Shown here one piece after another: positions 1 to 64,000 of a DNA stretch of 64,000 bases (position 1 is its first letter; each line of letters starts with the position of its first letter). A program made the position numbers and the translations under genes. Origin of the DNA: a bacterium (GTDB lineage: Bacteria; Auribacterota; UBA3054); NCBI GenBank assembly GCA_017616555.1, contig JAFZXZ010000032.1, positions 303,862 to 367,861 of the forward strand, written 5' to 3'. The notes under the pieces were generated by a model. That model was given only the letters and a program-made list of their open reading frames with translations, did not search any database and was not told the DNA's origin.

Positions 1-246
1 ACCTACAACGACGTAAGACCCAGGAGCGTGGAGCTGAAGTTCAACAGCAACACCAGGGGAGCTTGGGTAAGAGGCAGCAACAAGATTACGCCTTTGGAAG
101 ATTGTGAGCTGACCATCAACCTGAGGTGCGAGCACAGCAGAGGCAAGAAGCCTGGGAAAGTTTATTTCCACGGCGTAAAAGTTTACCCTGCCGATGAACT
201 TCCCAAACCGGATCCTGTCAAGATCCCCATTACCAAAAAACAGTAA
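1..246 (+). CDS. C-terminal fragment of unrecognised protein (5' truncated)
   Basis: The reading frame is open from the first base of the window to a TAA at 244-246, so the true start lies upstream. A GTG at 28 is in frame but the codons before it are also open, so it is not taken as the start. About 81 residues are visible. They are polar, with several Lys/Arg and a Pro/Lys-rich tail (PKPDPVKIP), and show no motif I recognise. The segment could be the end of an extracytoplasmic beta-rich domain, but that is a guess. The GT2-GtrA gene starts three bases after the stop, so the two are probably cotranscribed. Confidence 0.6.
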   Translation, partial: TYNDVRPRSVELKFNSNTRGAWVRGSNKITPLEDCELTINLRCEHSRGKKPGKVYFHGVKVYPADELPKPDPVKIPITKKQ

Positions 247-249
247 ACT

Positions 250-1350
250 ATGCCAACTCTCTATGCCATTATACCGGCCTACGAGCCGCTGCCGTCTCTT
301 CCCGAACTGGTGAGGGAAACGCTTAGGATCACGCTTCTGAAAGGCGTCATCGTAGTTGACGACGGTTCCGTGAAAGAGGGGACTGCGGAGACTTTTTCCG
401 AGATTGAGAAGATCGAAGGTTGCTGCCTTTTGCGCCATCCGAAGAACAAGGGCAAAGGCGCTTCCATGAAGACAGCCTTCCGCTATCTTCTTGAAAAGGA
501 CGATGATATCATCGGCGCAGTCACCGTGGACGCCGACGGCCAGCATCTCCCTGTTGACATCGAGAAGGTCCTCGCATCCTTCCTTGAGCATCAGGAAGAT
601 TATGTTCTGGGCGTCAGGGACTTTGGCACGCTTGAAGTGAAGATTCCCTGGCGGTCCCGTTTCGGCAACAACATGACGGAAAAAGTTTTCAAGCTTTTCA
701 CCGGCACGCCCCTGAAAGACACCCAGACAGGCTTGAGAGTATATCCCAGGGACTTCATGCGGGAAGCTTTGAACATCAAGCCTGACCGCTACGAATTTGA
801 ACTAGAGGCGCTTCTTCGCTACTACCGCTGCGGCATGGGAGTGATCCGCCAAGTGCCCATCACAACCGTTTACGAAGAGAACAACCCGAGTTCTCACTTC
901 AACCCCATCAAGGACTCCATCAGGATCTACGCTATTTTTTTCAAGTTTATCGGCGCCTCCATCATCAGCAGCATAATCGACTTCATAATTTTCTCCATAA
1001 TGATACTGTGCCTTGGGCAGGACAGGGTCATTTTGGGGTACACTTCTGTTCTCTGGAGTTTGCTTACGGCCAGGATCATAAGCTGCAGCGTAAATTTCAT
1101 ACTCGACAAAGAGGCAGTTTTCGGATCAAAAGGGCATTGGCTAAGACAGTCTCTGCTCTTCTTATTGCTGGCAGTTTTCCTCTTCACGGCCTCATATTTC
1201 GGAATAAGAGGATTGCAGCATTTTGGCGTTCATCCGATCCTTGCCAAGATCTTGGTTGAAGGAATGCTCTTCATACTCAGCTTCGCTTTCCAGAACTCCG
1301 TTATTTTCCGCTCAAAAGGCGTTTTTGGTAAAATATCGAACAAATCTTAA
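250..1350 (+). CDS. GT2 glycosyltransferase fused to GtrA-like membrane domain
   Basis: This 366-residue protein joins two modules. Residues ~1-225 form a GT-A glycosyltransferase family 2 domain of the dolichol-phosphate-mannose synthase type, with VVDDGS near 35-40 and DADGQH near 95 as nucleotide-sugar/metal-binding motifs. Residues ~225-355 contain four hydrophobic segments typical of GtrA, ending in FQNSVIF. Such proteins usually load a sugar on undecaprenyl phosphate and help flip it for modification of surface glycans. That role is inferred from the families. GT2 and GtrA are often separate genes, so the fusion is notable but not unique. The ATG lies three bases after the upstream stop and has no clear Shine-Dalgarno sequence. 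gmd follows 30 bases later on the same strand. Confidence 0.85.
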   Translation: MPTLYAIIPAYEPLPSLPELVRETLRITLLKGVIVVDDGSVKEGTAETFSEIEKIEGCCLLRHPKNKGKGASMKTAFRYLLEKDDDIIGAVTVDADGQHLPVDIEKVLASFLEHQEDYVLGVRDFGTLEVKIPWRSRFGNNMTEKVFKLFTGTPLKDTQTGLRVYPRDFMREALNIKPDRYEFELEALLRYYRCGMGVIRQVPITTVYEENNPSSHFNPIKDSIRIYAIFFKFIGASIISSIIDFIIFSIMILCLGQDRVILGYTSVLWSLLTARIISCSVNFILDKEAVFGSKGHWLRQSLLFLLLAVFLFTASYFGIRGLQHFGVHPILAKILVEGMLFILSFAFQNSVIFRSKGVFGKISNKS

Positions 1351-1380
1351 GAAAAGAAATAACTTTAACTCTACACCGCT

Positions 1381-2373
1381 ATGACAAAAAAAGCTTTGGT
1401 CTCCGGAATCACCGGTCAGGACGGATCGTATCTGGCTGAGCTGTTGCTTGGCAAAGGCTACGAAGTTTACGGCATCATCCGCCGTTCCTCATCCTTCAAT
1501 ACGAAACGCATCGAGCACATTTACCACAATCCCAAATTGAAACTGGAATACGGCGACCTGACGGACGCCACGCGCCTAAGGGAGCTTGTTTTGGACATCA
1601 GGCCCGACGAAGTTTACAACCTGGGCGCCCAGAGCCACGTGAGAGTTTCCTTTGACGAGCCGGTTTATACCGTGGACACCGTGGCCATGGGCTGCCTGAA
1701 CCTTCTGGAAGCCATTCGCCGCCTGGATAACAAGCCTCGTTTCTACCAGGCTTCCTCTAGCGAGATGTACGGTCTGGTCCAGGAGACACCGCAGAAAGAG
1801 ACCACGCCTTTCCATCCCAGGAGCCCTTATTCCTGCGCCAAGGTTTTCGCTTTCTGGCAGACCGTAAACTACAGGGAGTCCTACGACCTCTTTGGCTGCA
1901 ACGGCATCCTCTTCAATCATGAGTCTCCCAGAAGAGGCGAGACCTTCGTCACGAGGAAGATAACCAGGGCGGCCGGCCGCATCAAAATGGGTCTGCAGGA
2001 TAAGCTTTATCTCGGCAATCTGGACGCCAAGCGCGACTGGGGATTCGCGGGCGATTATGTGGAGGCTATGTGGCTTATGCTCCAGCAGGAAAAGCCCGAT
2101 GATTACGTTGTAGCCACTGGCGAAACGCACTCTGTCAGAGAGTTCCTTGACGAAGTATTCGGCTGTCTTGACCTCGACTGGCACAAGTACGTTGAGATAG
2201 ACCCCAGGTATTTCCGCCCTGCGGAGGTTGATCTTCTTTTGGGCGACAGCACGAAAGCCAGGAAGGTTCTCAATTGGGAACCCAAAACGACTTTCAAAGC
2301 TCTGGCCAAAATGATGACCGAGGCCGACCTTGAACTGGCGAAAGACGAAGCCGTCCTTAAAGCCCACCGCTAA
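1381..2373 (+). CDS. gmd: GDP-mannose 4,6-dehydratase
   Basis: This 330-residue short-chain dehydrogenase converts GDP-D-mannose to GDP-4-keto-6-deoxymannose, the precursor of fucose, rhamnose or perosamine donors. The N-terminus carries the nucleotide-binding glycine motif [10 protein letters not shown]. The family sequences [16 protein letters not shown], the catalytic Tyr/Lys pair in YSCAK, and [16 protein letters not shown] are all present, so the assignment is firm. The length is slightly below the usual ~345-370. No GDP-fucose synthase lies in this window. The start has no obvious Shine-Dalgarno sequence; the preceding bases are AT-rich. The gene sits between a polyprenyl-sugar glycosyltransferase and carbohydrate-active proteins, which supports a role in cell-surface polysaccharide synthesis. 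Confidence 0.95.
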
Positions 2374-2380
2374 AAAAATT

Positions 2381-3619
2381 ATGACGCTAAAGACCCATGT
2401 CCTTCTGGCGACACTTGCCACGGCGGCGATCATAGCGTTGATCTATGTCCGCGCCAACGGCAACGATGATTCTCGGCTGAGAAAAGTCATGGAGAAAACT
2501 AAAGATCTCCAGACCAATGTTGTCGATAATCAGATCTTAAAACCGGAAGCTCCAAAATCAGAGGTTTCAAAACCGAAAGCTCCCAAAGAGGAGATCCCTG
2601 AGGTGGAGCTGCCCGTGCAGCCCGAGGAGCCTCAGAATCAGACGCCGGCATCGGCAGAAAACGCGGCCAAGCAGCCGGAAACAAAAGCTGAGCAGTTGGA
2701 TGACGATTTTCTTATCGACCAAAGCGTGGTAAAAAACGGCGGCTTTAAGGAAGGTTTGAACAACTGGCGTTATTGGCGCATTAACGAAGAGAACGGCAAG
2801 AAGTTTATTAAAGCTGAGAATTCTACTCTGTCGATTCAGGGTCAGCTAAACACTCTGATGGGCGTCGCCCAGTCTGTCAAGGTTTTGTCAGGAACAGTCT
2901 ATCGTCTGAGCGCCGAAGTGCGTTCCAAAGAGGCTTCGGAAGGAAAAAGCTTTATGGGAGCGAGGCTGGCGCTTTACGCTGACGGGCAGAAAGAGCAGCA
3001 GGTCGTCTGGCTTTACAAAAACCAAGACTGGGAAAAGAAAGATTTGGTTTTTACAAACCGTTACTCCGGGGTGGCTACGCTTTTCGTTCATACCGGTTAC
3101 ACCACAAACGCAGCCGAGTGCCTTGTGAGGGAGATCGCACTGCTGCCTGAAAATCCTTTTCCCAGCAGGAACGTCTGTTCTTTCAACGGAAATTTCAATG
3201 ACGGAACGAAAGGATGGGATTTCTGGCATATTTCCGGTACGGAAGCCAGCAATCTAATTGAACGTGCATCCGGCGATTATGGCAATTGTGTTGTTGTGAA
3301 AGGGCAATCCGGCAGCCGCCTCATGGGCATGTCCCAGGCAGTCAGCGTTGTTTCCGGTTCAATCTACAGGATGAGCGCCAACGTTAAGAGCCAGGATGTA
3401 AAAGAGAAAGGATTTTTTGGCGCGCGGGTAGCGTTCTATGCTCCGGGCCAAAAAGAGCATCAGCTTCTCTGGACTTACGCCACCAAAGATTGGGAGAAGA
3501 AAACCCTTGTATTCACCAACAATTATTCCGGAAAAGCTACGTTTTTCTTCCATACCGGATACACAACCAACTCTTGCACGGCTTTGTTCAAAGATCTCTC
3601 TCTCATTAAGAGAAAGTGA
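2381..3619 (+). CDS. Membrane-anchored protein with two tandem carbohydrate-binding-like domains
   Basis: The 412-residue protein starts at ATG 2381, seven bases after the gmd stop. An earlier in-frame ATG at 2330 lies inside gmd and would put 17 polar residues before the membrane segment, so it is not chosen. Residues ~5-25 are a hydrophobic anchor. Residues ~40-115 form a Pro/Lys/Glu-rich linker. Two homologous ~140-residue units follow (about 125-265 and 275-412). Each begins NGxF..G...W.(F/Y)W, and both carry FHTGY/VHTGY with TTN and a shared GAR..(L/F)YA.GQKE segment. The pattern resembles jelly-roll CBM_4_9-like modules, but I cannot name the ligand. It probably displays a glycan-binding head outside the inner membrane. 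The duplication is clear from the sequence. Confidence 0.75.
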   Translation: MTLKTHVLLATLATAAIIALIYVRANGNDDSRLRKVMEKTKDLQTNVVDNQILKPEAPKSEVSKPKAPKEEIPEVELPVQPEEPQNQTPASAENAAKQPETKAEQLDDDFLIDQSVVKNGGFKEGLNNWRYWRINEENGKKFIKAENSTLSIQGQLNTLMGVAQSVKVLSGTVYRLSAEVRSKEASEGKSFMGARLALYADGQKEQQVVWLYKNQDWEKKDLVFTNRYSGVATLFVHTGYTTNAAECLVREIALLPENPFPSRNVCSFNGNFNDGTKGWDFWHISGTEASNLIERASGDYGNCVVVKGQSGSRLMGMSQAVSVVSGSIYRMSANVKSQDVKEKGFFGARVAFYAPGQKEHQLLWTYATKDWEKKTLVFTNNYSGKATFFFHTGYTTNSCTALFKDLSLIKRK

Positions 3620-3634
3620 TCCGGGGGTTTTTAT

Positions 3635-6600
3635 ATGCGTCACATACGTACACTGATTCTGCTTGTCATATGGGTCATTCCGGTTTGCGCGCTGCTTTTT
3701 GTGCTTTTTTCAAAAAGCAACGTTTCTGATTTGAAAGACGCCATCTACGTTGTGGCCAACGACACTGTGGAGTTGGAAACGGAAGTTTCGGACGGCAACT
3801 TCAGGTCCAATCTTATCGCAAATCGCAAGACGAAAGAAAAATTGTATCTGAGCGGAGAAGAATTTTCCTTGAGGGCTGGCTTGAGTTCAAAGCTGGGCTG
3901 GTACGAGTTTGACGGTAATCCCAGATATGGTCTGAAGCCCCCGCAAATCATAACCCCTGACAAATGCAAGCCGGTTGAGATCAAAAAGGAAAAAGGGAAG
4001 ACCAGCTTTCTGCTCTATTATCCGGAACTGAAACTCTCCATCCGACTGAATTACTATTTCCTGAAAGGCGAGACCTTCATTCACAGAGATCTGGAAGTTG
4101 AGAATCTTGGGGAGGATGAAGTAGTCATTGAAGATGCCAAGATGGGCAACTGGGTTATTGCCGGCAGTTTGACCGGCGGCGGGAAAGGGTTGCCGGTCTT
4201 TGTCGATGACCTTTGGTTCTTCAGCGGGGAAACGCCGTGGTTCAACGCCACAACGGAAGGCAACACTGTAACTTTACGTCAGTATCCTTCGGCCTTCCTT
4301 AAGAAACATGAAAAATGGGTCTCCGATCGTTCGCTTATCGGAGGAGGGGCGAAAGGGGCTAGGAAAGTTCTTGCGGACTACATCAAAAGCATTATTCTCC
4401 CTCCTAAGTTCGTGACGGTTTACAACACCTGGTGCGATTTCCGCGAGGACGGTTTGACAACAGAGCACACCGTCGATACGTTTTTGAAACTCTGCAACGG
4501 TCTCAGGTCTTTCGGAGCCTCCATAGATTACTGCGTGGTGGACGACGGCTGGTTCAAAAAGGAAAAAGTTTACGAAACAAACGAAAAACGGTTCCCGAAA
4601 GGCCTGGCGGAAGTGAGCGAACTTATAACTCCCTACGGGGCCGGGCTGGGATTGTGGCTTGCCTATTCCTCGATGATGTGCGATCTGGACGCGCTGACCA
4701 AAGCCGGTTACGAAGCGGCGAACGTTTATTACATGTGCCTCTCCGGATCGAAATACAACAAGGATCTGAGAGCGGCGATAAAGACCAGGATCATGACCGA
4801 CGAGGTGAAGTGCTTCAAGCACGACTTCAATTATTTCAACTGCTCGCGCCCGGGACACGGGCATCTTTATTCAGAGGAGCAGAGCACCGAAGCCAACATG
4901 CGCGAAACGGCAGCCTTGCTCGACATGGAAAGGGAGCTTGCCCCGGACATCCACCAAAGCATCACGACGGGTATAAACCACAGCCCGTGGTGGCTTAAGC
5001 ACGCCAGGATCCTCTTCATGGGCGGCAAGGACAAGGATTACGATTTCACATATCCCGTAACGAGCCGCTCCCAGGCCGAAATGAGATACCGCGACGGTTC
5101 CCTGTATAAGCTGCTGAGAGTTGACAAGGAGTTTTTTCCTCTCTATGCTTTTATGACCCATGGTATGATCAACGGTCTCCTAGACACGGCAGGGCCGTGG
5201 CTGGATGACCTTCAATGGTCAGATTACATCATGAATTATCTGGGAAGGGGCACATCCATTAGGGAACTTTACATTCACCCCAGGGAACTGAATGAAAAGA
5301 AATTTGAGCTTTTGGGGAGAGGCCTGAACTGGGCCAACGAGCACAACGCTCTGATGCTTAATTCCGAAATGATACTCGGCGATCCGTCACAAAACGAGCT
5401 CTACGGTTTCAGAGGACATGATGATGCCGGACATGTCTATGCTTCTTTGCGCAACCCAAGGTTTTTGGATGAGGAAGTTAATGTTTCAGATCTGGGAATT
5501 GATTCGGAATATTACAGAATATCCTATCCGTATCACATGATAAGGGAGACCAAGAACTATCCTGTTGTGAAGATTCCTGCTGAAAGCGTAATGATCCTGG
5601 AATCGCTAAAACTTGAAGAACTGGATTATCCCGCCCTCATAAACATACGTTTTCAGAGAAACAATATAACCGGAAGTTCCGCACGTTTTGTTATCAATTC
5701 CGAAGGCGGCGACAAGAATCCCATTTATCTCTATTCGCCATTTGCCGTCAAGAGATTCTTGGGTCTGCATAATGTGAGCGAAGTCTCCAGGCGCCTCTTT
5801 TGCGGAGAAAGGCCGGGAGGCCAGGAGATCAGACGCGCCAAGGCTGACGATTTGAATATTTGCAGCAATTCCTTTTCCTGCAGCGTAACCGTTCCCGAAG
5901 GAGCATCCTCGTTTCTTGTTTGGACTATCAGCAGCAAGGACGCCGATATGATCCTGACAGACAATTCGACGGAAGTCAAACTTAAAACAACTTCCTTCCC
6001 TAACTGCAATTGGAAAGTGGCCGTCGCGCCGATCGGCAAAGGCGAACATGAACTTGTGGGCAAGGTCGTAAAATCGAAACTTCCCATTACGGTCATGGAC
6101 CTGCAGCTGCGTTCATCCTATGTTTTGCCAGCACTTGAATTGCAGTTGATACACAAGGTGGCCAGGGGACAGAACGTCAACAATTACGAATTGCCGATGC
6201 CCGTTTCGCAGGAAATTCTCAATGAGACGCTAAGCCTCTTTGAGAAGGCGAAACTTACTACGGCGCCTAGAGAAGTCTGGAACGACGTTGAGGAAGCCGT
6301 TCTTTCCGCTGAAATTTTCGACGTCAACGGCGACGCCTACACCAACAAAGTTGTCCTGGTGAACGACGTTCCCGTCGGTCTTCTTCCCAACAATGTTCCT
6401 CCTTTGAGCAGCTGGCAGACTGTCAGCATTCCTTTGCCCGAGAAAGTGTTTGAAACGCTTGGCAACGCCAACAATGTCGGCATAATCGACGAGACCGGCG
6501 ATGCCTATAAAATAAGAAACATTAAGCTTAGAATCAAGCGCAAGGGCCAGAAGCGCCAGCGCGAGATGAGCGACGTTGGAACCTTTTGCAGTTCTTCCTC

Positions 6601-6667
6601 CTGGGCTTTAAGAGAGGGGGAAGTCATCAAACTGGACGGCAGTTCCTTCCTTATTCTTTGCGAATAA
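3635..6667 (+). CDS. Membrane-anchored alpha-galactosidase-like (melibiase, GH36-type) protein
   Basis: The 1010-residue protein begins with a hydrophobic signal anchor (residues ~5-27). An N-terminal beta-rich region precedes a (beta/alpha)8 barrel resembling GH27/GH36 melibiases: VYNTWCDFRED, VVDDGWF, then KRFPKGL and GLGLWL. KHDF places a probable nucleophile at Asp397, and the KDKDYDF region is the likely acid/base area. The C-terminal ~350 residues are beta-rich and unassigned. The usual acid/base motif of GH36 is not obvious, so substrate and exact family are uncertain. The gene lies 15 bases after the two-module binding protein, with GGGGG before the ATG. Its last 17 bases overlap the convergent gene on the other strand. 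Confidence 0.75.
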   Translation: MRHIRTLILLVIWVIPVCALLFVLFSKSNVSDLKDAIYVVANDTVELETEVSDGNFRSNLIANRKTKEKLYLSGEEFSLRAGLSSKLGWYEFDGNPRYGLKPPQIITPDKCKPVEIKKEKGKTSFLLYYPELKLSIRLNYYFLKGETFIHRDLEVENLGEDEVVIEDAKMGNWVIAGSLTGGGKGLPVFVDDLWFFSGETPWFNATTEGNTVTLRQYPSAFLKKHEKWVSDRSLIGGGAKGARKVLADYIKSIILPPKFVTVYNTWCDFREDGLTTEHTVDTFLKLCNGLRSFGASIDYCVVDDGWFKKEKVYETNEKRFPKGLAEVSELITPYGAGLGLWLAYSSMMCDLDALTKAGYEAANVYYMCLSGSKYNKDLRAAIKTRIMTDEVKCFKHDFNYFNCSRPGHGHLYSEEQSTEANMRETAALLDMERELAPDIHQSITTGINHSPWWLKHARILFMGGKDKDYDFTYPVTSRSQAEMRYRDGSLYKLLRVDKEFFPLYAFMTHGMINGLLDTAGPWLDDLQWSDYIMNYLGRGTSIRELYIHPRELNEKKFELLGRGLNWANEHNALMLNSEMILGDPSQNELYGFRGHDDAGHVYASLRNPRFLDEEVNVSDLGIDSEYYRISYPYHMIRETKNYPVVKIPAESVMILESLKLEELDYPALINIRFQRNNITGSSARFVINSEGGDKNPIYLYSPFAVKRFLGLHNVSEVSRRLFCGERPGGQEIRRAKADDLNICSNSFSCSVTVPEGASSFLVWTISSKDADMILTDNSTEVKLKTTSFPNCNWKVAVAPIGKGEHELVGKVVKSKLPITVMDLQLRSSYVLPALELQLIHKVARGQNVNNYELPMPVSQEILNETLSLFEKAKLTTAPREVWNDVEEAVLSAEIFDVNGDAYTNKVVLVNDVPVGLLPNNVPPLSSWQTVSIPLPEKVFETLGNANNVGIIDETGDAYKIRNIKLRIKRKGQKRQREMSDVGTFCSSSSWALREGEVIKLDGSSFLILCE

Positions 6668-9503
6668 ACGCAAGAGCACTGAGCGCCAGAAGGGCCATGA
6701 ATGCCGGTTCCGGCACCACGTTCCAAGTGTAAGTGTTGGTAACTGTGGAACCGTTCAGTTTCGTTATGACGTTGAAGTCGGTCGTGCCGGCGGCCTCTTC
6801 ATTCTCCGGGATCTTAAGATACACGGTGCTTTCGGTCGTCGCCCCGCCGCCCGCCATCGAGATGACGTCCGAGCTGAAGTAGTCTGTCGTCTCAATTCTG
6901 ATTTCCGCATAGCCGGCTTGACCGTAGTTCACATACTTGAGATCTATCGGTTCGCTTTCGCCTAAATGAAGTTCCGTATTCTGGGGGTTGGCGGAAAGGA
7001 GTACAAAAGACTCGTCAGCTTCCACAAGATCGAAGACGTGCCAGTCCATTCTTTCAAAGGAGGAGGCCCAGGGACTGGGATGGTAGTCGTCGATATCGAC
7101 TCTGTCAAGACCTATGCCTTCATAGCTTACCAGCAACCCAAGCTGTCCTCCGGAAACGCATTTGAAGCAGTTGGTGACTTCTTCGCCGGGCCAGCAAGTG
7201 TAACCTTTTATCGATTTTAAGTTGCAGGGGATCTTCACTTCAACGTCGAAGCCGCCAAGCTCGTTGTTCTTTTTGATGCAGCGTGACCCGGCGGGAACGT
7301 TGCCGCATGTCCAGTCCTGAACGCTGTTGTCGTCATTGGAAGCGGCGTATATCCTGTTGTAATACTGGTTGTGGGCTTTGAATTTGAAATAGTCTCCGCC
7401 GTGCCAGGGGCCTGACCAGCCGGACCCGTCTATTTCGATCGTGAAGGAACTTTTCTTGTTGGTCTTGAAGGCAAAATACACGGCGTCGTCGCGCCAACCG
7501 GCGTAAGCCGTGACTTGGAATTCAGGGTCTTCACTGTCGCCTGTGCCGGAGCCCCAGTAAGTCCAGTCGTCGTCTTCTAAGATACCGTTAATGCTGGGCT
7601 CTTTCAGGAGCCTGGGAATGCTTTTGTTGTAAGGTATGATCGGGTAGGGGTCGTCGCCGTCATGAAGCCCGTCTTTGTCAGTGTCGGGATCGTTTGCGTC
7701 GCTGGGATAATAAAGTCCGACCAGGTATTCCTGAAGGTCGTCAAGGCCGTCTTTATCGGTGTCGGTCTCGGTCGGGTCGGATTTCATTCTCACTTCGTCA
7801 ATGGGAAGCACGGAGTCGTTGTCGGCCAGGCCGTCGCGGTCGCTGTCACGGTAAACGTAGGTGTTTTTCCAAGGAGTCCTTAATTTGAAATAATTCGTGA
7901 AGGGACGCATGGCCGTACCGCACCAGGACCAGGTGTCGCCTCCGCCGGCCCAGCCGTAGCTGCAGCCGTCGGGGTGCGAGCTGGAGTATTCCTGGTATCC
8001 GCTGTAGGAGTACATCTGGTCCACCGAGTGCATGACCTCGTGGACCGTGACGAAGCCAGTGCCGCTGCCGCCGTAGTTGCCGACCTGACTGCACATGATC
8101 TTGCCCATGCCGGTGTATCCCCAGCTGCCGCCGCCCCAGTTGCCGCCCCAGCTGTTCCAGCCGTTGCCGCAGGTGAAGACGAAAATATCGTATTCCTGAT
8201 CCCAGACGCCCAGCGTTTTCCTAAGGTCTCTGGCCATGATGTAGCCGCCTAATTCCTGCTCGCCGAATTCGTTCTCATAATTGCGGAAGAAAGTTTCCGC
8301 CGGCGGGACGATCTTGCGGTAAACGGGATCGTATTTCAGAAGGAACTGGGCGTTGGAATTGCGATAATAAAAATCCTGGACCTTCGGATAGTAGAGGTTG
8401 GTGTAATTTTCGGGAGGAGTGTTGTTGCCGCCGCCCGTATAAGCGACCATCAATAGATCGACGGAGGCGACTTCGCTGTAAAGGATAGGCAGGCTGTTCT
8501 GGGCAAAGACTCCTTTGACTTTTATGGTGGAGGTTGGAGAAAGATTCCTTATCTTGAGGCTCAAAGTTTCAGGCAGGTCAAAGGATCCTTCGTAATTCTG
8601 TTCCTCTCCGTTGATGGTCGCCTTCATCAGGCGCCCGTTTTTCAAAACGCCGATCACGATCTCGTTTTCGCCGGGAGGCAAAACGCCTGTCAGCGGCAGG
8701 GTGAATTCGTTCAGGCTCATGACGCCCAGACAATTCTCGGGGATCGTGAGCGAGCATTTGAATTCCATGCCGCCCAAAGAGCAGTCCCTTCCGAAAGAAC
8801 ACTCGTAGCTTTCGCCGAATCCTAAGGAAACGTTGGGATTTTCCTCAAGAAGAGTCCTGTGGGCGACGGGTTCTTCAATGAATCTCAGATTGTCCAGATA
8901 GATCTTCTCGAAGTCGCTTTCAACGGAAAAGGTCGAATCTCCTGCCGGTAATTTCCCCTGAAAGGCGAAACCGGCGAGCTCCGCATCCATATTGGGGGCT
9001 TTCAGCTTCAGGAGGTGATCTCTATCGAATAGGATCTCGATATGCTGCCATTTGCGATGGTAGAACGTCTGAACGCCTTCGACAGGCTGCCATTCGGGAG
9101 TATCACCGAAGTAACTGCCGTAAAGCTCCGCCGAGATCACGTTGGTGCAGCTCGCTTCCAGTTTCAGAAGGGGGACGTCGCCAAGTTTAAAGATTAAGGT
9201 TCTGCTTACGTCTTCTTCCGGCCAGGTCGCGTAAAAGTCAAGAGCGATCCTTTGCTCCTTGCCGTCATTTAGGAAAACTGAGCGTGAAAGAGAAGAGCCG
9301 CCTTCAAGCTCCAGGGTTTTGTCACCGTAGGCGTGCCAGGCGCTGACTTTGATCTCGTTGGTAGGGGAAACGCTGAGATCAGAAACCACCTCGGCCAAGC
9401 CGGAGACGCTCCAGCCCTCCAGGTCGTCAAAAGTGAAGCAACTTTCTTCGGCCCAAAGCAGGCCGGCGGCAGCGAACAACGCCAAAAGCAGGACTCTTTT
9501 CAT
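6651..9503 (-). CDS. PEP-CTERM secreted zinc metallopeptidase-like protein
   Basis: The 950-residue secreted protein starts at ATG 9503, preceded by AAGGAAA. A longer frame upstream exists but lacks this ribosome site and would shift the signal peptide (MKRVLLLALFAAAGLLWA) inward. Residues ~20-220 look like a beta-sandwich. A zincin motif HEVMHSVDQMY lies at 488-498, inside a Gly/Trp-rich region (NSWGGNWGGGSWGY). About 549-620 hold Asp-rich calcium-binding repeats of the thrombospondin-3 type (DSDRDGLADND, DTDKDGLHDGDD). Residues ~630-830 resemble a CBM9-like module. The tail is VPEP, then a hydrophobic stretch, then RKE, which is a PEP-CTERM signal that exosortase would process. No exosortase is in the window. 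Peptidase activity is inferred from HExxH alone. Confidence 0.8.
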   Translation of the reverse strand: MKRVLLLALFAAAGLLWAEESCFTFDDLEGWSVSGLAEVVSDLSVSPTNEIKVSAWHAYGDKTLELEGGSSLSRSVFLNDGKEQRIALDFYATWPEEDVSRTLIFKLGDVPLLKLEASCTNVISAELYGSYFGDTPEWQPVEGVQTFYHRKWQHIEILFDRDHLLKLKAPNMDAELAGFAFQGKLPAGDSTFSVESDFEKIYLDNLRFIEEPVAHRTLLEENPNVSLGFGESYECSFGRDCSLGGMEFKCSLTIPENCLGVMSLNEFTLPLTGVLPPGENEIVIGVLKNGRLMKATINGEEQNYEGSFDLPETLSLKIRNLSPTSTIKVKGVFAQNSLPILYSEVASVDLLMVAYTGGGNNTPPENYTNLYYPKVQDFYYRNSNAQFLLKYDPVYRKIVPPAETFFRNYENEFGEQELGGYIMARDLRKTLGVWDQEYDIFVFTCGNGWNSWGGNWGGGSWGYTGMGKIMCSQVGNYGGSGTGFVTVHEVMHSVDQMYSYSGYQEYSSSHPDGCSYGWAGGGDTWSWCGTAMRPFTNYFKLRTPWKNTYVYRDSDRDGLADNDSVLPIDEVRMKSDPTETDTDKDGLDDLQEYLVGLYYPSDANDPDTDKDGLHDGDDPYPIIPYNKSIPRLLKEPSINGILEDDDWTYWGSGTGDSEDPEFQVTAYAGWRDDAVYFAFKTNKKSSFTIEIDGSGWSGPWHGGDYFKFKAHNQYYNRIYAASNDDNSVQDWTCGNVPAGSRCIKKNNELGGFDVEVKIPCNLKSIKGYTCWPGEEVTNCFKCVSGGQLGLLVSYEGIGLDRVDIDDYHPSPWASSFERMDWHVFDLVEADESFVLLSANPQNTELHLGESEPIDLKYVNYGQAGYAEIRIETTDYFSSDVISMAGGGATTESTVYLKIPENEEAAGTTDFNVITKLNGSTVTNTYTWNVVPEPAFMALLALSALAFIRKE

Positions 9504-9534
9504 AGCTATATTTCCTTTTGTATTTCCTGACAAT

Positions 9535-9543
9535 ATTCTAGCA
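9535..9543 (-). promoter_or_regulatory. Extended -10 promoter of the PEP-CTERM metallopeptidase gene
   Basis: On the minus strand TGCTAGAAT (TGC plus a TAGAAT -10 box) lies 31 bases before the ATG at 9503. No good -35 is seen because the tRNA terminator occupies that position. An extended -10 would make up for this. Confidence 0.45.
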
Positions 9544-9544
9544 T

Positions 9545-9577
9545 AAAAAAAGGCCCCCGCCGAAGCGGGGACCTTTT
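9545..9577 (-). terminator. Intrinsic terminator after tRNA-Asn
   Basis: On the minus strand GGTCCCCGC-TTCG-GCGGGGGCC forms a 9-bp stem (one G-U) with a UUCG tetraloop, followed by seven T residues. It lies 12 bases after the tRNA 3' end. The As flanking the other side could also let it act in the plus direction. Confidence 0.9.
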
Positions 9578-9588
9578 CTAAAATTTGG

Positions 9589-9660
9589 CGCCGCAGGATG
9601 GACTCGAACCAACAACACCCTGGTTAACAGCCAGGTACTCTGCCATTGAGCTACTGCGGC
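9589..9660 (-). tRNA. tRNA-Asn (GTT)
   Basis: The minus-strand sequence folds as a 72-base cloverleaf. The acceptor stem is GCCGCAG/CTGCGGC with discriminator G. The D arm is GCTC...GAGT. The anticodon arm is CCTGG-CTGTTAA-CCAGG with anticodon GTT. The T arm contains TTCGAGT, with one mismatch in the second pair of its stem. No CCA is encoded. The asparaginyl-tRNA synthetase gene is about 24 kb away in the same window. Confidence 0.95.
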
Positions 9661-9680
9661 ACACAAATTTTATGCGATAG

Positions 9681-9709
9681 ATTCTACTCTAATTGCCTCT
9701 CAAAGTCAA
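9681..9709 (-). promoter_or_regulatory. Promoter of tRNA-Asn
   Basis: On the minus strand TTGACT (9704-9709), a 17-base spacer and TAGAAT (9681-9686) form a near-consensus housekeeping promoter. The expected start lies about 14 bases before the mature tRNA, so the tRNA is its own transcription unit. The -35 box abuts the AraC stop codon. Confidence 0.8.
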
Positions 9710-9710
9710 G

Positions 9711-10748
9711 TTAGAGCTCTTCGTCCAGCGCGTCGCTCTTCGCCATTTTGCGGTACTTGGTCGGCGGCTGGCCGACGGTGCGGCGGAAGGCTGTGCTGAA
9801 GTGATAGGGATCGTCGAAACCGACTTCCTCGGCAATCAGGTGCACCGGAAGATTCGTGGTCTTAAGCATCATGCAGGCGTGGCGCATTCTCAGTTGGATG
9901 AGCCAGTCTCTCGTGTGGATGCCCATGTGCTTTTTGAAGAGCCTTGTCAGATGCACGCGGCAGCAGCCGGCCACGTTCGCAAGATCATCCATGGAGATAG
10001 GCTCGCGAAGGTGTTTCTCAACGTAGGAGACGACCGCCTGAACTTGCGCAGGCACAACGTTGGCTCTTTGTGAACTGATGACTTTGGCGTAACGGGCGAG
10101 AAGATGGAAGATCTTGTAGCAGGTGGCAGAAGCGTTGATCCTGAAGTCTTTATTGCGATCCTTGATCTCGTCCAGCACGTCGAAGAAAAGCCGGCGGATC
10201 TGCTCGAAATCCTGATCCTTTAAAGAGATCTTGGAGATCATGTCCAGGCCCAGCTGATTGAGGCCGGGTGTGAGCAGGCTGTGACGGAAGGAGATCCAGA
10301 CTTTCTTCCAGCGGCCAGTGCCGGTGTTCTGATAGGTGTGGTCCTCGTCGAAGTGAAGAAGGAAAACGTCCTTGGGCTCGAGGTCATAGGTGTTGCCGTT
10401 GACAGTCAGTTCGCCCTTGCCTTCAAGCACTAATTCGACCGAGAAGAACGGGCAGTTTCTTCTCGTGAGCTTGGCTTTGGGCAGCCAGCTTGAAACGCCG
10501 CAGGCGTAGGGGTTGATGAGGTAGATCTCGTCCTGGGCCATTGGAAGAAAATACATTTCCGGGTCACTCGTCAGGTTGGAGACAGCTTGATTAATAGGAA
10601 TGATCTCCGGACTCGGGATCTCGTTGAAGCCTTTTTTACGACGCTCGTATTTTCTTTTGGGAGCGGTCTCCTGCGCTTCGGACTTGGCTTTCACCCTTCT
10701 TTTTGTTTTTTTCCCCGCCTCAGGAATTTCTTTTTTTCTCCTGCCCAT
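9711..10748 (-). CDS. AraC-family transcriptional regulator
   Basis: The 345-residue protein has a very basic N-terminal ~45 residues (KKKTKRRVKAK type), a central cupin-like sensing region (~70-190), and a C-terminal double helix-turn-helix of the AraC/XylS type at ~235-335. The helix-turn-helix carries DDLANVAGCCRVHLTRLFKK and the signature EEVGFDDPYHFSTAFRR, followed by G.PP.KYR. Such proteins usually sense a sugar and activate a nearby catabolic gene. The likely targets here are the adjacent glycan genes, which is inference. The start has AAGGAG eight bases upstream and its own promoter. The lysine-rich extension is unusual for the family and could add nonspecific DNA binding. Confidence 0.9.
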   Translation of the reverse strand: MGRRKKEIPEAGKKTKRRVKAKSEAQETAPKRKYERRKKGFNEIPSPEIIPINQAVSNLTSDPEMYFLPMAQDEIYLINPYACGVSSWLPKAKLTRRNCPFFSVELVLEGKGELTVNGNTYDLEPKDVFLLHFDEDHTYQNTGTGRWKKVWISFRHSLLTPGLNQLGLDMISKISLKDQDFEQIRRLFFDVLDEIKDRNKDFRINASATCYKIFHLLARYAKVISSQRANVVPAQVQAVVSYVEKHLREPISMDDLANVAGCCRVHLTRLFKKHMGIHTRDWLIQLRMRHACMMLKTTNLPVHLIAEEVGFDDPYHFSTAFRRTVGQPPTKYRKMAKSDALDEEL

Positions 10749-10779
10749 ACAAAACTCCTTGTGATTTTGTTGTAACCAT

Positions 10780-10808
10780 ATTGTATAAAAACTTTAATTA
10801 AGAAACAA
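10780..10808 (-). promoter_or_regulatory. Promoter of the araC-type gene
   Basis: On the minus strand TTGTTT (10803-10808), a 17-base spacer and TACAAT (10780-10785) lie 31 bases upstream of the ATG at 10748. Confidence 0.6.
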
Positions 10809-10841
10809 TAGCGGCAAGGCCTTTAAAGATTAACTAATTAA

Positions 10842-10872
10842 AAAAGAGCGATTTATATAAAATCGCTCTTTT
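10842..10872 (-). terminator. Terminator at the end of the wecE operon
   Basis: A perfect 13-bp inverted repeat (AAAAGAGCGATTT, five-base loop, AAATCGCTCTTTT) lies 24 bases past the wecE stop. The outer A/T pairs give a T-run at the 3' side of the minus-strand transcript. It separates the wecE operon from the AraC gene. Confidence 0.85.
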
Positions 10873-10895
10873 GAGAAAATTGAATAATGAATACT

Positions 10896-12038
10896 TTATT
10901 GCCTTATTATTTTAATGGCTTTTTCTATGACCTCTTCCAATAGACCGTCTTTTTCCAAACCTACCCACAGGGGCAGTCTGACAAGTGTGTCTGAGATTTT
11001 TTTCGTTACAGGAAGTTCCTCGTTGTAACGTCCGAATCTTTTGCCGGCGGGGGAATCGTGCAGCGGCAGATAGTGGAAGACGCAGCCGATACCCTCTTCT
11101 CTCATCTTCGCGATGAAGTCCGTCCTCTCCTCCAATGAATTGAAGAGGAGATAATACATATGCGCGTTGTGCTTGCAGTATTCCGGAACGATCGGCCTTG
11201 TGATCCTGCCTTCTTTTTCGAGATCCGCAAAGGCTTCGTGATACTTTTGCCAGATCTTCAGACGTCTGTCGGTTATTTCATAGGCCTCCTTGATCTGACC
11301 CCAAAGGAAGGCTGCCAGGATCTCGCTAGGAAGGTATGACGAGCCCAGATCTTCCCAGGTGTATTTGTCAACCTGACCGCGGAAGAAGCGGGCGCGGTTT
11401 GTGCCTTTTTCCCTTATGATCTCAGCCTTTTCTATAAGAGCTTCGTCGTTGACGTAGAGGGCGCCGCCTTCGCCGGAAATAATGTTCTTGGTCTCGTGGA
11501 AACTTACGGCGGCCAGGTTGCCGAAGGAACCCAGGGGTTTTCCCTTGAAGGAGCTCATGACTCCCTGCGCATTGTCCTCCACGACTTTCAAGCCGTGCTT
11601 TTTCGCGATGGCCACTATGGTGTCGATCTCAGCGCCGACGCCGGCGTAGTGGACGGGAACTATGGCTCTGGTCTTTTCCGTGATGGCGGCTTCGATCTTA
11701 GTTTCGTCCATGTTCAAAGTGTCCGGCCTGATGTCGATGAAGACGGGGACGGCGCCGCGCATGACGAACGAGCTGACGGTCGTGACGAAAGTGAAGGAGG
11801 GGACGATCACTTCGTCGCCCGGCTTGATGTCGCAAAGCAAGGCGGACATCTCCAGAGCGGCTGTGCAGGAATGCGTCAGAAGCGCCGCTTTGGCGCCGGA
11901 AAGATCAGCCAGCCAGGCGTTGCAGAGCTTGGTGTATTTGCCGTCGCCGGAAAGGTGAAGAGATGCGTGAGCGTCAGCGATCAAGGCCAGTTCGCGGCCC
12001 GTCATGTAGGGTTTGTTGAAAGGAATGCGTAATGACAT
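10896..12038 (-). CDS. wecE: dTDP-4-amino-4,6-dideoxygalactose transaminase
   Basis: This 380-residue PLP-dependent aminotransferase belongs to the DegT/DnrJ/EryC1/StrS family. It follows the WecE (RffA) subgroup closely: PFNKP at the start, LTHSCTAALEM, PGDEVIVPSFTF, VPVHYAGVGAE and REKGTNRARFFRGQVDKYTW. The PLP lysine is Lys184 in SFHETKN. WecE converts dTDP-4-keto-6-deoxyglucose to dTDP-4-amino-4,6-dideoxygalactose, used in enterobacterial common antigen and O antigens. The start has AGGAG upstream. It is the last gene of an operon with a GT-C glycosyltransferase, two CstA-type transporters and a GtrB-like glycosyltransferase. It probably supplies an amino sugar for a surface polysaccharide. 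Confidence 0.93.
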   Translation of the reverse strand: MSLRIPFNKPYMTGRELALIADAHASLHLSGDGKYTKLCNAWLADLSGAKAALLTHSCTAALEMSALLCDIKPGDEVIVPSFTFVTTVSSFVMRGAVPVFIDIRPDTLNMDETKIEAAITEKTRAIVPVHYAGVGAEIDTIVAIAKKHGLKVVEDNAQGVMSSFKGKPLGSFGNLAAVSFHETKNIISGEGGALYVNDEALIEKAEIIREKGTNRARFFRGQVDKYTWEDLGSSYLPSEILAAFLWGQIKEAYEITDRRLKIWQKYHEAFADLEKEGRITRPIVPEYCKHNAHMYYLLFNSLEERTDFIAKMREEGIGCVFHYLPLHDSPAGKRFGRYNEELPVTKKISDTLVRLPLWVGLEKDGLLEEVIEKAIKIIRQ

Positions 12039-12061
12039 TTATTTCTCCTGTTTAATATCCT

Positions 12062-14428
12062 CTATTCTACTTTTTTTTGCACATCAACAACGAAAACCTT
12101 TGTGAACTCTTCCGGGAAGAAGCGGACGTTCTCATACACCAGACTTATTCTGACATTAAAGCGTCCTTCGGTTTCCGGTGCTTTCGATTCGCAGGTGAGA
12201 TTTATGCTGTCGCCAGTCGGAACGTTGCGCTTGAGCCAGATCCTGTCGTCCTTGACCTCGCGGCCGTTTTCGTCATACCAGCGGATCGCCAGGCGGACGG
12301 GCTTTTCGCCTGATTTTTCCCAGACGTGTTTCCCAAGGTTAGCAATCTTAAGCTTAAGGTTCAAGGGAGATCCCGGTTTAACGGAAGCGTTAGGCGATTC
12401 CAAAAAGACAGAGGCGGCTAGCTCTTCTTCACCGGGAATAATTGCAAGCGTTATTTTGTCGAAGCAGAGCGAAAGGTCGCGGTTGTCGAAGACGTCCTTT
12501 CCGACACGACCGGGAACCATCGAGCCGCTCGTCACTATCTTGAGTATAACGGGAGATTCGTTTCCTTTCACGGGAATGTTGTCAGCCTTGAAAAAGAGGT
12601 TGGTGAAGTCAGTCGCGATGTCGGCGCATCCCGCTTTCGCGCCGTTCAGGAAAAAGTCAGCCCGCATGTTTTTGATCGCTCTCAGGCGCGCCGCCAGGAC
12701 GTAGCGGTTCGTGTTCATGTTGTGAAAGCGGACCGTTATGTTAGTTCCTACGCACCAAGTGTAATTCTCATCGCCGCTGATAAATTCGTCATTGGAAAAA
12801 CCTGTCAGAAGATACGGATCGGCATCTTTCGCGCCAATGTCGAGAATGTTGCTTCCGTTTTGCGGCAGCGGTTTGAGCAGATTTGCCGAGGAGGGAATAG
12901 TTTTGGCCGTGATTTTAGCGATGTCGGTCCAATTTGTGAAAACGTCTCCCGAAACGATCTCGTGGAAGCCAATCTGCTTTTGCACGGTCCCTTCCGGATG
13001 GGCGAGCCTTTTGGCAGTTTGAGTCCAGGCGACAACGGATGGCTTCAAGTTTTCTCCGTCGGCGCCTCTGCGCATGACCGTCATAAGATCGCTTATGAAT
13101 TCACCTTCGTTATCGTTCACGTCAAAGTAATACTGACCCAAAATGTTGTTCCTGGAAGCTGCGTCAGGTTCCGTAATGAGAATAAGCGGCAGATCTTTCT
13201 TTGCGGCGATCTCTTCGAGATATTCGACAGCTTCAGTGTTTCCGTATTCCAGATAGCGCAGCTTTTTCAAAGCGGAAAAGCGGAACAAGGAGAAAACGAA
13301 GACAAGGATGAAGACGCCGTAGCAGATGACGGTCAAAATTCTTTTGTTTTCCAACGCTTTCAAATTTTCCAGCATGGCGGCCGGAAATTCCAGAAAGCAG
13401 GACCAGGCGAGGCACCAGACGGGAAACCAGAAGGCCAGGTAGCGTTCGGCGAAGAAGTGGGAAAAATGAAGGTGCGTTAGGAAAAAGAAGGGAACAACTA
13501 TGCCAAGAGCGAGGAAAAGTTCGTTCCAGAGCTTTTGGCGGCGCGCAAGCTTTGCCGCAGCGGAAAGCCCAAGGCTCACCCACAGGAAGACCAGGCTGCA
13601 GCACTTAAGAGGCATGGCGTTCTTCCAGAAAAAGAGCTGAAGCCTCTGGGATGCCAATCCGATATTGGCGGGCAGCCAGGCGTTCTTAACCGAGAAAACA
13701 AGACCCGTTTTTCCCAAAAGGGGCCGCCAAAGCGATATCCCGGCAAAAAGGGAAATGACAAAAAGCGCCGCTCCGGCAATCAGCCACTTGCTGTTTTCAG
13801 CGTTTGGCTTGCGGCAGAGGCACCAAATTATGAAGTGCAATAGGATCGCAGGCTGCAGAAAAACGCTGAACTGATGAGAGCAGAAGGCAAGGGCGGCGAA
13901 AATTGCGGCGAAGGCCAAATTTTTACAAGTTTTCGATTCGTCTTCCAACGCCCTGAAGTAAAAATAAAGCTCTATTATGACAAGCGTCATATTGAGCGCG
14001 TAAAAGCGGATGTAGAGCGTGTAGAGAATCTGATAGGGGTTGAGGGCGTAAATTAAGAGGGCCCCAAAAGCCGCGAAACTGCCGAAGCATTTTTTGGCAA
14101 GCTTGTAGAGGAAGCAGAAGCCCAAAAACGATTCGGCAAGGCAGATGAAGCGCAAGTAGCCGACGCTCGCCAGCTTTCCTCCGAAGGTGAGAACATAGAA
14201 TATGTAATGCTGCAGGAAAAATCCCTGGCCCCCAAAGCCGTAGTAGTGCCAGATCTTCATGACGTCCCAGGTTTTTATCTGGGAAATAATGAGGACTTCG
14301 TCCTGCGTGAGGCCGTAGCGGAAGAACAGGCTGAGCCTGAAAAACAGGAAAAGCGCGGAGGCCGCGAGGAAAACCAGTGCGGAACCGTGCTTGTCAAGAA
14401 AAGCCAGTGTTTTTTCTCGCAAGGTCAT
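12062..14428 (-). CDS. GT-C type membrane glycosyltransferase with C-terminal beta domains
   Basis: The 788-residue protein has roughly ten or more hydrophobic segments over residues ~15-380, with the first large external loop carrying TQDEV (Asp43-Glu44). That is the acidic motif of GT-C, PMT/ArnT-like enzymes using polyprenyl-phosphate sugars. Residues ~400-788 are soluble and beta-rich. The last ~110 contain W.KSGEKPVRLAIRWYDENGREV...PTGDSINL, which resembles Ig-like modules appended to bacterial glycosyltransferases. Acceptor and sugar are unknown. The start lies three bases from the stop of the upstream cstA-like gene, so translation is probably coupled. It shares the operon with wecE and a GtrB-like glycosyltransferase that could make its lipid-linked donor. 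Confidence 0.75.
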   Translation of the reverse strand: MTLREKTLAFLDKHGSALVFLAASALFLFFRLSLFFRYGLTQDEVLIISQIKTWDVMKIWHYYGFGGQGFFLQHYIFYVLTFGGKLASVGYLRFICLAESFLGFCFLYKLAKKCFGSFAAFGALLIYALNPYQILYTLYIRFYALNMTLVIIELYFYFRALEDESKTCKNLAFAAIFAALAFCSHQFSVFLQPAILLHFIIWCLCRKPNAENSKWLIAGAALFVISLFAGISLWRPLLGKTGLVFSVKNAWLPANIGLASQRLQLFFWKNAMPLKCCSLVFLWVSLGLSAAAKLARRQKLWNELFLALGIVVPFFFLTHLHFSHFFAERYLAFWFPVWCLAWSCFLEFPAAMLENLKALENKRILTVICYGVFILVFVFSLFRFSALKKLRYLEYGNTEAVEYLEEIAAKKDLPLILITEPDAASRNNILGQYYFDVNDNEGEFISDLMTVMRRGADGENLKPSVVAWTQTAKRLAHPEGTVQKQIGFHEIVSGDVFTNWTDIAKITAKTIPSSANLLKPLPQNGSNILDIGAKDADPYLLTGFSNDEFISGDENYTWCVGTNITVRFHNMNTNRYVLAARLRAIKNMRADFFLNGAKAGCADIATDFTNLFFKADNIPVKGNESPVILKIVTSGSMVPGRVGKDVFDNRDLSLCFDKITLAIIPGEEELAASVFLESPNASVKPGSPLNLKLKIANLGKHVWEKSGEKPVRLAIRWYDENGREVKDDRIWLKRNVPTGDSINLTCESKAPETEGRFNVRISLVYENVRFFPEEFTKVFVVDVQKKVE

Positions 14429-14431
14429 AAT

Positions 14432-15886
14432 TTACGCTTTGCTTTTTTTGAAGACGAAATAGGAGATGTAGGCGACGACCAGTATGGCGGCGATGGAGTA
14501 GGAAGCCGTCCAGGAGAGATTGAAGCCGATCTTGGCATTAAGAATGAAGCTTGACGTTACGCCGAGGTAGAAGGCGCCCGGAAGAACGGTCACCCAAATC
14601 TTCTTTCCCTCCTTTATGCACCAGGCTGTGGCAGTGCCAAGGGAGAAGACGACGATCGTCTGGTTGGCCCAGGCGAAGTAGCGCCACAAAACGTTGAAGC
14701 CGCTGCTGCTGAATTTCGCGACGAAGAGCAGCGCTGCAGCCAAAACGAAGATCACAAGCGAGAGCAGGAATCTGTTCCTAATTTTCCCCTGGTCAATGCC
14801 GAGCATTTCGCCGACTATCAGCCGGCAGCCGCGGAGAGCGGTATCGCCGCTGGTAATTGGGAGCGCCACAACGCCTAAAATGACGGCGAGGTTGAGAGCC
14901 TTGTTGAAGAAAGAATTCGCATCGCCGGTCTGGAAAACGGAGAGAACTTTGCTAACGATCTCGGCTAGCATGATGGTCGGGCCCTGCCCGGCGTCCAAGT
15001 TGTAAAGTTTCATGACGCCCATGGTGACGGCCGCCCAGATCATGGCGATGAAGCCCTCGACGATCATCATGTTGTAAAAAATGGAGCGCCCCTGCTTTTC
15101 GCTCTCAATGGTCCTCGATATGATGGTCGCCTGGGTCGAGTGGAAACCAGATGCTATGCCGCAGGCCACCGTCACGAAGAACAAGGGGAAGAAGTTGGGC
15201 TTTAAGCCGCGCCAATTGTCAAGACTCAGCTCGGTAAGCGGAAGCTTTTTTAAGAAAATGTAAAAGAAAAGCAGAACAGCCGTAAAAATAAAGAAGGCGC
15301 CGATGAAGGGGTAAACCTTGCCGATGATCTTGTCGATGGGAAGCAGCGTGGCGATGAGGTAATAGGAGAATATGACGCCGTAAATTACCCAGAGCCAGGG
15401 ATTGGAGATCGCGACGTCCTGATGGATGACGCCCTTGACAAAAATATCGCCCGGCGTATAGACGCAGGTCACGCCGAACAAGAGCACGGTTAAAAAGACG
15501 AATATCCCGAAGAACAGAGCAACATTCTTGCCGAGGTAGCGCTTTACCAGGCTCTGGATCTGTTCGCCGTCATTCCTAATGGAGATCATGCCGGTCATGA
15601 AGTCTTGTACGGCGCCCGCCAGTATGCAGCCCAAGGGGATCGTGATAAAGGCCAAAGGCCCGAAGAGTATGCCCTGTATGGGGCCGAGGATCGGGCCGGT
15701 GCCGGCGATGTTTAGAAGATGGATGAGGCCGTTTCGCCAGGAAGCCATAGGGACAAAGTCCACGCCGTCGGCTTTGGTGATGGCCGGAGTCGGCCTGTCG
15801 CTTATGCCGAAGAAACGTTCGATGAAGAGGCCGTAGAAGAAGCCGCCGAAACCGAGAATTGCAAGACCGATGAGAAAGGTTATCAT
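14432..15886 (-). CDS. CstA-family transporter, short form (downstream copy)
   Basis: This 484-residue polytopic protein matches the carbon-starvation CstA family: IGLAILGFGGFFYG near the start, LLNIAGTGPILGPIQG, ITIPLGCILAGAVQDF, CGIASGFHSTQATI and a C-terminal SSFILNAKIGFNLSW. Proteobacterial CstA is about 700 residues. This short form is like those in Bacteroidetes and other anaerobes. Family members transport peptides or pyruvate. The substrate here is unknown. The ATG overlaps the stop of the paralogous upstream gene by four bases (ATGA). The pair is clearly a tandem duplication, because the motifs are shared in the same order throughout. Confidence 0.85.
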   Translation of the reverse strand: MITFLIGLAILGFGGFFYGLFIERFFGISDRPTPAITKADGVDFVPMASWRNGLIHLLNIAGTGPILGPIQGILFGPLAFITIPLGCILAGAVQDFMTGMISIRNDGEQIQSLVKRYLGKNVALFFGIFVFLTVLLFGVTCVYTPGDIFVKGVIHQDVAISNPWLWVIYGVIFSYYLIATLLPIDKIIGKVYPFIGAFFIFTAVLLFFYIFLKKLPLTELSLDNWRGLKPNFFPLFFVTVACGIASGFHSTQATIISRTIESEKQGRSIFYNMMIVEGFIAMIWAAVTMGVMKLYNLDAGQGPTIMLAEIVSKVLSVFQTGDANSFFNKALNLAVILGVVALPITSGDTALRGCRLIVGEMLGIDQGKIRNRFLLSLVIFVLAAALLFVAKFSSSGFNVLWRYFAWANQTIVVFSLGTATAWCIKEGKKIWVTVLPGAFYLGVTSSFILNAKIGFNLSWTASYSIAAILVVAYISYFVFKKSKA

Positions 15887-17310
15887 AGCGATGGTTTATT
15901 TGAAAGTTTTTTGTAACTGAAGAAAGCTATAAAGGCCAGGCTGAGAAGTCCGGAGATCAGGTAGCTCATGTCCCAGCTCAAGTTGAAGCCGACTTTGGCG
16001 TTCAGAATGAAGCTCGATACCACGTAAAGGTAGAAAGCTCCCGGAACGACAGTGAAGAGGATGCTTTTGTCATGCTTGACGCACCAGCTCGTCGCCACGG
16101 CCAGCGTGAAGACGACCAGAATCTGGTTGCTCCATGCGAAATAGCGCCAGATGATGGCGAAGCCGTCCGGCTGGAATTTCACGATGAACAGCAATGTCAG
16201 CGAAGCGACGACCATGCCGACACCAACCAGGATCTTGCCAACTTTGCTGGAGCCTACTTTAAGCAGTTCGCAGAGCATGATGCGTAAGATCCTCATCGTC
16301 GTGCCGCCTGTCGTTATGGGCAGGACGATAAAGCCCGCCATGACGATGATGCCGAACTTGCTGCCCAAAAGCGTCTCAATTATCTCGACGAGGGAAGCGT
16401 TGGCGTTGCCCGCGGAAGACAAACCGTATTTTCCCATGACGCCCATGGTGACGGCCGCCCAGATCATAGCGATGAAGCCTTCCATCAGCATCATGTTGAA
16501 GAAGACTTTGCGACCGCTTTTTTCGTTTCTTAGGGAGCGGGCGATCAGAGTCGCCTGCGTCGAGTGGAAGCCCGAGGCTATGCCGCAGGCCACTGTTACG
16601 AAAAAGAGGGGGATCATGTTGGGCTTCAGCCCGCGCCAGTTTTCAAGCGTGAGATCTTCAAGCGGAAGCCGCTTCGTGAAGATCAGAACGAAGATCAGAA
16701 CGGCTGAAACTATGAAGAGGCTGCCTATAACTGGATAAACTCTGCCGATAAGCTTGTCTATGGGCATGTAGGTCGCAAGCAAGTAATAGACGAAGACCAC
16801 GGAGTAGGCGACCCAGGTCCAGGGATTGGTGACCAAGGGAGCCTGGTTAAGAAAACTTTTCACGACGATGTCGCCCGGAGAATAGGTGAACGTCACCACC
16901 ACGAGGAGCGCCATGACGCAGATGAAGACGTTGAAGAGCCAGGCCACCTGTTTGCCAAGGTATTTCCTGACAAGATCCTGCATCTGGGCGCCGTCTTCCC
17001 GAATTGAAATCATGCCGATCATGAAATCGTGCACTGCTCCCGCCAGAACGCAGCCCAAAGGAATGGTTATGAACACCACGGGACCGAAGAGAATGCCCTG
17101 AATGGGGCCCAATACCGGACCTGTGCCGGCGATATTGAGAAGGTGGACGAGAGCGCATTTCCAGGTCGGCATAGGGACATATTCCGCTCCGTCGTTCTTG
17201 ATCATCGCAGGAGTCGGCCTCTCGTCAGCGCCGAAAAATCTTTCCATGAAGCGGCCGTAAAGGGAGCCGCCGATCAAGAGTATTCCAAGACCAATCAGAA
17301 AAGTCGTCAT
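15883..17310 (-). CDS. CstA-family transporter, short form (upstream copy)
   Basis: The 475-residue paralogue of the next gene carries the same family segments: LLNIAGTGPVLGPIQG, ITIPLGCVLAGAVHDF, REDGAQMQDLVRKYLGK, CGIASGFHSTQATL and SSFILNAKVGFNLSW, with a similar number of transmembrane segments. Differences cluster in the middle (~300-345), where substrate choice might diverge. It starts eight bases after the GtrB-like glycosyltransferase stop. Finding two nutrient transporters between glycosyltransferases is unexpected; they may only share a promoter. Peptide or pyruvate uptake is the family role, and substrate is not readable from sequence. Confidence 0.85.
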   Translation of the reverse strand: MTTFLIGLGILLIGGSLYGRFMERFFGADERPTPAMIKNDGAEYVPMPTWKCALVHLLNIAGTGPVLGPIQGILFGPVVFITIPLGCVLAGAVHDFMIGMISIREDGAQMQDLVRKYLGKQVAWLFNVFICVMALLVVVTFTYSPGDIVVKSFLNQAPLVTNPWTWVAYSVVFVYYLLATYMPIDKLIGRVYPVIGSLFIVSAVLIFVLIFTKRLPLEDLTLENWRGLKPNMIPLFFVTVACGIASGFHSTQATLIARSLRNEKSGRKVFFNMMLMEGFIAMIWAAVTMGVMGKYGLSSAGNANASLVEIIETLLGSKFGIIVMAGFIVLPITTGGTTMRILRIMLCELLKVGSSKVGKILVGVGMVVASLTLLFIVKFQPDGFAIIWRYFAWSNQILVVFTLAVATSWCVKHDKSILFTVVPGAFYLYVVSSFILNAKVGFNLSWDMSYLISGLLSLAFIAFFSYKKLSNKPSL

Positions 17311-17318
17311 AGCTTAAA

Positions 17319-18233
17319 TCAGAATTCCTCCCTGACTGAGTGGATGGTTTTCTGAGGCGTGCGGGAGCGCGCGACGATCAGTTCGGAAACAAGACCTGTT
17401 ACGATCGCCTGACAGCCCAGGATGAAGAGCGCCAGGCCAAAGAGAGCGAAAAACAGATTGAAGCGGAAGCGCACAAGGATGCTGACCAACATCGCTATGA
17501 ATCCAATAAGCGCCGAAATTACGCCAAGTCCGCCCAAAAGGTGGGCTGGACGGCGGGTGTATGTGGCGAGGAAAGTGACGGTCAGAAGATCCATGAAGCC
17601 TCTCATGTAGCGCTCCAAGCCGAATTTCGATTTGCCGTGGATCCTGGCGCGATGGTTTACGACCAGCTCTCCGACCTTGAAACCGCGTTCGTTGGCCAAA
17701 GCCGGCATGAAGCGGTGGCGCTCGCCGTAGCAGTCGATCTCTTCGGTGCACTCTTTGGTGTAGCACTTGAAGCCGCAGTTGAAGTCGTGCAGTTTGACGC
17801 CCGTCATATGAGAGACTGTCGCGTTGAACAGTTTGGAGGGCAGGCGTTTTTCCAAAGGATCGTGGCGCGTCTGCTTCCAGCCGGAAACGAGGTCGTAACC
17901 CTGCTTCATCATTTCCAGGAAAGCGGGGATCTCATGCGGGTCATCCTGGAGGTCGGCGTCCATAGTGAAAACGTATTTGCCGGAAACTCTCTTGAAGCCC
18001 GCGGCCAAGGCTTCCGATTTGCCGAAATTGCGCCGGAAGCATACGCCGTGAACTCTGCCGTCGGAGTCGGCCAGGTCTTTAATTATTTCCCAACTGGTGT
18101 CTTTGCTGCCGTCGTTGATGAAAAAGATCTCGTAGTCCAGTCCGGTCTTTCTCATCACTTCCGTGATCTCGGAGTGAAGCTGCCTAAGGTCGCCCTCTTC
18201 ATTGAAGACGGGAATGACGAAGGAAACATCCAT
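17319..18233 (-). CDS. GtrB/DPM-like polyprenyl-phosphate glycosyltransferase (GT2)
   Basis: The 304-residue protein starts at ATG 18233 (MDVSFVIPVFNEEGD), preceded by GAGGGAG. An in-frame extension up to 18293 has no ribosome site and crosses the promoter, so it is rejected. Residues ~1-220 form the GT-A domain with FINDGSKD and MDADLQDDP as sugar-nucleotide/metal motifs, plus NCGFKCY and GKSKFG. Two C-terminal hydrophobic segments (~230-290) are typical of GtrB/ArnC-type enzymes that charge undecaprenyl phosphate with a sugar. It is the first gene of the minus-strand operon and may make the donor for the GT-C enzyme encoded downstream. Confidence 0.88.
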   Translation of the reverse strand: MDVSFVIPVFNEEGDLRQLHSEITEVMRKTGLDYEIFFINDGSKDTSWEIIKDLADSDGRVHGVCFRRNFGKSEALAAGFKRVSGKYVFTMDADLQDDPHEIPAFLEMMKQGYDLVSGWKQTRHDPLEKRLPSKLFNATVSHMTGVKLHDFNCGFKCYTKECTEEIDCYGERHRFMPALANERGFKVGELVVNHRARIHGKSKFGLERYMRGFMDLLTVTFLATYTRRPAHLLGGLGVISALIGFIAMLVSILVRFRFNLFFALFGLALFILGCQAIVTGLVSELIVARSRTPQKTIHSVREEF

Positions 18234-18275
18234 ATTTTTCTCCCTCTTTATTAAGGTTTCTTGTTTAACCTTTTT

Positions 18276-18284
18276 ATTATAGCA
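18276..18284 (-). promoter_or_regulatory. Extended -10 promoter of the GT2-cstA-wecE operon
   Basis: On the minus strand TGCTATAAT sits 43 bases upstream of the GT2 start. No matching -35 hexamer is evident, and the TGC extension may compensate. Confidence 0.65.
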
Positions 18285-18347
18285 AAAGCGCACCTGCTTT
18301 TATCAGGAGACAAGCGCCATCAAAAAAAGGCGTTTTTATTAAAAAGC

Positions 18348-18376
18348 TTGAATCCCGCTTGCAAAGTATTTACAAT
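18348..18376 (+). promoter_or_regulatory. Promoter of the ECF-like sigma gene
   Basis: TTGAAT (18348-18353), a 17-base spacer and TACAAT (18371-18376) lie just upstream of the ECF-like gene. This looks like a housekeeping-type promoter, not an ECF type. Confidence 0.65.
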
Positions 18377-18397
18377 GATTGATGTTTATGGCGCAGA

Positions 18398-18940
18398 ATG
18401 GATCCATGTGCCATGAACGAAGACCTACTGACGGCGAAAAATTTGATTTCCGGGGACGAACAGGCCTGGAGGAGATTTATGACGGAATTCCGCAGCCCTT
18501 GCTACACATTGGCTAAGCGCTACCGTTGCCACAGACACTTTGAGGATTTTTATTCTGATCTCATATTCAATCTTATAAGGAAAGATTTGAAGCGCTACAA
18601 GGGAGAGAGACCTTTGGGAGAGCTTGTAATGAGGCGGTTTTCCAACATTGTGAGCACCTATATGCACAAGGCCAAACGGCGTAACACGATGCTCGTTTAT
18701 GAGGAGCATGTTTTGGCGCCCTCCGCCTCGTATCTGGCGGAGAAAGAGGAGACATATGCGCTCTTGGGAAAGGCGAGGGCGGAGCTGAAGGGTGATGAGA
18801 AAAGACTTCTGGAGGACTACTATTTCAAGAACCGCACTCTGGATGAATTGGCCGAGAAAAGGGGCGTTCACCCGACGACCATAATGCGCCGCCTGAAGAA
18901 GATCCTTGGCAAAATGGAAGCGAGGATAGAAGGGCGATAA
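18398..18940 (+). CDS. ECF-type RNA polymerase sigma factor-like protein
   Basis: The 180-residue protein has the layout of a small sigma-70 family regulator. Residues ~15-95 are sigma-2-like (AWRRFMTEFRSPCYTLAKRY, FEDFYSDL, then a basic MHKAKRR). Residues ~125-175 are sigma-4-like with a clear helix-turn-helix (LDELAEKRGVHPTTIMRRL). No anti-sigma gene is adjacent. The start may be ATG 18398 or ATG 18413; neither has a Shine-Dalgarno sequence. The polysaccharide ligase follows 20 bases after the stop but has its own -10 box. A role in regulating surface glycan or envelope genes is inference from position. The sigma-2 core is divergent, so it could also be a non-sigma DNA-binding relative. Confidence 0.75.
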   Translation: MDPCAMNEDLLTAKNLISGDEQAWRRFMTEFRSPCYTLAKRYRCHRHFEDFYSDLIFNLIRKDLKRYKGERPLGELVMRRFSNIVSTYMHKAKRRNTMLVYEEHVLAPSASYLAEKEETYALLGKARAELKGDEKRLLEDYYFKNRTLDELAEKRGVHPTTIMRRLKKILGKMEARIEGR

Positions 18941-18945
18941 TATGG

Positions 18946-18951
18946 TATAAT
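18946..18951 (+). promoter_or_regulatory. -10 box directly upstream of the ligase gene (possible leaderless mRNA)
   Basis: A perfect TATAAT ends nine bases before ATG 18961. There is no Shine-Dalgarno sequence, so transcription would begin at or within a few bases of the start codon. Confidence 0.55.
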
Positions 18952-18960
18952 CCTTACATT

Positions 18961-21501
18961 ATGGTTACTTTGGTGTGTAAAGTTGGTTTCGCTCTGCTAG
19001 GCTCGCTCTTCCTTGGGTGGGACGCTGTTCTTTACAGCCATTTCGTGCCGGGCAACAACCTGTTATGGCCGCTTCTGGTCCTGCTGGTCATGACTGGATT
19101 CATGCTGGCTCTGCTGCGTCCTAAATGGGCTTTCGAATTCTTGCTTTTCACGTCTCCCTGGCTTATAGCCATACCTCTGCTTATTACCGGCGGAAGCACC
19201 CATCCCATGCACATTTTTGTTCTGCTGGCCGTTCTCTCTGGTCTTTGCTGGCACGAACTTTTTGAGAAAGGCGCTTACGAGCCCTTCCCAGGGCAGACCG
19301 GCTGGCTGCTCTGGCTTTTTGTCATTTTCATAGGCATCTATGCCAGCGTCAGCCGCTACGCCCCGGAATGGGTCTTCAGCAACAAAGCCTTCTTCTCCCA
19401 GATCGTGAACGACAAGGAGTGGACGCGTTCAAAAGCGCTCACTTACATTGCGTTCAACGCCACGCAGTTCGTGGCGGGGCTCATGCTTGTTCCGTTCGCT
19501 TATCGTCTGGGGAACATAGAGGAGCGGGCGGGGAGAAACGTCCTTAAGCTTTTTTTCAGGATGTGGCTTTTTTTCGCCGCCGGCTGCACACTGGCTATAA
19601 TTGCCGCCTTTATCCAGCGTCACGTTTCCATTGAGTTCTGCGCCAACCGCTCGTTTTACTGGGTTAGGATGGGCAGAGTCAACGGCACCTGCCAGGATCC
19701 CAACGCATTGGGCGTGGTGCTGGGGTTGGCTTTCTGCTTCGGCCTGGCCTTTGTTTCCTCGTGGAAAAAAGAGCGTGGTTATTTCAAACTTGTTCCCATA
19801 GTCGTTTGGCTCGCGCTATGTGCGCTCGGCATTAATTATTCCGGATCCCGCAGCGGATTTTTGGCGATAGTAGCCGCCCTTTTCCTTTTCACGCTCGGCT
19901 TTTTCATCAACACGAAAAAGATCTTGAGAGCAAGGCCTTTGGTAAGGCTAGGCATCGTCGCGCTTGCGTTGATAATTTTGGCCAGCGCCGCCGGAATGTA
20001 CAGCATGTTTCTCGTCAAGAAGGCCGACAATATTCTGACGGGGACAACCAAGAGTCCGGCTCTTCAGAGAAGACTGAAAAAAGACATCCGCAGTATCAGA
20101 AATTCCGGCAGTATCCTGAGGATATTCAATGACAGCCGGCGTCAGCTTTATCCGAGATATGCCCAACTGACGGCTGAGAGGACCTGGCCCTCCGGCGTCG
20201 GTATAGGAAGCTTTGTGGTGGAGTTGCCGAATTTTGCCAAGTACGAAGAGGAGAATCTGAGGGCGCCTGACAACGCCTGCAATTTTTATCTTCAGGTCAA
20301 GGCCGAGAGCGGTCTTTTCGGAATGCTGGGCCTCGGTCTTTTCATGGGCGGCATCTTGCTTTCCTTCGCTGCGGCATGGATCAAACTGAGGGGTGACGAG
20401 AAAGAACTAGTCAGGCTTTGGACGGTTTTTTCACCTCTCATAGTGTTCGCCAGTCTTCTTTTCCTGGGAGTACATCAGGAAGTTATGGAGGTCAATGTCT
20501 CCTGGCATGTTTTCCTGGGCTTCTCCCTGGCCTACCTGGGCGCGAAATCGCGCTTTTTGATTCCGCTCCACCACGAAGCCAGGATCATGGCTTTCATAGG
20601 CGTTCTTTTGCTTTCGGGAGTTTCATTCCTGTGCTATCGTCACATGAATGATACGGATCTCAACAGCGAGAGGAGAAGGGCCTCAATCGGCGTTTTGGGC
20701 GAGGAGGGTTTCTACGATTGGGAAAACTGGCATGCCCAGTCCAAACCATGGCGCTGGTGCGGAAAATCCGGCGTTATTTGTGTAAAGAAGATGAACAACT
20801 ATGCCTCTTTCGATCTCATCAGCAATTTCCCAAACCTTAGCTCTGATCCCCAGAAAGTCACAGTCTATGTCAACGGGGAACCGCTGACAAACGTTACTCT
20901 CTCTGTCCCTGGCGAGGCTTACAAGGTATCGCTTCCAGTAGGCTACGCTTTGCCTTTTGATTCCGTGGCCGACCAGTGCGTCACTTTCCGCCTAACCTGC
21001 GACAAGACCTGGCGTCCTTGCGACTACGGCGTTCCTGGGGACGAGAGGACGCTTGGAGTTGCCATGGGCCACATACGCTGGCAAAAGGAAAAAGATTCTG
21101 AAGGCGGTTTCTATAGCAAGGAGGCGGATCCCAAAGGTCTTGTTTTCTCTTGGACGAAAGCTGAAGCTCACTTCGATTATCTCGGAAAACGTTCAGGTTT
21201 CAAGATGAAACTTAGGGCCGGCAATCCCTTCTTACGTTACTATCCTCTGTCTGCGGCGATCTACATAAACGGATATTATCTGGACACTGTCGTCCTGGGC
21301 GACAAGCTGTGGCGCTCTTTTGAATACGACATACCGGACGATATTCCCTTGAGAAAAAGCAATCTGGTGGAATTGATCGCCTCCAGGCAGTGGATGCCGA
21401 GGCACTACGGTTTTGCGGACGACAGGGAGCTTGGCGTGGCCGTTTCATTGGAAGAATGGCAGCCAAGCGTTACGAACGTCCTTTGCGAGGCGGGGAAATG
21501 A
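18961..21501 (+). CDS. O-antigen ligase-like polymerase/ligase with duplicated C-terminal domain
   Basis: The 846-residue protein has about eleven or twelve hydrophobic segments over residues ~1-550 and a Wzy_C/WaaL-like core, including INYSGSRSGFLAIV near 295-310. A large periplasmic loop (~345-440) carries conserved Arg/Asn and the GIGSF and PDNACNFYLQ segments. Residues ~560-846 are soluble and contain a repeated unit. A Trp-Arg-Pro...YG...DER.LGVA motif near 684 recurs as Trp-Met-Pro...YG..DDRELGVA near 811. Members ligate or polymerise undecaprenyl-linked glycans in the periplasm; the exact glycan is unknown. The stop overlaps pncC by four bases. Confidence 0.85.
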   Translation: MVTLVCKVGFALLGSLFLGWDAVLYSHFVPGNNLLWPLLVLLVMTGFMLALLRPKWAFEFLLFTSPWLIAIPLLITGGSTHPMHIFVLLAVLSGLCWHELFEKGAYEPFPGQTGWLLWLFVIFIGIYASVSRYAPEWVFSNKAFFSQIVNDKEWTRSKALTYIAFNATQFVAGLMLVPFAYRLGNIEERAGRNVLKLFFRMWLFFAAGCTLAIIAAFIQRHVSIEFCANRSFYWVRMGRVNGTCQDPNALGVVLGLAFCFGLAFVSSWKKERGYFKLVPIVVWLALCALGINYSGSRSGFLAIVAALFLFTLGFFINTKKILRARPLVRLGIVALALIILASAAGMYSMFLVKKADNILTGTTKSPALQRRLKKDIRSIRNSGSILRIFNDSRRQLYPRYAQLTAERTWPSGVGIGSFVVELPNFAKYEEENLRAPDNACNFYLQVKAESGLFGMLGLGLFMGGILLSFAAAWIKLRGDEKELVRLWTVFSPLIVFASLLFLGVHQEVMEVNVSWHVFLGFSLAYLGAKSRFLIPLHHEARIMAFIGVLLLSGVSFLCYRHMNDTDLNSERRRASIGVLGEEGFYDWENWHAQSKPWRWCGKSGVICVKKMNNYASFDLISNFPNLSSDPQKVTVYVNGEPLTNVTLSVPGEAYKVSLPVGYALPFDSVADQCVTFRLTCDKTWRPCDYGVPGDERTLGVAMGHIRWQKEKDSEGGFYSKEADPKGLVFSWTKAEAHFDYLGKRSGFKMKLRAGNPFLRYYPLSAAIYINGYYLDTVVLGDKLWRSFEYDIPDDIPLRKSNLVELIASRQWMPRHYGFADDRELGVAVSLEEWQPSVTNVLCEAGK

Positions 21502-21989
21502 TGATCTACGGACCGCGCGAAACAGAACAGGCCGCGAAGATAGGCGAGGCCATGAAGTTCAGGGGCGTGACTATAAGCACCGCCGAGTCCTGCACCGGCG
21601 GCGGGCTTTCCGCCTGCTTCGTTTCCGTGCCTGGCAGTTCTTCCTGGTTCAAGGGCTCGGCCGTGGCTTACCAGAACGAGATCAAAAAAGACCTTCTGGG
21701 AGTGAGCGAGGAGATTCTTCGCGAGAAAGGCGCGGTCAGTGAGGAGTGCGTGGCCGCCATGGCGGAAGGAGCCAGGAGAATTTTTAAGACGGATATGGCT
21801 GTCGCCGTGAGCGGCCTAGCCGGTCCGGAGGGTGACGGCTCGGACAATCCCGTAGGAACTGTCTGGATCGCGATAGCCCTGTCTTACAAGACGAAAACCA
21901 AACGCTATCTTTTCAAAGGGAGCAGAGAACACATCAGGCACTTGACCATCATGGAGGCGCTCTCCATGATCTGGGAAGAGATTATTTAA
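21498..21989 (+). CDS. pncC: Nicotinamide-nucleotide amidohydrolase (CinA C-terminal domain protein)
   Basis: This 163-residue protein is a stand-alone CinA C-terminal domain that deamidates NMN to nicotinate mononucleotide in pyridine nucleotide recycling. The family signature runs from TISTAESCTGGGLSA through G.AVAYQNEIKKDLLGV to AVAVSGLAGPEG and NPVGTVWIAI. The ATG at 21498 overlaps the previous stop (ATGA) and follows GAGGCGGGG; an earlier in-frame ATG at 21390 lies deep in the ligase gene and is rejected. recA starts 20 bases downstream. The pncC/cinA-recA linkage is common in bacteria, so the pairing is expected even though the upstream partner is a glycan ligase. Confidence 0.93.
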   Translation: MMIYGPRETEQAAKIGEAMKFRGVTISTAESCTGGGLSACFVSVPGSSSWFKGSAVAYQNEIKKDLLGVSEEILREKGAVSEECVAAMAEGARRIFKTDMAVAVSGLAGPEGDGSDNPVGTVWIAIALSYKTKTKRYLFKGSREHIRHLTIMEALSMIWEEII

Positions 21990-22009
21990 AAAACATCAGG
22001 AGATAAATT

Positions 22010-23065
22010 ATGGCAACAGCTGAAAAAAATGAAAAACTGAAGGCTTTGGAAGCTGCCATCGGGCAGATCGAAAAGCAGTTCGGCCAGGGGTCGATCATGC
22101 GCCTTGGGGAAAACCATGTGGCGAACATTCCCGTGATCCCGACGGGCGCCCTGACGCTTGACTTGGCTCTTGGCGTGGGCGGCATTCCGAGGAGCAGAAT
22201 CACGGAAGTGTACGGCCCTGAGTCCAGCGGCAAGACCACTTTGGCTTTGAGCGTGGTGGCCAACGCCCAGAAGATGGGCGGCGTGGCGGCCTACATCGAC
22301 GCTGAGCACGCGGTCGATCCCGGTTATGCCAGGAGAATAGGCGTGGACTTGGACAGCCTTCTTATTTCCCAGCCGGACTGCGGCGAAGACGCGCTCTCCA
22401 TCGCTGAAACTTTGGTGAGGTCAAACGCCGTGGACGTCGTCGTGATCGACTCCGTGGCCGCACTTGTTCCCAAGGCTGAGATCCAGGGCGAAATCGGCGA
22501 CTCCTTCGTCGGCCTCCAGGCGAGGCTGATGTCGCAGGCTCTGCGCAAATTGACAAGCATAATCGGACGTTCCCGCTGCGCCTGCATCTTCATCAACCAG
22601 ATCAGGGAAAAGATCGGCGTGATGTTCGGAAATCCCGAGACTACGACCGGCGGACGCGCTCTGAAGTTCTATTCCTCCTGCCGGCTCGACATCCGCAGGA
22701 TGAGCACCTTAAAGGACAACGAGGGCAACTCCAACGGCATCCGCGCCAAAGTCAAAGTCGTGAAGAACAAGGTGGCGGCGCCTTTCCAGGAAGCGGAGTT
22801 CGACATCATGTACGACGAAGGCATCTCCTACGAGGGGACGCTGGTCGACGTGGCGACGGCTATGGACATCATCCAGAAGCGCGGCGCCTGGTTCTCTTTC
22901 GGCGATCAGCGCCTGGCCCAGGGCCGCGACGCCTGCAAGGAATACCTTAAGAACGATCCGGAATTCGCCAAGAAGGTGGAAGGCATGATAAGGGAGAAGT
23001 ACGGACTTTTGAAAGGCGATCTTCCCGAGAAGGAAGAAACCAAGGAAAGCAAAAAGGAAAAATGA
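22010..23065 (+). CDS. recA: Recombinase RecA
   Basis: The 351-residue protein drives homologous strand exchange and SOS co-protease activity. Walker A is GPESSGKTT, followed by [10 protein letters not shown] and [22 protein letters not shown] (Walker B region). The L2/DNA-binding segment is [21 protein letters not shown], and [14 protein letters not shown] follows. The C-terminal tail is acidic and lysine-rich ([13 protein letters not shown]). The length is typical. AGGAG lies upstream of the ATG. No LexA-like box or separate promoter was recognised in the 20-base gap after pncC, so it may depend on upstream transcription or on a promoter within pncC. recX overlaps its stop. Confidence 0.99.
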
Positions 23066-23412
23066 GTCCCAATAAGGACGCCGTTCGTCTGGGAGCCGAG
23101 CTCCTGGCCGTGCGCGACTATTCCGAAAAGGAAATGACAGAGAGGCTGATGCGCCGCGGCTACTCCCCCGAGGAGAGCCGCGCCGCCGCATCACGCCTCG
23201 TCGAACTGGGTCTTATAAAGATATCCGGGAACGACCGCGAGGCGCTTCAATCCGCGGCCAGGGAATATCTCTTGAAAAAAGGGAAGGACTTGAAACCGTC
23301 CACGCTTTCCTCCCTGGCGGCCTATCTCGTGAGGAAAGGCTTTAGCGAAGATCTCGTAGAGGAATACTTGAACGAGGCTGCGGAAGTGATGAGGAATTCC
23401 AGGGAAGAATGA
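23062..23412 (+). CDS. recX: RecX regulatory protein
   Basis: The 116-residue protein has the helical repeat pattern of Rec[26 protein letters not shown], then a VEEYLNEA-type C-terminal repeat. RecX binds RecA filaments and limits their activity. At 116 residues it is shorter than the ~150-160 typical of Proteobacteria, suggesting fewer tandem modules, but short members are known. It overlaps recA by four bases (ATGA), which supports translational coupling and the assignment. Its own stop overlaps the start of a glycoside hydrolase gene by four bases. Confidence 0.85.
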
Positions 23413-26006
23413 CTTTGCTATCCAACATCATTGATCTCGGCGGCCAATGGCTGGCTGAAGTTGACGGCGAAACCTTCGACGTAAAGGTTCCCTGCGCGGT
23501 CGAAAGATTTGCTGAAAGGAAAGATTTCGGCGGATTCTTTACCCTGAGGAAAAAATTTTCCTTTGAAAAGCGCTTTAAGTTTTATCTTTTACGTTGCAAG
23601 GCCGTAAGCTATTATTGCGAAATATTCCTGAACGGCAAAAGAGTCGGCTCCCACGAAGGAATGTGGGACGAATTTTCTTTCGACGTCACGCGTTTTCTCC
23701 TTGAAGGTGAGAACGAGCTTACGTTCAGAATAGCCAAGCCCGGCTATTATGAAACGGATCCGTATCCTCTGAGAAATGTGCTTTCCGGATTCGTGCCGGA
23801 CGTTTGCTGCACCTTTGGCGGCATCTGGGATGACATAACCATAGAAGGCTACGACGAAGCGCTATGTCTGCGTTGCTACGCCGATAACTGCTCGCTTAAG
23901 CTTAAGCTGGAAATAAAAAAAGCCGGCGTTTATTACCTGGAAGGCAGGATAAAGGGCATAAGGGAAATCAGGGGGAAATGGGAGCTAAAAAAAGGTACCA
24001 GGGAAATTGTCGTGCCTTTGTCCGGCAGGATAAAAAAATGGTCTCCCAATGATCCCAAGCGCTACGAGATAAGTTTCAAACTGAAAGGCGCAAAAGACAG
24101 AATCGGCGGCAAAGTTAATTGGTCGCGCCGCGAGATCTGCTGCAAGGACAATTCTGTGCTTCTAGGGGGAGAGCCGCTCTACTGGCGAGGAATCCTGCAC
24201 TGGGGCTTTTACGACGAACTGATCGCGCCGAATCCAAATGAGGAAACGATTCGCGCCGAAATTAAGGCTGTCAAAAAAATGGGCTTCAACGCCGTGAAGC
24301 ACTGCCTCTACATCCCGCGGGAAAAATACCTGAATATCTGCGACGAGGAGGGTTTGCTCTGCTGGATAGAGCTTCCCTTGTGGCTTCCCGCTGCCGATCC
24401 GCAATTGGAAGAAAGGATAAGAAGGGAATACGACGCCATAAGCGAAGCGCTTCTGGGGCATCCCTGTGTGGCAATTGTCACATTAGGCTGCGAGATGAAC
24501 ACGGTCGTAAAAGCAGACATCCTGAAGGAAACATACCTAAAGCTGAAAAAGAAGCTTGGCGTCCCGGTAAAGGACAATTCCGGTTCCGGAGAATGCTATG
24601 GAGGCCTGAAAGAATCCTACGGAGATTTTAACGACTATCACTTCTATGGGGAACTCCAGAACATGGAGGATCTCATGGATCATTTCACGCCGTCTTATCG
24701 CGCCGGTAAGCCCTGGCTCTACGGGGAATTCTGCGACAGCGACACCTTGAGGGATCTTCTGAAAGTTAGGGAGGGAAAGAAGGTTTCCGAAATCTGGTGG
24801 GAAAGCGGAAACATTGAGACCAATCCCATAAAAAAACTGAAGCCGGATTTCTACCTTGACGCTTTCGAGCAAAAGATCAAGGGAACGAATATCAGGAAAG
24901 ATTTCGAAAAACTAAGGGCAATCTCCTGCGACCACGCGCTTACGCACCGCAAAGTCACCATTGAGGAGACCAGGGGATACAGGGAGATAGCGGGCTACGA
25001 CATTACTGCCATAAGGGACGTGCCGATAGCGACCAGCGGACTTTTCGACGACCTCGGGAAGGCGAAATTTCCAGCCGAAGAGTTCCGGCGTTTCAACAAT
25101 GACGTCGTTCTTTTGCCTGCTTGGGACCTCAGAAGAACCTGGATCTGCGGCGACCGCGTCTGCCCAAAGGACCGCTACAGCTATTGGGGCGGCTATCCCT
25201 TCGATCTGCACATCCTGCTTTCCAACTATTCCGGAGCCGACCTGAAGGGGGAGGCTTTGAGGCTTGAATTACGGGATGATTCCGGAAAACTCCTCGCTTG
25301 GGAAGAACGGCTCCTTCCGAAAGTCGGGAAAGGCGAAATAAAAGAAGTCTGCTATTTCAACGCGGAGCTTCCTAAAGTAGGGGCGCCCGCCAATCTCAAG
25401 CTGACGGCAAGCACAGGCTCTTACAGCAATTTCTGGCCGCTTTTCGTTTATCCTAAGCCAAATCGACCTGAAAACTTCCTGGTAAAAGATCACACCGGAG
25501 TTTTCCGGGGAATAGAAGGCGTTAAGGAAGGGGAGATCATCGTAACGGACCAGCTCGATGACGCCGCTAAAGAATTCCTCAAGAAGGGCGGAAAAGTTTT
25601 CCTCATGCAGGACAAAGATCCCTCCTTCCCAACGGAAGAGGTCTCCTTTTGGCGCGAGAGTTTCCCCATAAGTTGTCCCCATCCCGTTCTCGCCGGACTT
25701 AAACGCTCTAATTTCACGGAAGACCTCAGATACTTCTCAGTTGCCCCGGAAAGGGCTATTGACAGCGGGAAGGCATCAGACATGGGTTTTTCGTTGAAAC
25801 GCCCCTTGTTGAGGCGCTGCGACGCCAGAAACTGGAGAATAACGGATTATCTGGCGGAATATTCCTTCGGAAAGGGGACGCTTATCGCCACGACGCTGAA
25901 ACTTTCAGGCGGCAAGGGAAGGCAGGCTTTGGGTTTCGCTAACAATGTCTTCGGAGCGTACCTTTTTGGTAAGATAATAAGATACCTTACTTATAAATCA
26001 AAATAA
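23409..26006 (+). CDS. Glycoside hydrolase family 2-like protein
   Basis: The 865-residue enzyme has the GH2 layout. An N-terminal jelly-roll (~5-150) contains FLNGKRVGSHEGMWDEFSFDVT. An Ig-like domain spans ~160-245. A TIM barrel spans ~255-560. The probable acid/base is Glu362 in TLGCEMNT (the usual N-E is C-E here) and the probable nucleophile is Glu440 in LYGEF. The C-terminal third is beta-rich with a glutamine-amidotransferase-like end. No signal peptide is evident, so it may act in the cytoplasm. Substrate (galactoside, mannoside or glucuronide) cannot be told. The Asn-to-Cys change before the acid/base is unusual for beta-galactosidases. The gene overlaps recX by four bases. Confidence 0.82.
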   Translation: MTLLSNIIDLGGQWLAEVDGETFDVKVPCAVERFAERKDFGGFFTLRKKFSFEKRFKFYLLRCKAVSYYCEIFLNGKRVGSHEGMWDEFSFDVTRFLLEGENELTFRIAKPGYYETDPYPLRNVLSGFVPDVCCTFGGIWDDITIEGYDEALCLRCYADNCSLKLKLEIKKAGVYYLEGRIKGIREIRGKWELKKGTREIVVPLSGRIKKWSPNDPKRYEISFKLKGAKDRIGGKVNWSRREICCKDNSVLLGGEPLYWRGILHWGFYDELIAPNPNEETIRAEIKAVKKMGFNAVKHCLYIPREKYLNICDEEGLLCWIELPLWLPAADPQLEERIRREYDAISEALLGHPCVAIVTLGCEMNTVVKADILKETYLKLKKKLGVPVKDNSGSGECYGGLKESYGDFNDYHFYGELQNMEDLMDHFTPSYRAGKPWLYGEFCDSDTLRDLLKVREGKKVSEIWWESGNIETNPIKKLKPDFYLDAFEQKIKGTNIRKDFEKLRAISCDHALTHRKVTIEETRGYREIAGYDITAIRDVPIATSGLFDDLGKAKFPAEEFRRFNNDVVLLPAWDLRRTWICGDRVCPKDRYSYWGGYPFDLHILLSNYSGADLKGEALRLELRDDSGKLLAWEERLLPKVGKGEIKEVCYFNAELPKVGAPANLKLTASTGSYSNFWPLFVYPKPNRPENFLVKDHTGVFRGIEGVKEGEIIVTDQLDDAAKEFLKKGGKVFLMQDKDPSFPTEEVSFWRESFPISCPHPVLAGLKRSNFTEDLRYFSVAPERAIDSGKASDMGFSLKRPLLRRCDARNWRITDYLAEYSFGKGTLIATTLKLSGGKGRQALGFANNVFGAYLFGKIIRYLTYKSK

Positions 26007-26015
26007 AGCAAGTTT

Positions 26016-28064
26016 ATGGCGGAATTAAAGATTGAAAAAGGCTCTTTTTTCCTGGACGGGAAGGAGATCTTCCTGACCTCTGCGGAAGTCCATTATTTCA
26101 GGACTCCCAGGGAAAGCTGGGAAAAAGTTTTGAATAGCGTCAAGGAAGCCGGCTGCAACGCCGTCTCTTTCTACACCCCCTGGCTCGTGCACGAACCGGA
26201 GGAGGGCCGTCTCGACTTCACCGGGCTGTATCATCCCTGCAACGACCTCGTGGCTTTCCTCGAACTGGTCAAAAAGAGCGGTCTCCTTTGCTACTGGCGT
26301 CCCGGACCATATATTTACGCCGAAGCCACTGACCTCGGCATTCCCAAATGGTTCACCAAGAAAAATCCCCAGAGCATGGTCATGCGTTATGAGGACGGGG
26401 AGTACATACCCAGCTCCGCTATCAACGCCGTGGGACACATGAACGGCGATTTCCTTGCTGCAGTCGGGAAATGGTATGCTGCCGTATCAGAAGTCATAAA
26501 GCCTTATCAGGCTCCGGATGGCTTTGTTGTTATGACACAGCTTTGCAACGAAGTGCCGGGCGACGATTTCGACGATGAGAATCCCGTGAACCTCGGGTTG
26601 GAAAAGAAAGACGGCATCTGGCCGATTTATCTTAAGGAAAAATACGGGACGCTGGAAAAGATCAACAATGCCTACGGCTGCAGCTTCGGCGATTTTTCGA
26701 GGATCCCGCCGTATATGCTGGAGCAGGCGAACAAAACGCTATACGAGATCGAGCGTAGGGAATACTACTATGGCTGCTATTACCCGAAGTATTTCCAGAA
26801 GCTGAGGGACATGCTTGTCAATTGCGGCATAAAAACTCCCTTCACCCACAACGCCTACTGTCCGCGCGCGCTTTCTTTGCACATAAAAAACAAAGAGCAG
26901 AACCCCTGGCTCAATATTGGGGTGGACTGCTACTACTCCATGAGCGGCAACTTGAATCTCACCAACGGCACATACTTCTGCGAATATGGACCGGAGTATC
27001 TCAAGAGCATTCTTAAGAGCACGCCCTGGGTGATAGAGCAGGAAAGCGGCTATTGGTTCGATTTCCCGAGAGTATACGCTCCGGAACTGTTCATCTGGAA
27101 CGTCTGGGCGGCGGCTGGCGGCTACAAGGGTCTCAACATGTATCTCTGGGGTTCGGGCAGCAACCGTCAGGGATTGGGCTTCTACGGCACCGACCACAAC
27201 TGGCAGGCGCCCGTTGATCAGAACGGAATCAGAAAGCCGTCCTTCGACGCAATCAAGCGTTCTTTTGCTGAGATCAAGGAACATGCGGAGGATTTCCGCG
27301 CGGACTCCGCATACGACATCGCTTTCGGCCTGAAGCGGGAGCCTGTCGTCAGCATCAAGCCGGTCGGCCCGGCTACCACGGAAGTTTACTACGCTCTGAG
27401 ATCGCAGGGTTTCCTGCCCAAGCTCGTAGATTTTGAAAACGAGACGCTGGAAGATCTTTTGAAGCATCCCGTCCTTGTCGTGGTCAATGACCGCTGGATG
27501 GCGAGGAACGTCCAGAAGAAACTGGCCGACTATGTGGAAGCTGGCGGTAACCTGCTTTTGATCGGATCATTGCCGACCAAGGACGAGACCGACCACTACT
27601 GCCACGTTCTGGCCGATGAACTGGGTGTTCTCGGCGGAACCTTCCCCAAAAAGAGCGTGGATCAGGAAAAGGTGCTTTTCGAAGGCCAGGAATATTATCT
27701 CGGCAAGACGATCCAGAACATCGACATCGACAAGAAAGGCGAGACCTTGGGCCGTACCGAGGCCGGCCGCCCCGCTATCGTTTCGGTAAAGAAGGGAACG
27801 GGCACTGCCCAGATATTCCCCGTGATGTTCGCCAATCATTTCAAGAGCCAATCCGTGCTTATAAAGAAGCTGATCGCCAGGTTGGGAAAGACGCCCACGG
27901 TCGAAGGCCAGGATCTTCTGAGAGTGATACCGAAGGAAAACGGCAAAGCTTTCATCTTGAATATCCATCCCGTTCCGGTCGCCGAAAACATCACGATAGG
28001 CAAAGCTGCTTTCGAATGCGAGCTGGAGCCTTACTCCTACATTCTGGTCGATTGGAAGAATTAA
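26016..28064 (+). CDS. Beta-galactosidase-like glycoside hydrolase (GH35/GH42 type)
   Basis: The 682-residue protein starts like GH35 enzymes (FFLDGKEIFLTSAEVHYFRTP) with WEKVLNSVKEAGCNAVSFYTPW and a RPGPYIYAEATDLGIPKWF segment. The probable acid/base is Glu179 in TQLCNEVPG. The probable nucleophile is Glu341 in VIEQESGYW, although that segment also recalls GH42. Residues ~440-600 resemble a GH42-like trimerisation/amidotransferase fold (LVVVNDRWM, GGNLLLIGSLP). No signal peptide is seen. It lies nine bases after the GH2 gene and probably helps degrade the same galactose-containing glycan in the cytoplasm. No Shine-Dalgarno sequence is obvious. The stop shares bases TTAA with the convergent CotH-like gene. 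Confidence 0.85.
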   Translation: MAELKIEKGSFFLDGKEIFLTSAEVHYFRTPRESWEKVLNSVKEAGCNAVSFYTPWLVHEPEEGRLDFTGLYHPCNDLVAFLELVKKSGLLCYWRPGPYIYAEATDLGIPKWFTKKNPQSMVMRYEDGEYIPSSAINAVGHMNGDFLAAVGKWYAAVSEVIKPYQAPDGFVVMTQLCNEVPGDDFDDENPVNLGLEKKDGIWPIYLKEKYGTLEKINNAYGCSFGDFSRIPPYMLEQANKTLYEIERREYYYGCYYPKYFQKLRDMLVNCGIKTPFTHNAYCPRALSLHIKNKEQNPWLNIGVDCYYSMSGNLNLTNGTYFCEYGPEYLKSILKSTPWVIEQESGYWFDFPRVYAPELFIWNVWAAAGGYKGLNMYLWGSGSNRQGLGFYGTDHNWQAPVDQNGIRKPSFDAIKRSFAEIKEHAEDFRADSAYDIAFGLKREPVVSIKPVGPATTEVYYALRSQGFLPKLVDFENETLEDLLKHPVLVVVNDRWMARNVQKKLADYVEAGGNLLLIGSLPTKDETDHYCHVLADELGVLGGTFPKKSVDQEKVLFEGQEYYLGKTIQNIDIDKKGETLGRTEAGRPAIVSVKKGTGTAQIFPVMFANHFKSQSVLIKKLIARLGKTPTVEGQDLLRVIPKENGKAFILNIHPVPVAENITIGKAAFECELEPYSYILVDWKN

Positions 28065-30679
28065 GCTCTTCTTTTTAAGAGCGCGCCCGCTAAGAAGAGA
28101 AGCCCGATCAAAGCGGGCTCCGGAAGAACGTAGCTGTAGGGCGAAGTGTAGATGGTGGAAGTCGTGCCGGAAACGGAGGGCTCCAGGCTTTTTCCGCTGA
28201 CGGAGCAGACATAGTCTCCCGCGCCGTACGTTTTGAGGTCGATAGTCGCTTCCGTTTCGCCTTCTATTTCCAGAAGGGTGGATGTTTCCGTATTGAGCTT
28301 GTACCACTGTATGCCGGTGGGCGTGCCGTAAGTTTCGACTGTTACTGAGCCCGCGCTTCTTCTCGGCACGATCCAGGCGCCGAGAAGTTTGCTGTCATCG
28401 TTCCAGATGTTGTTCCAATTTGCTTTTCTGGAACCAAGGTTAGAGGTTATGGTCGCAACGTCAGCAAGAGAGTCGCTGCCCCAGCGCATATAGTTGAGCT
28501 CATGCGCCGGTCTCAAACGGGCGCTTAGAGCGGGGATCTTCGTCTCGATAAGCCCTGTCAAGGCGGATTGAAAGCCGCTCCCGGAATTCAAATCAAACAT
28601 CGCTTTTATGAAGTCGGCTTTCCCAAGGAAGGGCGGAACGTAATGGTTTTCATAGGTGCTCTTGGCGTAGAGCCTGCCGCTGTTAATGCGGGAAAAATCA
28701 TAGTCCCAGGGCGGTTCGGCGATCAGTCTGCCGACGTATTCCCCCGTGGCCGGGTCGGCGTCTATGAAGAAGAAAGTGGAAAGGAGGCAGAAGTCGCTGT
28801 TCATCATGAACCCGTCCAGGATGACGTGCCTGGCCATCGATTCAACGTCGATATACTCGGAATAGTGTTTGCCCAGATCGTTGAAGCCCTGCTCATCAAA
28901 GAGCGCGTCCTCAAATTCCTGCATATAGACGGCGATCCTTTGGACTTGGGCTTGAGTCGCTGATTCCGGGGCCTTCATGGTGAAGATCTGGCCGCGTCGG
29001 GTGACGAAAAGGATGTGTTCGTCCGAAGCGTACGAGCCATATTGCACATTCATCTCAAGAACAACGCCGCCTTCCTTGCCTCCCTTTAGCTGGGAATCGG
29101 TGGCGTACTGATAAGCCTGAATGCCGGCTGCCAAAGCAGGGTCCGTGCTATCGTCTTCGGAATTAACGGTCACAGTGGCGTTGGGTATGTTCCAGGAGGA
29201 ACCGAACGGTTCCCCGTCATCAGGATCGCCCGTTGCTCCGGAAACTCCCTTGATGCCGTTTTTCTGCACGACTCTGGTGGTCGAGGTTTCGTCCTCATAG
29301 ACATACTTCGGCTCGTTGATGTTTATTCTGTCCGTGCCTACGGTCACTCTCTCTTTGAGCATGTAGAAGCCGCGGTAGGAGCCGTTGATGTAGAGATCGA
29401 CGAATTCTATGCCGGGAACGAAGCCCATTCCGAGGGAGGCCGCCAATTCCTTGGCAATGTATTCTTTCAGCCCGCTGCGGTCCTTGTTGTCCTGAAGATT
29501 AAGAGAGAGAAGCGCGAATTTTTTGCCCTTGGCGCAGCCATCGATGAGCGCGTATTTGTCGTTGAGGTTAATTTTATAGGGCTTCTTGTCGCCGGAATAA
29601 GTCCAGGTGGCGTTGCCTCGGCCGGCGATTTTCTTTATCTGCAGCAGCCCGGAACTTGTTCCGTCGGCTTTGATCTTCATAAGGGCGCCCGTGGCTTCGT
29701 TGTTTTTGCTCTTGTTGAGGTAGGCGACGTCGTGGTTGTCAAGGGTAACGTAGAGGGCGGGGATATTGGCTGAGTGCGCGATATAGAAATTCGTCCGGAA
29801 GCCGGAGAAATAATCAATCTTGAGATTGTATCTGACGCCCGGCACGATCTCGCCGAAAATTTCACGCATGTCGAGCGTGTCGGTCCCCACGGTAAGCGTT
29901 CTTCCTTCAAGGGTGCCGCTAAGTACGATGCCAGGTTCGAAATTCAGGCCGCCAAGGTCGCCCATGTTGACGTGGGCGGGAAAATACATGCAGCCCTCGT
30001 CGCAAAATATCGCCGTGTCGCCTGTCCCGTATTGGAATTTGAAGGCGTCGCAGGCAAGGCTGCCTGTCCCGTAGGCATAGAAAGCTGTCTGGCTGACCGC
30101 GTCGTACATTCCGGCTTTGCCTTGCGCCGTGTCGTAAACAGGAGAAAGGTCTCTTTTAAGGTCGCCGTCAATCGAGACCTTGAAATTGTAGACCCTCATT
30201 CCGTAGCAGAGATAGTCGCTCTTTCCGTTTATCGTAAAGACATGGCATTCGGAACTGTTGATGCCTTTGGAGTTGCCGGATAGCGTTTCGAGAAGCTCTC
30301 CGCTGACGTGATCGTAAATATAGAGGGTGGTGGTCGTTTTGGTCTGCGTGAGATACAGACGGTATTTCACATTGGCTTCCGCTTCTATTATGGAAGCGTG
30401 CCAAATGTCGAAATGGTTCGTAGTGTTGACGCCGAAATAATTTTTGGGGCCGCTGCCGTCAAAACCCATCAGGCGCCTTTTGGAGCGGTTCAGTTCAGTC
30501 AGCTCGAGGACGCAGTCAAGCTCAACAAGGCTGGCTCCGGATTGGGTGATCCCGGTTCTGATGTGCCCGCCCTTGGTCTCGATCCAATTGGCGGCGACTA
30601 GTCCTGTCGGCAGTTCGCAGCGTGCGCTGAAAGCAAAAAGACCGACGAGGACCAATGTACTTAAAAGCGCTCGTTTCAC
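28061..30679 (-). CDS. PEP-CTERM secreted CotH-like kinase-family protein
   Basis: The 872-residue secreted protein begins at GTG 30679, giving a clean signal peptide (KRALLSTLVLVGLFAFSARC). An in-frame TTG at 30724 overlaps the previous stop and is the alternative. Residues ~25-280 are beta-rich, possibly a lectin-like module. Residues ~310-720 match CotH: RGNATWTYSGDKKPYKI, QDNKDRSGLKEYIA, YINGSYRGFYMLKERV and PPWDYDFS at 657-664, where the Asp pair corresponds to the kinase metal site. CotH proteins can autophosphorylate or phosphorylate secreted proteins. Activity here is untested. The tail VLPEP plus hydrophobic stretch plus KRRA is a PEP-CTERM signal. No promoter-proximal Shine-Dalgarno sequence is present. 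Confidence 0.82.
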   Translation of the reverse strand: MKRALLSTLVLVGLFAFSARCELPTGLVAANWIETKGGHIRTGITQSGASLVELDCVLELTELNRSKRRLMGFDGSGPKNYFGVNTTNHFDIWHASIIEAEANVKYRLYLTQTKTTTTLYIYDHVSGELLETLSGNSKGINSSECHVFTINGKSDYLCYGMRVYNFKVSIDGDLKRDLSPVYDTAQGKAGMYDAVSQTAFYAYGTGSLACDAFKFQYGTGDTAIFCDEGCMYFPAHVNMGDLGGLNFEPGIVLSGTLEGRTLTVGTDTLDMREIFGEIVPGVRYNLKIDYFSGFRTNFYIAHSANIPALYVTLDNHDVAYLNKSKNNEATGALMKIKADGTSSGLLQIKKIAGRGNATWTYSGDKKPYKINLNDKYALIDGCAKGKKFALLSLNLQDNKDRSGLKEYIAKELAASLGMGFVPGIEFVDLYINGSYRGFYMLKERVTVGTDRININEPKYVYEDETSTTRVVQKNGIKGVSGATGDPDDGEPFGSSWNIPNATVTVNSEDDSTDPALAAGIQAYQYATDSQLKGGKEGGVVLEMNVQYGSYASDEHILFVTRRGQIFTMKAPESATQAQVQRIAVYMQEFEDALFDEQGFNDLGKHYSEYIDVESMARHVILDGFMMNSDFCLLSTFFFIDADPATGEYVGRLIAEPPWDYDFSRINSGRLYAKSTYENHYVPPFLGKADFIKAMFDLNSGSGFQSALTGLIETKIPALSARLRPAHELNYMRWGSDSLADVATITSNLGSRKANWNNIWNDDSKLLGAWIVPRRSAGSVTVETYGTPTGIQWYKLNTETSTLLEIEGETEATIDLKTYGAGDYVCSVSGKSLEPSVSGTTSTIYTSPYSYVLPEPALIGLLFLAGALLKRRA

Positions 30680-30686
30680 AAAATAT

Positions 30687-30692
30687 ATTTTA
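30687..30692 (-). promoter_or_regulatory. -10 box directly upstream of the CotH-like gene
   Basis: On the minus strand TAAAAT ends seven bases before GTG 30679. A transcript from it would be leaderless, which favours the GTG start over the upstream TTG. Confidence 0.4.
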
Positions 30693-30720
30693 CCGCTTTT
30701 ATAAAAAGAAGGCAAGGTTA

Positions 30721-32217
30721 TCAAGCCTTGCCGCCGAAATCGGTCAGGTGACCTATGACTCGCAGTCCTGCGACCGCTAAAAACTTTATGTCGTCAAAGG
30801 TTCTGATTTGCGTAATTTTACGCCAAATGAAGGATGGGCTTAAAAAGGAGCGGTAAATTTGGCGCGTGAGGTCCATGAGTTCTTTTTCGCTGATTGGAGA
30901 TTTCATAACGGCGCCGCGCATGTCGTAATCGGAGTAATTTTTTGTCAGCAGCCAGCCGTTATCTTCGCATTCTTTGTAAAGAGGCGTGCCGGGATAGGGG
31001 ATGCAGACGGTGGCCTGCAGCGTGTCGATGTAGCCAAGTTTGAAAAGGCGTTTGGCAAAGTCAACAGTCTTCTTGGCATCTTCTAACGTTTCCCAAGGAT
31101 AGCCCAGCATCAATGTGACATGAGGCTGAAGCCCGGCTTCCTTGCATTCTCTGGCGCCTTTTTCTATCTGCTCCAAGGTTATTCCCTTGTTTATGCGGTC
31201 CAAGGTTTTTTGGTTTCCGGATTCCAATCCGAAGAGCACGAAGCGGAAATTGGCCTGCTTCATCAGACAAAAGCCTTCTTTATCCATCCCATCGAAGCGC
31301 ATGTTGCAGCCGAAGACAGCCTTCTTGTTGTAGCCGCTTTCGATCAGAAGCCGGCAGAATTTTTTCATCTTTTCCCCGGCGAACATGCTGCCGGCGTCGT
31401 CGAAGATCTCTTTTACGTGATAATTGTCTATGACGTGCTTTACCTCAGCGAAGAGCCTTTCCGGGGAGAAGCTGCGGTAGCTGCCGCAAGGATTCAGCGT
31501 GTTGTCCCAGACGCAGAAGGTGCATTTTCCCCACCAGCAGTCGCGGCCGCTGTAGGTGTAGGTGCCGGGAGTGTATTTGAAGTTACCGTTCTCGTAGGCA
31601 TAGAGTTTCCACTTGGTAAGGTCTCTGTCTATGAAGGGCAACGAATCCAGGTCGTGATTAAGAAGAGGCTTGCCTGTGAAGAAAACCTCGCCGATCTTTT
31701 CCGCATTCTCAGTTTTTATAGCTTTCGCTTTTTCGCTGACGTAAAAGCCCGGCGGAAGGGGAGAGCCTTTTGACAAATGCTGGGCAAGGTCAAGGAGTAG
31801 GAAATCGTAGTCGCCGCCCGTTATTACGACATCGACCTTGGAATTTTCGAAAGACTCCAACGGTTTTGCCGTGACATGGTCGCCTACCAGGACGAAGATC
31901 GTTTCAGGAAGTTTTTCCTTAAGATCGTCGATAAGTTTCCAATGCTTCTCTATGACGGGACATTTGCTCTCAAACACAACGATGTCCGGCGAAACGGAGA
32001 GCAATTCTTTCTCCCATTCCGTGTAAGTCTTTTTCTCCGCTATGCCGTCCTGCCAATAAACTTCGTAACCGTTTTGCTTCAACAAGCTGGCGGCGTAAGC
32101 CGGCACCATCGGGTATATGTAGGTCGGCTTGTGAAAGTATTGGAACTGGCGGTTCTGTCCAAGGAGCGGAACTCCCAGTTCGCTTGGCAAGGGAGGATAG
32201 CTTATGGAGATCTTCAT
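30721..32217 (-). CDS. B12-binding radical SAM protein
   Basis: The 498-residue protein has an N-terminal cobalamin-binding-like Rossmann domain (~1-165) with segments such as YPMVPAYAASLLKQNGYEV and DIVVFESKCP. A radical SAM barrel (~200-430) follows. The cluster motif GRDCWWGKCTFC has cysteines at 227, 232 and 235, a CX4CX2C spacing that differs from the common CX3CX2C. FGLESGNQKTLDRINKG and LMLGYPWET are typical of the class. Members act as methyltransferases or in lipid and peptide modification, but the substrate here is unknown. The gene starts three bases after the HEAT-repeat lipoprotein stop. The N-terminus has PPLP in place of a classical DXHXXG motif, so cobalamin binding is not certain. 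Confidence 0.85.
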   Translation of the reverse strand: MKISISYPPLPSELGVPLLGQNRQFQYFHKPTYIYPMVPAYAASLLKQNGYEVYWQDGIAEKKTYTEWEKELLSVSPDIVVFESKCPVIEKHWKLIDDLKEKLPETIFVLVGDHVTAKPLESFENSKVDVVITGGDYDFLLLDLAQHLSKGSPLPPGFYVSEKAKAIKTENAEKIGEVFFTGKPLLNHDLDSLPFIDRDLTKWKLYAYENGNFKYTPGTYTYSGRDCWWGKCTFCVWDNTLNPCGSYRSFSPERLFAEVKHVIDNYHVKEIFDDAGSMFAGEKMKKFCRLLIESGYNKKAVFGCNMRFDGMDKEGFCLMKQANFRFVLFGLESGNQKTLDRINKGITLEQIEKGARECKEAGLQPHVTLMLGYPWETLEDAKKTVDFAKRLFKLGYIDTLQATVCIPYPGTPLYKECEDNGWLLTKNYSDYDMRGAVMKSPISEKELMDLTRQIYRSFLSPSFIWRKITQIRTFDDIKFLAVAGLRVIGHLTDFGGKA

Positions 32218-32220
32218 TCG

Positions 32221-33156
32221 TTAAAAATCAAATTCGAAGGAATCCCGGTTCTTGTTCCACCAGGCTTTGGCTTCGTCGTAAGTCTCGAACTCTTCGTCGG
32301 TGATGAACTCGAGCGCCTCTTTGCTCGCTTCCCTTACGTCTTCGTAATTTGAAAGCATGCCGTCGTAGATAAGGATGTCAACGGCGCCTTTGTCCCTGAT
32401 GTCTTCGATGCACATCAGGGCGCCTTCCCTTATGGCCGGGCTGGAATCCGAGAAGGCCGTTTTGATGGTGGGTAGCGCCGCAGGGTTTTCGGAGATGAAG
32501 AGCAGGTCCATGACGCCCTCCCGAACTTCCTCGCTTTCGTCTTTCATGGCTTTCTGCAGGGCGTCGTTGATGCTTGCGCTTTTCACATCCATCAGCGCGT
32601 CGAGGGAGACGAGCCTGAGGTCCGGTTCTGGGTCGTCAAGAGCTTTCACGACTATGGGGACTACTTCCTCGCTGTTGATGTTCATGATGGCGTCCAAGGC
32701 CACTTCCCTGACAACAGGGTCTTCGTCGTCCAGAGCCAGTTCGATAGTCGGGAGAATGTCGGGATGGTCTATGCCGATCAAGTTTTCCAAGGCCTCGATC
32801 TTGCTGTCCGAGTCGGCGCCCTGACGCAGCAGGAGATTGGCCTCGTCGATGAGTTGCTTGGCTCCGTCGGAGACAGGAAAGAAACCGGGAGTCATTTCGA
32901 CGTTCTCTTCTTCCTCTTTCTTGCTCTGCAGCTCGCGGTGTTCTTCCCTGAGAAGTTTCAGGGCGGCGGCACGGTCTTCCTCCTCCAGTCCGGAGAGCGT
33001 GTCTTTGATCTTTTTGCGCGGCGCCCTGGCGCCCATGTCCTTCGTTTCTTTAGCTTCGCTGACGGTTTTTTCCGTTTCCTTCTTTTCTTTCTTGCAGCCG
33101 TCAAGCGAGAAAACAAGAAGCATTGCCAAAACAATAAGGGAAAATCTTTTCAACAT
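32221..33156 (-). CDS. HEAT-repeat lipoprotein
   Basis: The 311-residue protein starts with a lipoprotein signal (KRFSLIVLAMLLVFSLDGC, lipobox LDGC, Cys21). A charged Lys/Glu-rich coiled region (~22-85) follows. About five HEAT/PBS-type helical repeats (~110-285) have the pattern DDEDPVVREVALDAIMNI and DDPEPDLRLVSLDALMDV. HEAT solenoids mediate protein-protein contacts, and no enzymatic motif is seen. The C-terminus is acidic and aromatic. It may be an envelope scaffold for the neighbouring radical SAM or CotH-like proteins, which is inference from position. The start has only a purine-rich AAAAAGAAAA before it and no clear Shine-Dalgarno sequence. Confidence 0.85.
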   Translation of the reverse strand: MLKRFSLIVLAMLLVFSLDGCKKEKKETEKTVSEAKETKDMGARAPRKKIKDTLSGLEEEDRAAALKLLREEHRELQSKKEEEENVEMTPGFFPVSDGAKQLIDEANLLLRQGADSDSKIEALENLIGIDHPDILPTIELALDDEDPVVREVALDAIMNINSEEVVPIVVKALDDPEPDLRLVSLDALMDVKSASINDALQKAMKDESEEVREGVMDLLFISENPAALPTIKTAFSDSSPAIREGALMCIEDIRDKGAVDILIYDGMLSNYEDVREASKEALEFITDEEFETYDEAKAWWNKNRDSFEFDF

Positions 33157-33204
33157 TTTTCTTTTTGGGCCCGAGGGTTCGTAACGCGGAGCCTCAACTT
33201 TATT

Positions 33205-33813
33205 TTACAACAAAATGTGTTTTTGCTTTAACAGTCCGATAACTTTTTCCGCCAGCTCTTCAGGCGCGGCTTCGGAACTGACAAGGGTCAGTTCGCAATC
33301 TATGGGTTCTTCATAGGGAGCGTCGAGTCCGGTGAAGTTTTTTATTTCGCCGCTCCTGGCTTTTTTATAGAGTCCCTTCGGATCCCTCTTTTCGCAGACA
33401 CTGAGGGGGCATTTGACGTAGATCTCCAGAAAATCGAGGCCGGATCTCTCCGCGATATCCCTGGCTTTTTTCCTGTCCGCCCTGTAGGGGGAGATGAAGG
33501 CTACGCCTATTATCGTGCCTGAATCAGCGAAGAGTTTAGCCACTTCGCCGATCCTTCGGATGTTCTCCTCGCGGTCTTCCTTTGTGAATCCGAGGTCTGA
33601 GTTCAAGCCGTGCCGGACGTTGTCTCCGTCCAGAAGATAACTCTGCGCGCCAAGATCCAGAAGCCGTTTTTCCACTTCGTTGGCCAGGGTGGATTTGCCG
33701 CTGCCGGACAACCCGGTGTACCAGAGGACGCAGCCTTTGTGGCCGTTCTTGGCTTCTCTTTCGGGTCTTCCGACGCTCTGCTTGTGCCAGACTATGTTTT
33801 TTTCTTCGCTCAT
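33205..33813 (-). CDS. cysC: Adenylylsulfate kinase
   Basis: The 202-residue enzyme phosphorylates adenosine 5'-phosphosulfate to PAPS. The P-loop GLSGSGKST (~34-42), the substrate segment LLDGDNVRHGLNSDLGF, and REENIRRIGEVAKLFADSG are all present and typical, as is GLYKKARSGEIKNFTG near the C-terminus. It begins one base after the asnS stop, so the two are coupled. No sulfate adenylyltransferase (cysN/cysD/sat), PAPS reductase or sulfotransferase is in this window, so the APS source and the use of PAPS must lie elsewhere. PAPS could serve sulfation of a surface glycan, but this is speculation. Confidence 0.95.
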   Translation of the reverse strand: MSEEKNIVWHKQSVGRPEREAKNGHKGCVLWYTGLSGSGKSTLANEVEKRLLDLGAQSYLLDGDNVRHGLNSDLGFTKEDREENIRRIGEVAKLFADSGTIIGVAFISPYRADRKKARDIAERSGLDFLEIYVKCPLSVCEKRDPKGLYKKARSGEIKNFTGLDAPYEEPIDCELTLVSSEAAPEELAEKVIGLLKQKHILL

Positions 33814-33814
33814 T

Positions 33815-35221
33815 TTAGAAGTTGGCGTTTTTGGGAGTCCTGGGGAAGGGGATGACGTCCCTGATGTTGGCGATGCCGGTTACGAAGAGAATTATTCTCT
33901 CGAAGCCTAAGCCGAAGCCGGAATGGGGGACGGTGCCGAAGCGCCTGAGGTCCCTGTACCACCAGTATTCCTCTTTTTTCATGCCGAGTTCGTCGATGCG
34001 GCGGTCCATTACTTCCAGGTTTTCCTCACGCTGGCTGCCGCCTATTATTTCGCCGAAGCGGGGGACCAGGCAGTCCATGGCGCGGACGGTCTTGCCGTCC
34101 TCGTTGACTTTCATGTAGAAAGGCTTCAGGGAGGCCGGCCAGTCGATGACGAAGACGGGCTTCTTGAAGTACTCTTCGGTCAGGTAACGTTCGTGCTCTG
34201 TCTGCAGATCGTCGCCCCAATTGATGGGGAACTCCCATTTGCGGTCAGCTTTGCTTAAAATTTCCAGTGCCTTAGTATAAGAGCAACGCTCGAATTCCTG
34301 GCCCAGGATCTCTGTCAGCTGGGCTTTGAGGCCCGGCTGAACGCGCTGGTCGAAGAAAGCGATCTCGTCGGGGCATTTCTCAAGCACGGTCTTAACGATA
34401 TGCTTGACGAAAGCTTCCGCGATCTCCATATTGTCATTCAGATCGGCGAAAGCCATTTCCGGCTCCACCATCCAGAATTCGGCGAGGTGGCGCGGCGTGT
34501 TGGAATTCTCAGCCCTGAAGGTAGGCCCGAAAGTATAGACGTCGCCCAGGGCGCAGGCGTAGTTCTCGGCGTCCAGCTGCCCGGAGACGGTCAGAAACGA
34601 AGGCTTTCCAAAGAAGTCTTCCTTGTAGTCAATGGCGCCGTCCTCGGTCTTGGGAAGGGCGTTGAGGTCCATGGTCGTGACCTTGAACATTTGCCCGGCG
34701 CCCTCGCAGTCGGCGGTCGTAATGAGCGGCGTGTGCACCCAGACGAAGCCGCGGCTCTGGAAGAATTCATGGATGGCCATGGCGGCGCAGTTCCTGACTC
34801 TTTCCATGGCGCCTATGATGTTGGTGCGGGGACGGAGGTGGGCGATGTCGCGGAGGTATTCGACGGACATTCTCTGTTTGAAGAGAGGGTATTCGGTCGG
34901 ATCGGCGAAGCCGTAAACTTTGACTTCCTCGGCCTGGATCTCAACGCTCTGCTTGCGCCCTTCGGCCGCAATGGCTTTGCCTCTTACGGCCACGCTGGCG
35001 CCCGTCGTCAGTTTCAAAATTTCGCTCTCATAGTTGGGAAGCGTATTGGGGACGACGGCCTGGATGTTGTCGAAGCAGGAGCCGTCGTTAATTTCAAGGA
35101 AGGAGAAACCGCCCTTGCTGTCGCGGCGGGTCCTCACCCAGCCTTTTACAAGGACTTCTTTCGTCTCGGAAAAGGAACGGAACAGTTCCTTTATTTTCGT
35201 GCGTTGCAATGCTGAAGTCAT
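33815..35221 (-). CDS. asnS: Asparaginyl-tRNA synthetase
   Basis: The 468-residue class II aminoacyl-tRNA synthetase has an N-terminal OB-fold anticodon-binding domain (~18-105, [22 protein letters not shown]). The catalytic core has motif 2 ([19 protein letters not shown]) and motif 3 ([15 protein letters not shown]). The C-terminus [10 protein letters not shown] distinguishes AsnRS/AspRS. Conserved AsnRS segments such as [17 protein letters not shown] confirm Asn specificity. The matching tRNA-Asn is encoded at 9589-9660. It is the first gene of a minus-strand run continuing with cysC. Its -10 box lies about 40 bases upstream. Confidence 0.97.
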
Positions 35222-35243
35222 AATTATAGGTGTGAGGTTAAAA

Positions 35244-35267
35244 AGTTAAATTAACTTATAAATTATA
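35244..35267 (-). promoter_or_regulatory. asnS promoter -10 and overlapping palindrome
   Basis: On the minus strand TATAAT lies at 35262-35267. A 13-base palindrome, AGTTAA-A-TTAACT (35244-35256), covers the expected transcription start and could be an operator. No convincing -35 was found. Confidence 0.45.
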
Positions 35268-35278
35268 CTAAATTTGGC

Positions 35279-35314
35279 GCGCGTTGAGGTATAGGCGCAA
35301 AACAGGGAACGCGC
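35279..35314. repeat. Inverted repeat between divergent asnS and kinase genes
   Basis: GCGCGTT (35279-35285) and AACGCGC (35308-35314) form a perfect 7-bp inverted repeat with a 22-base loop. It sits between the two divergent promoters. It could be an operator or a weak hairpin. Confidence 0.35.
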
Positions 35315-35325
35315 TTAATAAAAAA

Positions 35326-35334
35326 TGCTAAAAT
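35326..35334 (+). promoter_or_regulatory. Extended -10 promoter of the nucleoside salvage operon
   Basis: TGCTAAAAT lies 38 bases before ATG 35372. No clear -35 is seen. GAGGAG precedes the start codon. Confidence 0.5.
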
Positions 35335-35371
35335 TTATTTACCCTGTATATTTGAGCAAAGAGGAGAAAAC

Positions 35372-37102
35372 ATGGCGGAAATCAAAGAAACGTCTCCCAG
35401 AACGAATGTTTATATTACGCTTCCCGACAAGAGGATCATGTGCGCTCCTTTGGGAACGAAATTGAAGGATATTATCGCTTCCGCTTATCCGGAAGACCCG
35501 TACCTCTACCTTGCGGCTTTGTGCGACAACGTTATGCACACCCTGAACTATGCGCCAAGAAGGGATATTTTCCTTGAGCCTCTGACCAGGAAGCATGAAT
35601 TGGGCAGACTGGTCTACAACCGCAGCCTGGTCTTGCTTATGGTCACGGCTTTCAAGGAAGTTTTCCCGGAGCAGAAGGTCTTCACCGATTACCGCCGGCC
35701 CATGGGCGGGCTTTTCTGCCGCACCTCGAGCCCAATCTCCAAGGAAGATCTGAAAAAGGTCGAGGATAAAATGTGGGAGATGGTCAACGACGATATCCCT
35801 GTCGATTTTGAGGAGAAGACCATCGAGGAAGGTGAAAAGATCCTTCTGGAAGAAAAAGAGGAAGACAAGATCTATTTCCTTAAAACGATTGCCGAAAGGG
35901 CGAAGAAAAATACAGCCTGGTTCGTCAGGGTAGGGAAATACTTCGATTATTTCCACGGGCCCCTGGTCGTCTCCATGGGCTACCTAAGGAGGCTTGCGCT
36001 GAGATCAACGCCTTCCGGCTTCATTCTGGTGCCGAGCCAGACGGACGTAAAAAGGGCGGAGGCTATGGCAGAAAAGGTCACGCTGGTGGACGCCGCTTTC
36101 AGGAGGGCCGTCAAACTCGCCAACCAACTGGAAGTGGGAACGGTTCCGCAGCTGAACGAGATCATAAGGAAAGGCGAAACTCACGAAGGCATTTTAGTCT
36201 CCGAGTCAGCCCAGTCTTCCCAAATCACCGCCATCGCAAGGGAGATCGCGGAAAGGGGAGCGGTGAAGCTGGTTTTGATCGCCGGCCCTTCTTCCTCAGG
36301 TAAGACCACGTTCTCGAAGAGGCTGGCCATCGCGCTGCAGACCTGCGGTATCAAGCCGGTGACGCTGGAGATGGACCGCTACTTCGTGGAGCGCGACAAA
36401 ACTCCCAGGGACGAGAAAGGGGAGTACGATTTCGAGAGCATCCACGCCATGGACCTCACGCTGCTTGACCACGACCTCAACGAATTGATCGCGGGCAGGG
36501 AAGTGACGCTTCCCAAGTACGATTTCATTACAGGCACCAGAAGCGTCGGGCCGAAGCTTCGTTTGAAGGAAGGCCAGATCCTGATCGCGGAAGGCATCCA
36601 CGGCCTAAATCCGCTCTTGACTCAGGGTATTCCTGCCAAGTCGATTTTCCGCATTTACATTTCGCCGCTGACGCCTCTGAACCTTGACCGTCACCACCAT
36701 ATCTCGACAAGCGATTCCCGCATGATCAGGAGGATCGTCCGCGACGCCAGGACAAGAGGACATAGTGCTGAGCAGACGATCATGAGATGGGCCAGCATCA
36801 GGCGCGGCGAATACAAGAACATCTTCCCTTACCAGGAGCAGGCTGACGCCATCTTCAATTCCATGTTCCTCTATGAACTGTGCGTTTTGAAACCTATAGC
36901 GGAGCCTCTGCTTCTGCAGATAAGCAAGGAAAGCCCGGCTTACCCGAAGGCTGACAGTCTGCTTCGTCTCCTCTCCTTCTTCGAACCGATGGGAACTCAG
37001 CTGATTCCTGAAAACAGCATTTTGAGAGAGTTCGTGGGAGGATCGTCTTTGGAAAGATATCTGCCCGGGCAGTTCGAATCTTACTGGAGCATCGACAACT
37101 GA
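35372..37102 (+). CDS. Uridine kinase-like nucleoside kinase with N-terminal TGS/tRNA-synthetase-like domains
   Basis: The 576-residue protein has a ThrRS-like N-terminus: a TGS-like segment (~10-75) and a second-additional-domain-like region (~75-260). A P-loop nucleoside kinase domain (~295-500) follows. Walker A is GPSSSGKTTFSKR near 305-317. The kinase segment also carries MDRYFVERDKTPRDEKG and IAEGIHGLNP, typical of uridine kinase/phosphoribulokinase-fold proteins. The same architecture occurs in many anaerobes as a putative uridine/cytidine kinase. Pyrimidine nucleoside phosphorylation is likely. The N-terminal domains have no proven role. It leads a tightly coupled operon with deoB, deoA and punA, whose ATG overlaps this stop by one base. 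Confidence 0.85.
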   Translation: MAEIKETSPRTNVYITLPDKRIMCAPLGTKLKDIIASAYPEDPYLYLAALCDNVMHTLNYAPRRDIFLEPLTRKHELGRLVYNRSLVLLMVTAFKEVFPEQKVFTDYRRPMGGLFCRTSSPISKEDLKKVEDKMWEMVNDDIPVDFEEKTIEEGEKILLEEKEEDKIYFLKTIAERAKKNTAWFVRVGKYFDYFHGPLVVSMGYLRRLALRSTPSGFILVPSQTDVKRAEAMAEKVTLVDAAFRRAVKLANQLEVGTVPQLNEIIRKGETHEGILVSESAQSSQITAIAREIAERGAVKLVLIAGPSSSGKTTFSKRLAIALQTCGIKPVTLEMDRYFVERDKTPRDEKGEYDFESIHAMDLTLLDHDLNELIAGREVTLPKYDFITGTRSVGPKLRLKEGQILIAEGIHGLNPLLTQGIPAKSIFRIYISPLTPLNLDRHHHISTSDSRMIRRIVRDARTRGHSAEQTIMRWASIRRGEYKNIFPYQEQADAIFNSMFLYELCVLKPIAEPLLLQISKESPAYPKADSLLRLLSFFEPMGTQLIPENSILREFVGGSSLERYLPGQFESYWSIDN

Positions 37103-38268
37103 TGGCGAAAAGAGTCATAATCATAATCCTTGATTCCGTCGGCATAGGGTATGCCCCCGATGCCAGATCTTACGGTGATTCCGGAGCCTCCACGCTTGCC
37201 CATACCGCGCAAAGCGTAGGCGGACTTAAAATCCCAAATATGCAGAGAATGGGTTTGGGGAACATCGAGCCAAAAGAGATCTTGGGCTGCCCTCCCAGTC
37301 CTGATCCGTCCGCATCATACGGGCGCATGACGGAAATAAACTGCGGGAAAGACACGACCACCGGGCATTGGGAGATGATCGGATGCCGCATGGAATCTCC
37401 TTTCGCCACTTTCCCCAACGGCTTCCCGGAAGATTTTTTAAGGAAGTGGATGAAAGAGACAGGAGTCCCTGGCTACCTTTGCAACAGGCCGATAAGCGGA
37501 ACTGTCGTCATAAAGGAACTGGGCGAAGAGCATTTGAAAACCGGTTTCCCCATCGTTTACACTTCGGCCGACTCCGTCTTCCAGATAGCCGCTCACGAAG
37601 AGCGCTTCGGCTTGGAAAGGCTTTACGAAGTCTGCCGCGTCACAAGAAGCTTGGTGGATGAACTGAATGTCGGAAGAGTGATAGCCCGGCCTTTCGTCGG
37701 AACGAAAGCGGACGATTTCACGCGCACGCCCAGAAGAAGGGACTACTCGATGAAGCCCCCGTCTCCGAATCTTCTCACCCTGCTTTCCGAAAAGGGATTG
37801 CCTTTCTACGCCATCGGCAAGATCGAGGACATCTACGCCAAAGTAGGTGTGACGAAAGCAGTCCACACTGTTTCCAATGCCGACGGAATGAAGAAGCTTA
37901 TGGAAGCTATAAAAGAGCAAAAGAACGGATTGATCTTCGCGAACCTTGTGGACTTCGACATGCTCTACGGACACAGGAGAGACCCTAATGGGTACGCCAA
38001 GTGCCTGGAGGAATTCGACGAGCTCCTTGGGCCGCTGCTCTTAAGCCTCGGAAGAGACGACTATCTCTTCATATCCGCCGACCACGGGCTGGATCCGACT
38101 TACAAAGGCACGGACCACACCAGGGAAAGGGTGCCTTTGCTTTTCTATTCCCCGAGCCTTGAAGCGAAAGATCTGGGAACGCGGTCGACTTTCGCCGACC
38201 TGGGCGCGACGGTCGCAGAGTTATTGGGACTTCCGCCGCTTGCTTTCGGAAGGAGCGTCATTGAATGA
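37102..38268 (+). CDS. deoB: Phosphopentomutase
   Basis: The 388-residue alkaline-phosphatase-superfamily enzyme interconverts (deoxy)ribose 1-phosphate and 5-phosphate. The N-terminal metal/active-site region is VIIIILDSVGIGYAPDA with the phosphorylated Thr in SGASTLAHT. Further family segments are GKDTTTGHWEM, PTGFP-like FPIVYTSADSVFQIAAHEE and the metal-binding SADHGLDPT and DHTRERVP. The length is typical. It overlaps the previous gene by one base (TGATG) and the next by four. Together with the phosphorylases it feeds nucleoside sugars into the pentose phosphate pathway. Confidence 0.96.
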   Translation: MAKRVIIIILDSVGIGYAPDARSYGDSGASTLAHTAQSVGGLKIPNMQRMGLGNIEPKEILGCPPSPDPSASYGRMTEINCGKDTTTGHWEMIGCRMESPFATFPNGFPEDFLRKWMKETGVPGYLCNRPISGTVVIKELGEEHLKTGFPIVYTSADSVFQIAAHEERFGLERLYEVCRVTRSLVDELNVGRVIARPFVGTKADDFTRTPRRRDYSMKPPSPNLLTLLSEKGLPFYAIGKIEDIYAKVGVTKAVHTVSNADGMKKLMEAIKEQKNGLIFANLVDFDMLYGHRRDPNGYAKCLEEFDELLGPLLLSLGRDDYLFISADHGLDPTYKGTDHTRERVPLLFYSPSLEAKDLGTRSTFADLGATVAELLGLPPLAFGRSVIE

Positions 38269-39566
38269 AAACGCCCGTCGAAGTGATAGAAATAAAGAAG
38301 CGCGGCGGAAACATAGCTCAGCGCGACCTAAAGGATTTTCTTGCCGGCTACATGCAGGGATCTGTCGCCGATTATCAGATGAGCGCTTTTTTGATGGCCG
38401 CCTGCATTAGGGGACTTTCCGAAGAGGAAGTGGTGGTTATTACGCGCTGTATCAAGGAAAGCGGAAACTGCCGGCCGAAAGAAAATTTCGGCAAGCCTGT
38501 CGTTGACAAGCATTCCACGGGCGGAGTGGGGGACAAGCCTACGATAGTCCTTCTGCCTCTCCTCGCTTCCATGGGAGTTCTTGTTCCGACGCTGGCGGGC
38601 CGCGGACTCGGTCATACGGGCGGAACGGTGGACAAACTGGAAGCTTTACCAGGGATCAAGCAGCAGTATCACTGGAATGAAGCGCAGAAACTTTTGGAAA
38701 AGAACGGCGCGGCCTTCCTAACGCAGAGCGACGACATAGCAAGGCTCGACAAAAGGTTATATGCCCTCCGGGACGTGACCGGCACGGTCGATTCCATAGG
38801 CCTTATCACTTCCAGCATTCTGGGGAAAAAACTCTCCGAAGAACTTGACGGTCTTGTGCTGGACGTAAAATACGGCAGCGGCGCCTTCATGACGACTTAC
38901 GAGGATGCTAAAAGCCTGGCCGAGCTTCTTGTGAAAATTTCGACGCTTATGGGGACGGTTGCGAAAGTTTTGCTGACCGATATGAACGAGCCCTTGGGCG
39001 AATGGGCCGGCAACGGCGTGGAAGTAATGGAGGCAGTAAGGATGCTCAGGGGAGAAACGGTCGAGCCGCGCTTCTACGAAGTGACTATAAGTCTTGCCGA
39101 GGCAATGTATCAGCTCGCTTTCCCCGGCGATTGCAAAAATGTCAGGGAGAAATTGGTTGCCAAATTGCAAAGCGGCGAAGCTTATGAAAAGTTCCTTGCC
39201 ATCATAACGGCCCAGGGCGTTGAGTCTGAAACGTTAGGAAAGCTTGACGGGATACTTGCCCCGCCGAAATTGGCCGGAGTATTGAGAGCCGACCGTACGG
39301 GTTATGTTTCAAAAGTCAACGCCCACGCGCTGGGAACGCTTCTCATAAAGATGGGCGCCGGCAGGAAAGTCTTGAGCGACAAGATCGACCACAAGCCGGG
39401 CTTGAGATTTTTGAAAAAGAGAGGGGACAAGGTAGAGAAAGGCGAGGCGCTTTTGGAAGCTTACGCTTCAAAAGAGCTTGAACTTCCGCAAATATCTGAG
39501 ATCTACACCATAACAGATGAGGAAGTGAAGCTTCCTCCCTATATCAACCGTTTGGAAAAATCATGA
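38265..39566 (+). CDS. deoA: Thymidine/pyrimidine-nucleoside phosphorylase
   Basis: The 433-residue enzyme cleaves thymidine (or uridine, if it is the pyrimidine-nucleoside phosphorylase subtype) with phosphate. The N-terminal helical domain is followed by the phosphate-binding motif KHSTGGVGDK and the signature TLAGRGLGHTGGTVDKLE. KYGSGAFM and the C-terminal RADRTGYVSKVNA, KPGLRF and Gly/Lys-rich domain complete the fold. The length matches deoA/pdp; the two are hard to separate by eye, so the symbol is provisional. It overlaps deoB by four bases and punA by four bases, indicating strict coupling in the salvage operon. Confidence 0.93.
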   Translation: MKTPVEVIEIKKRGGNIAQRDLKDFLAGYMQGSVADYQMSAFLMAACIRGLSEEEVVVITRCIKESGNCRPKENFGKPVVDKHSTGGVGDKPTIVLLPLLASMGVLVPTLAGRGLGHTGGTVDKLEALPGIKQQYHWNEAQKLLEKNGAAFLTQSDDIARLDKRLYALRDVTGTVDSIGLITSSILGKKLSEELDGLVLDVKYGSGAFMTTYEDAKSLAELLVKISTLMGTVAKVLLTDMNEPLGEWAGNGVEVMEAVRMLRGETVEPRFYEVTISLAEAMYQLAFPGDCKNVREKLVAKLQSGEAYEKFLAIITAQGVESETLGKLDGILAPPKLAGVLRADRTGYVSKVNAHALGTLLIKMGAGRKVLSDKIDHKPGLRFLKKRGDKVEKGEALLEAYASKELELPQISEIYTITDEEVKLPPYINRLEKS

Positions 39567-40375
39567 TGTTAGAGTACGACAAAATCAGACAGATCTGCGC
39601 TTTTTTAAACGACAAGTGCGAAATCGAGCCGCAAGTCGTCGTGGTCTTGGGCTCGGGCCTTGACAAATTCAGCGAAGCCGTCGAGCCGATAAGCGAAATA
39701 CCCTACGGCGACATTCCTTACATCCCGGTCTCTACCGTGCAGAGCCATGCCGGCTCCCTTTTGGTCGGAAGGCTTAACGGCAAGACGGTAGCTGTCATGC
39801 GAGGGAGGGTGCATCTTTATGAAGGCAACGCTCCTTCGGACGTCGTGAGGCTTCTGCGCGCCATTATTGTTTGGGGCGCGTCGCATGTCATACTGACGAA
39901 CGCCGCCGGCGGCATAGCTCCTCATCTGGAACCGGGAGACCTTATGCTTATTGAGGATCAGATAAACAACCAGGGGGTTTCTTCGTTGACAGGTTTCAAT
40001 GACGAACGCATGGGCACAAGGTTTCCGGACATGACGACTCTCTACGACGAAGACTGCAACACCGATATCATGTCCTGCGCCAAATCGCTGGGCATCAAGC
40101 TTCACCGGGGAGTTTACGCCGGCATGCACGGCCCTGCTTTCGAGACTCCTGCGGAAGTTAACATGCTGAGGATAATGGGCGCCGACGTGGTCGGAATGTC
40201 AACTGTCTTGGAGGCCGAGGCGGCCCACCACATGGGCGCCAAGGTCAGCGGCATAACGCTCGTTAGTAACCCGGCGGCGAAGAAAGGAGGGGCGAAGATC
40301 ACGCACGACAGCGTTGCCGCCGCGAGTGAAAAAGGCAGTTCTGCGCTCGTAAAGCTTCTTTCCGCCTACATCTAG
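39563..40375 (+). CDS. punA: Purine nucleoside phosphorylase, trimeric type
   Basis: The 270-residue enzyme phosphorolyses purine nucleosides. The trimeric PNP motifs are all visible: VVLGSGLDKF near the start, GRVHLYEG, NAAGGI, GMHGPAFETPAEVNMLRIMGAD and VVGMSTVLEA, with SNPAAK near the end. The family usually has SLETPAE; here FETPAE matches many bacterial members. Alternative symbols (pnp, xapA) apply equally. It is the last gene of the four-gene operon, and its stop is followed within five bases by the -35 box of the next promoter. No terminator hairpin was recognised. Confidence 0.94.
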   Translation: MMLEYDKIRQICAFLNDKCEIEPQVVVVLGSGLDKFSEAVEPISEIPYGDIPYIPVSTVQSHAGSLLVGRLNGKTVAVMRGRVHLYEGNAPSDVVRLLRAIIVWGASHVILTNAAGGIAPHLEPGDLMLIEDQINNQGVSSLTGFNDERMGTRFPDMTTLYDEDCNTDIMSCAKSLGIKLHRGVYAGMHGPAFETPAEVNMLRIMGADVVGMSTVLEAEAAHHMGAKVSGITLVSNPAAKKGGAKITHDSVAAASEKGSSALVKLLSAYI

Positions 40376-40379
40376 CCTT

Positions 40380-40408
40380 TTGACATATCTTGGGGGTTAT
40401 ATTACAAT
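40380..40408 (+). promoter_or_regulatory. Strong promoter of the arginine decarboxylase gene
   Basis: TTGACA (40380-40385), a 17-base spacer and TACAAT (40403-40408) match the housekeeping consensus closely. The predicted leader is about 43 bases to ATG 40458. Confidence 0.85.
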
Positions 40409-40457
40409 ATCCTCCAAACAATAATTTTAACCGTACAAATTGGAGCTCCGAGAAAAG

Positions 40458-41000
40458 ATGATTCCCAGCCAGGTTTTCTTTACTAAGGGTGTTGGCGTCC
40501 ACAAGGACCGCCTCAGCAGTTTTGAAGACGCGCTGCGCATGGCAGGCATACAGGCTTGCAACCTAGTCACGGTTTCGAGCATTCTTCCGCCCCGCTGCAA
40601 GATCATTCCCAGGCACAAGGGCATCGCATTGCTTAATCCCGGAGAGATAACCTTCACCGTCATGGCAAGGATCGACACCAACGAGCCTGGGCGCCAGATC
40701 GTCGCTTCAGTTGGCTTGGCCCAGCCCGCCGACGGCAACCATTACGGTTACCTTTCAGAACATCACACCTACGGCGAAACGGACGAGACAGCCGGCGAAT
40801 ATGCCGAGGATCTGGCCGCCACCATGCTTGCCACGACTTTGGGCGTGGACATGGATCCGGACGCCGACTGGGACGAAAGGAAAGAGATGTACCGCATGAG
40901 CGGACGCTTTGTAAGGACCACGAACATCACCCAGTCCGCCAGGGGCGACAAGAACGGCCTTTGGAAGACGGTCGTCGCCGCGGCTGTTTTCATCGAGTAA
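40458..41000 (+). CDS. Pyruvoyl-dependent arginine decarboxylase
   Basis: The 180-residue proenzyme decarboxylates arginine to agmatine. It self-cleaves between two serines to form the pyruvoyl cofactor. The site is Ser40-Ser41 in VTVSSILPP, with Ser41 becoming the pyruvoyl group. The segments [42 protein letters not shown] and the C-terminal [11 protein letters not shown] agree with the family. I prefer ATG 40458 to an in-frame TTG at 40440; [11 protein letters not shown] is the usual N-terminus. It is alone in its transcription unit. Agmatine could feed polyamine synthesis or acid resistance. It ends two bases before the convergent ftsZ. Confidence 0.92.
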
Positions 41001-41002
41001 TA

Positions 41003-42127
41003 TTACTGTTCGATCCTGAGATTCTTTCTCAGGAAAGTCGGCCTGTCGTAGTTTATGCCCTCGAAGTAAGCGGGGGCTGTTCCTTTGAAGTAGCCTTCGT
41101 CCGCCGCTAAGAATCCCATTTCTACCTGGTCTCCCGGACCGGCAACGGTCATCTCAGTCTGGAACACCGGAGCGGAAATTTCCTTAGGATCGTTCATACC
41201 GGTGGCGAACATTATGACTTTTACTTTCTCAAGTTCGTTGTTGACGTAGAGGCCGTTGAAAACTTCCGTCTGGTAGCCAATTTCGTTTTGCAGCGTCGTT
41301 CTGGCGTCCTTTATCTGCTTGTAGGAGATAGTGCCGTTGCCCATGATCACGAGCGCCATTTTAGAGGCGTCTTTGAGGGAATAGTCGCCGTACGACATGT
41401 TCTTCGGCGAACGCGCAAGGCTTATGGCGACCGAGACGGCCTGTTCGCCGTCCGCTTCGCCAATTCCGATCATGGCGTTGCCGGGAGTAGAGGCTACGCT
41501 CAAAAATTCGCTGAAATCAAGGCTAACGGTGCTGGCCGAGCTCGTGATCACCTTTATCATTTCAAGAAGCGAGATGACGTTTTTGTCAGTAGCTCTCAGG
41601 ACTTCCAGAAAGGGGACGTTCTCATCTTCAATGCCGACGCCGTTCTGGATCGGAAGCACCACAGGCACCACTTCCTTGATGTTTTTCAAGGCGACCTTCG
41701 CGGCTTCCTGTTTTTTCGAATCGTCGTAGTAGAAGGGGAGAGTGACAGAGGCCATCACAACGCAGCCCGGATTTCCTGCGGCCGCCTGGGCTATGACGCC
41801 GGTGGCGCCCGAACCCGTCCCGCCGCTCAATCCTGCGCAAAGGATGGCGATGTCCACGCCCTGGATCATCGATTTGATCTCGTTGATGCTTTTCTGAGCG
41901 GCTTCCGCACCCTTCATGGGATCTTTGGCCGTTCCGATGCCGCTGGAGCCGATCTGGACTTTGTGGGTGACGGATTGGTTGGCCAGGCTTATGAAGTCGG
42001 TGTCCACGCCGTAGAATTCAAAATTGTCGCCCAGCGTTCCGGCATACTGTTTCTCGATGTTGGAAACTGTGTTGCAGCCGCAGCCGCCGACGCCTATAAC
42101 TTTTATCAGAAGTTTGTTGTCTTTCAT
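41003..42127 (-). CDS. ftsZ: Cell division protein FtsZ (divergent)
   Basis: The 374-residue tubulin homologue polymerises at the division site. The nucleotide-binding GVGGCGCN is at 12-19. The tubulin signature is SGGTGSGA at 101-108, where FtsZ usually has GGGTGTGA. The T7 loop is SLDFSEF (Ser202, Asp204, Glu207); typical FtsZ has N-x-D-x-x-D, so the first Asn and the last catalytic Asp are replaced. A C-terminal YDRPTFLRK matches the conserved FtsA/ZipA-binding tail. The usual IPN motif also reads LPI. Order and position after ftsA leave little doubt about identity. It overlaps ftsA by four bases and is the last gene of the dcw cluster. Confidence 0.92.
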   Translation of the reverse strand: MKDNKLLIKVIGVGGCGCNTVSNIEKQYAGTLGDNFEFYGVDTDFISLANQSVTHKVQIGSSGIGTAKDPMKGAEAAQKSINEIKSMIQGVDIAILCAGLSGGTGSGATGVIAQAAAGNPGCVVMASVTLPFYYDDSKKQEAAKVALKNIKEVVPVVLPIQNGVGIEDENVPFLEVLRATDKNVISLLEMIKVITSSASTVSLDFSEFLSVASTPGNAMIGIGEADGEQAVSVAISLARSPKNMSYGDYSLKDASKMALVIMGNGTISYKQIKDARTTLQNEIGYQTEVFNGLYVNNELEKVKVIMFATGMNDPKEISAPVFQTEMTVAGPGDQVEMGFLAADEGYFKGTAPAYFEGINYDRPTFLRKNLRIEQ

Positions 42128-43356
42128 AGCAGATTAAAGAATTTGAAGATCCCGGAGGAGGATTTTTTAGAGGGACGGAGGTCTTCCTTGGCGGCGTAGA
42201 CCAGCATTCCCAGAATGGTGGATGAACCGGAGTCGGTCTGGAACTTATTGCCGTAATAAGGGGAGAAGAGCCGGCCGATCTCTTCTGAATCAGAGACTTC
42301 GGCTTCGGTTGGGATAATGGGATAGGCGTTGCGTACATCCAGAGTGGAGAATTCGCGGCGCATATAGCTAATAAAGCTGGATCTTGCGGCGTTGCCAGTA
42401 AGGAAGATTCCGCCCTGGATCTGGCTCAGCATGCCGTTCTGTTTGATCTGGTCGGCTATGTAGCGGACTGTTTCCTCAGTTCTGGCCTGGACGATCGTGT
42501 CAACCGAGCGGGTCTTGTAAAGTTTTCCTCCCACTCTGACTTCCATCTCGTTTTTGTCATACTGACATTTCAGTTCCTCGGCAGCCTTGAATGGCATGTT
42601 GAGGCCCAGCGCAAGGTCGTTGGTTATGTGGTCGCCGCCCACTGGGAAGCTTCCGATAAACTGAATGATGCCGTTTTTCCAAAAGGCGAAGTCGGTGCTG
42701 CCGGCGCCGGCGTTGATCACGAGCGAACCTATCTGCCTCTGTTCGGGGGTAAGGACGGAGTAGCCGTCCGCCACCGCGTCGAAGCAGAATATATCGACCG
42801 TGTGACCGGCGTTGTTAAGCGTTTCCGCAAACTTGTCAAGGATGGCTGTGTCGCCAACTATGCCGAAGCCTTTGGCCCCTATCTTTTCACCCTTCATTTC
42901 CAAGATGCTCGCCTGATTCGTTTCTCTGACGCCGTCCACGCTGTATTCCGTAACGTAGATATGAATAGGTTTGCGGTCCTTGTGGGTGAAGAGATCCTCA
43001 AAGGCCGCATCTATGTCGGTGAGGACTTTTTCCCCGATCACTCCGTCCCTCGTATTGTTGGAGACGGTGGTGACTTCCTGTTCGCCTGTGATTATGGAGC
43101 CTGTTACGCTGGCGATCACTTCCTCCATGCGGAATGTGGCGCGGGCTTTGACGTCGTTCTCAGCGGCCAGGACGGCTTTCTTAACGGCCTCCTGCGCCGC
43201 GTTGGCATCCTCGACGCGGCCCTTGATGATTCCTTCGGAAGAAGCGGTACCATAGCCGATTACTTCCAATGAACCGTCCTCAAGCAGCCTGCCGATGGCG
43301 GCTCTGACGGTCTGAGACCCGAGGTCGATTGCCGAATAGATCTTTTCTTTTGCCAT
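42124..43356 (-). CDS. ftsA: Cell division protein FtsA
   Basis: The 410-residue actin-fold ATPase tethers FtsZ to the membrane. The first phosphate motif is IDLGSQTVRAAIG. An SHS2/1C-type insertion lies at ~85-165. The second phosphate motif is INAGAGSTDFAFW (usual D replaced by N), then FPVGGDHITNDLA and the adenosine motif GGIFLTGNAA. The C-terminus KKSSSGIFKFFNLL is a plausible short amphipathic membrane-targeting helix. It overlaps ftsZ by four bases and lies three bases after ftsQ. The Asp-to-Asn change in the phosphate-2 motif might affect hydrolysis, but FtsA is often a weak ATPase. Confidence 0.94.
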   Translation of the reverse strand: MAKEKIYSAIDLGSQTVRAAIGRLLEDGSLEVIGYGTASSEGIIKGRVEDANAAQEAVKKAVLAAENDVKARATFRMEEVIASVTGSIITGEQEVTTVSNNTRDGVIGEKVLTDIDAAFEDLFTHKDRKPIHIYVTEYSVDGVRETNQASILEMKGEKIGAKGFGIVGDTAILDKFAETLNNAGHTVDIFCFDAVADGYSVLTPEQRQIGSLVINAGAGSTDFAFWKNGIIQFIGSFPVGGDHITNDLALGLNMPFKAAEELKCQYDKNEMEVRVGGKLYKTRSVDTIVQARTEETVRYIADQIKQNGMLSQIQGGIFLTGNAARSSFISYMRREFSTLDVRNAYPIIPTEAEVSDSEEIGRLFSPYYGNKFQTDSGSSTILGMLVYAAKEDLRPSKKSSSGIFKFFNLL

Positions 43357-43359
43357 AAC

Positions 43360-44163
43360 TCAGAGATATTTGCAAACTACCGCCACATCCTCGTAGCGGG
43401 CGTCGATTTTAGAGGCTCCGCGGCCGTTTTCGCGCAGGTTCTTGATGACTTCAAAAACCTTGGCTACTTCGTCCATGGAGTATTGTTCGCTTAAATATAT
43501 TTCGTCGATGGAGACTGTCTTGAAAACGAGAGCGTCTTTCTGTCTGACATCAATGGTCTTGATCTTAAGGAAATTCCTTTCCGGCGCGTGGCGGATGACC
43601 AGGAGATAATCGAGAGCTGTGATAACTTTTTTGTCTTTGCATTCCTGGCCGGGGACACCGGTTTCCTTGTCCGAAATTATTAGCGGAAGCCCGCTGGCGT
43701 TCTCCAGCTTGTTTTCGCTCAAAATGTGGCCGCGGCGGTCGATTGGAAGCGTTTTTCCCTCCAGTGTTTTCAGAAGCGCCATAGGCTCCCTTTCCTTAAC
43801 GCGGATTATGAGGTTTGTCGGCATCTCGCGCTCGATCTCTACTTTTTCAATGTCCGGGTGGGCGATGATGCCCTGCTTGATCTTGTCGGTCTTCAAGGTG
43901 TAGATGTTCATGCTGGCGTAGAGTCCGCCAGCTTTCACGATATCGGCTTTGCTGACGGAATGGTTGCCCACCACCTTTATGCTCTTGACGTTGAATTCAT
44001 CTGAGCTGATGAATTTTTCGGTCGTTTTGTAGATTACGGCGATGATGACGAAAACAGCCGCGATAACGAGGAGAGTTTTGAAGAAGCCGCTCAGGATATC
44101 ACGGAGCTGGGCTTTCTTCACTTCCGGGCGGCTGGCCGCCTTTTGATTTTTCGTTGTATACAT
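43360..44163 (-). CDS. ftsQ: Cell division protein FtsQ
   Basis: The 267-residue bitopic protein has a short basic cytoplasmic N-terminus, one transmembrane helix (~28-48) and a periplasmic part. The POTRA domain (~58-130) has FNVKSIKVVGNHSVSKADIV and ...NIYTLKTDKIKQGI. The beta domain after it holds IIRVKEREPMAL and RRGHILSEN. It is a scaffold of the divisome (FtsQLB) in the periplasm. Sequence similarity is moderate, as is usual for FtsQ. Position between murC and ftsA confirms it. No ddl or murB precedes it, unlike E. coli. Confidence 0.9.
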   Translation of the reverse strand: MYTTKNQKAASRPEVKKAQLRDILSGFFKTLLVIAAVFVIIAVIYKTTEKFISSDEFNVKSIKVVGNHSVSKADIVKAGGLYASMNIYTLKTDKIKQGIIAHPDIEKVEIEREMPTNLIIRVKEREPMALLKTLEGKTLPIDRRGHILSENKLENASGLPLIISDKETGVPGQECKDKKVITALDYLLVIRHAPERNFLKIKTIDVRQKDALVFKTVSIDEIYLSEQYSMDEVAKVFEVIKNLRENGRGASKIDARYEDVAVVCKYL

Positions 44164-44170
44164 AGACCCC

Positions 44171-45559
44171 CTATTGGTTTTTTAACATTTCATGAGCGAG
44201 GCTGGAAAGCGCTCCCGCACCCGTGAAGAGCAGGGTGTGAGGGAATTTCCAATCTTTGCTTCTTTTTAGAAGAAGATTTGGTATTTCTTTTGGCGTATCC
44301 ACCCATTCCGCCTGTCCTCCTGTGCTGAGCACGGCTTCGTAGAGCTCGAATCCGCCTATCAGGCCTTTGCTCTCGCCAGCGCTGTAAACGTCAGTTAATA
44401 TGAGGTTGGGCGCCTTGGAAAGCACTTCGGCGAATTCAGGCAGGAGTTTTTCCGTTCTTGAGAAGCGGTGCGGCTGGAAAACGACGGTAATTTCGCCCTC
44501 AAGCCTCGAGGCGGATCTTAGCAGCGCCTCTATTTCTTTCGGGTGATGGGCGTAGTCGTCGATTATCTCGGCGCCGTGCCATTTCCCCAATTTTTCGAAA
44601 CGTCTGCGGGCGTTTCTGAATCGGGGGAGAGCTTTGACCAACTTTTCGACATCGGCTCCGCAAATTTCGGCGCAGGATAGGGCAATAACGGCGTTAAAAA
44701 CGTTGTGGCTTCCGGGAAGCGGGCAGGTCACAGACATGGACTTTTTCTGTTCGCCGTTTTCAAGGAAAGTAAAGGTGGAGGAAAGATCGGAAAGCGCGAT
44801 GTCACTGCCGAGGTAATCCGCTTTTCCCAAGGCCAGGGCCCCGAGGCCGCATTTGACTTTTTTTATGTCCGGCCTTGCGCTTGCGGCTAGGCGGCAGCAG
44901 ATATTGTCGTCGCAATTGTAGATGAGCGTTCCACCGGGGACGATGTTTCCTACGTAAACGGAGAAGGCTTTCTCTATATCGGCCATGTCTTTGTAATGGT
45001 CAAGGTGGTCGGCGTCAATGTTCAGGAGCACAGCGACGGTCGAGGCGTATCTTACGAAGGTGCCGTCGCTCTCGTCGGCCTCCAGGACAAGATAATCGCT
45101 TGTCCCTTTCCTGAAATTGCCGTCAAAGTCCGGAACAAAGCCGCCTATCACGGCGCTGGGATCAAGCCCGCCCTCCGTCATGAGCCAGGCGATAAGTGAA
45201 GAAACGGTCGTTTTGCCGTGCATTCCGGCGACTGTTATGGCTTTGCAGCGTCTGGCAACCTGCGAGAGAAGTTCGGAGCGGTGCAGCATAGTAAGATGCA
45301 GTTCCCTGGCTCTCATCATGTCGGGGTTGTCATCATGAATGGCGCTGCTGTAAACGAAAATGTCGTCTTCTTTGAGCTTCGTTCCGTCCTGACATGAAAA
45401 GCATTCGATGCCTTCTGAACGCAGTTTCTCCAGCTCGGGGGACTCCTTTATATCGCTGCCGCGGACAACGTGCCCGTCCCTCGCCATTAAGCGGGCCAGG
45501 GGATCCATGCCGCAGCCTCCGATGCCGCAGAAATAAAAACTAAGTTTGTCGCTTTTCAT
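44171..45559 (-). CDS. murC: UDP-N-acetylmuramate-L-alanine ligase
   Basis: The 462-residue Mur ligase adds L-Ala to UDP-MurNAc in the cytoplasm. The N-terminal Rossmann motif is GIGGCGMDPLARL; the ATP-binding motif is GMHGKTTVSSL. Also present are LEADESDGTF, NIDADHLDHY and DDYAHHPKEIEALL, which is diagnostic for MurC, then FQPHRFSRTE. The length fits the family. It overlaps murG by one base and precedes ftsQ by seven. A murB gene is often fused or adjacent here but is missing from this cluster. Confidence 0.97.
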   Translation of the reverse strand: MKSDKLSFYFCGIGGCGMDPLARLMARDGHVVRGSDIKESPELEKLRSEGIECFSCQDGTKLKEDDIFVYSSAIHDDNPDMMRARELHLTMLHRSELLSQVARRCKAITVAGMHGKTTVSSLIAWLMTEGGLDPSAVIGGFVPDFDGNFRKGTSDYLVLEADESDGTFVRYASTVAVLLNIDADHLDHYKDMADIEKAFSVYVGNIVPGGTLIYNCDDNICCRLAASARPDIKKVKCGLGALALGKADYLGSDIALSDLSSTFTFLENGEQKKSMSVTCPLPGSHNVFNAVIALSCAEICGADVEKLVKALPRFRNARRRFEKLGKWHGAEIIDDYAHHPKEIEALLRSASRLEGEITVVFQPHRFSRTEKLLPEFAEVLSKAPNLILTDVYSAGESKGLIGGFELYEAVLSTGGQAEWVDTPKEIPNLLLKRSKDWKFPHTLLFTGAGALSSLAHEMLKNQ

Positions 45560-46674
45560 TATACCGCCATGATGAATTTCAAAAGTTCGAAGGAGGCATC
45601 CTTGATGAAGACTTTTTCGCCCGCTTCGGCCATAGACAGACGCTTTTCTTCATCTTTTAAAAGCTCCAGTATAGTTTCTGAAAGTGATGCGGCCGTAAGA
45701 TCTTTTTCTTCTTTTATGACAGCAGCGCCGGCTCTCTCAAGCACTTTGGCGTTCGCCAGCTGGTGGTTGTCGGCCGCGAAGGGCAAAGGGATCAGTATTG
45801 CCGGCAATTTGCAGGCGCAGATCTCGGTCACTGAGAGGGCGCCCGACCTTGCCACGCACAGATCGGCTTTTTTCATAAGCGAGGACATGTCGTCAAAGAA
45901 GGGGAACAGCCAGTAGGTGAGTTTTACGTTCTCATAAGCAGCCTTCAGCGTTTCAATGTCGTTTGCGCCGCAGAGATGAACTATCTGCAGGGTTGGGAAG
46001 TTGTCTTTCAGTTTTGCGATCGAACGGGCTATGAGGATGTTGACGTTGTGCGCGCCTTGGGAACCTCCGAAGACCAGGAGCAGAGGTCGCGTTTCATCGT
46101 AGCCCGGAAGCTCTTTTGAGAGGTCGTTAGCGGATTCTGAGAAAGCTTTCCGCAAAGGGTTGCCGGTCACGGCGAAACTCGTTTCCTTCCTGATGCTTTT
46201 TTTCAGCTTTTTCATTATGGGATGGTCGGAGTCGAGCCCGCAGGCCACCCTTACGCCGAAATGAGACATCAGCCTTGTGACGCGGCCGGGAATGGCGTTC
46301 GATTCGTGTATAACGGCGTTTTTTCTGAGCAGGACGGAAGCCAGAAGAAGCGGCGCGCTGGTGTAGCCGCCGAAAGTTACGACGGCCTCCGGACGAAGTT
46401 TTATTATGAGCGTGAGGCTTTTAAAAAAGCCCGCGAGGTTTACAAAGAAATTTCTGATGGTTTTCAAACCTCTTCCCTTGGGGGATGAGGGAATGCGGAA
46501 GAACTCAAGACCGTGTTTTTCGGCCAGGCGTTCTTCCATGGAGTCTTTCCGCCCGGCAAAATAGGTCTCCGCTTCAGGAAAGCGTTCCCGTATTTCCTCA
46601 CAGAGCGCGATGGCCGGCATGATATGCCCGCCTGTTCCGCCGCCGCTCACCAATATCTTTTGCAGTTCTTTCAT
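45559..46674 (-). CDS. murG: UDP-GlcNAc:lipid I N-acetylglucosaminyltransferase
   Basis: The 371-residue GT28 enzyme makes lipid II from lipid I at the inner face of the membrane. The N-terminal donor/acceptor motif is SGGGTGGHIMPAIAL. HESNAIPGRVTRL and LLVFGGSQGAHNVN are diagnostic. The UDP-GlcNAc site includes ARSGALSVTEICACKLPAILIPLPFAADNHQ. The length is normal. It overlaps ftsW by four bases and murC by one base, consistent with coupled translation in the dcw operon. Confidence 0.97.
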   Translation of the reverse strand: MKELQKILVSGGGTGGHIMPAIALCEEIRERFPEAETYFAGRKDSMEERLAEKHGLEFFRIPSSPKGRGLKTIRNFFVNLAGFFKSLTLIIKLRPEAVVTFGGYTSAPLLLASVLLRKNAVIHESNAIPGRVTRLMSHFGVRVACGLDSDHPIMKKLKKSIRKETSFAVTGNPLRKAFSESANDLSKELPGYDETRPLLLVFGGSQGAHNVNILIARSIAKLKDNFPTLQIVHLCGANDIETLKAAYENVKLTYWLFPFFDDMSSLMKKADLCVARSGALSVTEICACKLPAILIPLPFAADNHQLANAKVLERAGAAVIKEEKDLTAASLSETILELLKDEEKRLSMAEAGEKVFIKDASFELLKFIMAV

Positions 46675-47837
46675 CTGGCCGAGGTGCGGGAAACGACGCT
46701 GCGTTTGGTAATTTGTACTTTAGGTTTGTTCTTGACCATATTCAAAAAGAGGCCGCAGGCCCCTAAGAGGAACAAAAGCGAAGAGCCGCCGTAGCTGACG
46801 AAGGGGAGCCCCATGCCCTTGTTTGGGAGCGTGGCGGTGACTACGCCCATGTTGACGATAGCCTGGCTGCCAATCACCAGCGTTATGCCGAAGGCGGTGA
46901 GGCGGCAGAAAGTGTCGTCTATTTTGGAAACGAGGCGCCACATGACGGCTATGAGGAGGAAAAAGGCCGCGATAACGGCCGCCGTACCGCAGAAACCCAA
47001 TTCTTCTCCTATGACAGCATAGATGAAGTCGGTATGCGCTTCCGGCAGATACTCCATCTTCATAAGCGAATTGCCTATGCCGAGCCCCGTTATTTTGCCG
47101 GAGCAGATAGCTATCAGCGCCTGGAGGTTCTGGTAGCCGTCGCCCGTAGGATCATCCATGGGGTGCAAAAAGGCCATGACCCTTTTCACCCTGTACGGTT
47201 CTTTTATGATGTAATAGCAACCCAGGCTTGCTACGGCGACCGCCCCAGCGGCGATATAGCTGAATCTCATGCCGGCCGCAAAACAGACCGCTCCGCCAAC
47301 TATGGCGATAAGCAGCGGGGTGCCTAGGTCCTTGCCGAGGAAAGCCAGCGCCAAGCCGATCCCCATTATAACCGCGGGGATAAGGGCGCCTTTTACAAAG
47401 GTGCCCGACTCTCTTTTTATGCGTTCGTACCACCAGGCCAGAATGAGGATCATGGAATATTTCAAGGCTTCCGAGGGCTGGAATCTAAGGAAGCCCAGGT
47501 ATCTGTTGATGTTTTCGAGACTGAGCCAGCGTCTTGCGCCGTTCACGGTCACGCCGAGAGGGGTGAAGACCAGGATCAGGCACAAAAGGGAAGTCAGGTA
47601 GATGATGGGGGCCAGACGCTTCACAAGATCGATCGGGATCTTGTACATCAGCGCCATGGCCCCGAATCCCATGATAAGCCACATTACTTCTCTCTTGAAG
47701 TAATAATACTGGTTGCCGGAATAGACCCTTTCGGCAACGTAAACGCTGGACGAATACACCATCAGCGCTCCGAAGCTGCAGAGCGCAAGGATGAGGCAGA
47801 AAAACACCCAGGGCAGTATTTTGTCAATGGCTTTCAT
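46671..47837 (-). CDS. ftsW: Lipid II polymerase / SEDS protein FtsW
   Basis: The 388-residue SEDS glycosyltransferase has about ten transmembrane segments. The family signature is well preserved: KYSMILILAWWYERI, FLGKDLGTPLLIAIVGG, and a C-terminal NMGVVTATLPNKGMGLPFVSYGGSS, with the catalytic-loop Asp region in PMDDPTGDGYQ and EAHTDFIYAVIGEELG. It polymerises septal peptidoglycan together with the FtsI transpeptidase encoded upstream. It overlaps murG by four bases. The LysM lipoprotein gene lies 14 bases upstream. Confidence 0.96.
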   Translation of the reverse strand: MKAIDKILPWVFFCLILALCSFGALMVYSSSVYVAERVYSGNQYYYFKREVMWLIMGFGAMALMYKIPIDLVKRLAPIIYLTSLLCLILVFTPLGVTVNGARRWLSLENINRYLGFLRFQPSEALKYSMILILAWWYERIKRESGTFVKGALIPAVIMGIGLALAFLGKDLGTPLLIAIVGGAVCFAAGMRFSYIAAGAVAVASLGCYYIIKEPYRVKRVMAFLHPMDDPTGDGYQNLQALIAICSGKITGLGIGNSLMKMEYLPEAHTDFIYAVIGEELGFCGTAAVIAAFFLLIAVMWRLVSKIDDTFCRLTAFGITLVIGSQAIVNMGVVTATLPNKGMGLPFVSYGGSSLLFLLGACGLFLNMVKNKPKVQITKRSVVSRTSAR

Positions 47838-47851
47838 TTATGCGGTAAAAA

Positions 47852-48877
47852 TCAACGGTTGGGAACGATGATGGTTTGACCGATCCTGAGTTTGTCGCTG
47901 CTGGCGCCGTTCATGCTCATCAATTCCTCAACGGAGGAGTTGAAGCGCTTGGCAAGTTTCCAGTAGCTGTCGCCGGCCTGAACGGTGTAATTCTGCGTTC
48001 CGGAGGCGGCGGGGGCAGCGGCAGCCTGCTGCGTCTGCGCGGGCTGTACGACCGAGGAGATGGAGGCGCCTACTTCTTTGGTCTGAGAAGGTTCATTAGA
48101 GACGGCAGCCTTCTCACCGGGGATCTGGAGAACCTGGCCGACTTTCAGGATCTGGCTGCGGGAAATGCCGTTGACTTCACAGAGGTCGTTGACCTTGACG
48201 CCGAATTTGCGGGCGATCCTGATCAGGTTGTCGCCAGCCTGGACGGTGTAGGTATTGCCGCTTGTGACCGCGGACGGACCAACGTAGCCGCCCGAAGAGC
48301 TCTGGTTGCCTTGATAGACGTAGCCGGAGTTGGGCGCGGTAACAACAGAAGTCTCGGTCGCAGGCTTGGGCTGGAGGAAAGAGGAAGATTTGGTCGTGGC
48401 AGCAGTCTCGCTAGTCGTGCCGACAGGGGAGAGCTGCGTGGAGGAGCTGGCTTCTCCGAGGGCCGTCACGTCGCCAGTCGGGGGAGGAACGACGGAGATA
48501 GTCTCGCGGGGGCTCAAGGGTTCCAAAGTTTTGTCCGTGTCGGGGCCCCAGAGCGAGACGTTGCTGGTGGTTATGACGGAATCGTCGATGCTCTCTTCAC
48601 CTTTGTAGAGCGAATCATCGTTCTGGACTCTCAAGGGCTTTTGCATTTCCACAGAATCAACGTACGTGACCTGAGCGGGCGTCGATTCCGGGAAGTTATC
48701 GATGTCCTGATAGGAAGTGCCGATGGTGTTGAGATCTTTTTCGACCAGCGCTTCGATGGTGTCGGGTGAAGTCAGTTCAAGGGTGACGTCCGTGCGGGGG
48801 GTCTCCTTGGCGCAGCCGAAGAAGAAGATGCCCACAAGGCTTACCGTGAACAGGAAGATTAAGAATGATTTGTTCAT
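47852..48877 (-). CDS. LysM-domain lipoprotein within the dcw cluster
   Basis: The 341-residue protein starts at ATG 48877, preceded by GAGAGGAA. The signal segment KSFLIFLFTVSLVGIFFFGC ends in a lipobox-like FFGC, although the usual Leu at -3 is Phe. A long Ser/Thr/Pro-rich low-complexity region (~25-190) is followed by two LysM domains. The first is YTVQAGDNLIRIARKFGV (~200-245). The second is YTVQAGDSYWKLAKRFNSSVEEL (~290-338). LysM binds peptidoglycan. It could link new septal wall to a membrane or serve a hydrolase. No catalytic domain is visible. Its position between murD and ftsW suggests a division role, but this is inference. Confidence 0.85.
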   Translation of the reverse strand: MNKSFLIFLFTVSLVGIFFFGCAKETPRTDVTLELTSPDTIEALVEKDLNTIGTSYQDIDNFPESTPAQVTYVDSVEMQKPLRVQNDDSLYKGEESIDDSVITTSNVSLWGPDTDKTLEPLSPRETISVVPPPTGDVTALGEASSSTQLSPVGTTSETAATTKSSSFLQPKPATETSVVTAPNSGYVYQGNQSSSGGYVGPSAVTSGNTYTVQAGDNLIRIARKFGVKVNDLCEVNGISRSQILKVGQVLQIPGEKAAVSNEPSQTKEVGASISSVVQPAQTQQAAAAPAASGTQNYTVQAGDSYWKLAKRFNSSVEELMSMNGASSDKLRIGQTIIVPNR

Positions 48878-48901
48878 ATGGTTCCTCTCTTTCAAGGTTG
48901 G

Positions 48902-50290
48902 TTAATTTTCGGTTGAAGAGAACTTACGGGCGCAGTCGGCGAAATCGTCGCCCCTGGCCTCGAAACTTTTGTACATGTCAAAGGACGCGCAGGCGGGGGA
49001 GAGAAGCACCACGCCTTTGCCTTCCAGAAGTTCATATCCTTTCGCGACGGCTTCCTTCATATCGCGGACTTCCACGCAATGGAAATCGCCGCCGAAGATC
49101 ACTTTAAACTTTTCCGTGGTGGCGCCTATAAGGAGAACGTGGGCCACTCTTCCTTTCATGTAAGGAATGAGCATGGCGTAGTCGCTGCCTTTGTCATAGC
49201 CGCCCAGAATGAGCGCTTGCGGATACGGGAAAGCCATGACAGCTTCCACGGTGGCTTCGGGATTTGTGCCCTTGGAGTCGTCAACGAAGATGACGTTATC
49301 CTTTTTCGCTACAGTCTCGATACGGTGGCTGAGGCCCGTGAAGCTTTCGCAGGCTTTTTTAATCGTTTCCTCGTCAACGCCCAGCGTTTTGCAGGCCGCC
49401 ATGGCGCAGAGCATGTTGATATGGTTGTGGCGGCCTTTAAGCTTCATCGCCTCAGGCTCTCCGCAAAATGTCGTTTTTCCGTTCATGTGCAGCGTGAAGC
49501 GGCCGTCTTCAAGGGAAGCCCTCTCCAGTCCTTCCAAAGAGGCGTCGCAGCCGGTCTCGTCAACAAACACAGGTTTCAGTTTGAAAGCGGAGACGAGCTT
49601 CTCTTCATTTTCCTTTTCGCTGTGCCAGATGATGGCGGTAGTGCCTGGTTTCTGGCGGCGGAAGATGTTCTCCTTGGCTGAGCGGTAGGCTTCTATGCTT
49701 TCGTAACGGTCGAGGTGGTCAGGGGTGAGGTTCAGCCAAACGGAGACGTAGGGGGAGAAATCCCTGATAGTCTCCAACTGGAAGGAGCTCATTTCGATGA
49801 CCAGTATGTGTTCGTCGGTAGTCTTAAGCGCATATTCGCTCAAAGGGATGCCTATGTTGCCAGCGGTGAAGTGGGGGACATTGGCTACGTCAAGGATGTG
49901 GGAAATGAGGGAAGTGGTCGTGGTCTTGCCGTTCGTGCCGGTGACGGCCACGACTTTGCCTAAACAGTGGCGGATGGCGAACTCCACTTCGCCGACAGCC
50001 TCCACGCCCATTTCTTCAGCCCAGAGGACGGCTTCGTTGTCGCGCTTGACGCCAGGGGACAGGACCAATAGATCCGCGCCTTCCAGGAAGGTCCTGGTGT
50101 GACGGCCTATCTCAACGTAGGCGCCCCTCTTTCTCAGTTCCGCGGCTCTTTCCAGCATTTCTTTGCTGGGGTTAGTTGCGTGGCCATGGTTGAAGCAAGC
50201 GTCGCTAACACTTACTTCGTAGCCGAGGTCGAGGGCTAATTTAGCAGCGGACATGCCGCTTTTTGCCAATCCCATTATTGCGATGTGCAT
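48902..50290 (-). CDS. murD: UDP-N-acetylmuramoyl-L-alanine-D-glutamate ligase
   Basis: The 462-residue Mur ligase adds D-Glu. The N-terminal UDP-binding segment is IAIMGLAKSGMSAAKLA. The ATP-binding motif is GTNGKTTTTSLISH. NLTPDHLDRY and HRIETVAKKDNVIFVDDSKGTNP are diagnostic of MurD, with LILGGYDKG and the C-terminal LLSPACASFDMYKSFEARGD. The length is typical. The gene starts 13 bases after the mraY stop, and the LysM lipoprotein start is 24 bases after its own stop. Confidence 0.97.
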   Translation of the reverse strand: MHIAIMGLAKSGMSAAKLALDLGYEVSVSDACFNHGHATNPSKEMLERAAELRKRGAYVEIGRHTRTFLEGADLLVLSPGVKRDNEAVLWAEEMGVEAVGEVEFAIRHCLGKVVAVTGTNGKTTTTSLISHILDVANVPHFTAGNIGIPLSEYALKTTDEHILVIEMSSFQLETIRDFSPYVSVWLNLTPDHLDRYESIEAYRSAKENIFRRQKPGTTAIIWHSEKENEEKLVSAFKLKPVFVDETGCDASLEGLERASLEDGRFTLHMNGKTTFCGEPEAMKLKGRHNHINMLCAMAACKTLGVDEETIKKACESFTGLSHRIETVAKKDNVIFVDDSKGTNPEATVEAVMAFPYPQALILGGYDKGSDYAMLIPYMKGRVAHVLLIGATTEKFKVIFGGDFHCVEVRDMKEAVAKGYELLEGKGVVLLSPACASFDMYKSFEARGDDFADCARKFSSTEN

Positions 50291-50303
50291 GAATATCTAT
50301 TCC

Positions 50304-51395
50304 TTATTGCAGTTTCAATGTCGCCAGGCCCAGGATCGCGAAGATGAGGGCTAAGATGAAGAAACGCATTGTGACCCTGGTCTCGGGCCACCCTTGCATT
50401 TCAAAGTGATGATGGATGGGGGCCATGCGGAAGACTCTCTTCTGCGTCAGCTTGAAGGAAGCGACCTGAATGATGTCGGAGCAAGCTTCCATGACGAAGA
50501 TAAAACCTATGATGAGAAGCAGCACTTCCTTCCTCACCAAAAGCGCCGTTATGCCGATGGCGCCGCCTAAAGCCAGGCTTCCGGTATCGCCCATGAAGAC
50601 CATGGCCGGATGCGCGTTGTACCACAGGAATCCCAGCCCGGCGCCCACGAGGGCGGACAGAAAGACCGTCAGTTCCGCGGCGTCCCTGGCGTAATAGATG
50701 TAGAGATATTCCGCGATCTTGGAGTTGCCGGCGCAATAGGCGAGGATAAGGTAGGCCAGGGCAGCGATCGTTACCGTACCGATGGCGAGCCCGTCCAGCC
50801 CGTCCGTGAGATTGACGGCGTTGGAAGTGCCGACGATCACAAGCATAGCGAGGATGATGTAGTAGTAGCCGAGGTTTTCGATGACAGGATTCTTAAGGAA
50901 CGGCACATAGAAAGGAAAGCTCTCCTTGCCATAGAAAATGAGGATGAGAGCCGCAGCCAGAGCCACCAGCGACTGCACGACGAGCTTCGTTTTGCCGGAA
51001 ATACCGGCAGCGTTTTTCTGCTTGACCTTGGTGTAGTCGTCGGCGAAGCCCAGAAGGCCTAAAGAGATGAAAACGCCCAGGGCGAGCATCGTATATAGAG
51101 AGAATTGCGCCCAGAGAAGCGTGGAGACCGTTACAGCCAAAAGGATCAATATGCCGCCCATGGTCGGGACGCCCTGCTTGTTCTTGTGAAGAAGGTGCAA
51201 AGGCGGGCATTCGTCGCGTCTGATCTCCTGGCCGATCTTCATCATGTACAGCCAGCGGATAAGGGAGGGGGCCAGGATAAGGCTGATGACAAGCGCTGTC
51301 ACCGCCGCCATCGCGGAGCGCACCGAGATATACTTGAAGACATGGAAAGCCGGAACGCTTTCGCTTAGCCATCCGAAGAAAACGTAGTAGAACAT
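50304..51395 (-). CDS. mraY: Phospho-N-acetylmuramoyl-pentapeptide transferase
   Basis: The 363-residue polytopic enzyme (about ten transmembrane segments) transfers phospho-MurNAc-pentapeptide to undecaprenyl phosphate, forming lipid I. GFADDYTKVKQK carries the catalytic Asp pair. NAVNLTDGLDGLAIG, FMGDTGSLALGG and the C-terminal HHHFEMQGWPETRV are all conserved. The Shine-Dalgarno AAAGGA lies inside the end of the preceding small ORF, whose stop is one base away, so mraY translation could be coupled to that ORF or influenced by the hairpin 32 bases upstream. Confidence 0.98.
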   Translation of the reverse strand: MFYYVFFGWLSESVPAFHVFKYISVRSAMAAVTALVISLILAPSLIRWLYMMKIGQEIRRDECPPLHLLHKNKQGVPTMGGILILLAVTVSTLLWAQFSLYTMLALGVFISLGLLGFADDYTKVKQKNAAGISGKTKLVVQSLVALAAALILIFYGKESFPFYVPFLKNPVIENLGYYYIILAMLVIVGTSNAVNLTDGLDGLAIGTVTIAALAYLILAYCAGNSKIAEYLYIYYARDAAELTVFLSALVGAGLGFLWYNAHPAMVFMGDTGSLALGGAIGITALLVRKEVLLLIIGFIFVMEACSDIIQVASFKLTQKRVFRMAPIHHHFEMQGWPETRVTMRFFILALIFAILGLATLKLQ

Positions 51396-51396
51396 A

Positions 51397-51585
51397 TTAT
51401 CCTTTGACCTCGCTTATTGACAGGATGTTGCGGCCCGAAGACAAACAGTCCTCAGACCGCAACCGGAATGCGGATGTAGAGACGCTGCCCTTTTTGGTGT
51501 GTGTGTTCGTGTAGGGGGAAGGGAGAAGCAGTTCGCCAATCACCGCACACATTCCGTTCCTGTATTTATTGTTTGTATTTTTCAT
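51397..51585 (-). CDS. Candidate 62-residue ORF between murF and mraY (uncertain)
   Basis: This frame begins with an ATG that overlaps the murF stop by four bases (ATGA), as other genes here do, and ends one base before the mraY ATG. It therefore fills the gap exactly. The product would be about 62 residues, polar, rich in Ser, Thr and Asn, with two Cys; no motif is recognised and no membrane segment is seen. There is no Shine-Dalgarno sequence. Codon use looks less regular than in neighbours. A strong RNA hairpin (51427-51463) lies inside it, so the stretch may instead be an untranslated regulatory element. Chance occurrence of a frame of this length is not negligible. Confidence 0.35.
   Translation of the reverse strand: MKNTNNKYRNGMCAVIGELLLPSPYTNTHTKKGSVSTSAFRLRSEDCLSSGRNILSISEVKG
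51427..51463 (-). promoter_or_regulatory. 16-bp RNA hairpin upstream of mraY
   Basis: On the minus strand GTTGCGG-TCTGAGGAC, loop TGTTT, GTCTTCGGG-CCGCAAC pairs along all 16 positions. Three pairs are G-U in the dcw-sense RNA. In plus-strand RNA they would be A-C mismatches, so the fold is specific to the dcw transcript. No T-run follows, so it is not a standard terminator. The hairpin ends about 31 bases before the mraY start. Confidence 0.7.
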
Positions 51586-52952
51586 TGGTTGTTTTTGAAC
51601 ATTTCGTAGAAATAGTCTTCCAGTTTGTTGGCGCGGGACCCTTTGAAGAGCACCGCGTCGTCAGCCTTGACGTATGCTTTCAGGGCTTCCAAGACGTCCT
51701 TTGGCTCGCAGACCGCGACAAGGCAGCCGCTCTTGGCTTCTTTTGCTCCGGCAGCGTAATCCTCGGCGTACTCGCCGGTCACGAAGAGCGCATCCAAAAA
51801 TTGCGCCGCGAATTTGCCGAGCTCATAGTGGGCGCTCTTGGCTTTCTCGCCAATCTCCAGCATGTCGCCGAGGAGAGCGGCTTTGCGGCCCTTAACATTG
51901 AGTTCCTTTAGCATTGTGAGCGAGGCCGCCATGGAATCGGGGTTCGCGTTGTAGCAGTCAAGGATGAAGCGTGCGCCCTTGTGCTCGTGCATTTCGTTCC
52001 TTAGCCTTTCGCCCTTGACGGATTCCAAACCGGACTTCAAAGTCGCCAAATTGACGTCTTCCGTCAAAGCGTAGGCGCCGGCCGCGGCTCCCGCAATGTT
52101 GCTGGCGTTGTAGGCGCCGAGGACGGGGACGGTCAATTCTACGCACCCCATCGGCGTTTTCAACGTGCCCGTCAATCCTCTTTCACCCTCTTCTTTTATT
52201 ACGAATTCAAAATCTCCGCCTTTGCCGAAACTTACGATGTTCAGATCAAGACGCTTCGCCATTTCGGAAAGTTTTTCAAAGAAGTCGCTGTCTATTGGCA
52301 GCGCCACTTTCCCGCAGGGCGGCACGCCGCGGAAGATCTCGGCTTTGGCAAGCGCGATGTTCTCCCTGCTGCCAAGGAATTCTATGTGAGCGCTTCCGAC
52401 GTTTGTTATGATGGCCGCGTCGGGGTGGGCCAGGCGGCTAAGGGCAAGGATCTCGCCCTTGTGGTTCATGCCCATCTCAACAACGGCGTAGCGGTGATCT
52501 TCGCAGAGTCTGAGGAGCGTAATGGGAAGCCCTATATCGTTGTTGAGGTTCCCTTCCGTAACGAGCGTTTTGCCCAGCGTCTGAAGGATTGAACCGAGCA
52601 TGTTTTTGGTAGTAGTCTTGCCGCAGGAGCCGGTTACGCCGATCATCGGTATCTGAACTCGCGCCCTCTGATAGGCAGCGAGATCCTGCAGGGCCTTCAC
52701 GGTGTCAACCACGCGGTAGCAGGCCAGTCCTTCCGGAGCTTCGCAGCTCAGGATGCAGGCGGCGGCTTTGCCGTCCAAGGCTTTCTTGGCGACGGCGGGG
52801 GAGTCTCCTCCCCTGATGCCGACGAAAAGATCGCCGGGCTCCAGTTTCCTGGTGTCGCAAGTGACGCCCATAGGTTCCTTCGGTTCATTTCCTGTGAAGG
52901 AGAAGGTTCCGCCCAGAGCGGTTCTGATGTCTTCGTGAGTGAACTTAAGCAT
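51582..52952 (-). CDS. murF: UDP-N-acetylmuramoyl-tripeptide-D-alanyl-D-alanine ligase
   Basis: The 456-residue Mur ligase adds the D-Ala-D-Ala dipeptide. The ATP-binding motif is GVTGSCGKTTTKNML (Cys replaces the common Asn). EMGMNHKGEI, TNVGSAHIEFLGS and DCYNANPDSMAASL are diagnostic for MurF. The N-terminus has FTHEDIRTALGG and VTCDTRKLEPGDLFVGIRG. It overlaps murE by eight bases and its stop overlaps the small ORF by four. No ddl gene for making D-Ala-D-Ala is present in the window. Confidence 0.97.
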   Translation of the reverse strand: MLKFTHEDIRTALGGTFSFTGNEPKEPMGVTCDTRKLEPGDLFVGIRGGDSPAVAKKALDGKAAACILSCEAPEGLACYRVVDTVKALQDLAAYQRARVQIPMIGVTGSCGKTTTKNMLGSILQTLGKTLVTEGNLNNDIGLPITLLRLCEDHRYAVVEMGMNHKGEILALSRLAHPDAAIITNVGSAHIEFLGSRENIALAKAEIFRGVPPCGKVALPIDSDFFEKLSEMAKRLDLNIVSFGKGGDFEFVIKEEGERGLTGTLKTPMGCVELTVPVLGAYNASNIAGAAAGAYALTEDVNLATLKSGLESVKGERLRNEMHEHKGARFILDCYNANPDSMAASLTMLKELNVKGRKAALLGDMLEIGEKAKSAHYELGKFAAQFLDALFVTGEYAEDYAAGAKEAKSGCLVAVCEPKDVLEALKAYVKADDAVLFKGSRANKLEDYFYEMFKNNQ

Positions 52953-54414
52953 TTTCTATTTTTGAGATGATCTCTTTGGTTATCATACGTTCATCGCAGT
53001 CGTAAAAGACGCGGTTGATCTCCTGGTAAGTTTCATGCCCCTTGCCGGCGATCAAAACCACATCGCCTTCCTTGGCTTCCTTTACGGCGTGCTCGATAGC
53101 TTCCTTGCGGTCCAATATCACGACGTGTTTTTTGAGCTTCATGCCATCCGTGATGTCTTTGACGATCGCTTCGGGGTCTTCGGTCCTGGGGTTGTCTGTC
53201 GTTATGACGACCTTGTCGGCCATCTCCTCGGCGGCGCGGCCCATTTTCGGGCGCTTTGTCTTGTCGCGGTCGCCGCCGCAGCCGAAGACGATCCAGAGAG
53301 AGTTTTCGGTTATTTCTCTCAGGCATTTCATGACGTTGCGCATGGCGTCGTCGGTGTGGGCGTAGTCGATGACAATCACGACGCCCAGCTTGTTAGGCAT
53401 GAATTCAAGCCTGCCGGGTACGGGCGGCAGGTTCGGGCAGAGGGAAAGGATCTTCTCTTCCGGGATGCCGAAATTGGAAGCGAGTATCACGGCGCCCATG
53501 ACGTTGGCGACGTTGTGGCGGCCGAGGAAGTTTATCTTGACGTTCCTTGCGGGAAGGCCTTTTTCAAAAAGAGTGAATTCCGAGCCGTCGCGTTTGACCT
53601 TGATGTTCTCCGCTTTGACGTCGGCGTCTTTGCCGGTCGTCGTCATGGTCACGACCTTCTGGCCGACTTCTTTTAGTTCCCTGGCGAGCCTTTCGCCCCA
53701 TTCGTCGTCCACCATGACCAGGCTCAGGGAATCCTCTTTGGCGTGGTCGAAGAAGCGGCGTTTTGCGCCGTAGTATTCCTCCATGGAGTGGTGGTAGTCA
53801 AGGTGATCCTGCGTTAGGTTTGTAAAGATCAGGTAGTCGAAGAGCAGATTCCCGATGCGCTTCTGTTGGGCGGCGTGACTCGAAACTTCCATGACGACCG
53901 CGTCGGCCCCCTCCTTGTCCATGGTGGAGAGGAGCGCGTAGAGTTCGAAGACATCAGGCGTAGTGCGGGAGGCCGGTTTTTTGCGGTCCTTGATCTCATA
54001 GGAGATGGTTCCTATAAGTCCAACGGTCAGGCCTGCCGTGCTCAAGAAATTGCGGATGACATAGGCGGAAGTCGTTTTGCCGTTCGTGCCTGTCACGCCT
54101 ATAAGCTTGCATTTCGGCTGGCCGTAGAAACGGTGGGCCAGAAGGGAAAGCGTATCCTCGTCCTGGGAGAGCTTGACGACCGTCAGGTTTTCCGGGATCA
54201 GTTTCGGGACTTCCGTTACGAAGACCGCCGCCGCGCCTCTTTCCGCCGCGTCTTCAATGTAGAAGTTGCCGTCGGCCACGGCGCCTTTCTTGGCGACAAA
54301 AACGAAACCGGGCTTGATCTGGCGGCTGTTTAAGGAAATGCCGGATATCTCAGCCTTTTCGCTTCCTCTAACGATCTCGTGCGGAATGTTGCTCAAAAGT
54401 TCATTCAACAGCAT
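52945..54414 (-). CDS. murE: UDP-N-acetylmuramoyl-tripeptide synthetase (meso-diaminopimelate type)
   Basis: The 490-residue Mur ligase adds the third stem amino acid. ATG 54414 is chosen because GAGGCGAG precedes it; an alternative start 13 codons earlier would add a very basic extension overlapping ftsI further. ISLNSRQIKPG, GVTGTNGKTTSAYVI and TNLTQDHLDYHHSMEEY are typical. The DNPRTEDP motif near the C-terminus indicates meso-diaminopimelate specificity, so the wall is probably of the Gram-negative type. The gene overlaps the end of ftsI by 14 bases and murF by eight. Confidence 0.97.
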   Translation of the reverse strand: MLLNELLSNIPHEIVRGSEKAEISGISLNSRQIKPGFVFVAKKGAVADGNFYIEDAAERGAAAVFVTEVPKLIPENLTVVKLSQDEDTLSLLAHRFYGQPKCKLIGVTGTNGKTTSAYVIRNFLSTAGLTVGLIGTISYEIKDRKKPASRTTPDVFELYALLSTMDKEGADAVVMEVSSHAAQQKRIGNLLFDYLIFTNLTQDHLDYHHSMEEYYGAKRRFFDHAKEDSLSLVMVDDEWGERLARELKEVGQKVVTMTTTGKDADVKAENIKVKRDGSEFTLFEKGLPARNVKINFLGRHNVANVMGAVILASNFGIPEEKILSLCPNLPPVPGRLEFMPNKLGVVIVIDYAHTDDAMRNVMKCLREITENSLWIVFGCGGDRDKTKRPKMGRAAEEMADKVVITTDNPRTEDPEAIVKDITDGMKLKKHVVILDRKEAIEHAVKEAKEGDVVLIAGKGHETYQEINRVFYDCDERMITKEIISKIENA

Positions 54415-56188
54415 AACTCGCCTCACTTTTTTCTGTTTCTTCTTCCGTTTCAAAATCAGCGGGAACTTGCAAATATTCCAATGCGGCTTTCATGACCTCT
54501 CTGAAGACCGGGGCCGCTACTTTTCCGCCGTAAATGCTCCCCCTCGGGGAATCGAGGGTCACCACGCAGACCAGTTTCGGATCGTAGGCGGGGACGAATC
54601 CGACGAGGGAGGCGACGTAATTTTTCTTGGAATAGCCCTTGATCTCAGAATCGTATTGCTGGGCCGTTCCGGTCTTGGCGGCCACTTTGTAGCCGGGGAT
54701 CTGGACAAGGCGGCCCGTGCCGTCGTCGTCGGTCACCGAGACCATGGCGTCCGTCATGTCTAGGGCAGCTCTTTCGGAGATCACGCCGCTGGCGGCCACG
54801 ATTGGCTCAAAGTAATTGAAATCGCGGGCTTCCGGCGAGATCGAGCCGTCTGCCATGGAGATCCTGCTGACCAGCCTGGGACGCATGCGCGTGCCTCTGT
54901 TCGCTATGGTGCCAATTGCCGAGACCATCTGGAGCGCCGTGACGGAGATCTCCTGCCCCATTGGGATGGAGTGAATGCTGAGCGCCGACCATTTGTCAAC
55001 GGGCTTCAGGCTTCCTTTCGATTCGTCTCCCAATATCTTGAGGTCGCATTTGCTTCCGAAGCCGAAAGCTTTCAAACCCTTGTAGAGCTTTTCCTCACCT
55101 AGCATTTCGGAGACTTTGGCTATGCCTATGTTGGAGGAGTATTTTATGACTTCCTTGAACGTGACTGTCCCGAGTTTGTGATCGTCGTGGAGATCGCGTC
55201 CCTTGCGGCCGTAGTTTATGTGCCAGAGTCCGTTTTCACAGAAGACCGGAGAAGCTAAATTGACTATGCCTTCGGTCAGGGCCAGCGAACCGGAGACCGG
55301 TTTCATGATGGAACCCGGCTCGAACGGCTCGCTCAAAAGAAGATTGTTGAAGACGCCCTCTCTGTATTCGTTCCTCTGGTTGGGATCGAAGAAGGGCCAG
55401 CTTGCCATGGCGAGGATCTCGCCGGTCTTGGGGTCAAGGATTATTATACCGGCTTTCTTGGGCGTGTATTGCTCAGCGGCCTTCGCGAGTTCGTCCTGGG
55501 CGATCTGCTGGAGCTTCTCGTCGATGGTAAGATATATGTTCTGCCCGTCCAGGGGATCGAAGATCATGTCCATGTTCTTCATGGTGAAGAAACGGCGGCG
55601 GCGGTTGTCGCGCCAGAGGGTGTTCCAACCGTCGATGCCGGAAAGATAATATTCAGCGCCTTTCTCCACTCCGAATGACCCCCTTCCTTCGCTGTCGCAG
55701 AAGCCTACCTGGACTCCGAACAGGTCTCTTTTCGGATAGACGCGCTTTTCTTCATACTTAACATAGACGCCCGGAAGCTTGTTCTGAGAGATCAGGGCCC
55801 TTATCTTGTGGCTTTCGGTATCCATCAATCCTCTGGCTATTACGGAGTAGCGGAGGTTGGTGGCCGCCATTTTTTTCAGGATATCGCTCTCCTGTATCTC
55901 GGAGATCTCGGAGATAAGGCGGGCTTCCTGACCGCGGTCCTTCACCAGCTTGGGATCGCACCAAAGCATGGGGGAGGAAGTCGAGAGAGCCAGGATAGAG
56001 CCGCGGCGGTCGCAGATCTGGCCGCGCTTGGCCTCCACTTTCACGGTAGAGCGAAGCTGACTCTGCTTGCGTTCGATGTATTCTTTCTGATCAGTGCATT
56101 GCCAAAAATACACCCTGCCCAAAAGAACGGCGAGCAGAATGATGACGCCTCCCAGAACGAAGTGTATTTTAAGCATGCCTTGTTTCAT
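54401..56188 (-). CDS. ftsI: Septal peptidoglycan transpeptidase FtsI (PBP3-type)
   Basis: The 595-residue class B penicillin-binding protein has one N-terminal transmembrane helix (~7-25), a dimerisation domain with RGQICDRRGSILALS, and a transpeptidase domain. The active Ser293 is in PGSIMKPV (S-x-x-K with Lys296), the second motif is SSN in KYSSNIGIAK, and the third is KTG at 505-507 (AAKTGTAQQ). No PASTA domains follow. It cross-links septal peptidoglycan with FtsW as partner. It starts 18 bases after the ftsL-like stop. Its stop overlaps the murE start, so translation is coupled. Confidence 0.96.
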   Translation of the reverse strand: MKQGMLKIHFVLGGVIILLAVLLGRVYFWQCTDQKEYIERKQSQLRSTVKVEAKRGQICDRRGSILALSTSSPMLWCDPKLVKDRGQEARLISEISEIQESDILKKMAATNLRYSVIARGLMDTESHKIRALISQNKLPGVYVKYEEKRVYPKRDLFGVQVGFCDSEGRGSFGVEKGAEYYLSGIDGWNTLWRDNRRRRFFTMKNMDMIFDPLDGQNIYLTIDEKLQQIAQDELAKAAEQYTPKKAGIIILDPKTGEILAMASWPFFDPNQRNEYREGVFNNLLLSEPFEPGSIMKPVSGSLALTEGIVNLASPVFCENGLWHINYGRKGRDLHDDHKLGTVTFKEVIKYSSNIGIAKVSEMLGEEKLYKGLKAFGFGSKCDLKILGDESKGSLKPVDKWSALSIHSIPMGQEISVTALQMVSAIGTIANRGTRMRPRLVSRISMADGSISPEARDFNYFEPIVAASGVISERAALDMTDAMVSVTDDDGTGRLVQIPGYKVAAKTGTAQQYDSEIKGYSKKNYVASLVGFVPAYDPKLVCVVTLDSPRGSIYGGKVAAPVFREVMKAALEYLQVPADFETEEETEKSEASYAVE

Positions 56189-56206
56189 TTTTTATTTCCT
56201 CATTTC

Positions 56207-56611
56207 TCAGCGAAGGGCGGCGTTGCCTTCCAAAGGTTTGCTGGCCAACCTGGAATCTTCCTCGTTTTCCTTGTCGATGGCCAAAGGTTTACTCAATATG
56301 ACGGTGTGATCCTTCCTGGTCTTACGCAGGTGGATCTTGTTTTCAGCCAGTTTTTTCTCTATATAGTTGACGGCTTTGACCTGCTCCAATTCCGACTGCG
56401 TCAGGTCTCTTTGAAGGCGGAGATCGTTTATCTCGCTGTCTATTTTTGCGATCCTCAGCCCGGTGTCCGTCGTTTTCTTCGCCAGGTTGACGTAGCCGAC
56501 GTAGTAGGTGACGGCTATTGCGGCCAAGGCGCAGAAGACGGCGCAGAGTTTCACTCCGGCGTTGCTTTTTCTTTTTTCGGTCTTTTGTTTGTTGTAGATG
56601 ACTTTAGGCAT
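56207..56611 (-). CDS. ftsL: FtsL-like division protein
   Basis: The 134-residue bitopic protein is assigned from layout, since FtsL sequences diverge quickly. A basic N-terminus (KQKTEKRKSN) precedes one transmembrane segment (~19-40). A periplasmic coiled coil (~45-90) is rich in heptad Leu/Ile (IDSEINDLRLQRDLTQSELEQVK). It has the right position between rsmH and ftsI. ATG 56611 is chosen because AGGAGA lies just upstream; a start 27 bases earlier is possible but overlaps rsmH more. Residues after ~100 are polar and unassigned. It would form the FtsQLB complex, though no ftsB is adjacent. Confidence 0.75.
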   Translation of the reverse strand: MPKVIYNKQKTEKRKSNAGVKLCAVFCALAAIAVTYYVGYVNLAKKTTDTGLRIAKIDSEINDLRLQRDLTQSELEQVKAVNYIEKKLAENKIHLRKTRKDHTVILSKPLAIDKENEEDSRLASKPLEGNAALR

Positions 56612-57512
56612 TATCTTCTCCTGTATTTGATCTTTCAAAGACTCTCAGAAGGGCGCTTCTGGATCTGGGGTTAATGGCGACTTCCTCTTCAGTCGGCTTT
56701 AACGGCTTTTTGGTCACTATCATTCCCAGCCCTTCGGCCTTGAACTCTTTGAACAGATTTTTAACTATCCTGTCTTCTCCGGAATGGAAGCTTATGACGA
56801 CCAGTCTTCCTTTCGGCGCAAGGAGCTGAATCGCTCCTTTCAATCCGTTGATCAGAGAATCGGCTTCGTGGTTCACGGCGATCCTCAGGGCTTGGAAGAC
56901 TTTTGTGGCCGGATGAACTTTCGAATGACGGAATCCTTTGCGGTAATAGACTCCCGAGACCAGCGCGGCAAGTTCATGATTGAAGGCGAATTTTTTGTCC
57001 TGCCTCTTCATCACAATGGCTCTCGCTATCGGTCTGGAAAATCTTTCGTCGCCGTAATGGAAGAAAATATCCGCCAGTTCGCCCTCCGGGAGAGTGTTTA
57101 AAAGATCAGCGGCGGTCAAGGGATCGTTGCGGTCCATGCGCATATCCAACGGTGCGTCCTCTGAGAATCCGAAACCTCGTTTTGGATCGTCGAGCTGTAC
57201 TGAGGATATGCCGCAGTCGCAGAGTATCGCGTTGAAATCGGTTATGCCTATTTCGGCGCAAACCTGGGCGACCTTGCCGTAATCGGAGTGCCTTAGCTGA
57301 AAATCGCCGCCTATTGCTTTCAGTTTCTCGTAAGCAAGCGGCAGAGTCTCGCTGTCGCGATCCAGTCCCAGAAGAAAACCGTTGGGGGAGATGGCTTCCA
57401 ATATCCTGCCGGCGTGACCAGCCAAGCCTACCGTCATGTCAAGGCATCTTTTGCCGCTTTCAAGCTGCATGGATGCGCAAACTTCCGAAAGCATGACGGG
57501 GATATGTTCCAT
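56604..57512 (-). CDS. rsmH: 16S rRNA (cytosine1402-N4)-methyltransferase
   Basis: The 302-residue SAM-dependent methyltransferase N4-methylates C1402 of 16S rRNA. The family start is HIPVMLSEV, the SAM site is DMTVGLAGHAGRIL, with GLDRDSETL, and the diagnostic CDCGISSVQLDDPKRGFGFSEDAPLDMRMD stretch is intact. FQALRIAVNHEAD and SFHSGEDRIVKN complete the fold. The Gly-rich loop reads DMTVGLAGH where DGTFGGGGH is usual. It lies six bases after mraZ and overlaps the ftsL-like gene by eight bases. Confidence 0.97.
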   Translation of the reverse strand: MEHIPVMLSEVCASMQLESGKRCLDMTVGLAGHAGRILEAISPNGFLLGLDRDSETLPLAYEKLKAIGGDFQLRHSDYGKVAQVCAEIGITDFNAILCDCGISSVQLDDPKRGFGFSEDAPLDMRMDRNDPLTAADLLNTLPEGELADIFFHYGDERFSRPIARAIVMKRQDKKFAFNHELAALVSGVYYRKGFRHSKVHPATKVFQALRIAVNHEADSLINGLKGAIQLLAPKGRLVVISFHSGEDRIVKNLFKEFKAEGLGMIVTKKPLKPTEEEVAINPRSRSALLRVFERSNTGEDNA

Positions 57513-57518
57513 AGCTCT

Positions 57519-57968
57519 TTACCTCGGTTCTTTTCTGTTCTCTGCGATTTCCTGCATGTTCTTTCCGAGATTGGCGATGTTTTCGGCAAATTCCGCCTCG
57601 TACGCTTCGGCGTTCCAGATCTCCATGTAGGAGGAGACGCCTGTGACGACAACTTCTCCTGTCAACCCGGCCCAGTCTCTCAGTTTCTTGGGGATCGTGA
57701 GCCTGAAGTGGGAATCCATTTCGAGTTTGCTGCCGCCGTATAAAGCGCGCTTCATTTCCTCGGTCCTGGCGTCGAAAGGATTAAGGCCTTCCACTACCTC
57801 CATGCTTTTGGAGAAATCCTCCCAGTCGTAAAGACGGAGAAATCTCTTGCGGCCGTAGGTGACGAAAAAGACTTTAGCGTCGTTCACGCGGCAGAATGCC
57901 GGAACGGCGATGCGCCCTTTCGCGTCCACCTTCAAAGAGGCTGTTCCTATGTACCTTTCTTTAGCCAT
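57519..57968 (-). CDS. mraZ: Transcriptional regulator MraZ
   Basis: The 149-residue protein has two AbrB-like MraZ halves. The first is GTASLKVDAKGRIAVPAFCR. The second is KLEMDSHFRLTIPKKLRDWAG, where DSHFR replaces the usual DxxGR. MraZ binds repeated GTGG-type boxes at the dcw promoter and represses it in E. coli. Box-like repeats occur at 58039-58066 and 58251-58276. No strong Shine-Dalgarno sequence precedes the ATG; AAGGAG occurs ~60 bases upstream, too far to act. It is the first gene of the dcw operon. Confidence 0.95.
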   Translation of the reverse strand: MAKERYIGTASLKVDAKGRIAVPAFCRVNDAKVFFVTYGRKRFLRLYDWEDFSKSMEVVEGLNPFDARTEEMKRALYGGSKLEMDSHFRLTIPKKLRDWAGLTGEVVVTGVSSYMEIWNAEAYEAEFAENIANLGKNMQEIAENRKEPR

Positions 57969-58038
57969 TGGTTAATTGATTTTGGAAATGTTTAGAACAC
58001 ACACAATCTGTTAAAAAAACACACTCCTTAAATTTTCG

Positions 58039-58066
58039 GCCACTATTATATCCCACTTTAGCCCAC
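58039..58066 (-). promoter_or_regulatory. MraZ-box-like repeats over the dcw promoter
   Basis: On the minus strand GTGGG occurs at 58062-58066 and 58052-58056, exactly 10 bp apart, the second preceded by AAA. A weaker GTGGC lies at 58039-58043. The first two fill the spacer between -35 and -10; the third abuts the expected start of transcription. Spacing and sequence match known MraZ operators, implying autorepression. Confidence 0.7.
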
Positions 58067-58074
58067 AAAGTCAA
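58045..58074 (-). promoter_or_regulatory. dcw operon promoter
   Basis: On the minus strand TTGACT (58069-58074), an 18-base spacer and a perfect TATAAT (58045-58050) lie 77 bases upstream of the mraZ ATG. Confidence 0.85.
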
Positions 58075-58075
58075 C

Positions 58076-58096
58076 CCCCCTCCCGCCAGGAGGGGG
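58076..58096. repeat. GC-rich inverted repeat abutting the dcw -35 box
   Basis: CCCCCTCC, a five-base loop (CGCCA) and GGAGGGGG form a perfect 8-bp inverted repeat immediately upstream of the -35 box. No T-run follows on either side, so it does not look like a terminator. Confidence 0.6.
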
Positions 58097-58120
58097 TGCG
58101 ATACCCATCATAGTAAGTAT

Positions 58121-58155
58121 AACTTATTTAAAATATGCAACTTATTTAATTGCAT
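58121..58155. repeat. AT-rich direct and inverted repeats
   Basis: AACTTATTTAA occurs at 58121-58131 and again at 58139-58149, an 18-bp period. ATGCAA (58135-58140) and TTGCAT (58150-58155) form an inverted repeat around the second copy. The stretch is strongly AT-rich and could melt easily. Confidence 0.55.
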
Positions 58156-58214
58156 GAAAGTGGTTGAAAGGGGACTTGAAAAAGGAACAGATGGCAAAAA
58201 TGATCGCTTCTGCT

Positions 58215-58234
58215 TGTGGATAACTTGTGGTTAA
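58215..58234 (+). promoter_or_regulatory. Two adjacent DnaA boxes
   Basis: TGTGGATAA at 58215-58223 is the exact complement of the DnaA consensus TTATCCACA. TGTGGTTAA at 58226-58234 differs at one position. They share orientation and are 11 bp apart, about one helical turn. Confidence 0.6.
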
Positions 58235-58250
58235 CTTTGTTTTGACCAAA

Positions 58251-58276
58251 AAAGTGGGATAAAGTGGAAAAGGGTG
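58251..58276 (+). promoter_or_regulatory. MraZ-box-like repeats facing the divergent operon
   Basis: AAAGTGGGAT and AAAGTGGAAA follow one another at a 10-bp period (GTG at 58254 and 58264), and GTG recurs at 58274. They lie 60-85 bases upstream of ATG 58338 on the plus strand. Confidence 0.55.
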
Positions 58277-58321
58277 TTTTTTTCCTTAAGGTCTTTCGTT
58301 AAAAAAACGCCGCGCCTTTTT

Positions 58322-58329
58322 GCTAAAAT
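58322..58329 (+). promoter_or_regulatory. -10 box directly upstream of the phosphodiesterase gene
   Basis: An extended -10 (TGCTAAAAT, starting at T58321) ends eight bases before ATG 58338. No Shine-Dalgarno sequence is present, so the mRNA is probably leaderless or nearly so. No -35 was recognised. Confidence 0.5.
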
Positions 58330-58337
58330 AGATAAAT

Positions 58338-59972
58338 ATGAATGATGTAAGAACTTTTGTTTTAGGCCTTGACGGAGCCGACTGGTCCGTTCTGGAACCG
58401 CTTATAAAAAGCGGCGCTCTGCCTAATTTCGCAAGACTGTACAACGGTGCGCACGGTCCCCTGGACTCTACGACGCCTCCCCTGACGCCCCCGGGCTGGA
58501 CTTCTTCCGTGACCGGACGCAATCCCGGGAAGCACAACATTTTCGATTTCTTCTCTTACAGCGGGTCCGATTACGACGTGCATTTGACGACGAGGAATGA
58601 CAGGCGCTGCCGCGCGATCTGGAACTATGTCTCCAACGAAGGCGGAAGAGTTCTCGTTATGAACGTGCCGCACACTTATCCTCCCGAAAAGGTGAACGGC
58701 TATCTTATCACCGGCTTCGGCACTCCTGAGTGGGACTGCGAATATACTTATCCTCCCGAACTGAAAAAGAGGATCAAAAAGGATCATCCCGAATTCAAAG
58801 TGGACATGCCTTCGCGCTTTCTGCACGAAGGCGACTTCGCTTCTTTCGTCAAGGGCGTCAACTCCCATTGCGAGGAGCAGTTCAAAGTTTTCACGGAACT
58901 ATACGCCGAACTGAAGCCTCATTTCGCCATGTTCTGCTTCGTGGAGATGGACAGGCTTTTCCATTTCTTCTGGAAGGAGAGCATGGTGGAGAAAAAGGGG
59001 CCCTACGCCGAGCTTTTCAAAGACCATTTCGTTTTCCTGGACGGGCTTCTTGGCAAATTTCTCGATTCGCTTCCCGAGAACGTTTACGTGATGGTAATAA
59101 GCGATCACGGTTTCGGGGAAGTGAAAAAGGACATTTACGTAAACAATTACTTGAGGGACAAAGGCTACCTTTCCGTGAAGACGGGCCTCGACGAAGTGAA
59201 CGTCGGCAAGGTCGCGAAGTGGAAACTTGTGACGGCGTCCCTCTTAGACAGGCTTGGACTCTGGCAAGTTTATCTCAAGCACCGCAGGGCGCAGCTTGAA
59301 AAGCGTGCCGCCATAGGCGGAGCTGGCGCCGAGACCGTACGTTCAGCTACGGCACTTTCCGCCGTCGATTGGGAAATTACGAAAGCTTATTTCTCCTCGA
59401 TGTCCGCCCGTTCCGTAAGGCTGAACCTCAAAGGCAGGGAAGCCAAGGGCGTCGTCGATGACAAAGAGTACGACGAGTTTCTCGACAGACTTGCGAACGA
59501 TCTGCTTGAGATGAGTGACGAAGACGGAACGAAAGTCATCGCCAAAGTTTTCAAGGCCAGGTCAGTTTTTAAAGGAGATTTTGTAAAAAACGCTTCAGAC
59601 CTTTATCTTGAACCGGCACCAGGCTATTCTTTCAACCAAGGTTTTGCAGAGAAAGCCGTCATGCCCAGCACGCAGCACGGCCAGCCCAGGTCCGGCGACC
59701 ACCGTCAGTACGGCGTCTACATGCTGCAGGGAAAAGGCGTGAAGCAGGGCGCGACACTGCCGGCCGCGATCATAGACGTAACGCCGACGATCCTCGCCCT
59801 CATGGGCATCCCGCTCTCGGATGACCTTGACGGGAAAGTTCTTCTTGACGCGCTGACGGAAGAATTGAACGTCAGGCGTTACAAGGAGGCGTCCTACGGG
59901 CAAACGGAAAACACCGCCGATGAAAACGAAGAAAAACTCCAGGAAAGACTGAAAGACCTCGGATATCTATAA
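58338..59972 (+). CDS. Type I phosphodiesterase / nucleotide pyrophosphatase superfamily protein
   Basis: The 544-residue protein belongs to the alkaline phosphatase superfamily. VLGLDGADW carries the first metal Asp12. LTPPGWTSSVTG holds the probable nucleophile Thr50. NPGKHNIFDFF, VEMDRLFHFFW, SDHGFGE (Asp256-His257) and QHGQPRSGDHRQYG give the other metal ligands. The nucleophile is Thr and no CxPxR motif exists, so it is not a sulfatase. No signal peptide is seen. Substrates could be phosphodiesters, polyprenyl-phosphate sugars or nucleotides; this is open. It is the first gene of a plus-strand operon with a heparinase-like lyase (1-base overlap) and a subtilase. The C-terminal ~40 residues are acidic. 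Confidence 0.85.
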   Translation: MNDVRTFVLGLDGADWSVLEPLIKSGALPNFARLYNGAHGPLDSTTPPLTPPGWTSSVTGRNPGKHNIFDFFSYSGSDYDVHLTTRNDRRCRAIWNYVSNEGGRVLVMNVPHTYPPEKVNGYLITGFGTPEWDCEYTYPPELKKRIKKDHPEFKVDMPSRFLHEGDFASFVKGVNSHCEEQFKVFTELYAELKPHFAMFCFVEMDRLFHFFWKESMVEKKGPYAELFKDHFVFLDGLLGKFLDSLPENVYVMVISDHGFGEVKKDIYVNNYLRDKGYLSVKTGLDEVNVGKVAKWKLVTASLLDRLGLWQVYLKHRRAQLEKRAAIGGAGAETVRSATALSAVDWEITKAYFSSMSARSVRLNLKGREAKGVVDDKEYDEFLDRLANDLLEMSDEDGTKVIAKVFKARSVFKGDFVKNASDLYLEPAPGYSFNQGFAEKAVMPSTQHGQPRSGDHRQYGVYMLQGKGVKQGATLPAAIIDVTPTILALMGIPLSDDLDGKVLLDALTEELNVRRYKEASYGQTENTADENEEKLQERLKDLGYL

Positions 59973-61951
59973 TGCTTCGTGAACTGAAAATATTCCTGTT
60001 TCTTTTACCTTTGACGCTTGGCGCCTACGCTTCTCTATGGCCTGTTTGCGATGAGTACCAGGTCAACAACACGTCCGAGCTTTCCGCAGCTCTCAGGAAA
60101 GTTGAGAGCGTGGTTCTCTGGAACAAGGCGGAGGAGATAGCAAAAGGAGGCAACGCTACGGCGAAAGGTAAGTTCGATCCCATAAAAGGCACCGAAGAAA
60201 AGATAGGGCGTATCTGGGCAAAGACTTTGCTCGGTCTTAAGAACAAGGACGTCTATCTGATCCAGGATGCTCTTAGCCTTTACCGCGAGGTCAGGCAGAA
60301 TTACCCTAAGCCGATGGCGCAGAGAAGAAGTTTTGCGACGCTTGCGAAAGCGCACGCTGCGCTGAGAAATTCCATGAAGGCCGAGGAGAAGGCCGAGGCT
60401 GATTCCTGGCTCATCGCCAGGTCCCAGGATAGGGAATTCGATCTGGACGACAAAACGGCCGGCTGGTTCTCTTGCTGCTTCAAAGCGCTGGCGGCCTCCG
60501 CCGTTGGGCGCCAGAGTGTTGGCGCTCCGGAGGAAATAAGAGGTATGCTTTCCCAGCTTAACAGCGACGGCATGTTCACAGCCATGGAAGTCGGCGTTTC
60601 CATGAGTTTATTAGAGAACGTCTGTTTCGCCGCTGAGACTTTTGCCGGCAGCGGAAATGATCTTTACAAAACGGACGCCATAAAAAGATGGGCGGTTGCG
60701 CTCAATGGATTGAAGGATTCCGCCGATGTTCTGCCCGGCCGCGGCTGGGAAGGCGACGCGGCTTTTTCTCCCGCCGTCTCTTTCATCGTGGCGCTTAGAT
60801 ACGGCTTGGCTTTGCGGGATCTGAGGATCGCGGCGATGGGATCTCCCCTTGACGCGGTTTTTTATTACGCCAAAGCCAGAAACGCTCAGCCTTCTTCGAA
60901 GCTTCCGCTAATCGTCAGCCCTGCCGGTTCCGGCTGGATCGCCGCCCGTTCCCGCGTGCAAAAAGGAAGCGAGTCTCGCTACCTGAGAGTAGTGAAGACC
61001 AGCGGGGGACGCTACGGCGATCTCTTGTCTTTCGTTTTTTCCGGCTGCGGGAAAAGCCAGATGGGAAGAAGAAATTGGCAGGACGGACGCTCTGTGATCG
61101 GCCGTGATTATATGACCCATACGCTGTCTTCCTCAACGGTCGTTTTGGATTTCAAAAGGCAGACCGCCGCAAGCGCCAAGCTACTCCGCTCTGCCAACAG
61201 GCAGGGGATAACTTTCCTCGATCTGGACGGCAGCGACGCGTATCCGGGAATGAAGAATTATCGGCGTACGTTCTTCATGACGGACGATTACCTCATAGAC
61301 ATCTTCACGCTTAGATCGGATTCTCCCTTCACCGCGGAATGGGTGATGCATTCCGAGAGCTCAAAAAGCCCTGTGCTTACCGGCGCCACGGCCGCCGAGA
61401 ACAGTTATGAGATAAGGGATATTGCCAAGAGTTTCCTGGGCGCAGCTTACAAAGAGCCGGCTTATCAAACCTTGGAGGACGTCACCTCGCAGCTGGCCGC
61501 GGCCCAGTGGGGGTGCGATTTCGGCAACGGTCTGAGAACGATCATGCTTGGTCAGAGCGATACAAGGCTCCTAACCGCCAAGGACGGCGGCGACCTTGCG
61601 AGGACCGGGGAGATAACCCATTACCGCACGACTGACGGGAACATGGTGATTGCCCGCAGAAGCAACGTCAAAGAGACGAGATTTGCGGCGCTGCACGAAG
61701 TTTACGATTCCAATCCGAAAGTGAAAAGCCTGGTCAGGCTGGATATAGACAAAGACGCGCTGATTTTCGAGATTGCTGTCGGTGAATATCTTGACTACGC
61801 CGTTATTAATTTTTCCCTGGAATCCTTGGAATTCAACATCAGTAAGCGGCAGACCATGAAGGTCAATCCAGAGCCTTTCGCTTTCCTAAGACTGCATAAA
61901 GCTAGCGGCGTCTTGCTGCAAAACCTCAACGCGGAGCTTACGGAGGAATGA
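59972..61951 (+). CDS. Secreted heparinase II/III-like polysaccharide lyase-type protein
   Basis: The 659-residue protein begins with a signal peptide (LKIFLFLLPLTLGAYAS). Residues ~25-310 look like an alpha-helical toroid with many Ala/Leu-rich helices. Residues ~310-655 are beta-rich. The fold and the segment HTLSSSTVVLDFKRQ (His383), which resembles the HNTVVVDG motif of heparinase II/III and alginate lyases, support the assignment. Catalytic residues of characterised lyases are not fully identified here, so activity and substrate are uncertain. The ATG overlaps the preceding stop by one base. It may degrade an acidic polysaccharide outside the inner membrane. Confidence 0.7.
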   Translation: MLRELKIFLFLLPLTLGAYASLWPVCDEYQVNNTSELSAALRKVESVVLWNKAEEIAKGGNATAKGKFDPIKGTEEKIGRIWAKTLLGLKNKDVYLIQDALSLYREVRQNYPKPMAQRRSFATLAKAHAALRNSMKAEEKAEADSWLIARSQDREFDLDDKTAGWFSCCFKALAASAVGRQSVGAPEEIRGMLSQLNSDGMFTAMEVGVSMSLLENVCFAAETFAGSGNDLYKTDAIKRWAVALNGLKDSADVLPGRGWEGDAAFSPAVSFIVALRYGLALRDLRIAAMGSPLDAVFYYAKARNAQPSSKLPLIVSPAGSGWIAARSRVQKGSESRYLRVVKTSGGRYGDLLSFVFSGCGKSQMGRRNWQDGRSVIGRDYMTHTLSSSTVVLDFKRQTAASAKLLRSANRQGITFLDLDGSDAYPGMKNYRRTFFMTDDYLIDIFTLRSDSPFTAEWVMHSESSKSPVLTGATAAENSYEIRDIAKSFLGAAYKEPAYQTLEDVTSQLAAAQWGCDFGNGLRTIMLGQSDTRLLTAKDGGDLARTGEITHYRTTDGNMVIARRSNVKETRFAALHEVYDSNPKVKSLVRLDIDKDALIFEIAVGEYLDYAVINFSLESLEFNISKRQTMKVNPEPFAFLRLHKASGVLLQNLNAELTEE

Positions 61952-61953
61952 TG

Positions 61954-64000
61954 ATGAAAAAACTATTCTTGATCCCGCTTCTTTCAGGAGCGCTGACTGT
62001 TGCGGCCGACCCGGGACCGATCCTGTTAAGGAACGGTGTTGTCAATTCCTCAGCCGCTTCCATAGCGGCCAAAGGCAAGGCGTTTTGCGAACCATATGCT
62101 GACGGCTGTTATCAATATCTTATCCAGCCCGAGAAGAATTTCACTAACAAAGATCGCGCTAATTTAGAGGAAGCCGGCGTTGAATTCATTGGTTTCATTC
62201 CTCCCAACGCCTACATAGTTTTGGCAACGCCTGAAAACATAAGCGCTCTGGAAGAGAAATATACTTTGCTATACGTTGGCGAGTATTTGCCGGAATATAA
62301 GAACGGGCTGCCCGCAGAAACCATCTACGGCGTCTCTTCCGCCAAGACAGATGTCAAGCTTCTTGTTCGCTTGACTTCCATTGACCAAGCCCCGGCCATC
62401 TTTGCTTTCCTGAAAGAACAGGGCGCGAAGGATCCTGAAATCCTGCACGATGTTCCGCCGGTTCTCAGGGTAGTAGGCGACCTCGGGCTTGTTGAGAAGC
62501 TTCTTCTGCGCTCCGACGTCATGAACGTGGAGGAGGAGCCTGAATACAAGATCATGAACGACGCCGCCCGTTCCTCTTCGATGATGAACGTCGCTGCGAT
62601 GAACTCTCTTGGCTACACTGGGGAAGGCGTAACTGTCTGTGTGGCGGACACCGGTCTTGACAGCGGCAATCTGAACGATATTCATCCTGATTTCAAAAAC
62701 AAAAACGTCACAGGCGTGGTCTCCAGCACCAATACGGGGAGGACGGACTGGGGCGACCTTAACGGGCACGGCACCCATGTTGCGGGATCCGCCACCGGCA
62801 CCGGAGCCTATTCCGGCGGACAGTATGCCGGCACCGCTCCGGACGCGAATCTGTATTTCATCTGCATAGGCGGCAGCAACAATTCCGTCTATCCTCCGGA
62901 ACTTATCGATATAGAAAACGCCTACGCGAGCGGCGCCAGAGTGATGAACAACTCCTGGGGCGCGTATTCCACCGCCATCTCCGGAGCTTACACCTCGAAT
63001 TCGGAGTTCTTCGACAACGTCTGCCATTCTTACCCCGACCTCACGATCCTTTTCGCGGCCGGCAACAACAACAAGAAGATCGACACGACGGGCAACTGCA
63101 CGCTGTCAACCGAGGCGGCCTGCAAGAACGTCATAACCGTGGGCGCTTCGGAAAACGACCGCCCGGAATACACGGCTACTTACGGACAACTATTCAACAA
63201 TGTGGCTGCTCCCTTCAACACCGACCAGGCGGGAAGCCCCCAGAACGGCACGCAGCAGGGCATGGCCTTTTTCAGCAGCCGCGGCCCCGCAAAAGACGGC
63301 CGCGCCAAGCCGGACATCGTGGCGCCGGGAACGTTCATCTGGTCCACGGAATCGCTTTACGACAGCAACAACAACGGCAACCGCAGCAGCTATTACACCA
63401 CCATGTTCGGCACCTCCATGGCGACGCCGCTGACTTCCGGCGCCGCGGCGGACGCCGTGCAGTTCCTCAAGGAAAAAGGCTTCAACGCTCCCTCTTCCTC
63501 TCTTGTGAAAGCGCTTCTTATAAACGGCACCAGGACCATGGGGACGGGGCAGTATGAAGACTACACGGAGATCCCCGACGAGAGCCCGAACTGCGTCAAC
63601 GGTTTCGGGCACGTGAACCTTTCCGAAAGTTTTTCTCCCTCAAACGGCAATCTTTTCCTTTACGAGGAAAGCATCAGCGACACCGACGATGAAAAGACTT
63701 ACGTTTTCAGCAAAGCCGCCGCCGGACCAATTTCCGCCACGCTGGTCTGGAACGATCCTCCCGGTACTGTCGGCGCGGCGCAGGCACTGGTGAATGACCT
63801 TGACATCGCCGTCACATGCGGAAATTACACTTACTACTGTGACGGCTCCCCGGATCACTGCGATTCGCTTAATAATGTCGAACGTTTCCGCGAAAGCGAA
63901 TTCCCGTCTGGCAACAACATAGAGGTAACAGTCAAAGGCTACAACGTCATGGATGGTCCTCAGACTTTTTCCCTCGTCGTTTCCGGAGTGGACGCCGCTG
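61954..64000 (+). CDS. Secreted subtilisin-like serine protease (3' end beyond window)
   Basis: The frame is open to the last base, about 682 residues visible. ATG 61954 is chosen from three consecutive in-frame ATGs because GGAGG lies seven bases upstream. The signal peptide is KKLFLIPLLSGALTVAA. Residues ~20-190 resemble a propeptide. The S8 catalytic triad is complete: Asp232 in VADTGLD, His272 in GHGTHVAG, and Ser488 in GTSMATP, with the oxyanion Asn in AAGNNN. The stretch after ~560 is a jelly-roll with ATLVWNDPP and LVNDLDIAV, typical of kP43-like subtilases. It may end in a PEP-CTERM tail beyond the window, but that is not visible. Confidence 0.92.
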   Translation, partial: MKKLFLIPLLSGALTVAADPGPILLRNGVVNSSAASIAAKGKAFCEPYADGCYQYLIQPEKNFTNKDRANLEEAGVEFIGFIPPNAYIVLATPENISALEEKYTLLYVGEYLPEYKNGLPAETIYGVSSAKTDVKLLVRLTSIDQAPAIFAFLKEQGAKDPEILHDVPPVLRVVGDLGLVEKLLLRSDVMNVEEEPEYKIMNDAARSSSMMNVAAMNSLGYTGEGVTVCVADTGLDSGNLNDIHPDFKNKNVTGVVSSTNTGRTDWGDLNGHGTHVAGSATGTGAYSGGQYAGTAPDANLYFICIGGSNNSVYPPELIDIENAYASGARVMNNSWGAYSTAISGAYTSNSEFFDNVCHSYPDLTILFAAGNNNKKIDTTGNCTLSTEAACKNVITVGASENDRPEYTATYGQLFNNVAAPFNTDQAGSPQNGTQQGMAFFSSRGPAKDGRAKPDIVAPGTFIWSTESLYDSNNNGNRSSYYTTMFGTSMATPLTSGAAADAVQFLKEKGFNAPSSSLVKALLINGTRTMGTGQYEDYTEIPDESPNCVNGFGHVNLSESFSPSNGNLFLYEESISDTDDEKTYVFSKAAAGPISATLVWNDPPGTVGAAQALVNDLDIAVTCGNYTYYCDGSPDHCDSLNNVERFRESEFPSGNNIEVTVKGYNVMDGPQTFSLVVSGVDAA

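Follow-up and report, generated by a model that had tools for sequence, protein, structure and literature searches.

A conserved structured RNA between murF and mraY, with a loop complementary to the dnaA leader, is a candidate trans-acting regulator

In the 64,000-nt stretch of DNA that we analysed (hereafter the window), murF and mraY of the division and cell-wall (dcw) cluster are separated by 186 bases, as the first-pass annotation had claimed and as gene calls with TIGR01143 and TIGR00445 bear out. The gap is spanned by a 62-codon ATG frame, also described in that annotation, whose ATGA overlaps the murF stop:

50304..51395, minus strand: mraY, the downstream gene (TIGR00445)
51582..52952, minus strand: murF, the upstream gene (TIGR01143)
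51397..51585, minus strand: 62-codon open frame spanning the gap (ORF list; pN/pS ~1; no Pfam match)

The width of this gap is unusual compared with other orders of the phylum, in which murF-mraY spacing is mostly -25 to +35 nt. Four genomes of other orders have gaps of 116-232 nt, with no match to our models of the RNA described below (R1 for the genus of the window, R2 for other genera of its order). The gaps of G039 and G038, both from other orders, are 232 and 119 nt long, repeat-rich, strongly self-complementary and unrelated to this RNA. Elsewhere in the dcw cluster, the ORF list has a gene (47852-48895) between murD and ftsW whose predicted product resembles a lipoprotein and carries two LysM-like repeats.

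When the frame was followed through the relatives, as had been proposed, it turned out to be open in all eight genomes of the genus, at 62-64 codons, with indels that are multiples of three and a stop that invariably lies 1 nt before the mraY ATG. Its amino acids are nonetheless unconstrained: pN/pS is ~1 (for example pS 0.29 and pN 0.24 between G000 and G007), in contrast to mraY, which is under strong purifying selection (pS 0.59, pN 0.08). Since synonymous change in the frame is also below that of mraY, it is the nucleotides rather than the amino acids that are conserved. Purifying selection on amino acids, our test for a conserved small protein, was thus not detected in the gap frame, and a Pfam search with the peptide gave zero matches, which speaks against the earlier suggestion of a small division protein. 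The open frame may instead serve as a translational bridge or coupling to mraY, and if such coupling holds, one might speculate that ribosomes crossing the frame compete with folding of the RNA, making this a control point.

In the dcw sense, the gap region folds at -59.7 kcal/mol (z -2.6), and none of 200 dinucleotide shuffles was as low. The hairpin singled out by the first-pass annotation, GUUGCGGUCUGAGGAC-uguuu-GUCUUCGGGCCGCAAC (51427-51463), does comprise 16 pairs, three of them G-U on the dcw-sense strand and A.C on the other, and it proved to be only one arm (P3) of a larger structure, in which P2 forms a long arm bearing a large open loop:

51420..51563, minus strand: whole structured RNA, P1 to P1', a three-way junction of 144 nt (conserved in 8/8 genus genomes; covariation 0/500 shuffles)
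51558..51563, minus strand: P1 5' strand ACAGGA, pairing with 51420-51425 (pair 10-156 varies)
51420..51425, minus strand: P1 3' strand UCCUGU (consensus fold, covariation)
51534..51556, minus strand: P2 5' side CGGAAUGUGUGCGGUGAUUGGCG (consensus fold; invariant within the genus)
51464..51484, minus strand: P2 3' side CGUCUCUACAUCCGCAUUCCG (consensus fold)
51427..51463, minus strand: P3, the 16-bp hairpin (variable sequence, pairing kept)
51506..51518, minus strand: loop segment A CCCCCUACACGAA, a one-mismatch complement of the dnaA leader segment UUCGUGUAAGGG
51483..51505, minus strand: loop segment B CACACACACCAAAAAGGGCAGCG, complement of GCYCUYUUUGGUGUGUGUG in the dnaA leader of relatives

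Across the genus alignment, 99.7% of pair cells are standard and seven pairs (24 cells) have changed on both sides, so that the stem pairing, which had been put forward for checking, is conserved with compensatory changes. The covariation score was unreached in 500 shuffles and fell from 0.22 to 0.01-0.09 when the partners were slid against each other. P3 is the most variable arm by sequence and is still paired, with five double-change pairs in helices 6 and 7, and pair 10-156 of P1 is A-U, G-U or G-C depending on the genome. G-U pairs are numerous on the dcw strand, which argues that the RNA is read from that strand. The most conserved part of the gap RNA is the loop, UCCCUUCCCC.UACACGAACACACACACCAAA, with 31 of 32 columns invariant in the genus and most positions predicted to be unpaired (probability 0.79-0.98). 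The whole element lies 27-33 nt from the mraY start. The concerns that the stems might be unconserved or the segment a dispersed repeat did not materialize: there is one copy per genome, and a second match of 20-21 nt proved to be the dnaA leader. Together with conservation across the order, the covariation strongly supports the view of the first-pass annotation that a functional dcw-sense RNA element, and not filler, occupies the gap, and from these comparisons we regard it as practically certain that a real RNA element is encoded here.

All eight genomes of the genus, whose records, as far as found, originate from the ruminant gut, have the RNA in their murF-mraY gap. Other genera of the order were reached through MraY and the same gap was then examined; an RNA of the same architecture, diverged in sequence, was found in six of seven genomes from three families (G008, G009, G010, G012, G013 and G014), in gaps of about 200-415 nt, while from the seventh (G011) the mraY gene was not recovered. 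This RNA has covariation of its own (13 double-change pairs, 0/500 shuffles), and its loop reads about CCMCCACACCGAAACCAAACACAAACCGCA. Model R1 gave zero matches beyond the genus and R2 zero beyond those other genera, so that by these models the other orders of the phylum are without the RNA. An Rfam scan of the gap RNA returned zero families even at E<=10, leaving no match to a known riboswitch aptamer family; each of the eight genomes has its 6S RNA (RF00013) at another locus, and the gap gave no match to it. No exact match to either conserved stretch was found in viral contigs.

The main clue to function is complementarity between the loop and the dnaA leader. Besides the RNA itself, blastn against the order returned a 20-21-nt match in four genus genomes, located upstream of dnaA (DnaA identified by PF00308) and oriented such that the two RNAs are complementary. 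A pattern scan for TTTGGTGTGTGTG revealed an exact occurrence in the dnaA leader of all seven genus genomes having dnaA, and no further mismatch-free site apart from the RNA's own antisense strand. G000, the window's own assembly, gave no dnaA match, probably because it is incomplete (84%), and the target is thus known only from sister species. For each of the seven genomes the predicted duplex between the RNA and the dnaA leader reached -50 to -58 kcal/mol, and none of 200 shuffles was as low; shuffled leaders gave about -26 +/- 4 kcal/mol and the antisense leader only -20 to -27. When complementarity was scanned over essentially the whole 2.07-Mb genome of G005, the one genome covered in this way, on both strands, the dnaA leader was the best site, with 24 contiguous pairs and a score of 57, compared to 42.5 for the runner-up and 29-42.5 for 12 shuffled loops. 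The dnaA region of G005, with the same leader, occurs on two contigs, C4 and C6, probably through assembly redundancy.

In the genus, the dnaA leader extends about 130-140 nt from a promoter-like TTTACA. Two islands in it are conserved, GCYCUYUUUGGUGUGUGUG and UUCGUGUAAGG, the latter with slight degradation in G001 and G003, and a variable hairpin lies between them. The first island pairs with the adjacent loop segment; the second, which holds the AAGG ahead of the GUG start, is complementary at all but one position to loop segment CCCCNUACACGAA, so that the pairing would cover the dnaA Shine-Dalgarno, which in relatives lies within UUCGUGUAAGGG. The opposite outcome, in which the RNA would free a hidden dnaA start site, was considered and dropped, as folding gave no consistent release. 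If the pairing is true, the dnaA leader of the window species is expected to carry GCCCUUUUUGGUGUGUGUG, followed by UUCGUGUAAGG (or close to it) at the Shine-Dalgarno.

Loop and leader also change together. Genus loops read AAAGAGAGC, AAAAAGGGC or AAAAAGAGC and are matched by leaders reading GCUCUCUUU, GCCCUUUUU or GCUCUUUUU, with the exception of G004, which has one mismatch. Only two loop-leader pairs covary within the genus and G004 breaks one of them, and because only two pairs change, we consider this covariation, taken alone, to be suggestive. In the clade of G005-G007, own loop-leader pairs gain about 10 kcal/mol over pairs formed across clades, whereas in the other clade of the genus own and neighbour pairs are similar in energy. 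Stronger evidence comes from the comparison between genera, where loop and leader both differ and complementarity is retained. For each of the six genomes of other genera that have dnaA, the best-scoring complement was located 26-30 nt past the -10 hexamer, the promoter being of the TTTACA or TTTACT type; this complement reads UGCGGUUUG in G008, G009, G012 and G013, GUUUGGUUUUCGGU in G010 and GUCUUUGGUUUGUGUUUGGCUUC in G011, whose leader was tested with the loop of G008. These complements score 23-38, compared to <=19 in 19 dnaA regions of other orders without the RNA, and shuffles reach such scores in 0 to 27 of 1000 cases, G008 alone being weak (27/1000). Pairing in these genera spans a short 9 to 14 nt, and more in G011, again with the RNA of G008, and by duplex energy over the whole leader G008 and G010 were not significant (9 and 65 of 200). 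If the pairing is true, the murF-mraY RNA of G011 itself would be expected to pair with GGUUUGUGUUUGGCUUCAG. In these genera the dnaA site is near the mRNA 5' end and far from the start codon, which excludes blocking of the ribosome site as a mechanism shared by all; here the pairing could act via mRNA stability or leader structure. Directly before the dnaA start of the other genera lies a DnaA-box-like sequence (TTGTGGATAAC / TTGTGAATAAC), possibly reflecting autoregulation or a nearby origin.

Related words were seen at two further genes of the genus. Over the Shine-Dalgarno of thyX (TIGR02170, PF02511) lies TTTGGAGTGTGTG, with one mismatch to TTTGGTGTGTGTG, in 8/8 genomes. This leader block (C1:21087-21099 in G000) is invariant and 12/13 complementary to the RNA loop, and in all eight genomes a small, variable hairpin and a stretch of conserved TTGACAGRGATGRTAAGATG precede it. 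In G005-G007, a one-mismatch word occurs just downstream of nrdG (TIGR02491), before a terminator-like hairpin; the TCTTTTGGGTGTGTGTGTTTTGGTATG between gene and hairpin could be an RNA target or a decoy. In the genome-wide ranking of G005, nrdG scores 39 and thyX about 27 (by our own count, with the same weights), values that are individually unexceptional. A comparable site was not seen by eye at thyX of the other genera, and we rejected the idea that thyX is a target throughout the order. Both thyX and nrdG, which share the theme of DNA precursor supply, are kept as weaker candidate partners. A scan for GGTTTGTGTTTGG gave one-mismatch matches without a pattern by eye, and the reversed control was uninformative, the word being the same backwards.

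Around the RNA of the window no convincing promoter or terminator was found. Promoter-like sites directly adjoin P1 in G012 and G008, and in G012 the RNA is followed by a T-rich tract. Most simply, the RNA would be processed from the dcw mRNA; it may accumulate as such a fragment, as a transcript of its own or within the mRNA. Hfq was not found in G005 by a weak test.

Several known RNAs offer precedents. SroC, an sRNA of enterobacteria, derives from the gltIJKL polycistron and acts by base pairing as an Hfq-associated sponge of another sRNA. The gap RNA, compared with it by Rfam scan only, likewise lies within a polycistronic mRNA and differs from SroC in that the latter is a sponge and Hfq-associated. 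Closer in target is EcpR1 of Sinorhizobium meliloti, a trans-acting sRNA whose conserved loop pairs with the dnaA mRNA leader and which represses dnaA and a second cell-cycle gene; it is encoded downstream of divK-pleD as its own transcript, with two hairpins and a GC-rich loop, and is confined to Rhizobiales (PMC4414408). Akin to EcpR1, the gap RNA is structured and exposes a strongly conserved open loop matched to the dnaA mRNA leader, but it sits inside the dcw operon, forms a three-way junction with a CA-rich loop and belongs to an unrelated lineage. Rfam gave no match at E<=10, which bears on homology assuming that the EcpR1 family is in Rfam, and architecture and loop differ from the published description. 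UpsM of Rhodobacter sphaeroides originates in the dcw 5' leader, ahead of mraZ, and has a Rho-independent terminator at its end; this sRNA is proposed to act in trans and to be cleaved by RNase E, and dnaA is not mentioned in the searched text of that report (PMC5089854). Like UpsM, the gap RNA comes from the dcw transcript, but from between murF and mraY and without a clear terminator. In Bacillus subtilis, dnaA expression is lowered by ArrA, which is cis-encoded opposite dnaA and antisense to its leader (PMC12112137); the gap RNA shares the complementarity to the dnaA 5' leader, but is encoded at a distant locus. By analogy, the gap RNA would work like EcpR1, ArrA and UpsM, yet with its different locus, structure, sequence and lineage it appears not to be a member of any of these.

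Akin to such regulators, the gap RNA combines a conserved secondary structure with an open conserved segment that is complementary to a distant mRNA and has been kept through evolution, and we assign a probability of about 0.7 to the reading that it is a structured regulatory RNA acting in trans on dnaA mRNA by base pairing. Complementarity is symmetrical, however, and the RNA lies inside an operon close to the mraY start, so that the dnaA leader might conversely regulate the dcw mRNA, through processing or mraY translation, with the gap RNA as its target. We consider this unlikely, because it is the dcw side that is stably folded and presents an invariant open loop like known sRNAs, because the dnaA side carries the Shine-Dalgarno in the genus, and because possible extra partners such as thyX and nrdG would fit a single common regulator. 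An effect in cis, as a riboswitch or another mRNA element for mraY or operon stability, would account for the fixed position upstream of mraY across the order. In the window, AUCCU of P1 is complementary to the AGGAU before the mraY ATG, such that opening of P1 would allow UCCU to pair with the mraY Shine-Dalgarno and the complementarity to dnaA would be secondary. This is the one part of the earlier proposal of mraY control that gained some weak support, by eye and in one genus. By inspection of the gap sequences the pairing is not retained in other genera, and a cis element leaves unexplained why the dnaA leader matches the invariant loop in every genus; we regard it as improbable.

Very improbable, in our judgement, is that TTTGGTGTGTGTG is a protein-binding DNA site shared by dnaA and the dcw gap, with the RNA match as a by-product. 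The same word is found at dnaA, thyX and, in three genomes, nrdG, but the two segments that are adjacent in the RNA are about 30 nt apart and separated by a hairpin at dnaA, the word differs between genera while complementarity is retained, the copy in the dcw gap belongs to the loop of an RNA with covarying pairs, and at thyX and nrdG the sites occupy the ends of the mRNA rather than positions upstream of promoters. The most far-fetched of these readings is that the frame in the gap encodes a conserved small protein: the openness of the frame in every genus genome, with its in-frame indels and its stop next to mraY, would fit, but substitution is unconstrained relative to mraY, the peptide has no Pfam match and the frame may be kept for translational coupling instead. 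The specific functions proposed by the first-pass annotation were thus not supported.

Our preferred reading, of an RNA acting in trans on dnaA mRNA, was reached by comparing draft genomes of uncultured bacteria, in which structure, conservation, complementarity and the joint change of the two partners can be followed at the level of sequence. According to this model, P1, P2 and P3 would keep the large CA-rich loop open, and the loop would pair with the dnaA 5' leader at one segment or at two. That this pairing is real in vivo seems quite likely to us. In the genus, coverage of the Shine-Dalgarno by the downstream segment would, as the simplest outcome, reduce DnaA synthesis, with repression arising from ribosome blocking and possibly recruitment of an RNase; we lean, with less assurance, towards a regulator that lowers DnaA. 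Since the RNA is inside the dcw transcript, its level would follow the expression of cell-wall and division genes, coupling replication initiation to envelope growth. A more far-reaching version is possible, though we hold it doubtful: a new dcw-embedded RNA family would couple envelope growth to replication, with the dcw transcript, whole or as a fragment, pairing with the mRNAs of dnaA and, in the genus, also of thyX and nrdG, and so setting initiation and dNTP supply, while ribosome traffic on the frame would decide on the availability of the loop.

It has long been asked how bacteria adjust the initiation of replication to cell growth. RNA control of dnaA is known from a few species (EcpR1, ArrA) and a dcw-derived sRNA from another (UpsM), and none that we found in the literature joins both. 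If our reading is true, the coordinated change of two distant RNA loci would make this a clean case, in which an RNA that probably links cell-wall building to DNA replication would provide, from within the division and cell-wall operon, a direct wire to dnaA.
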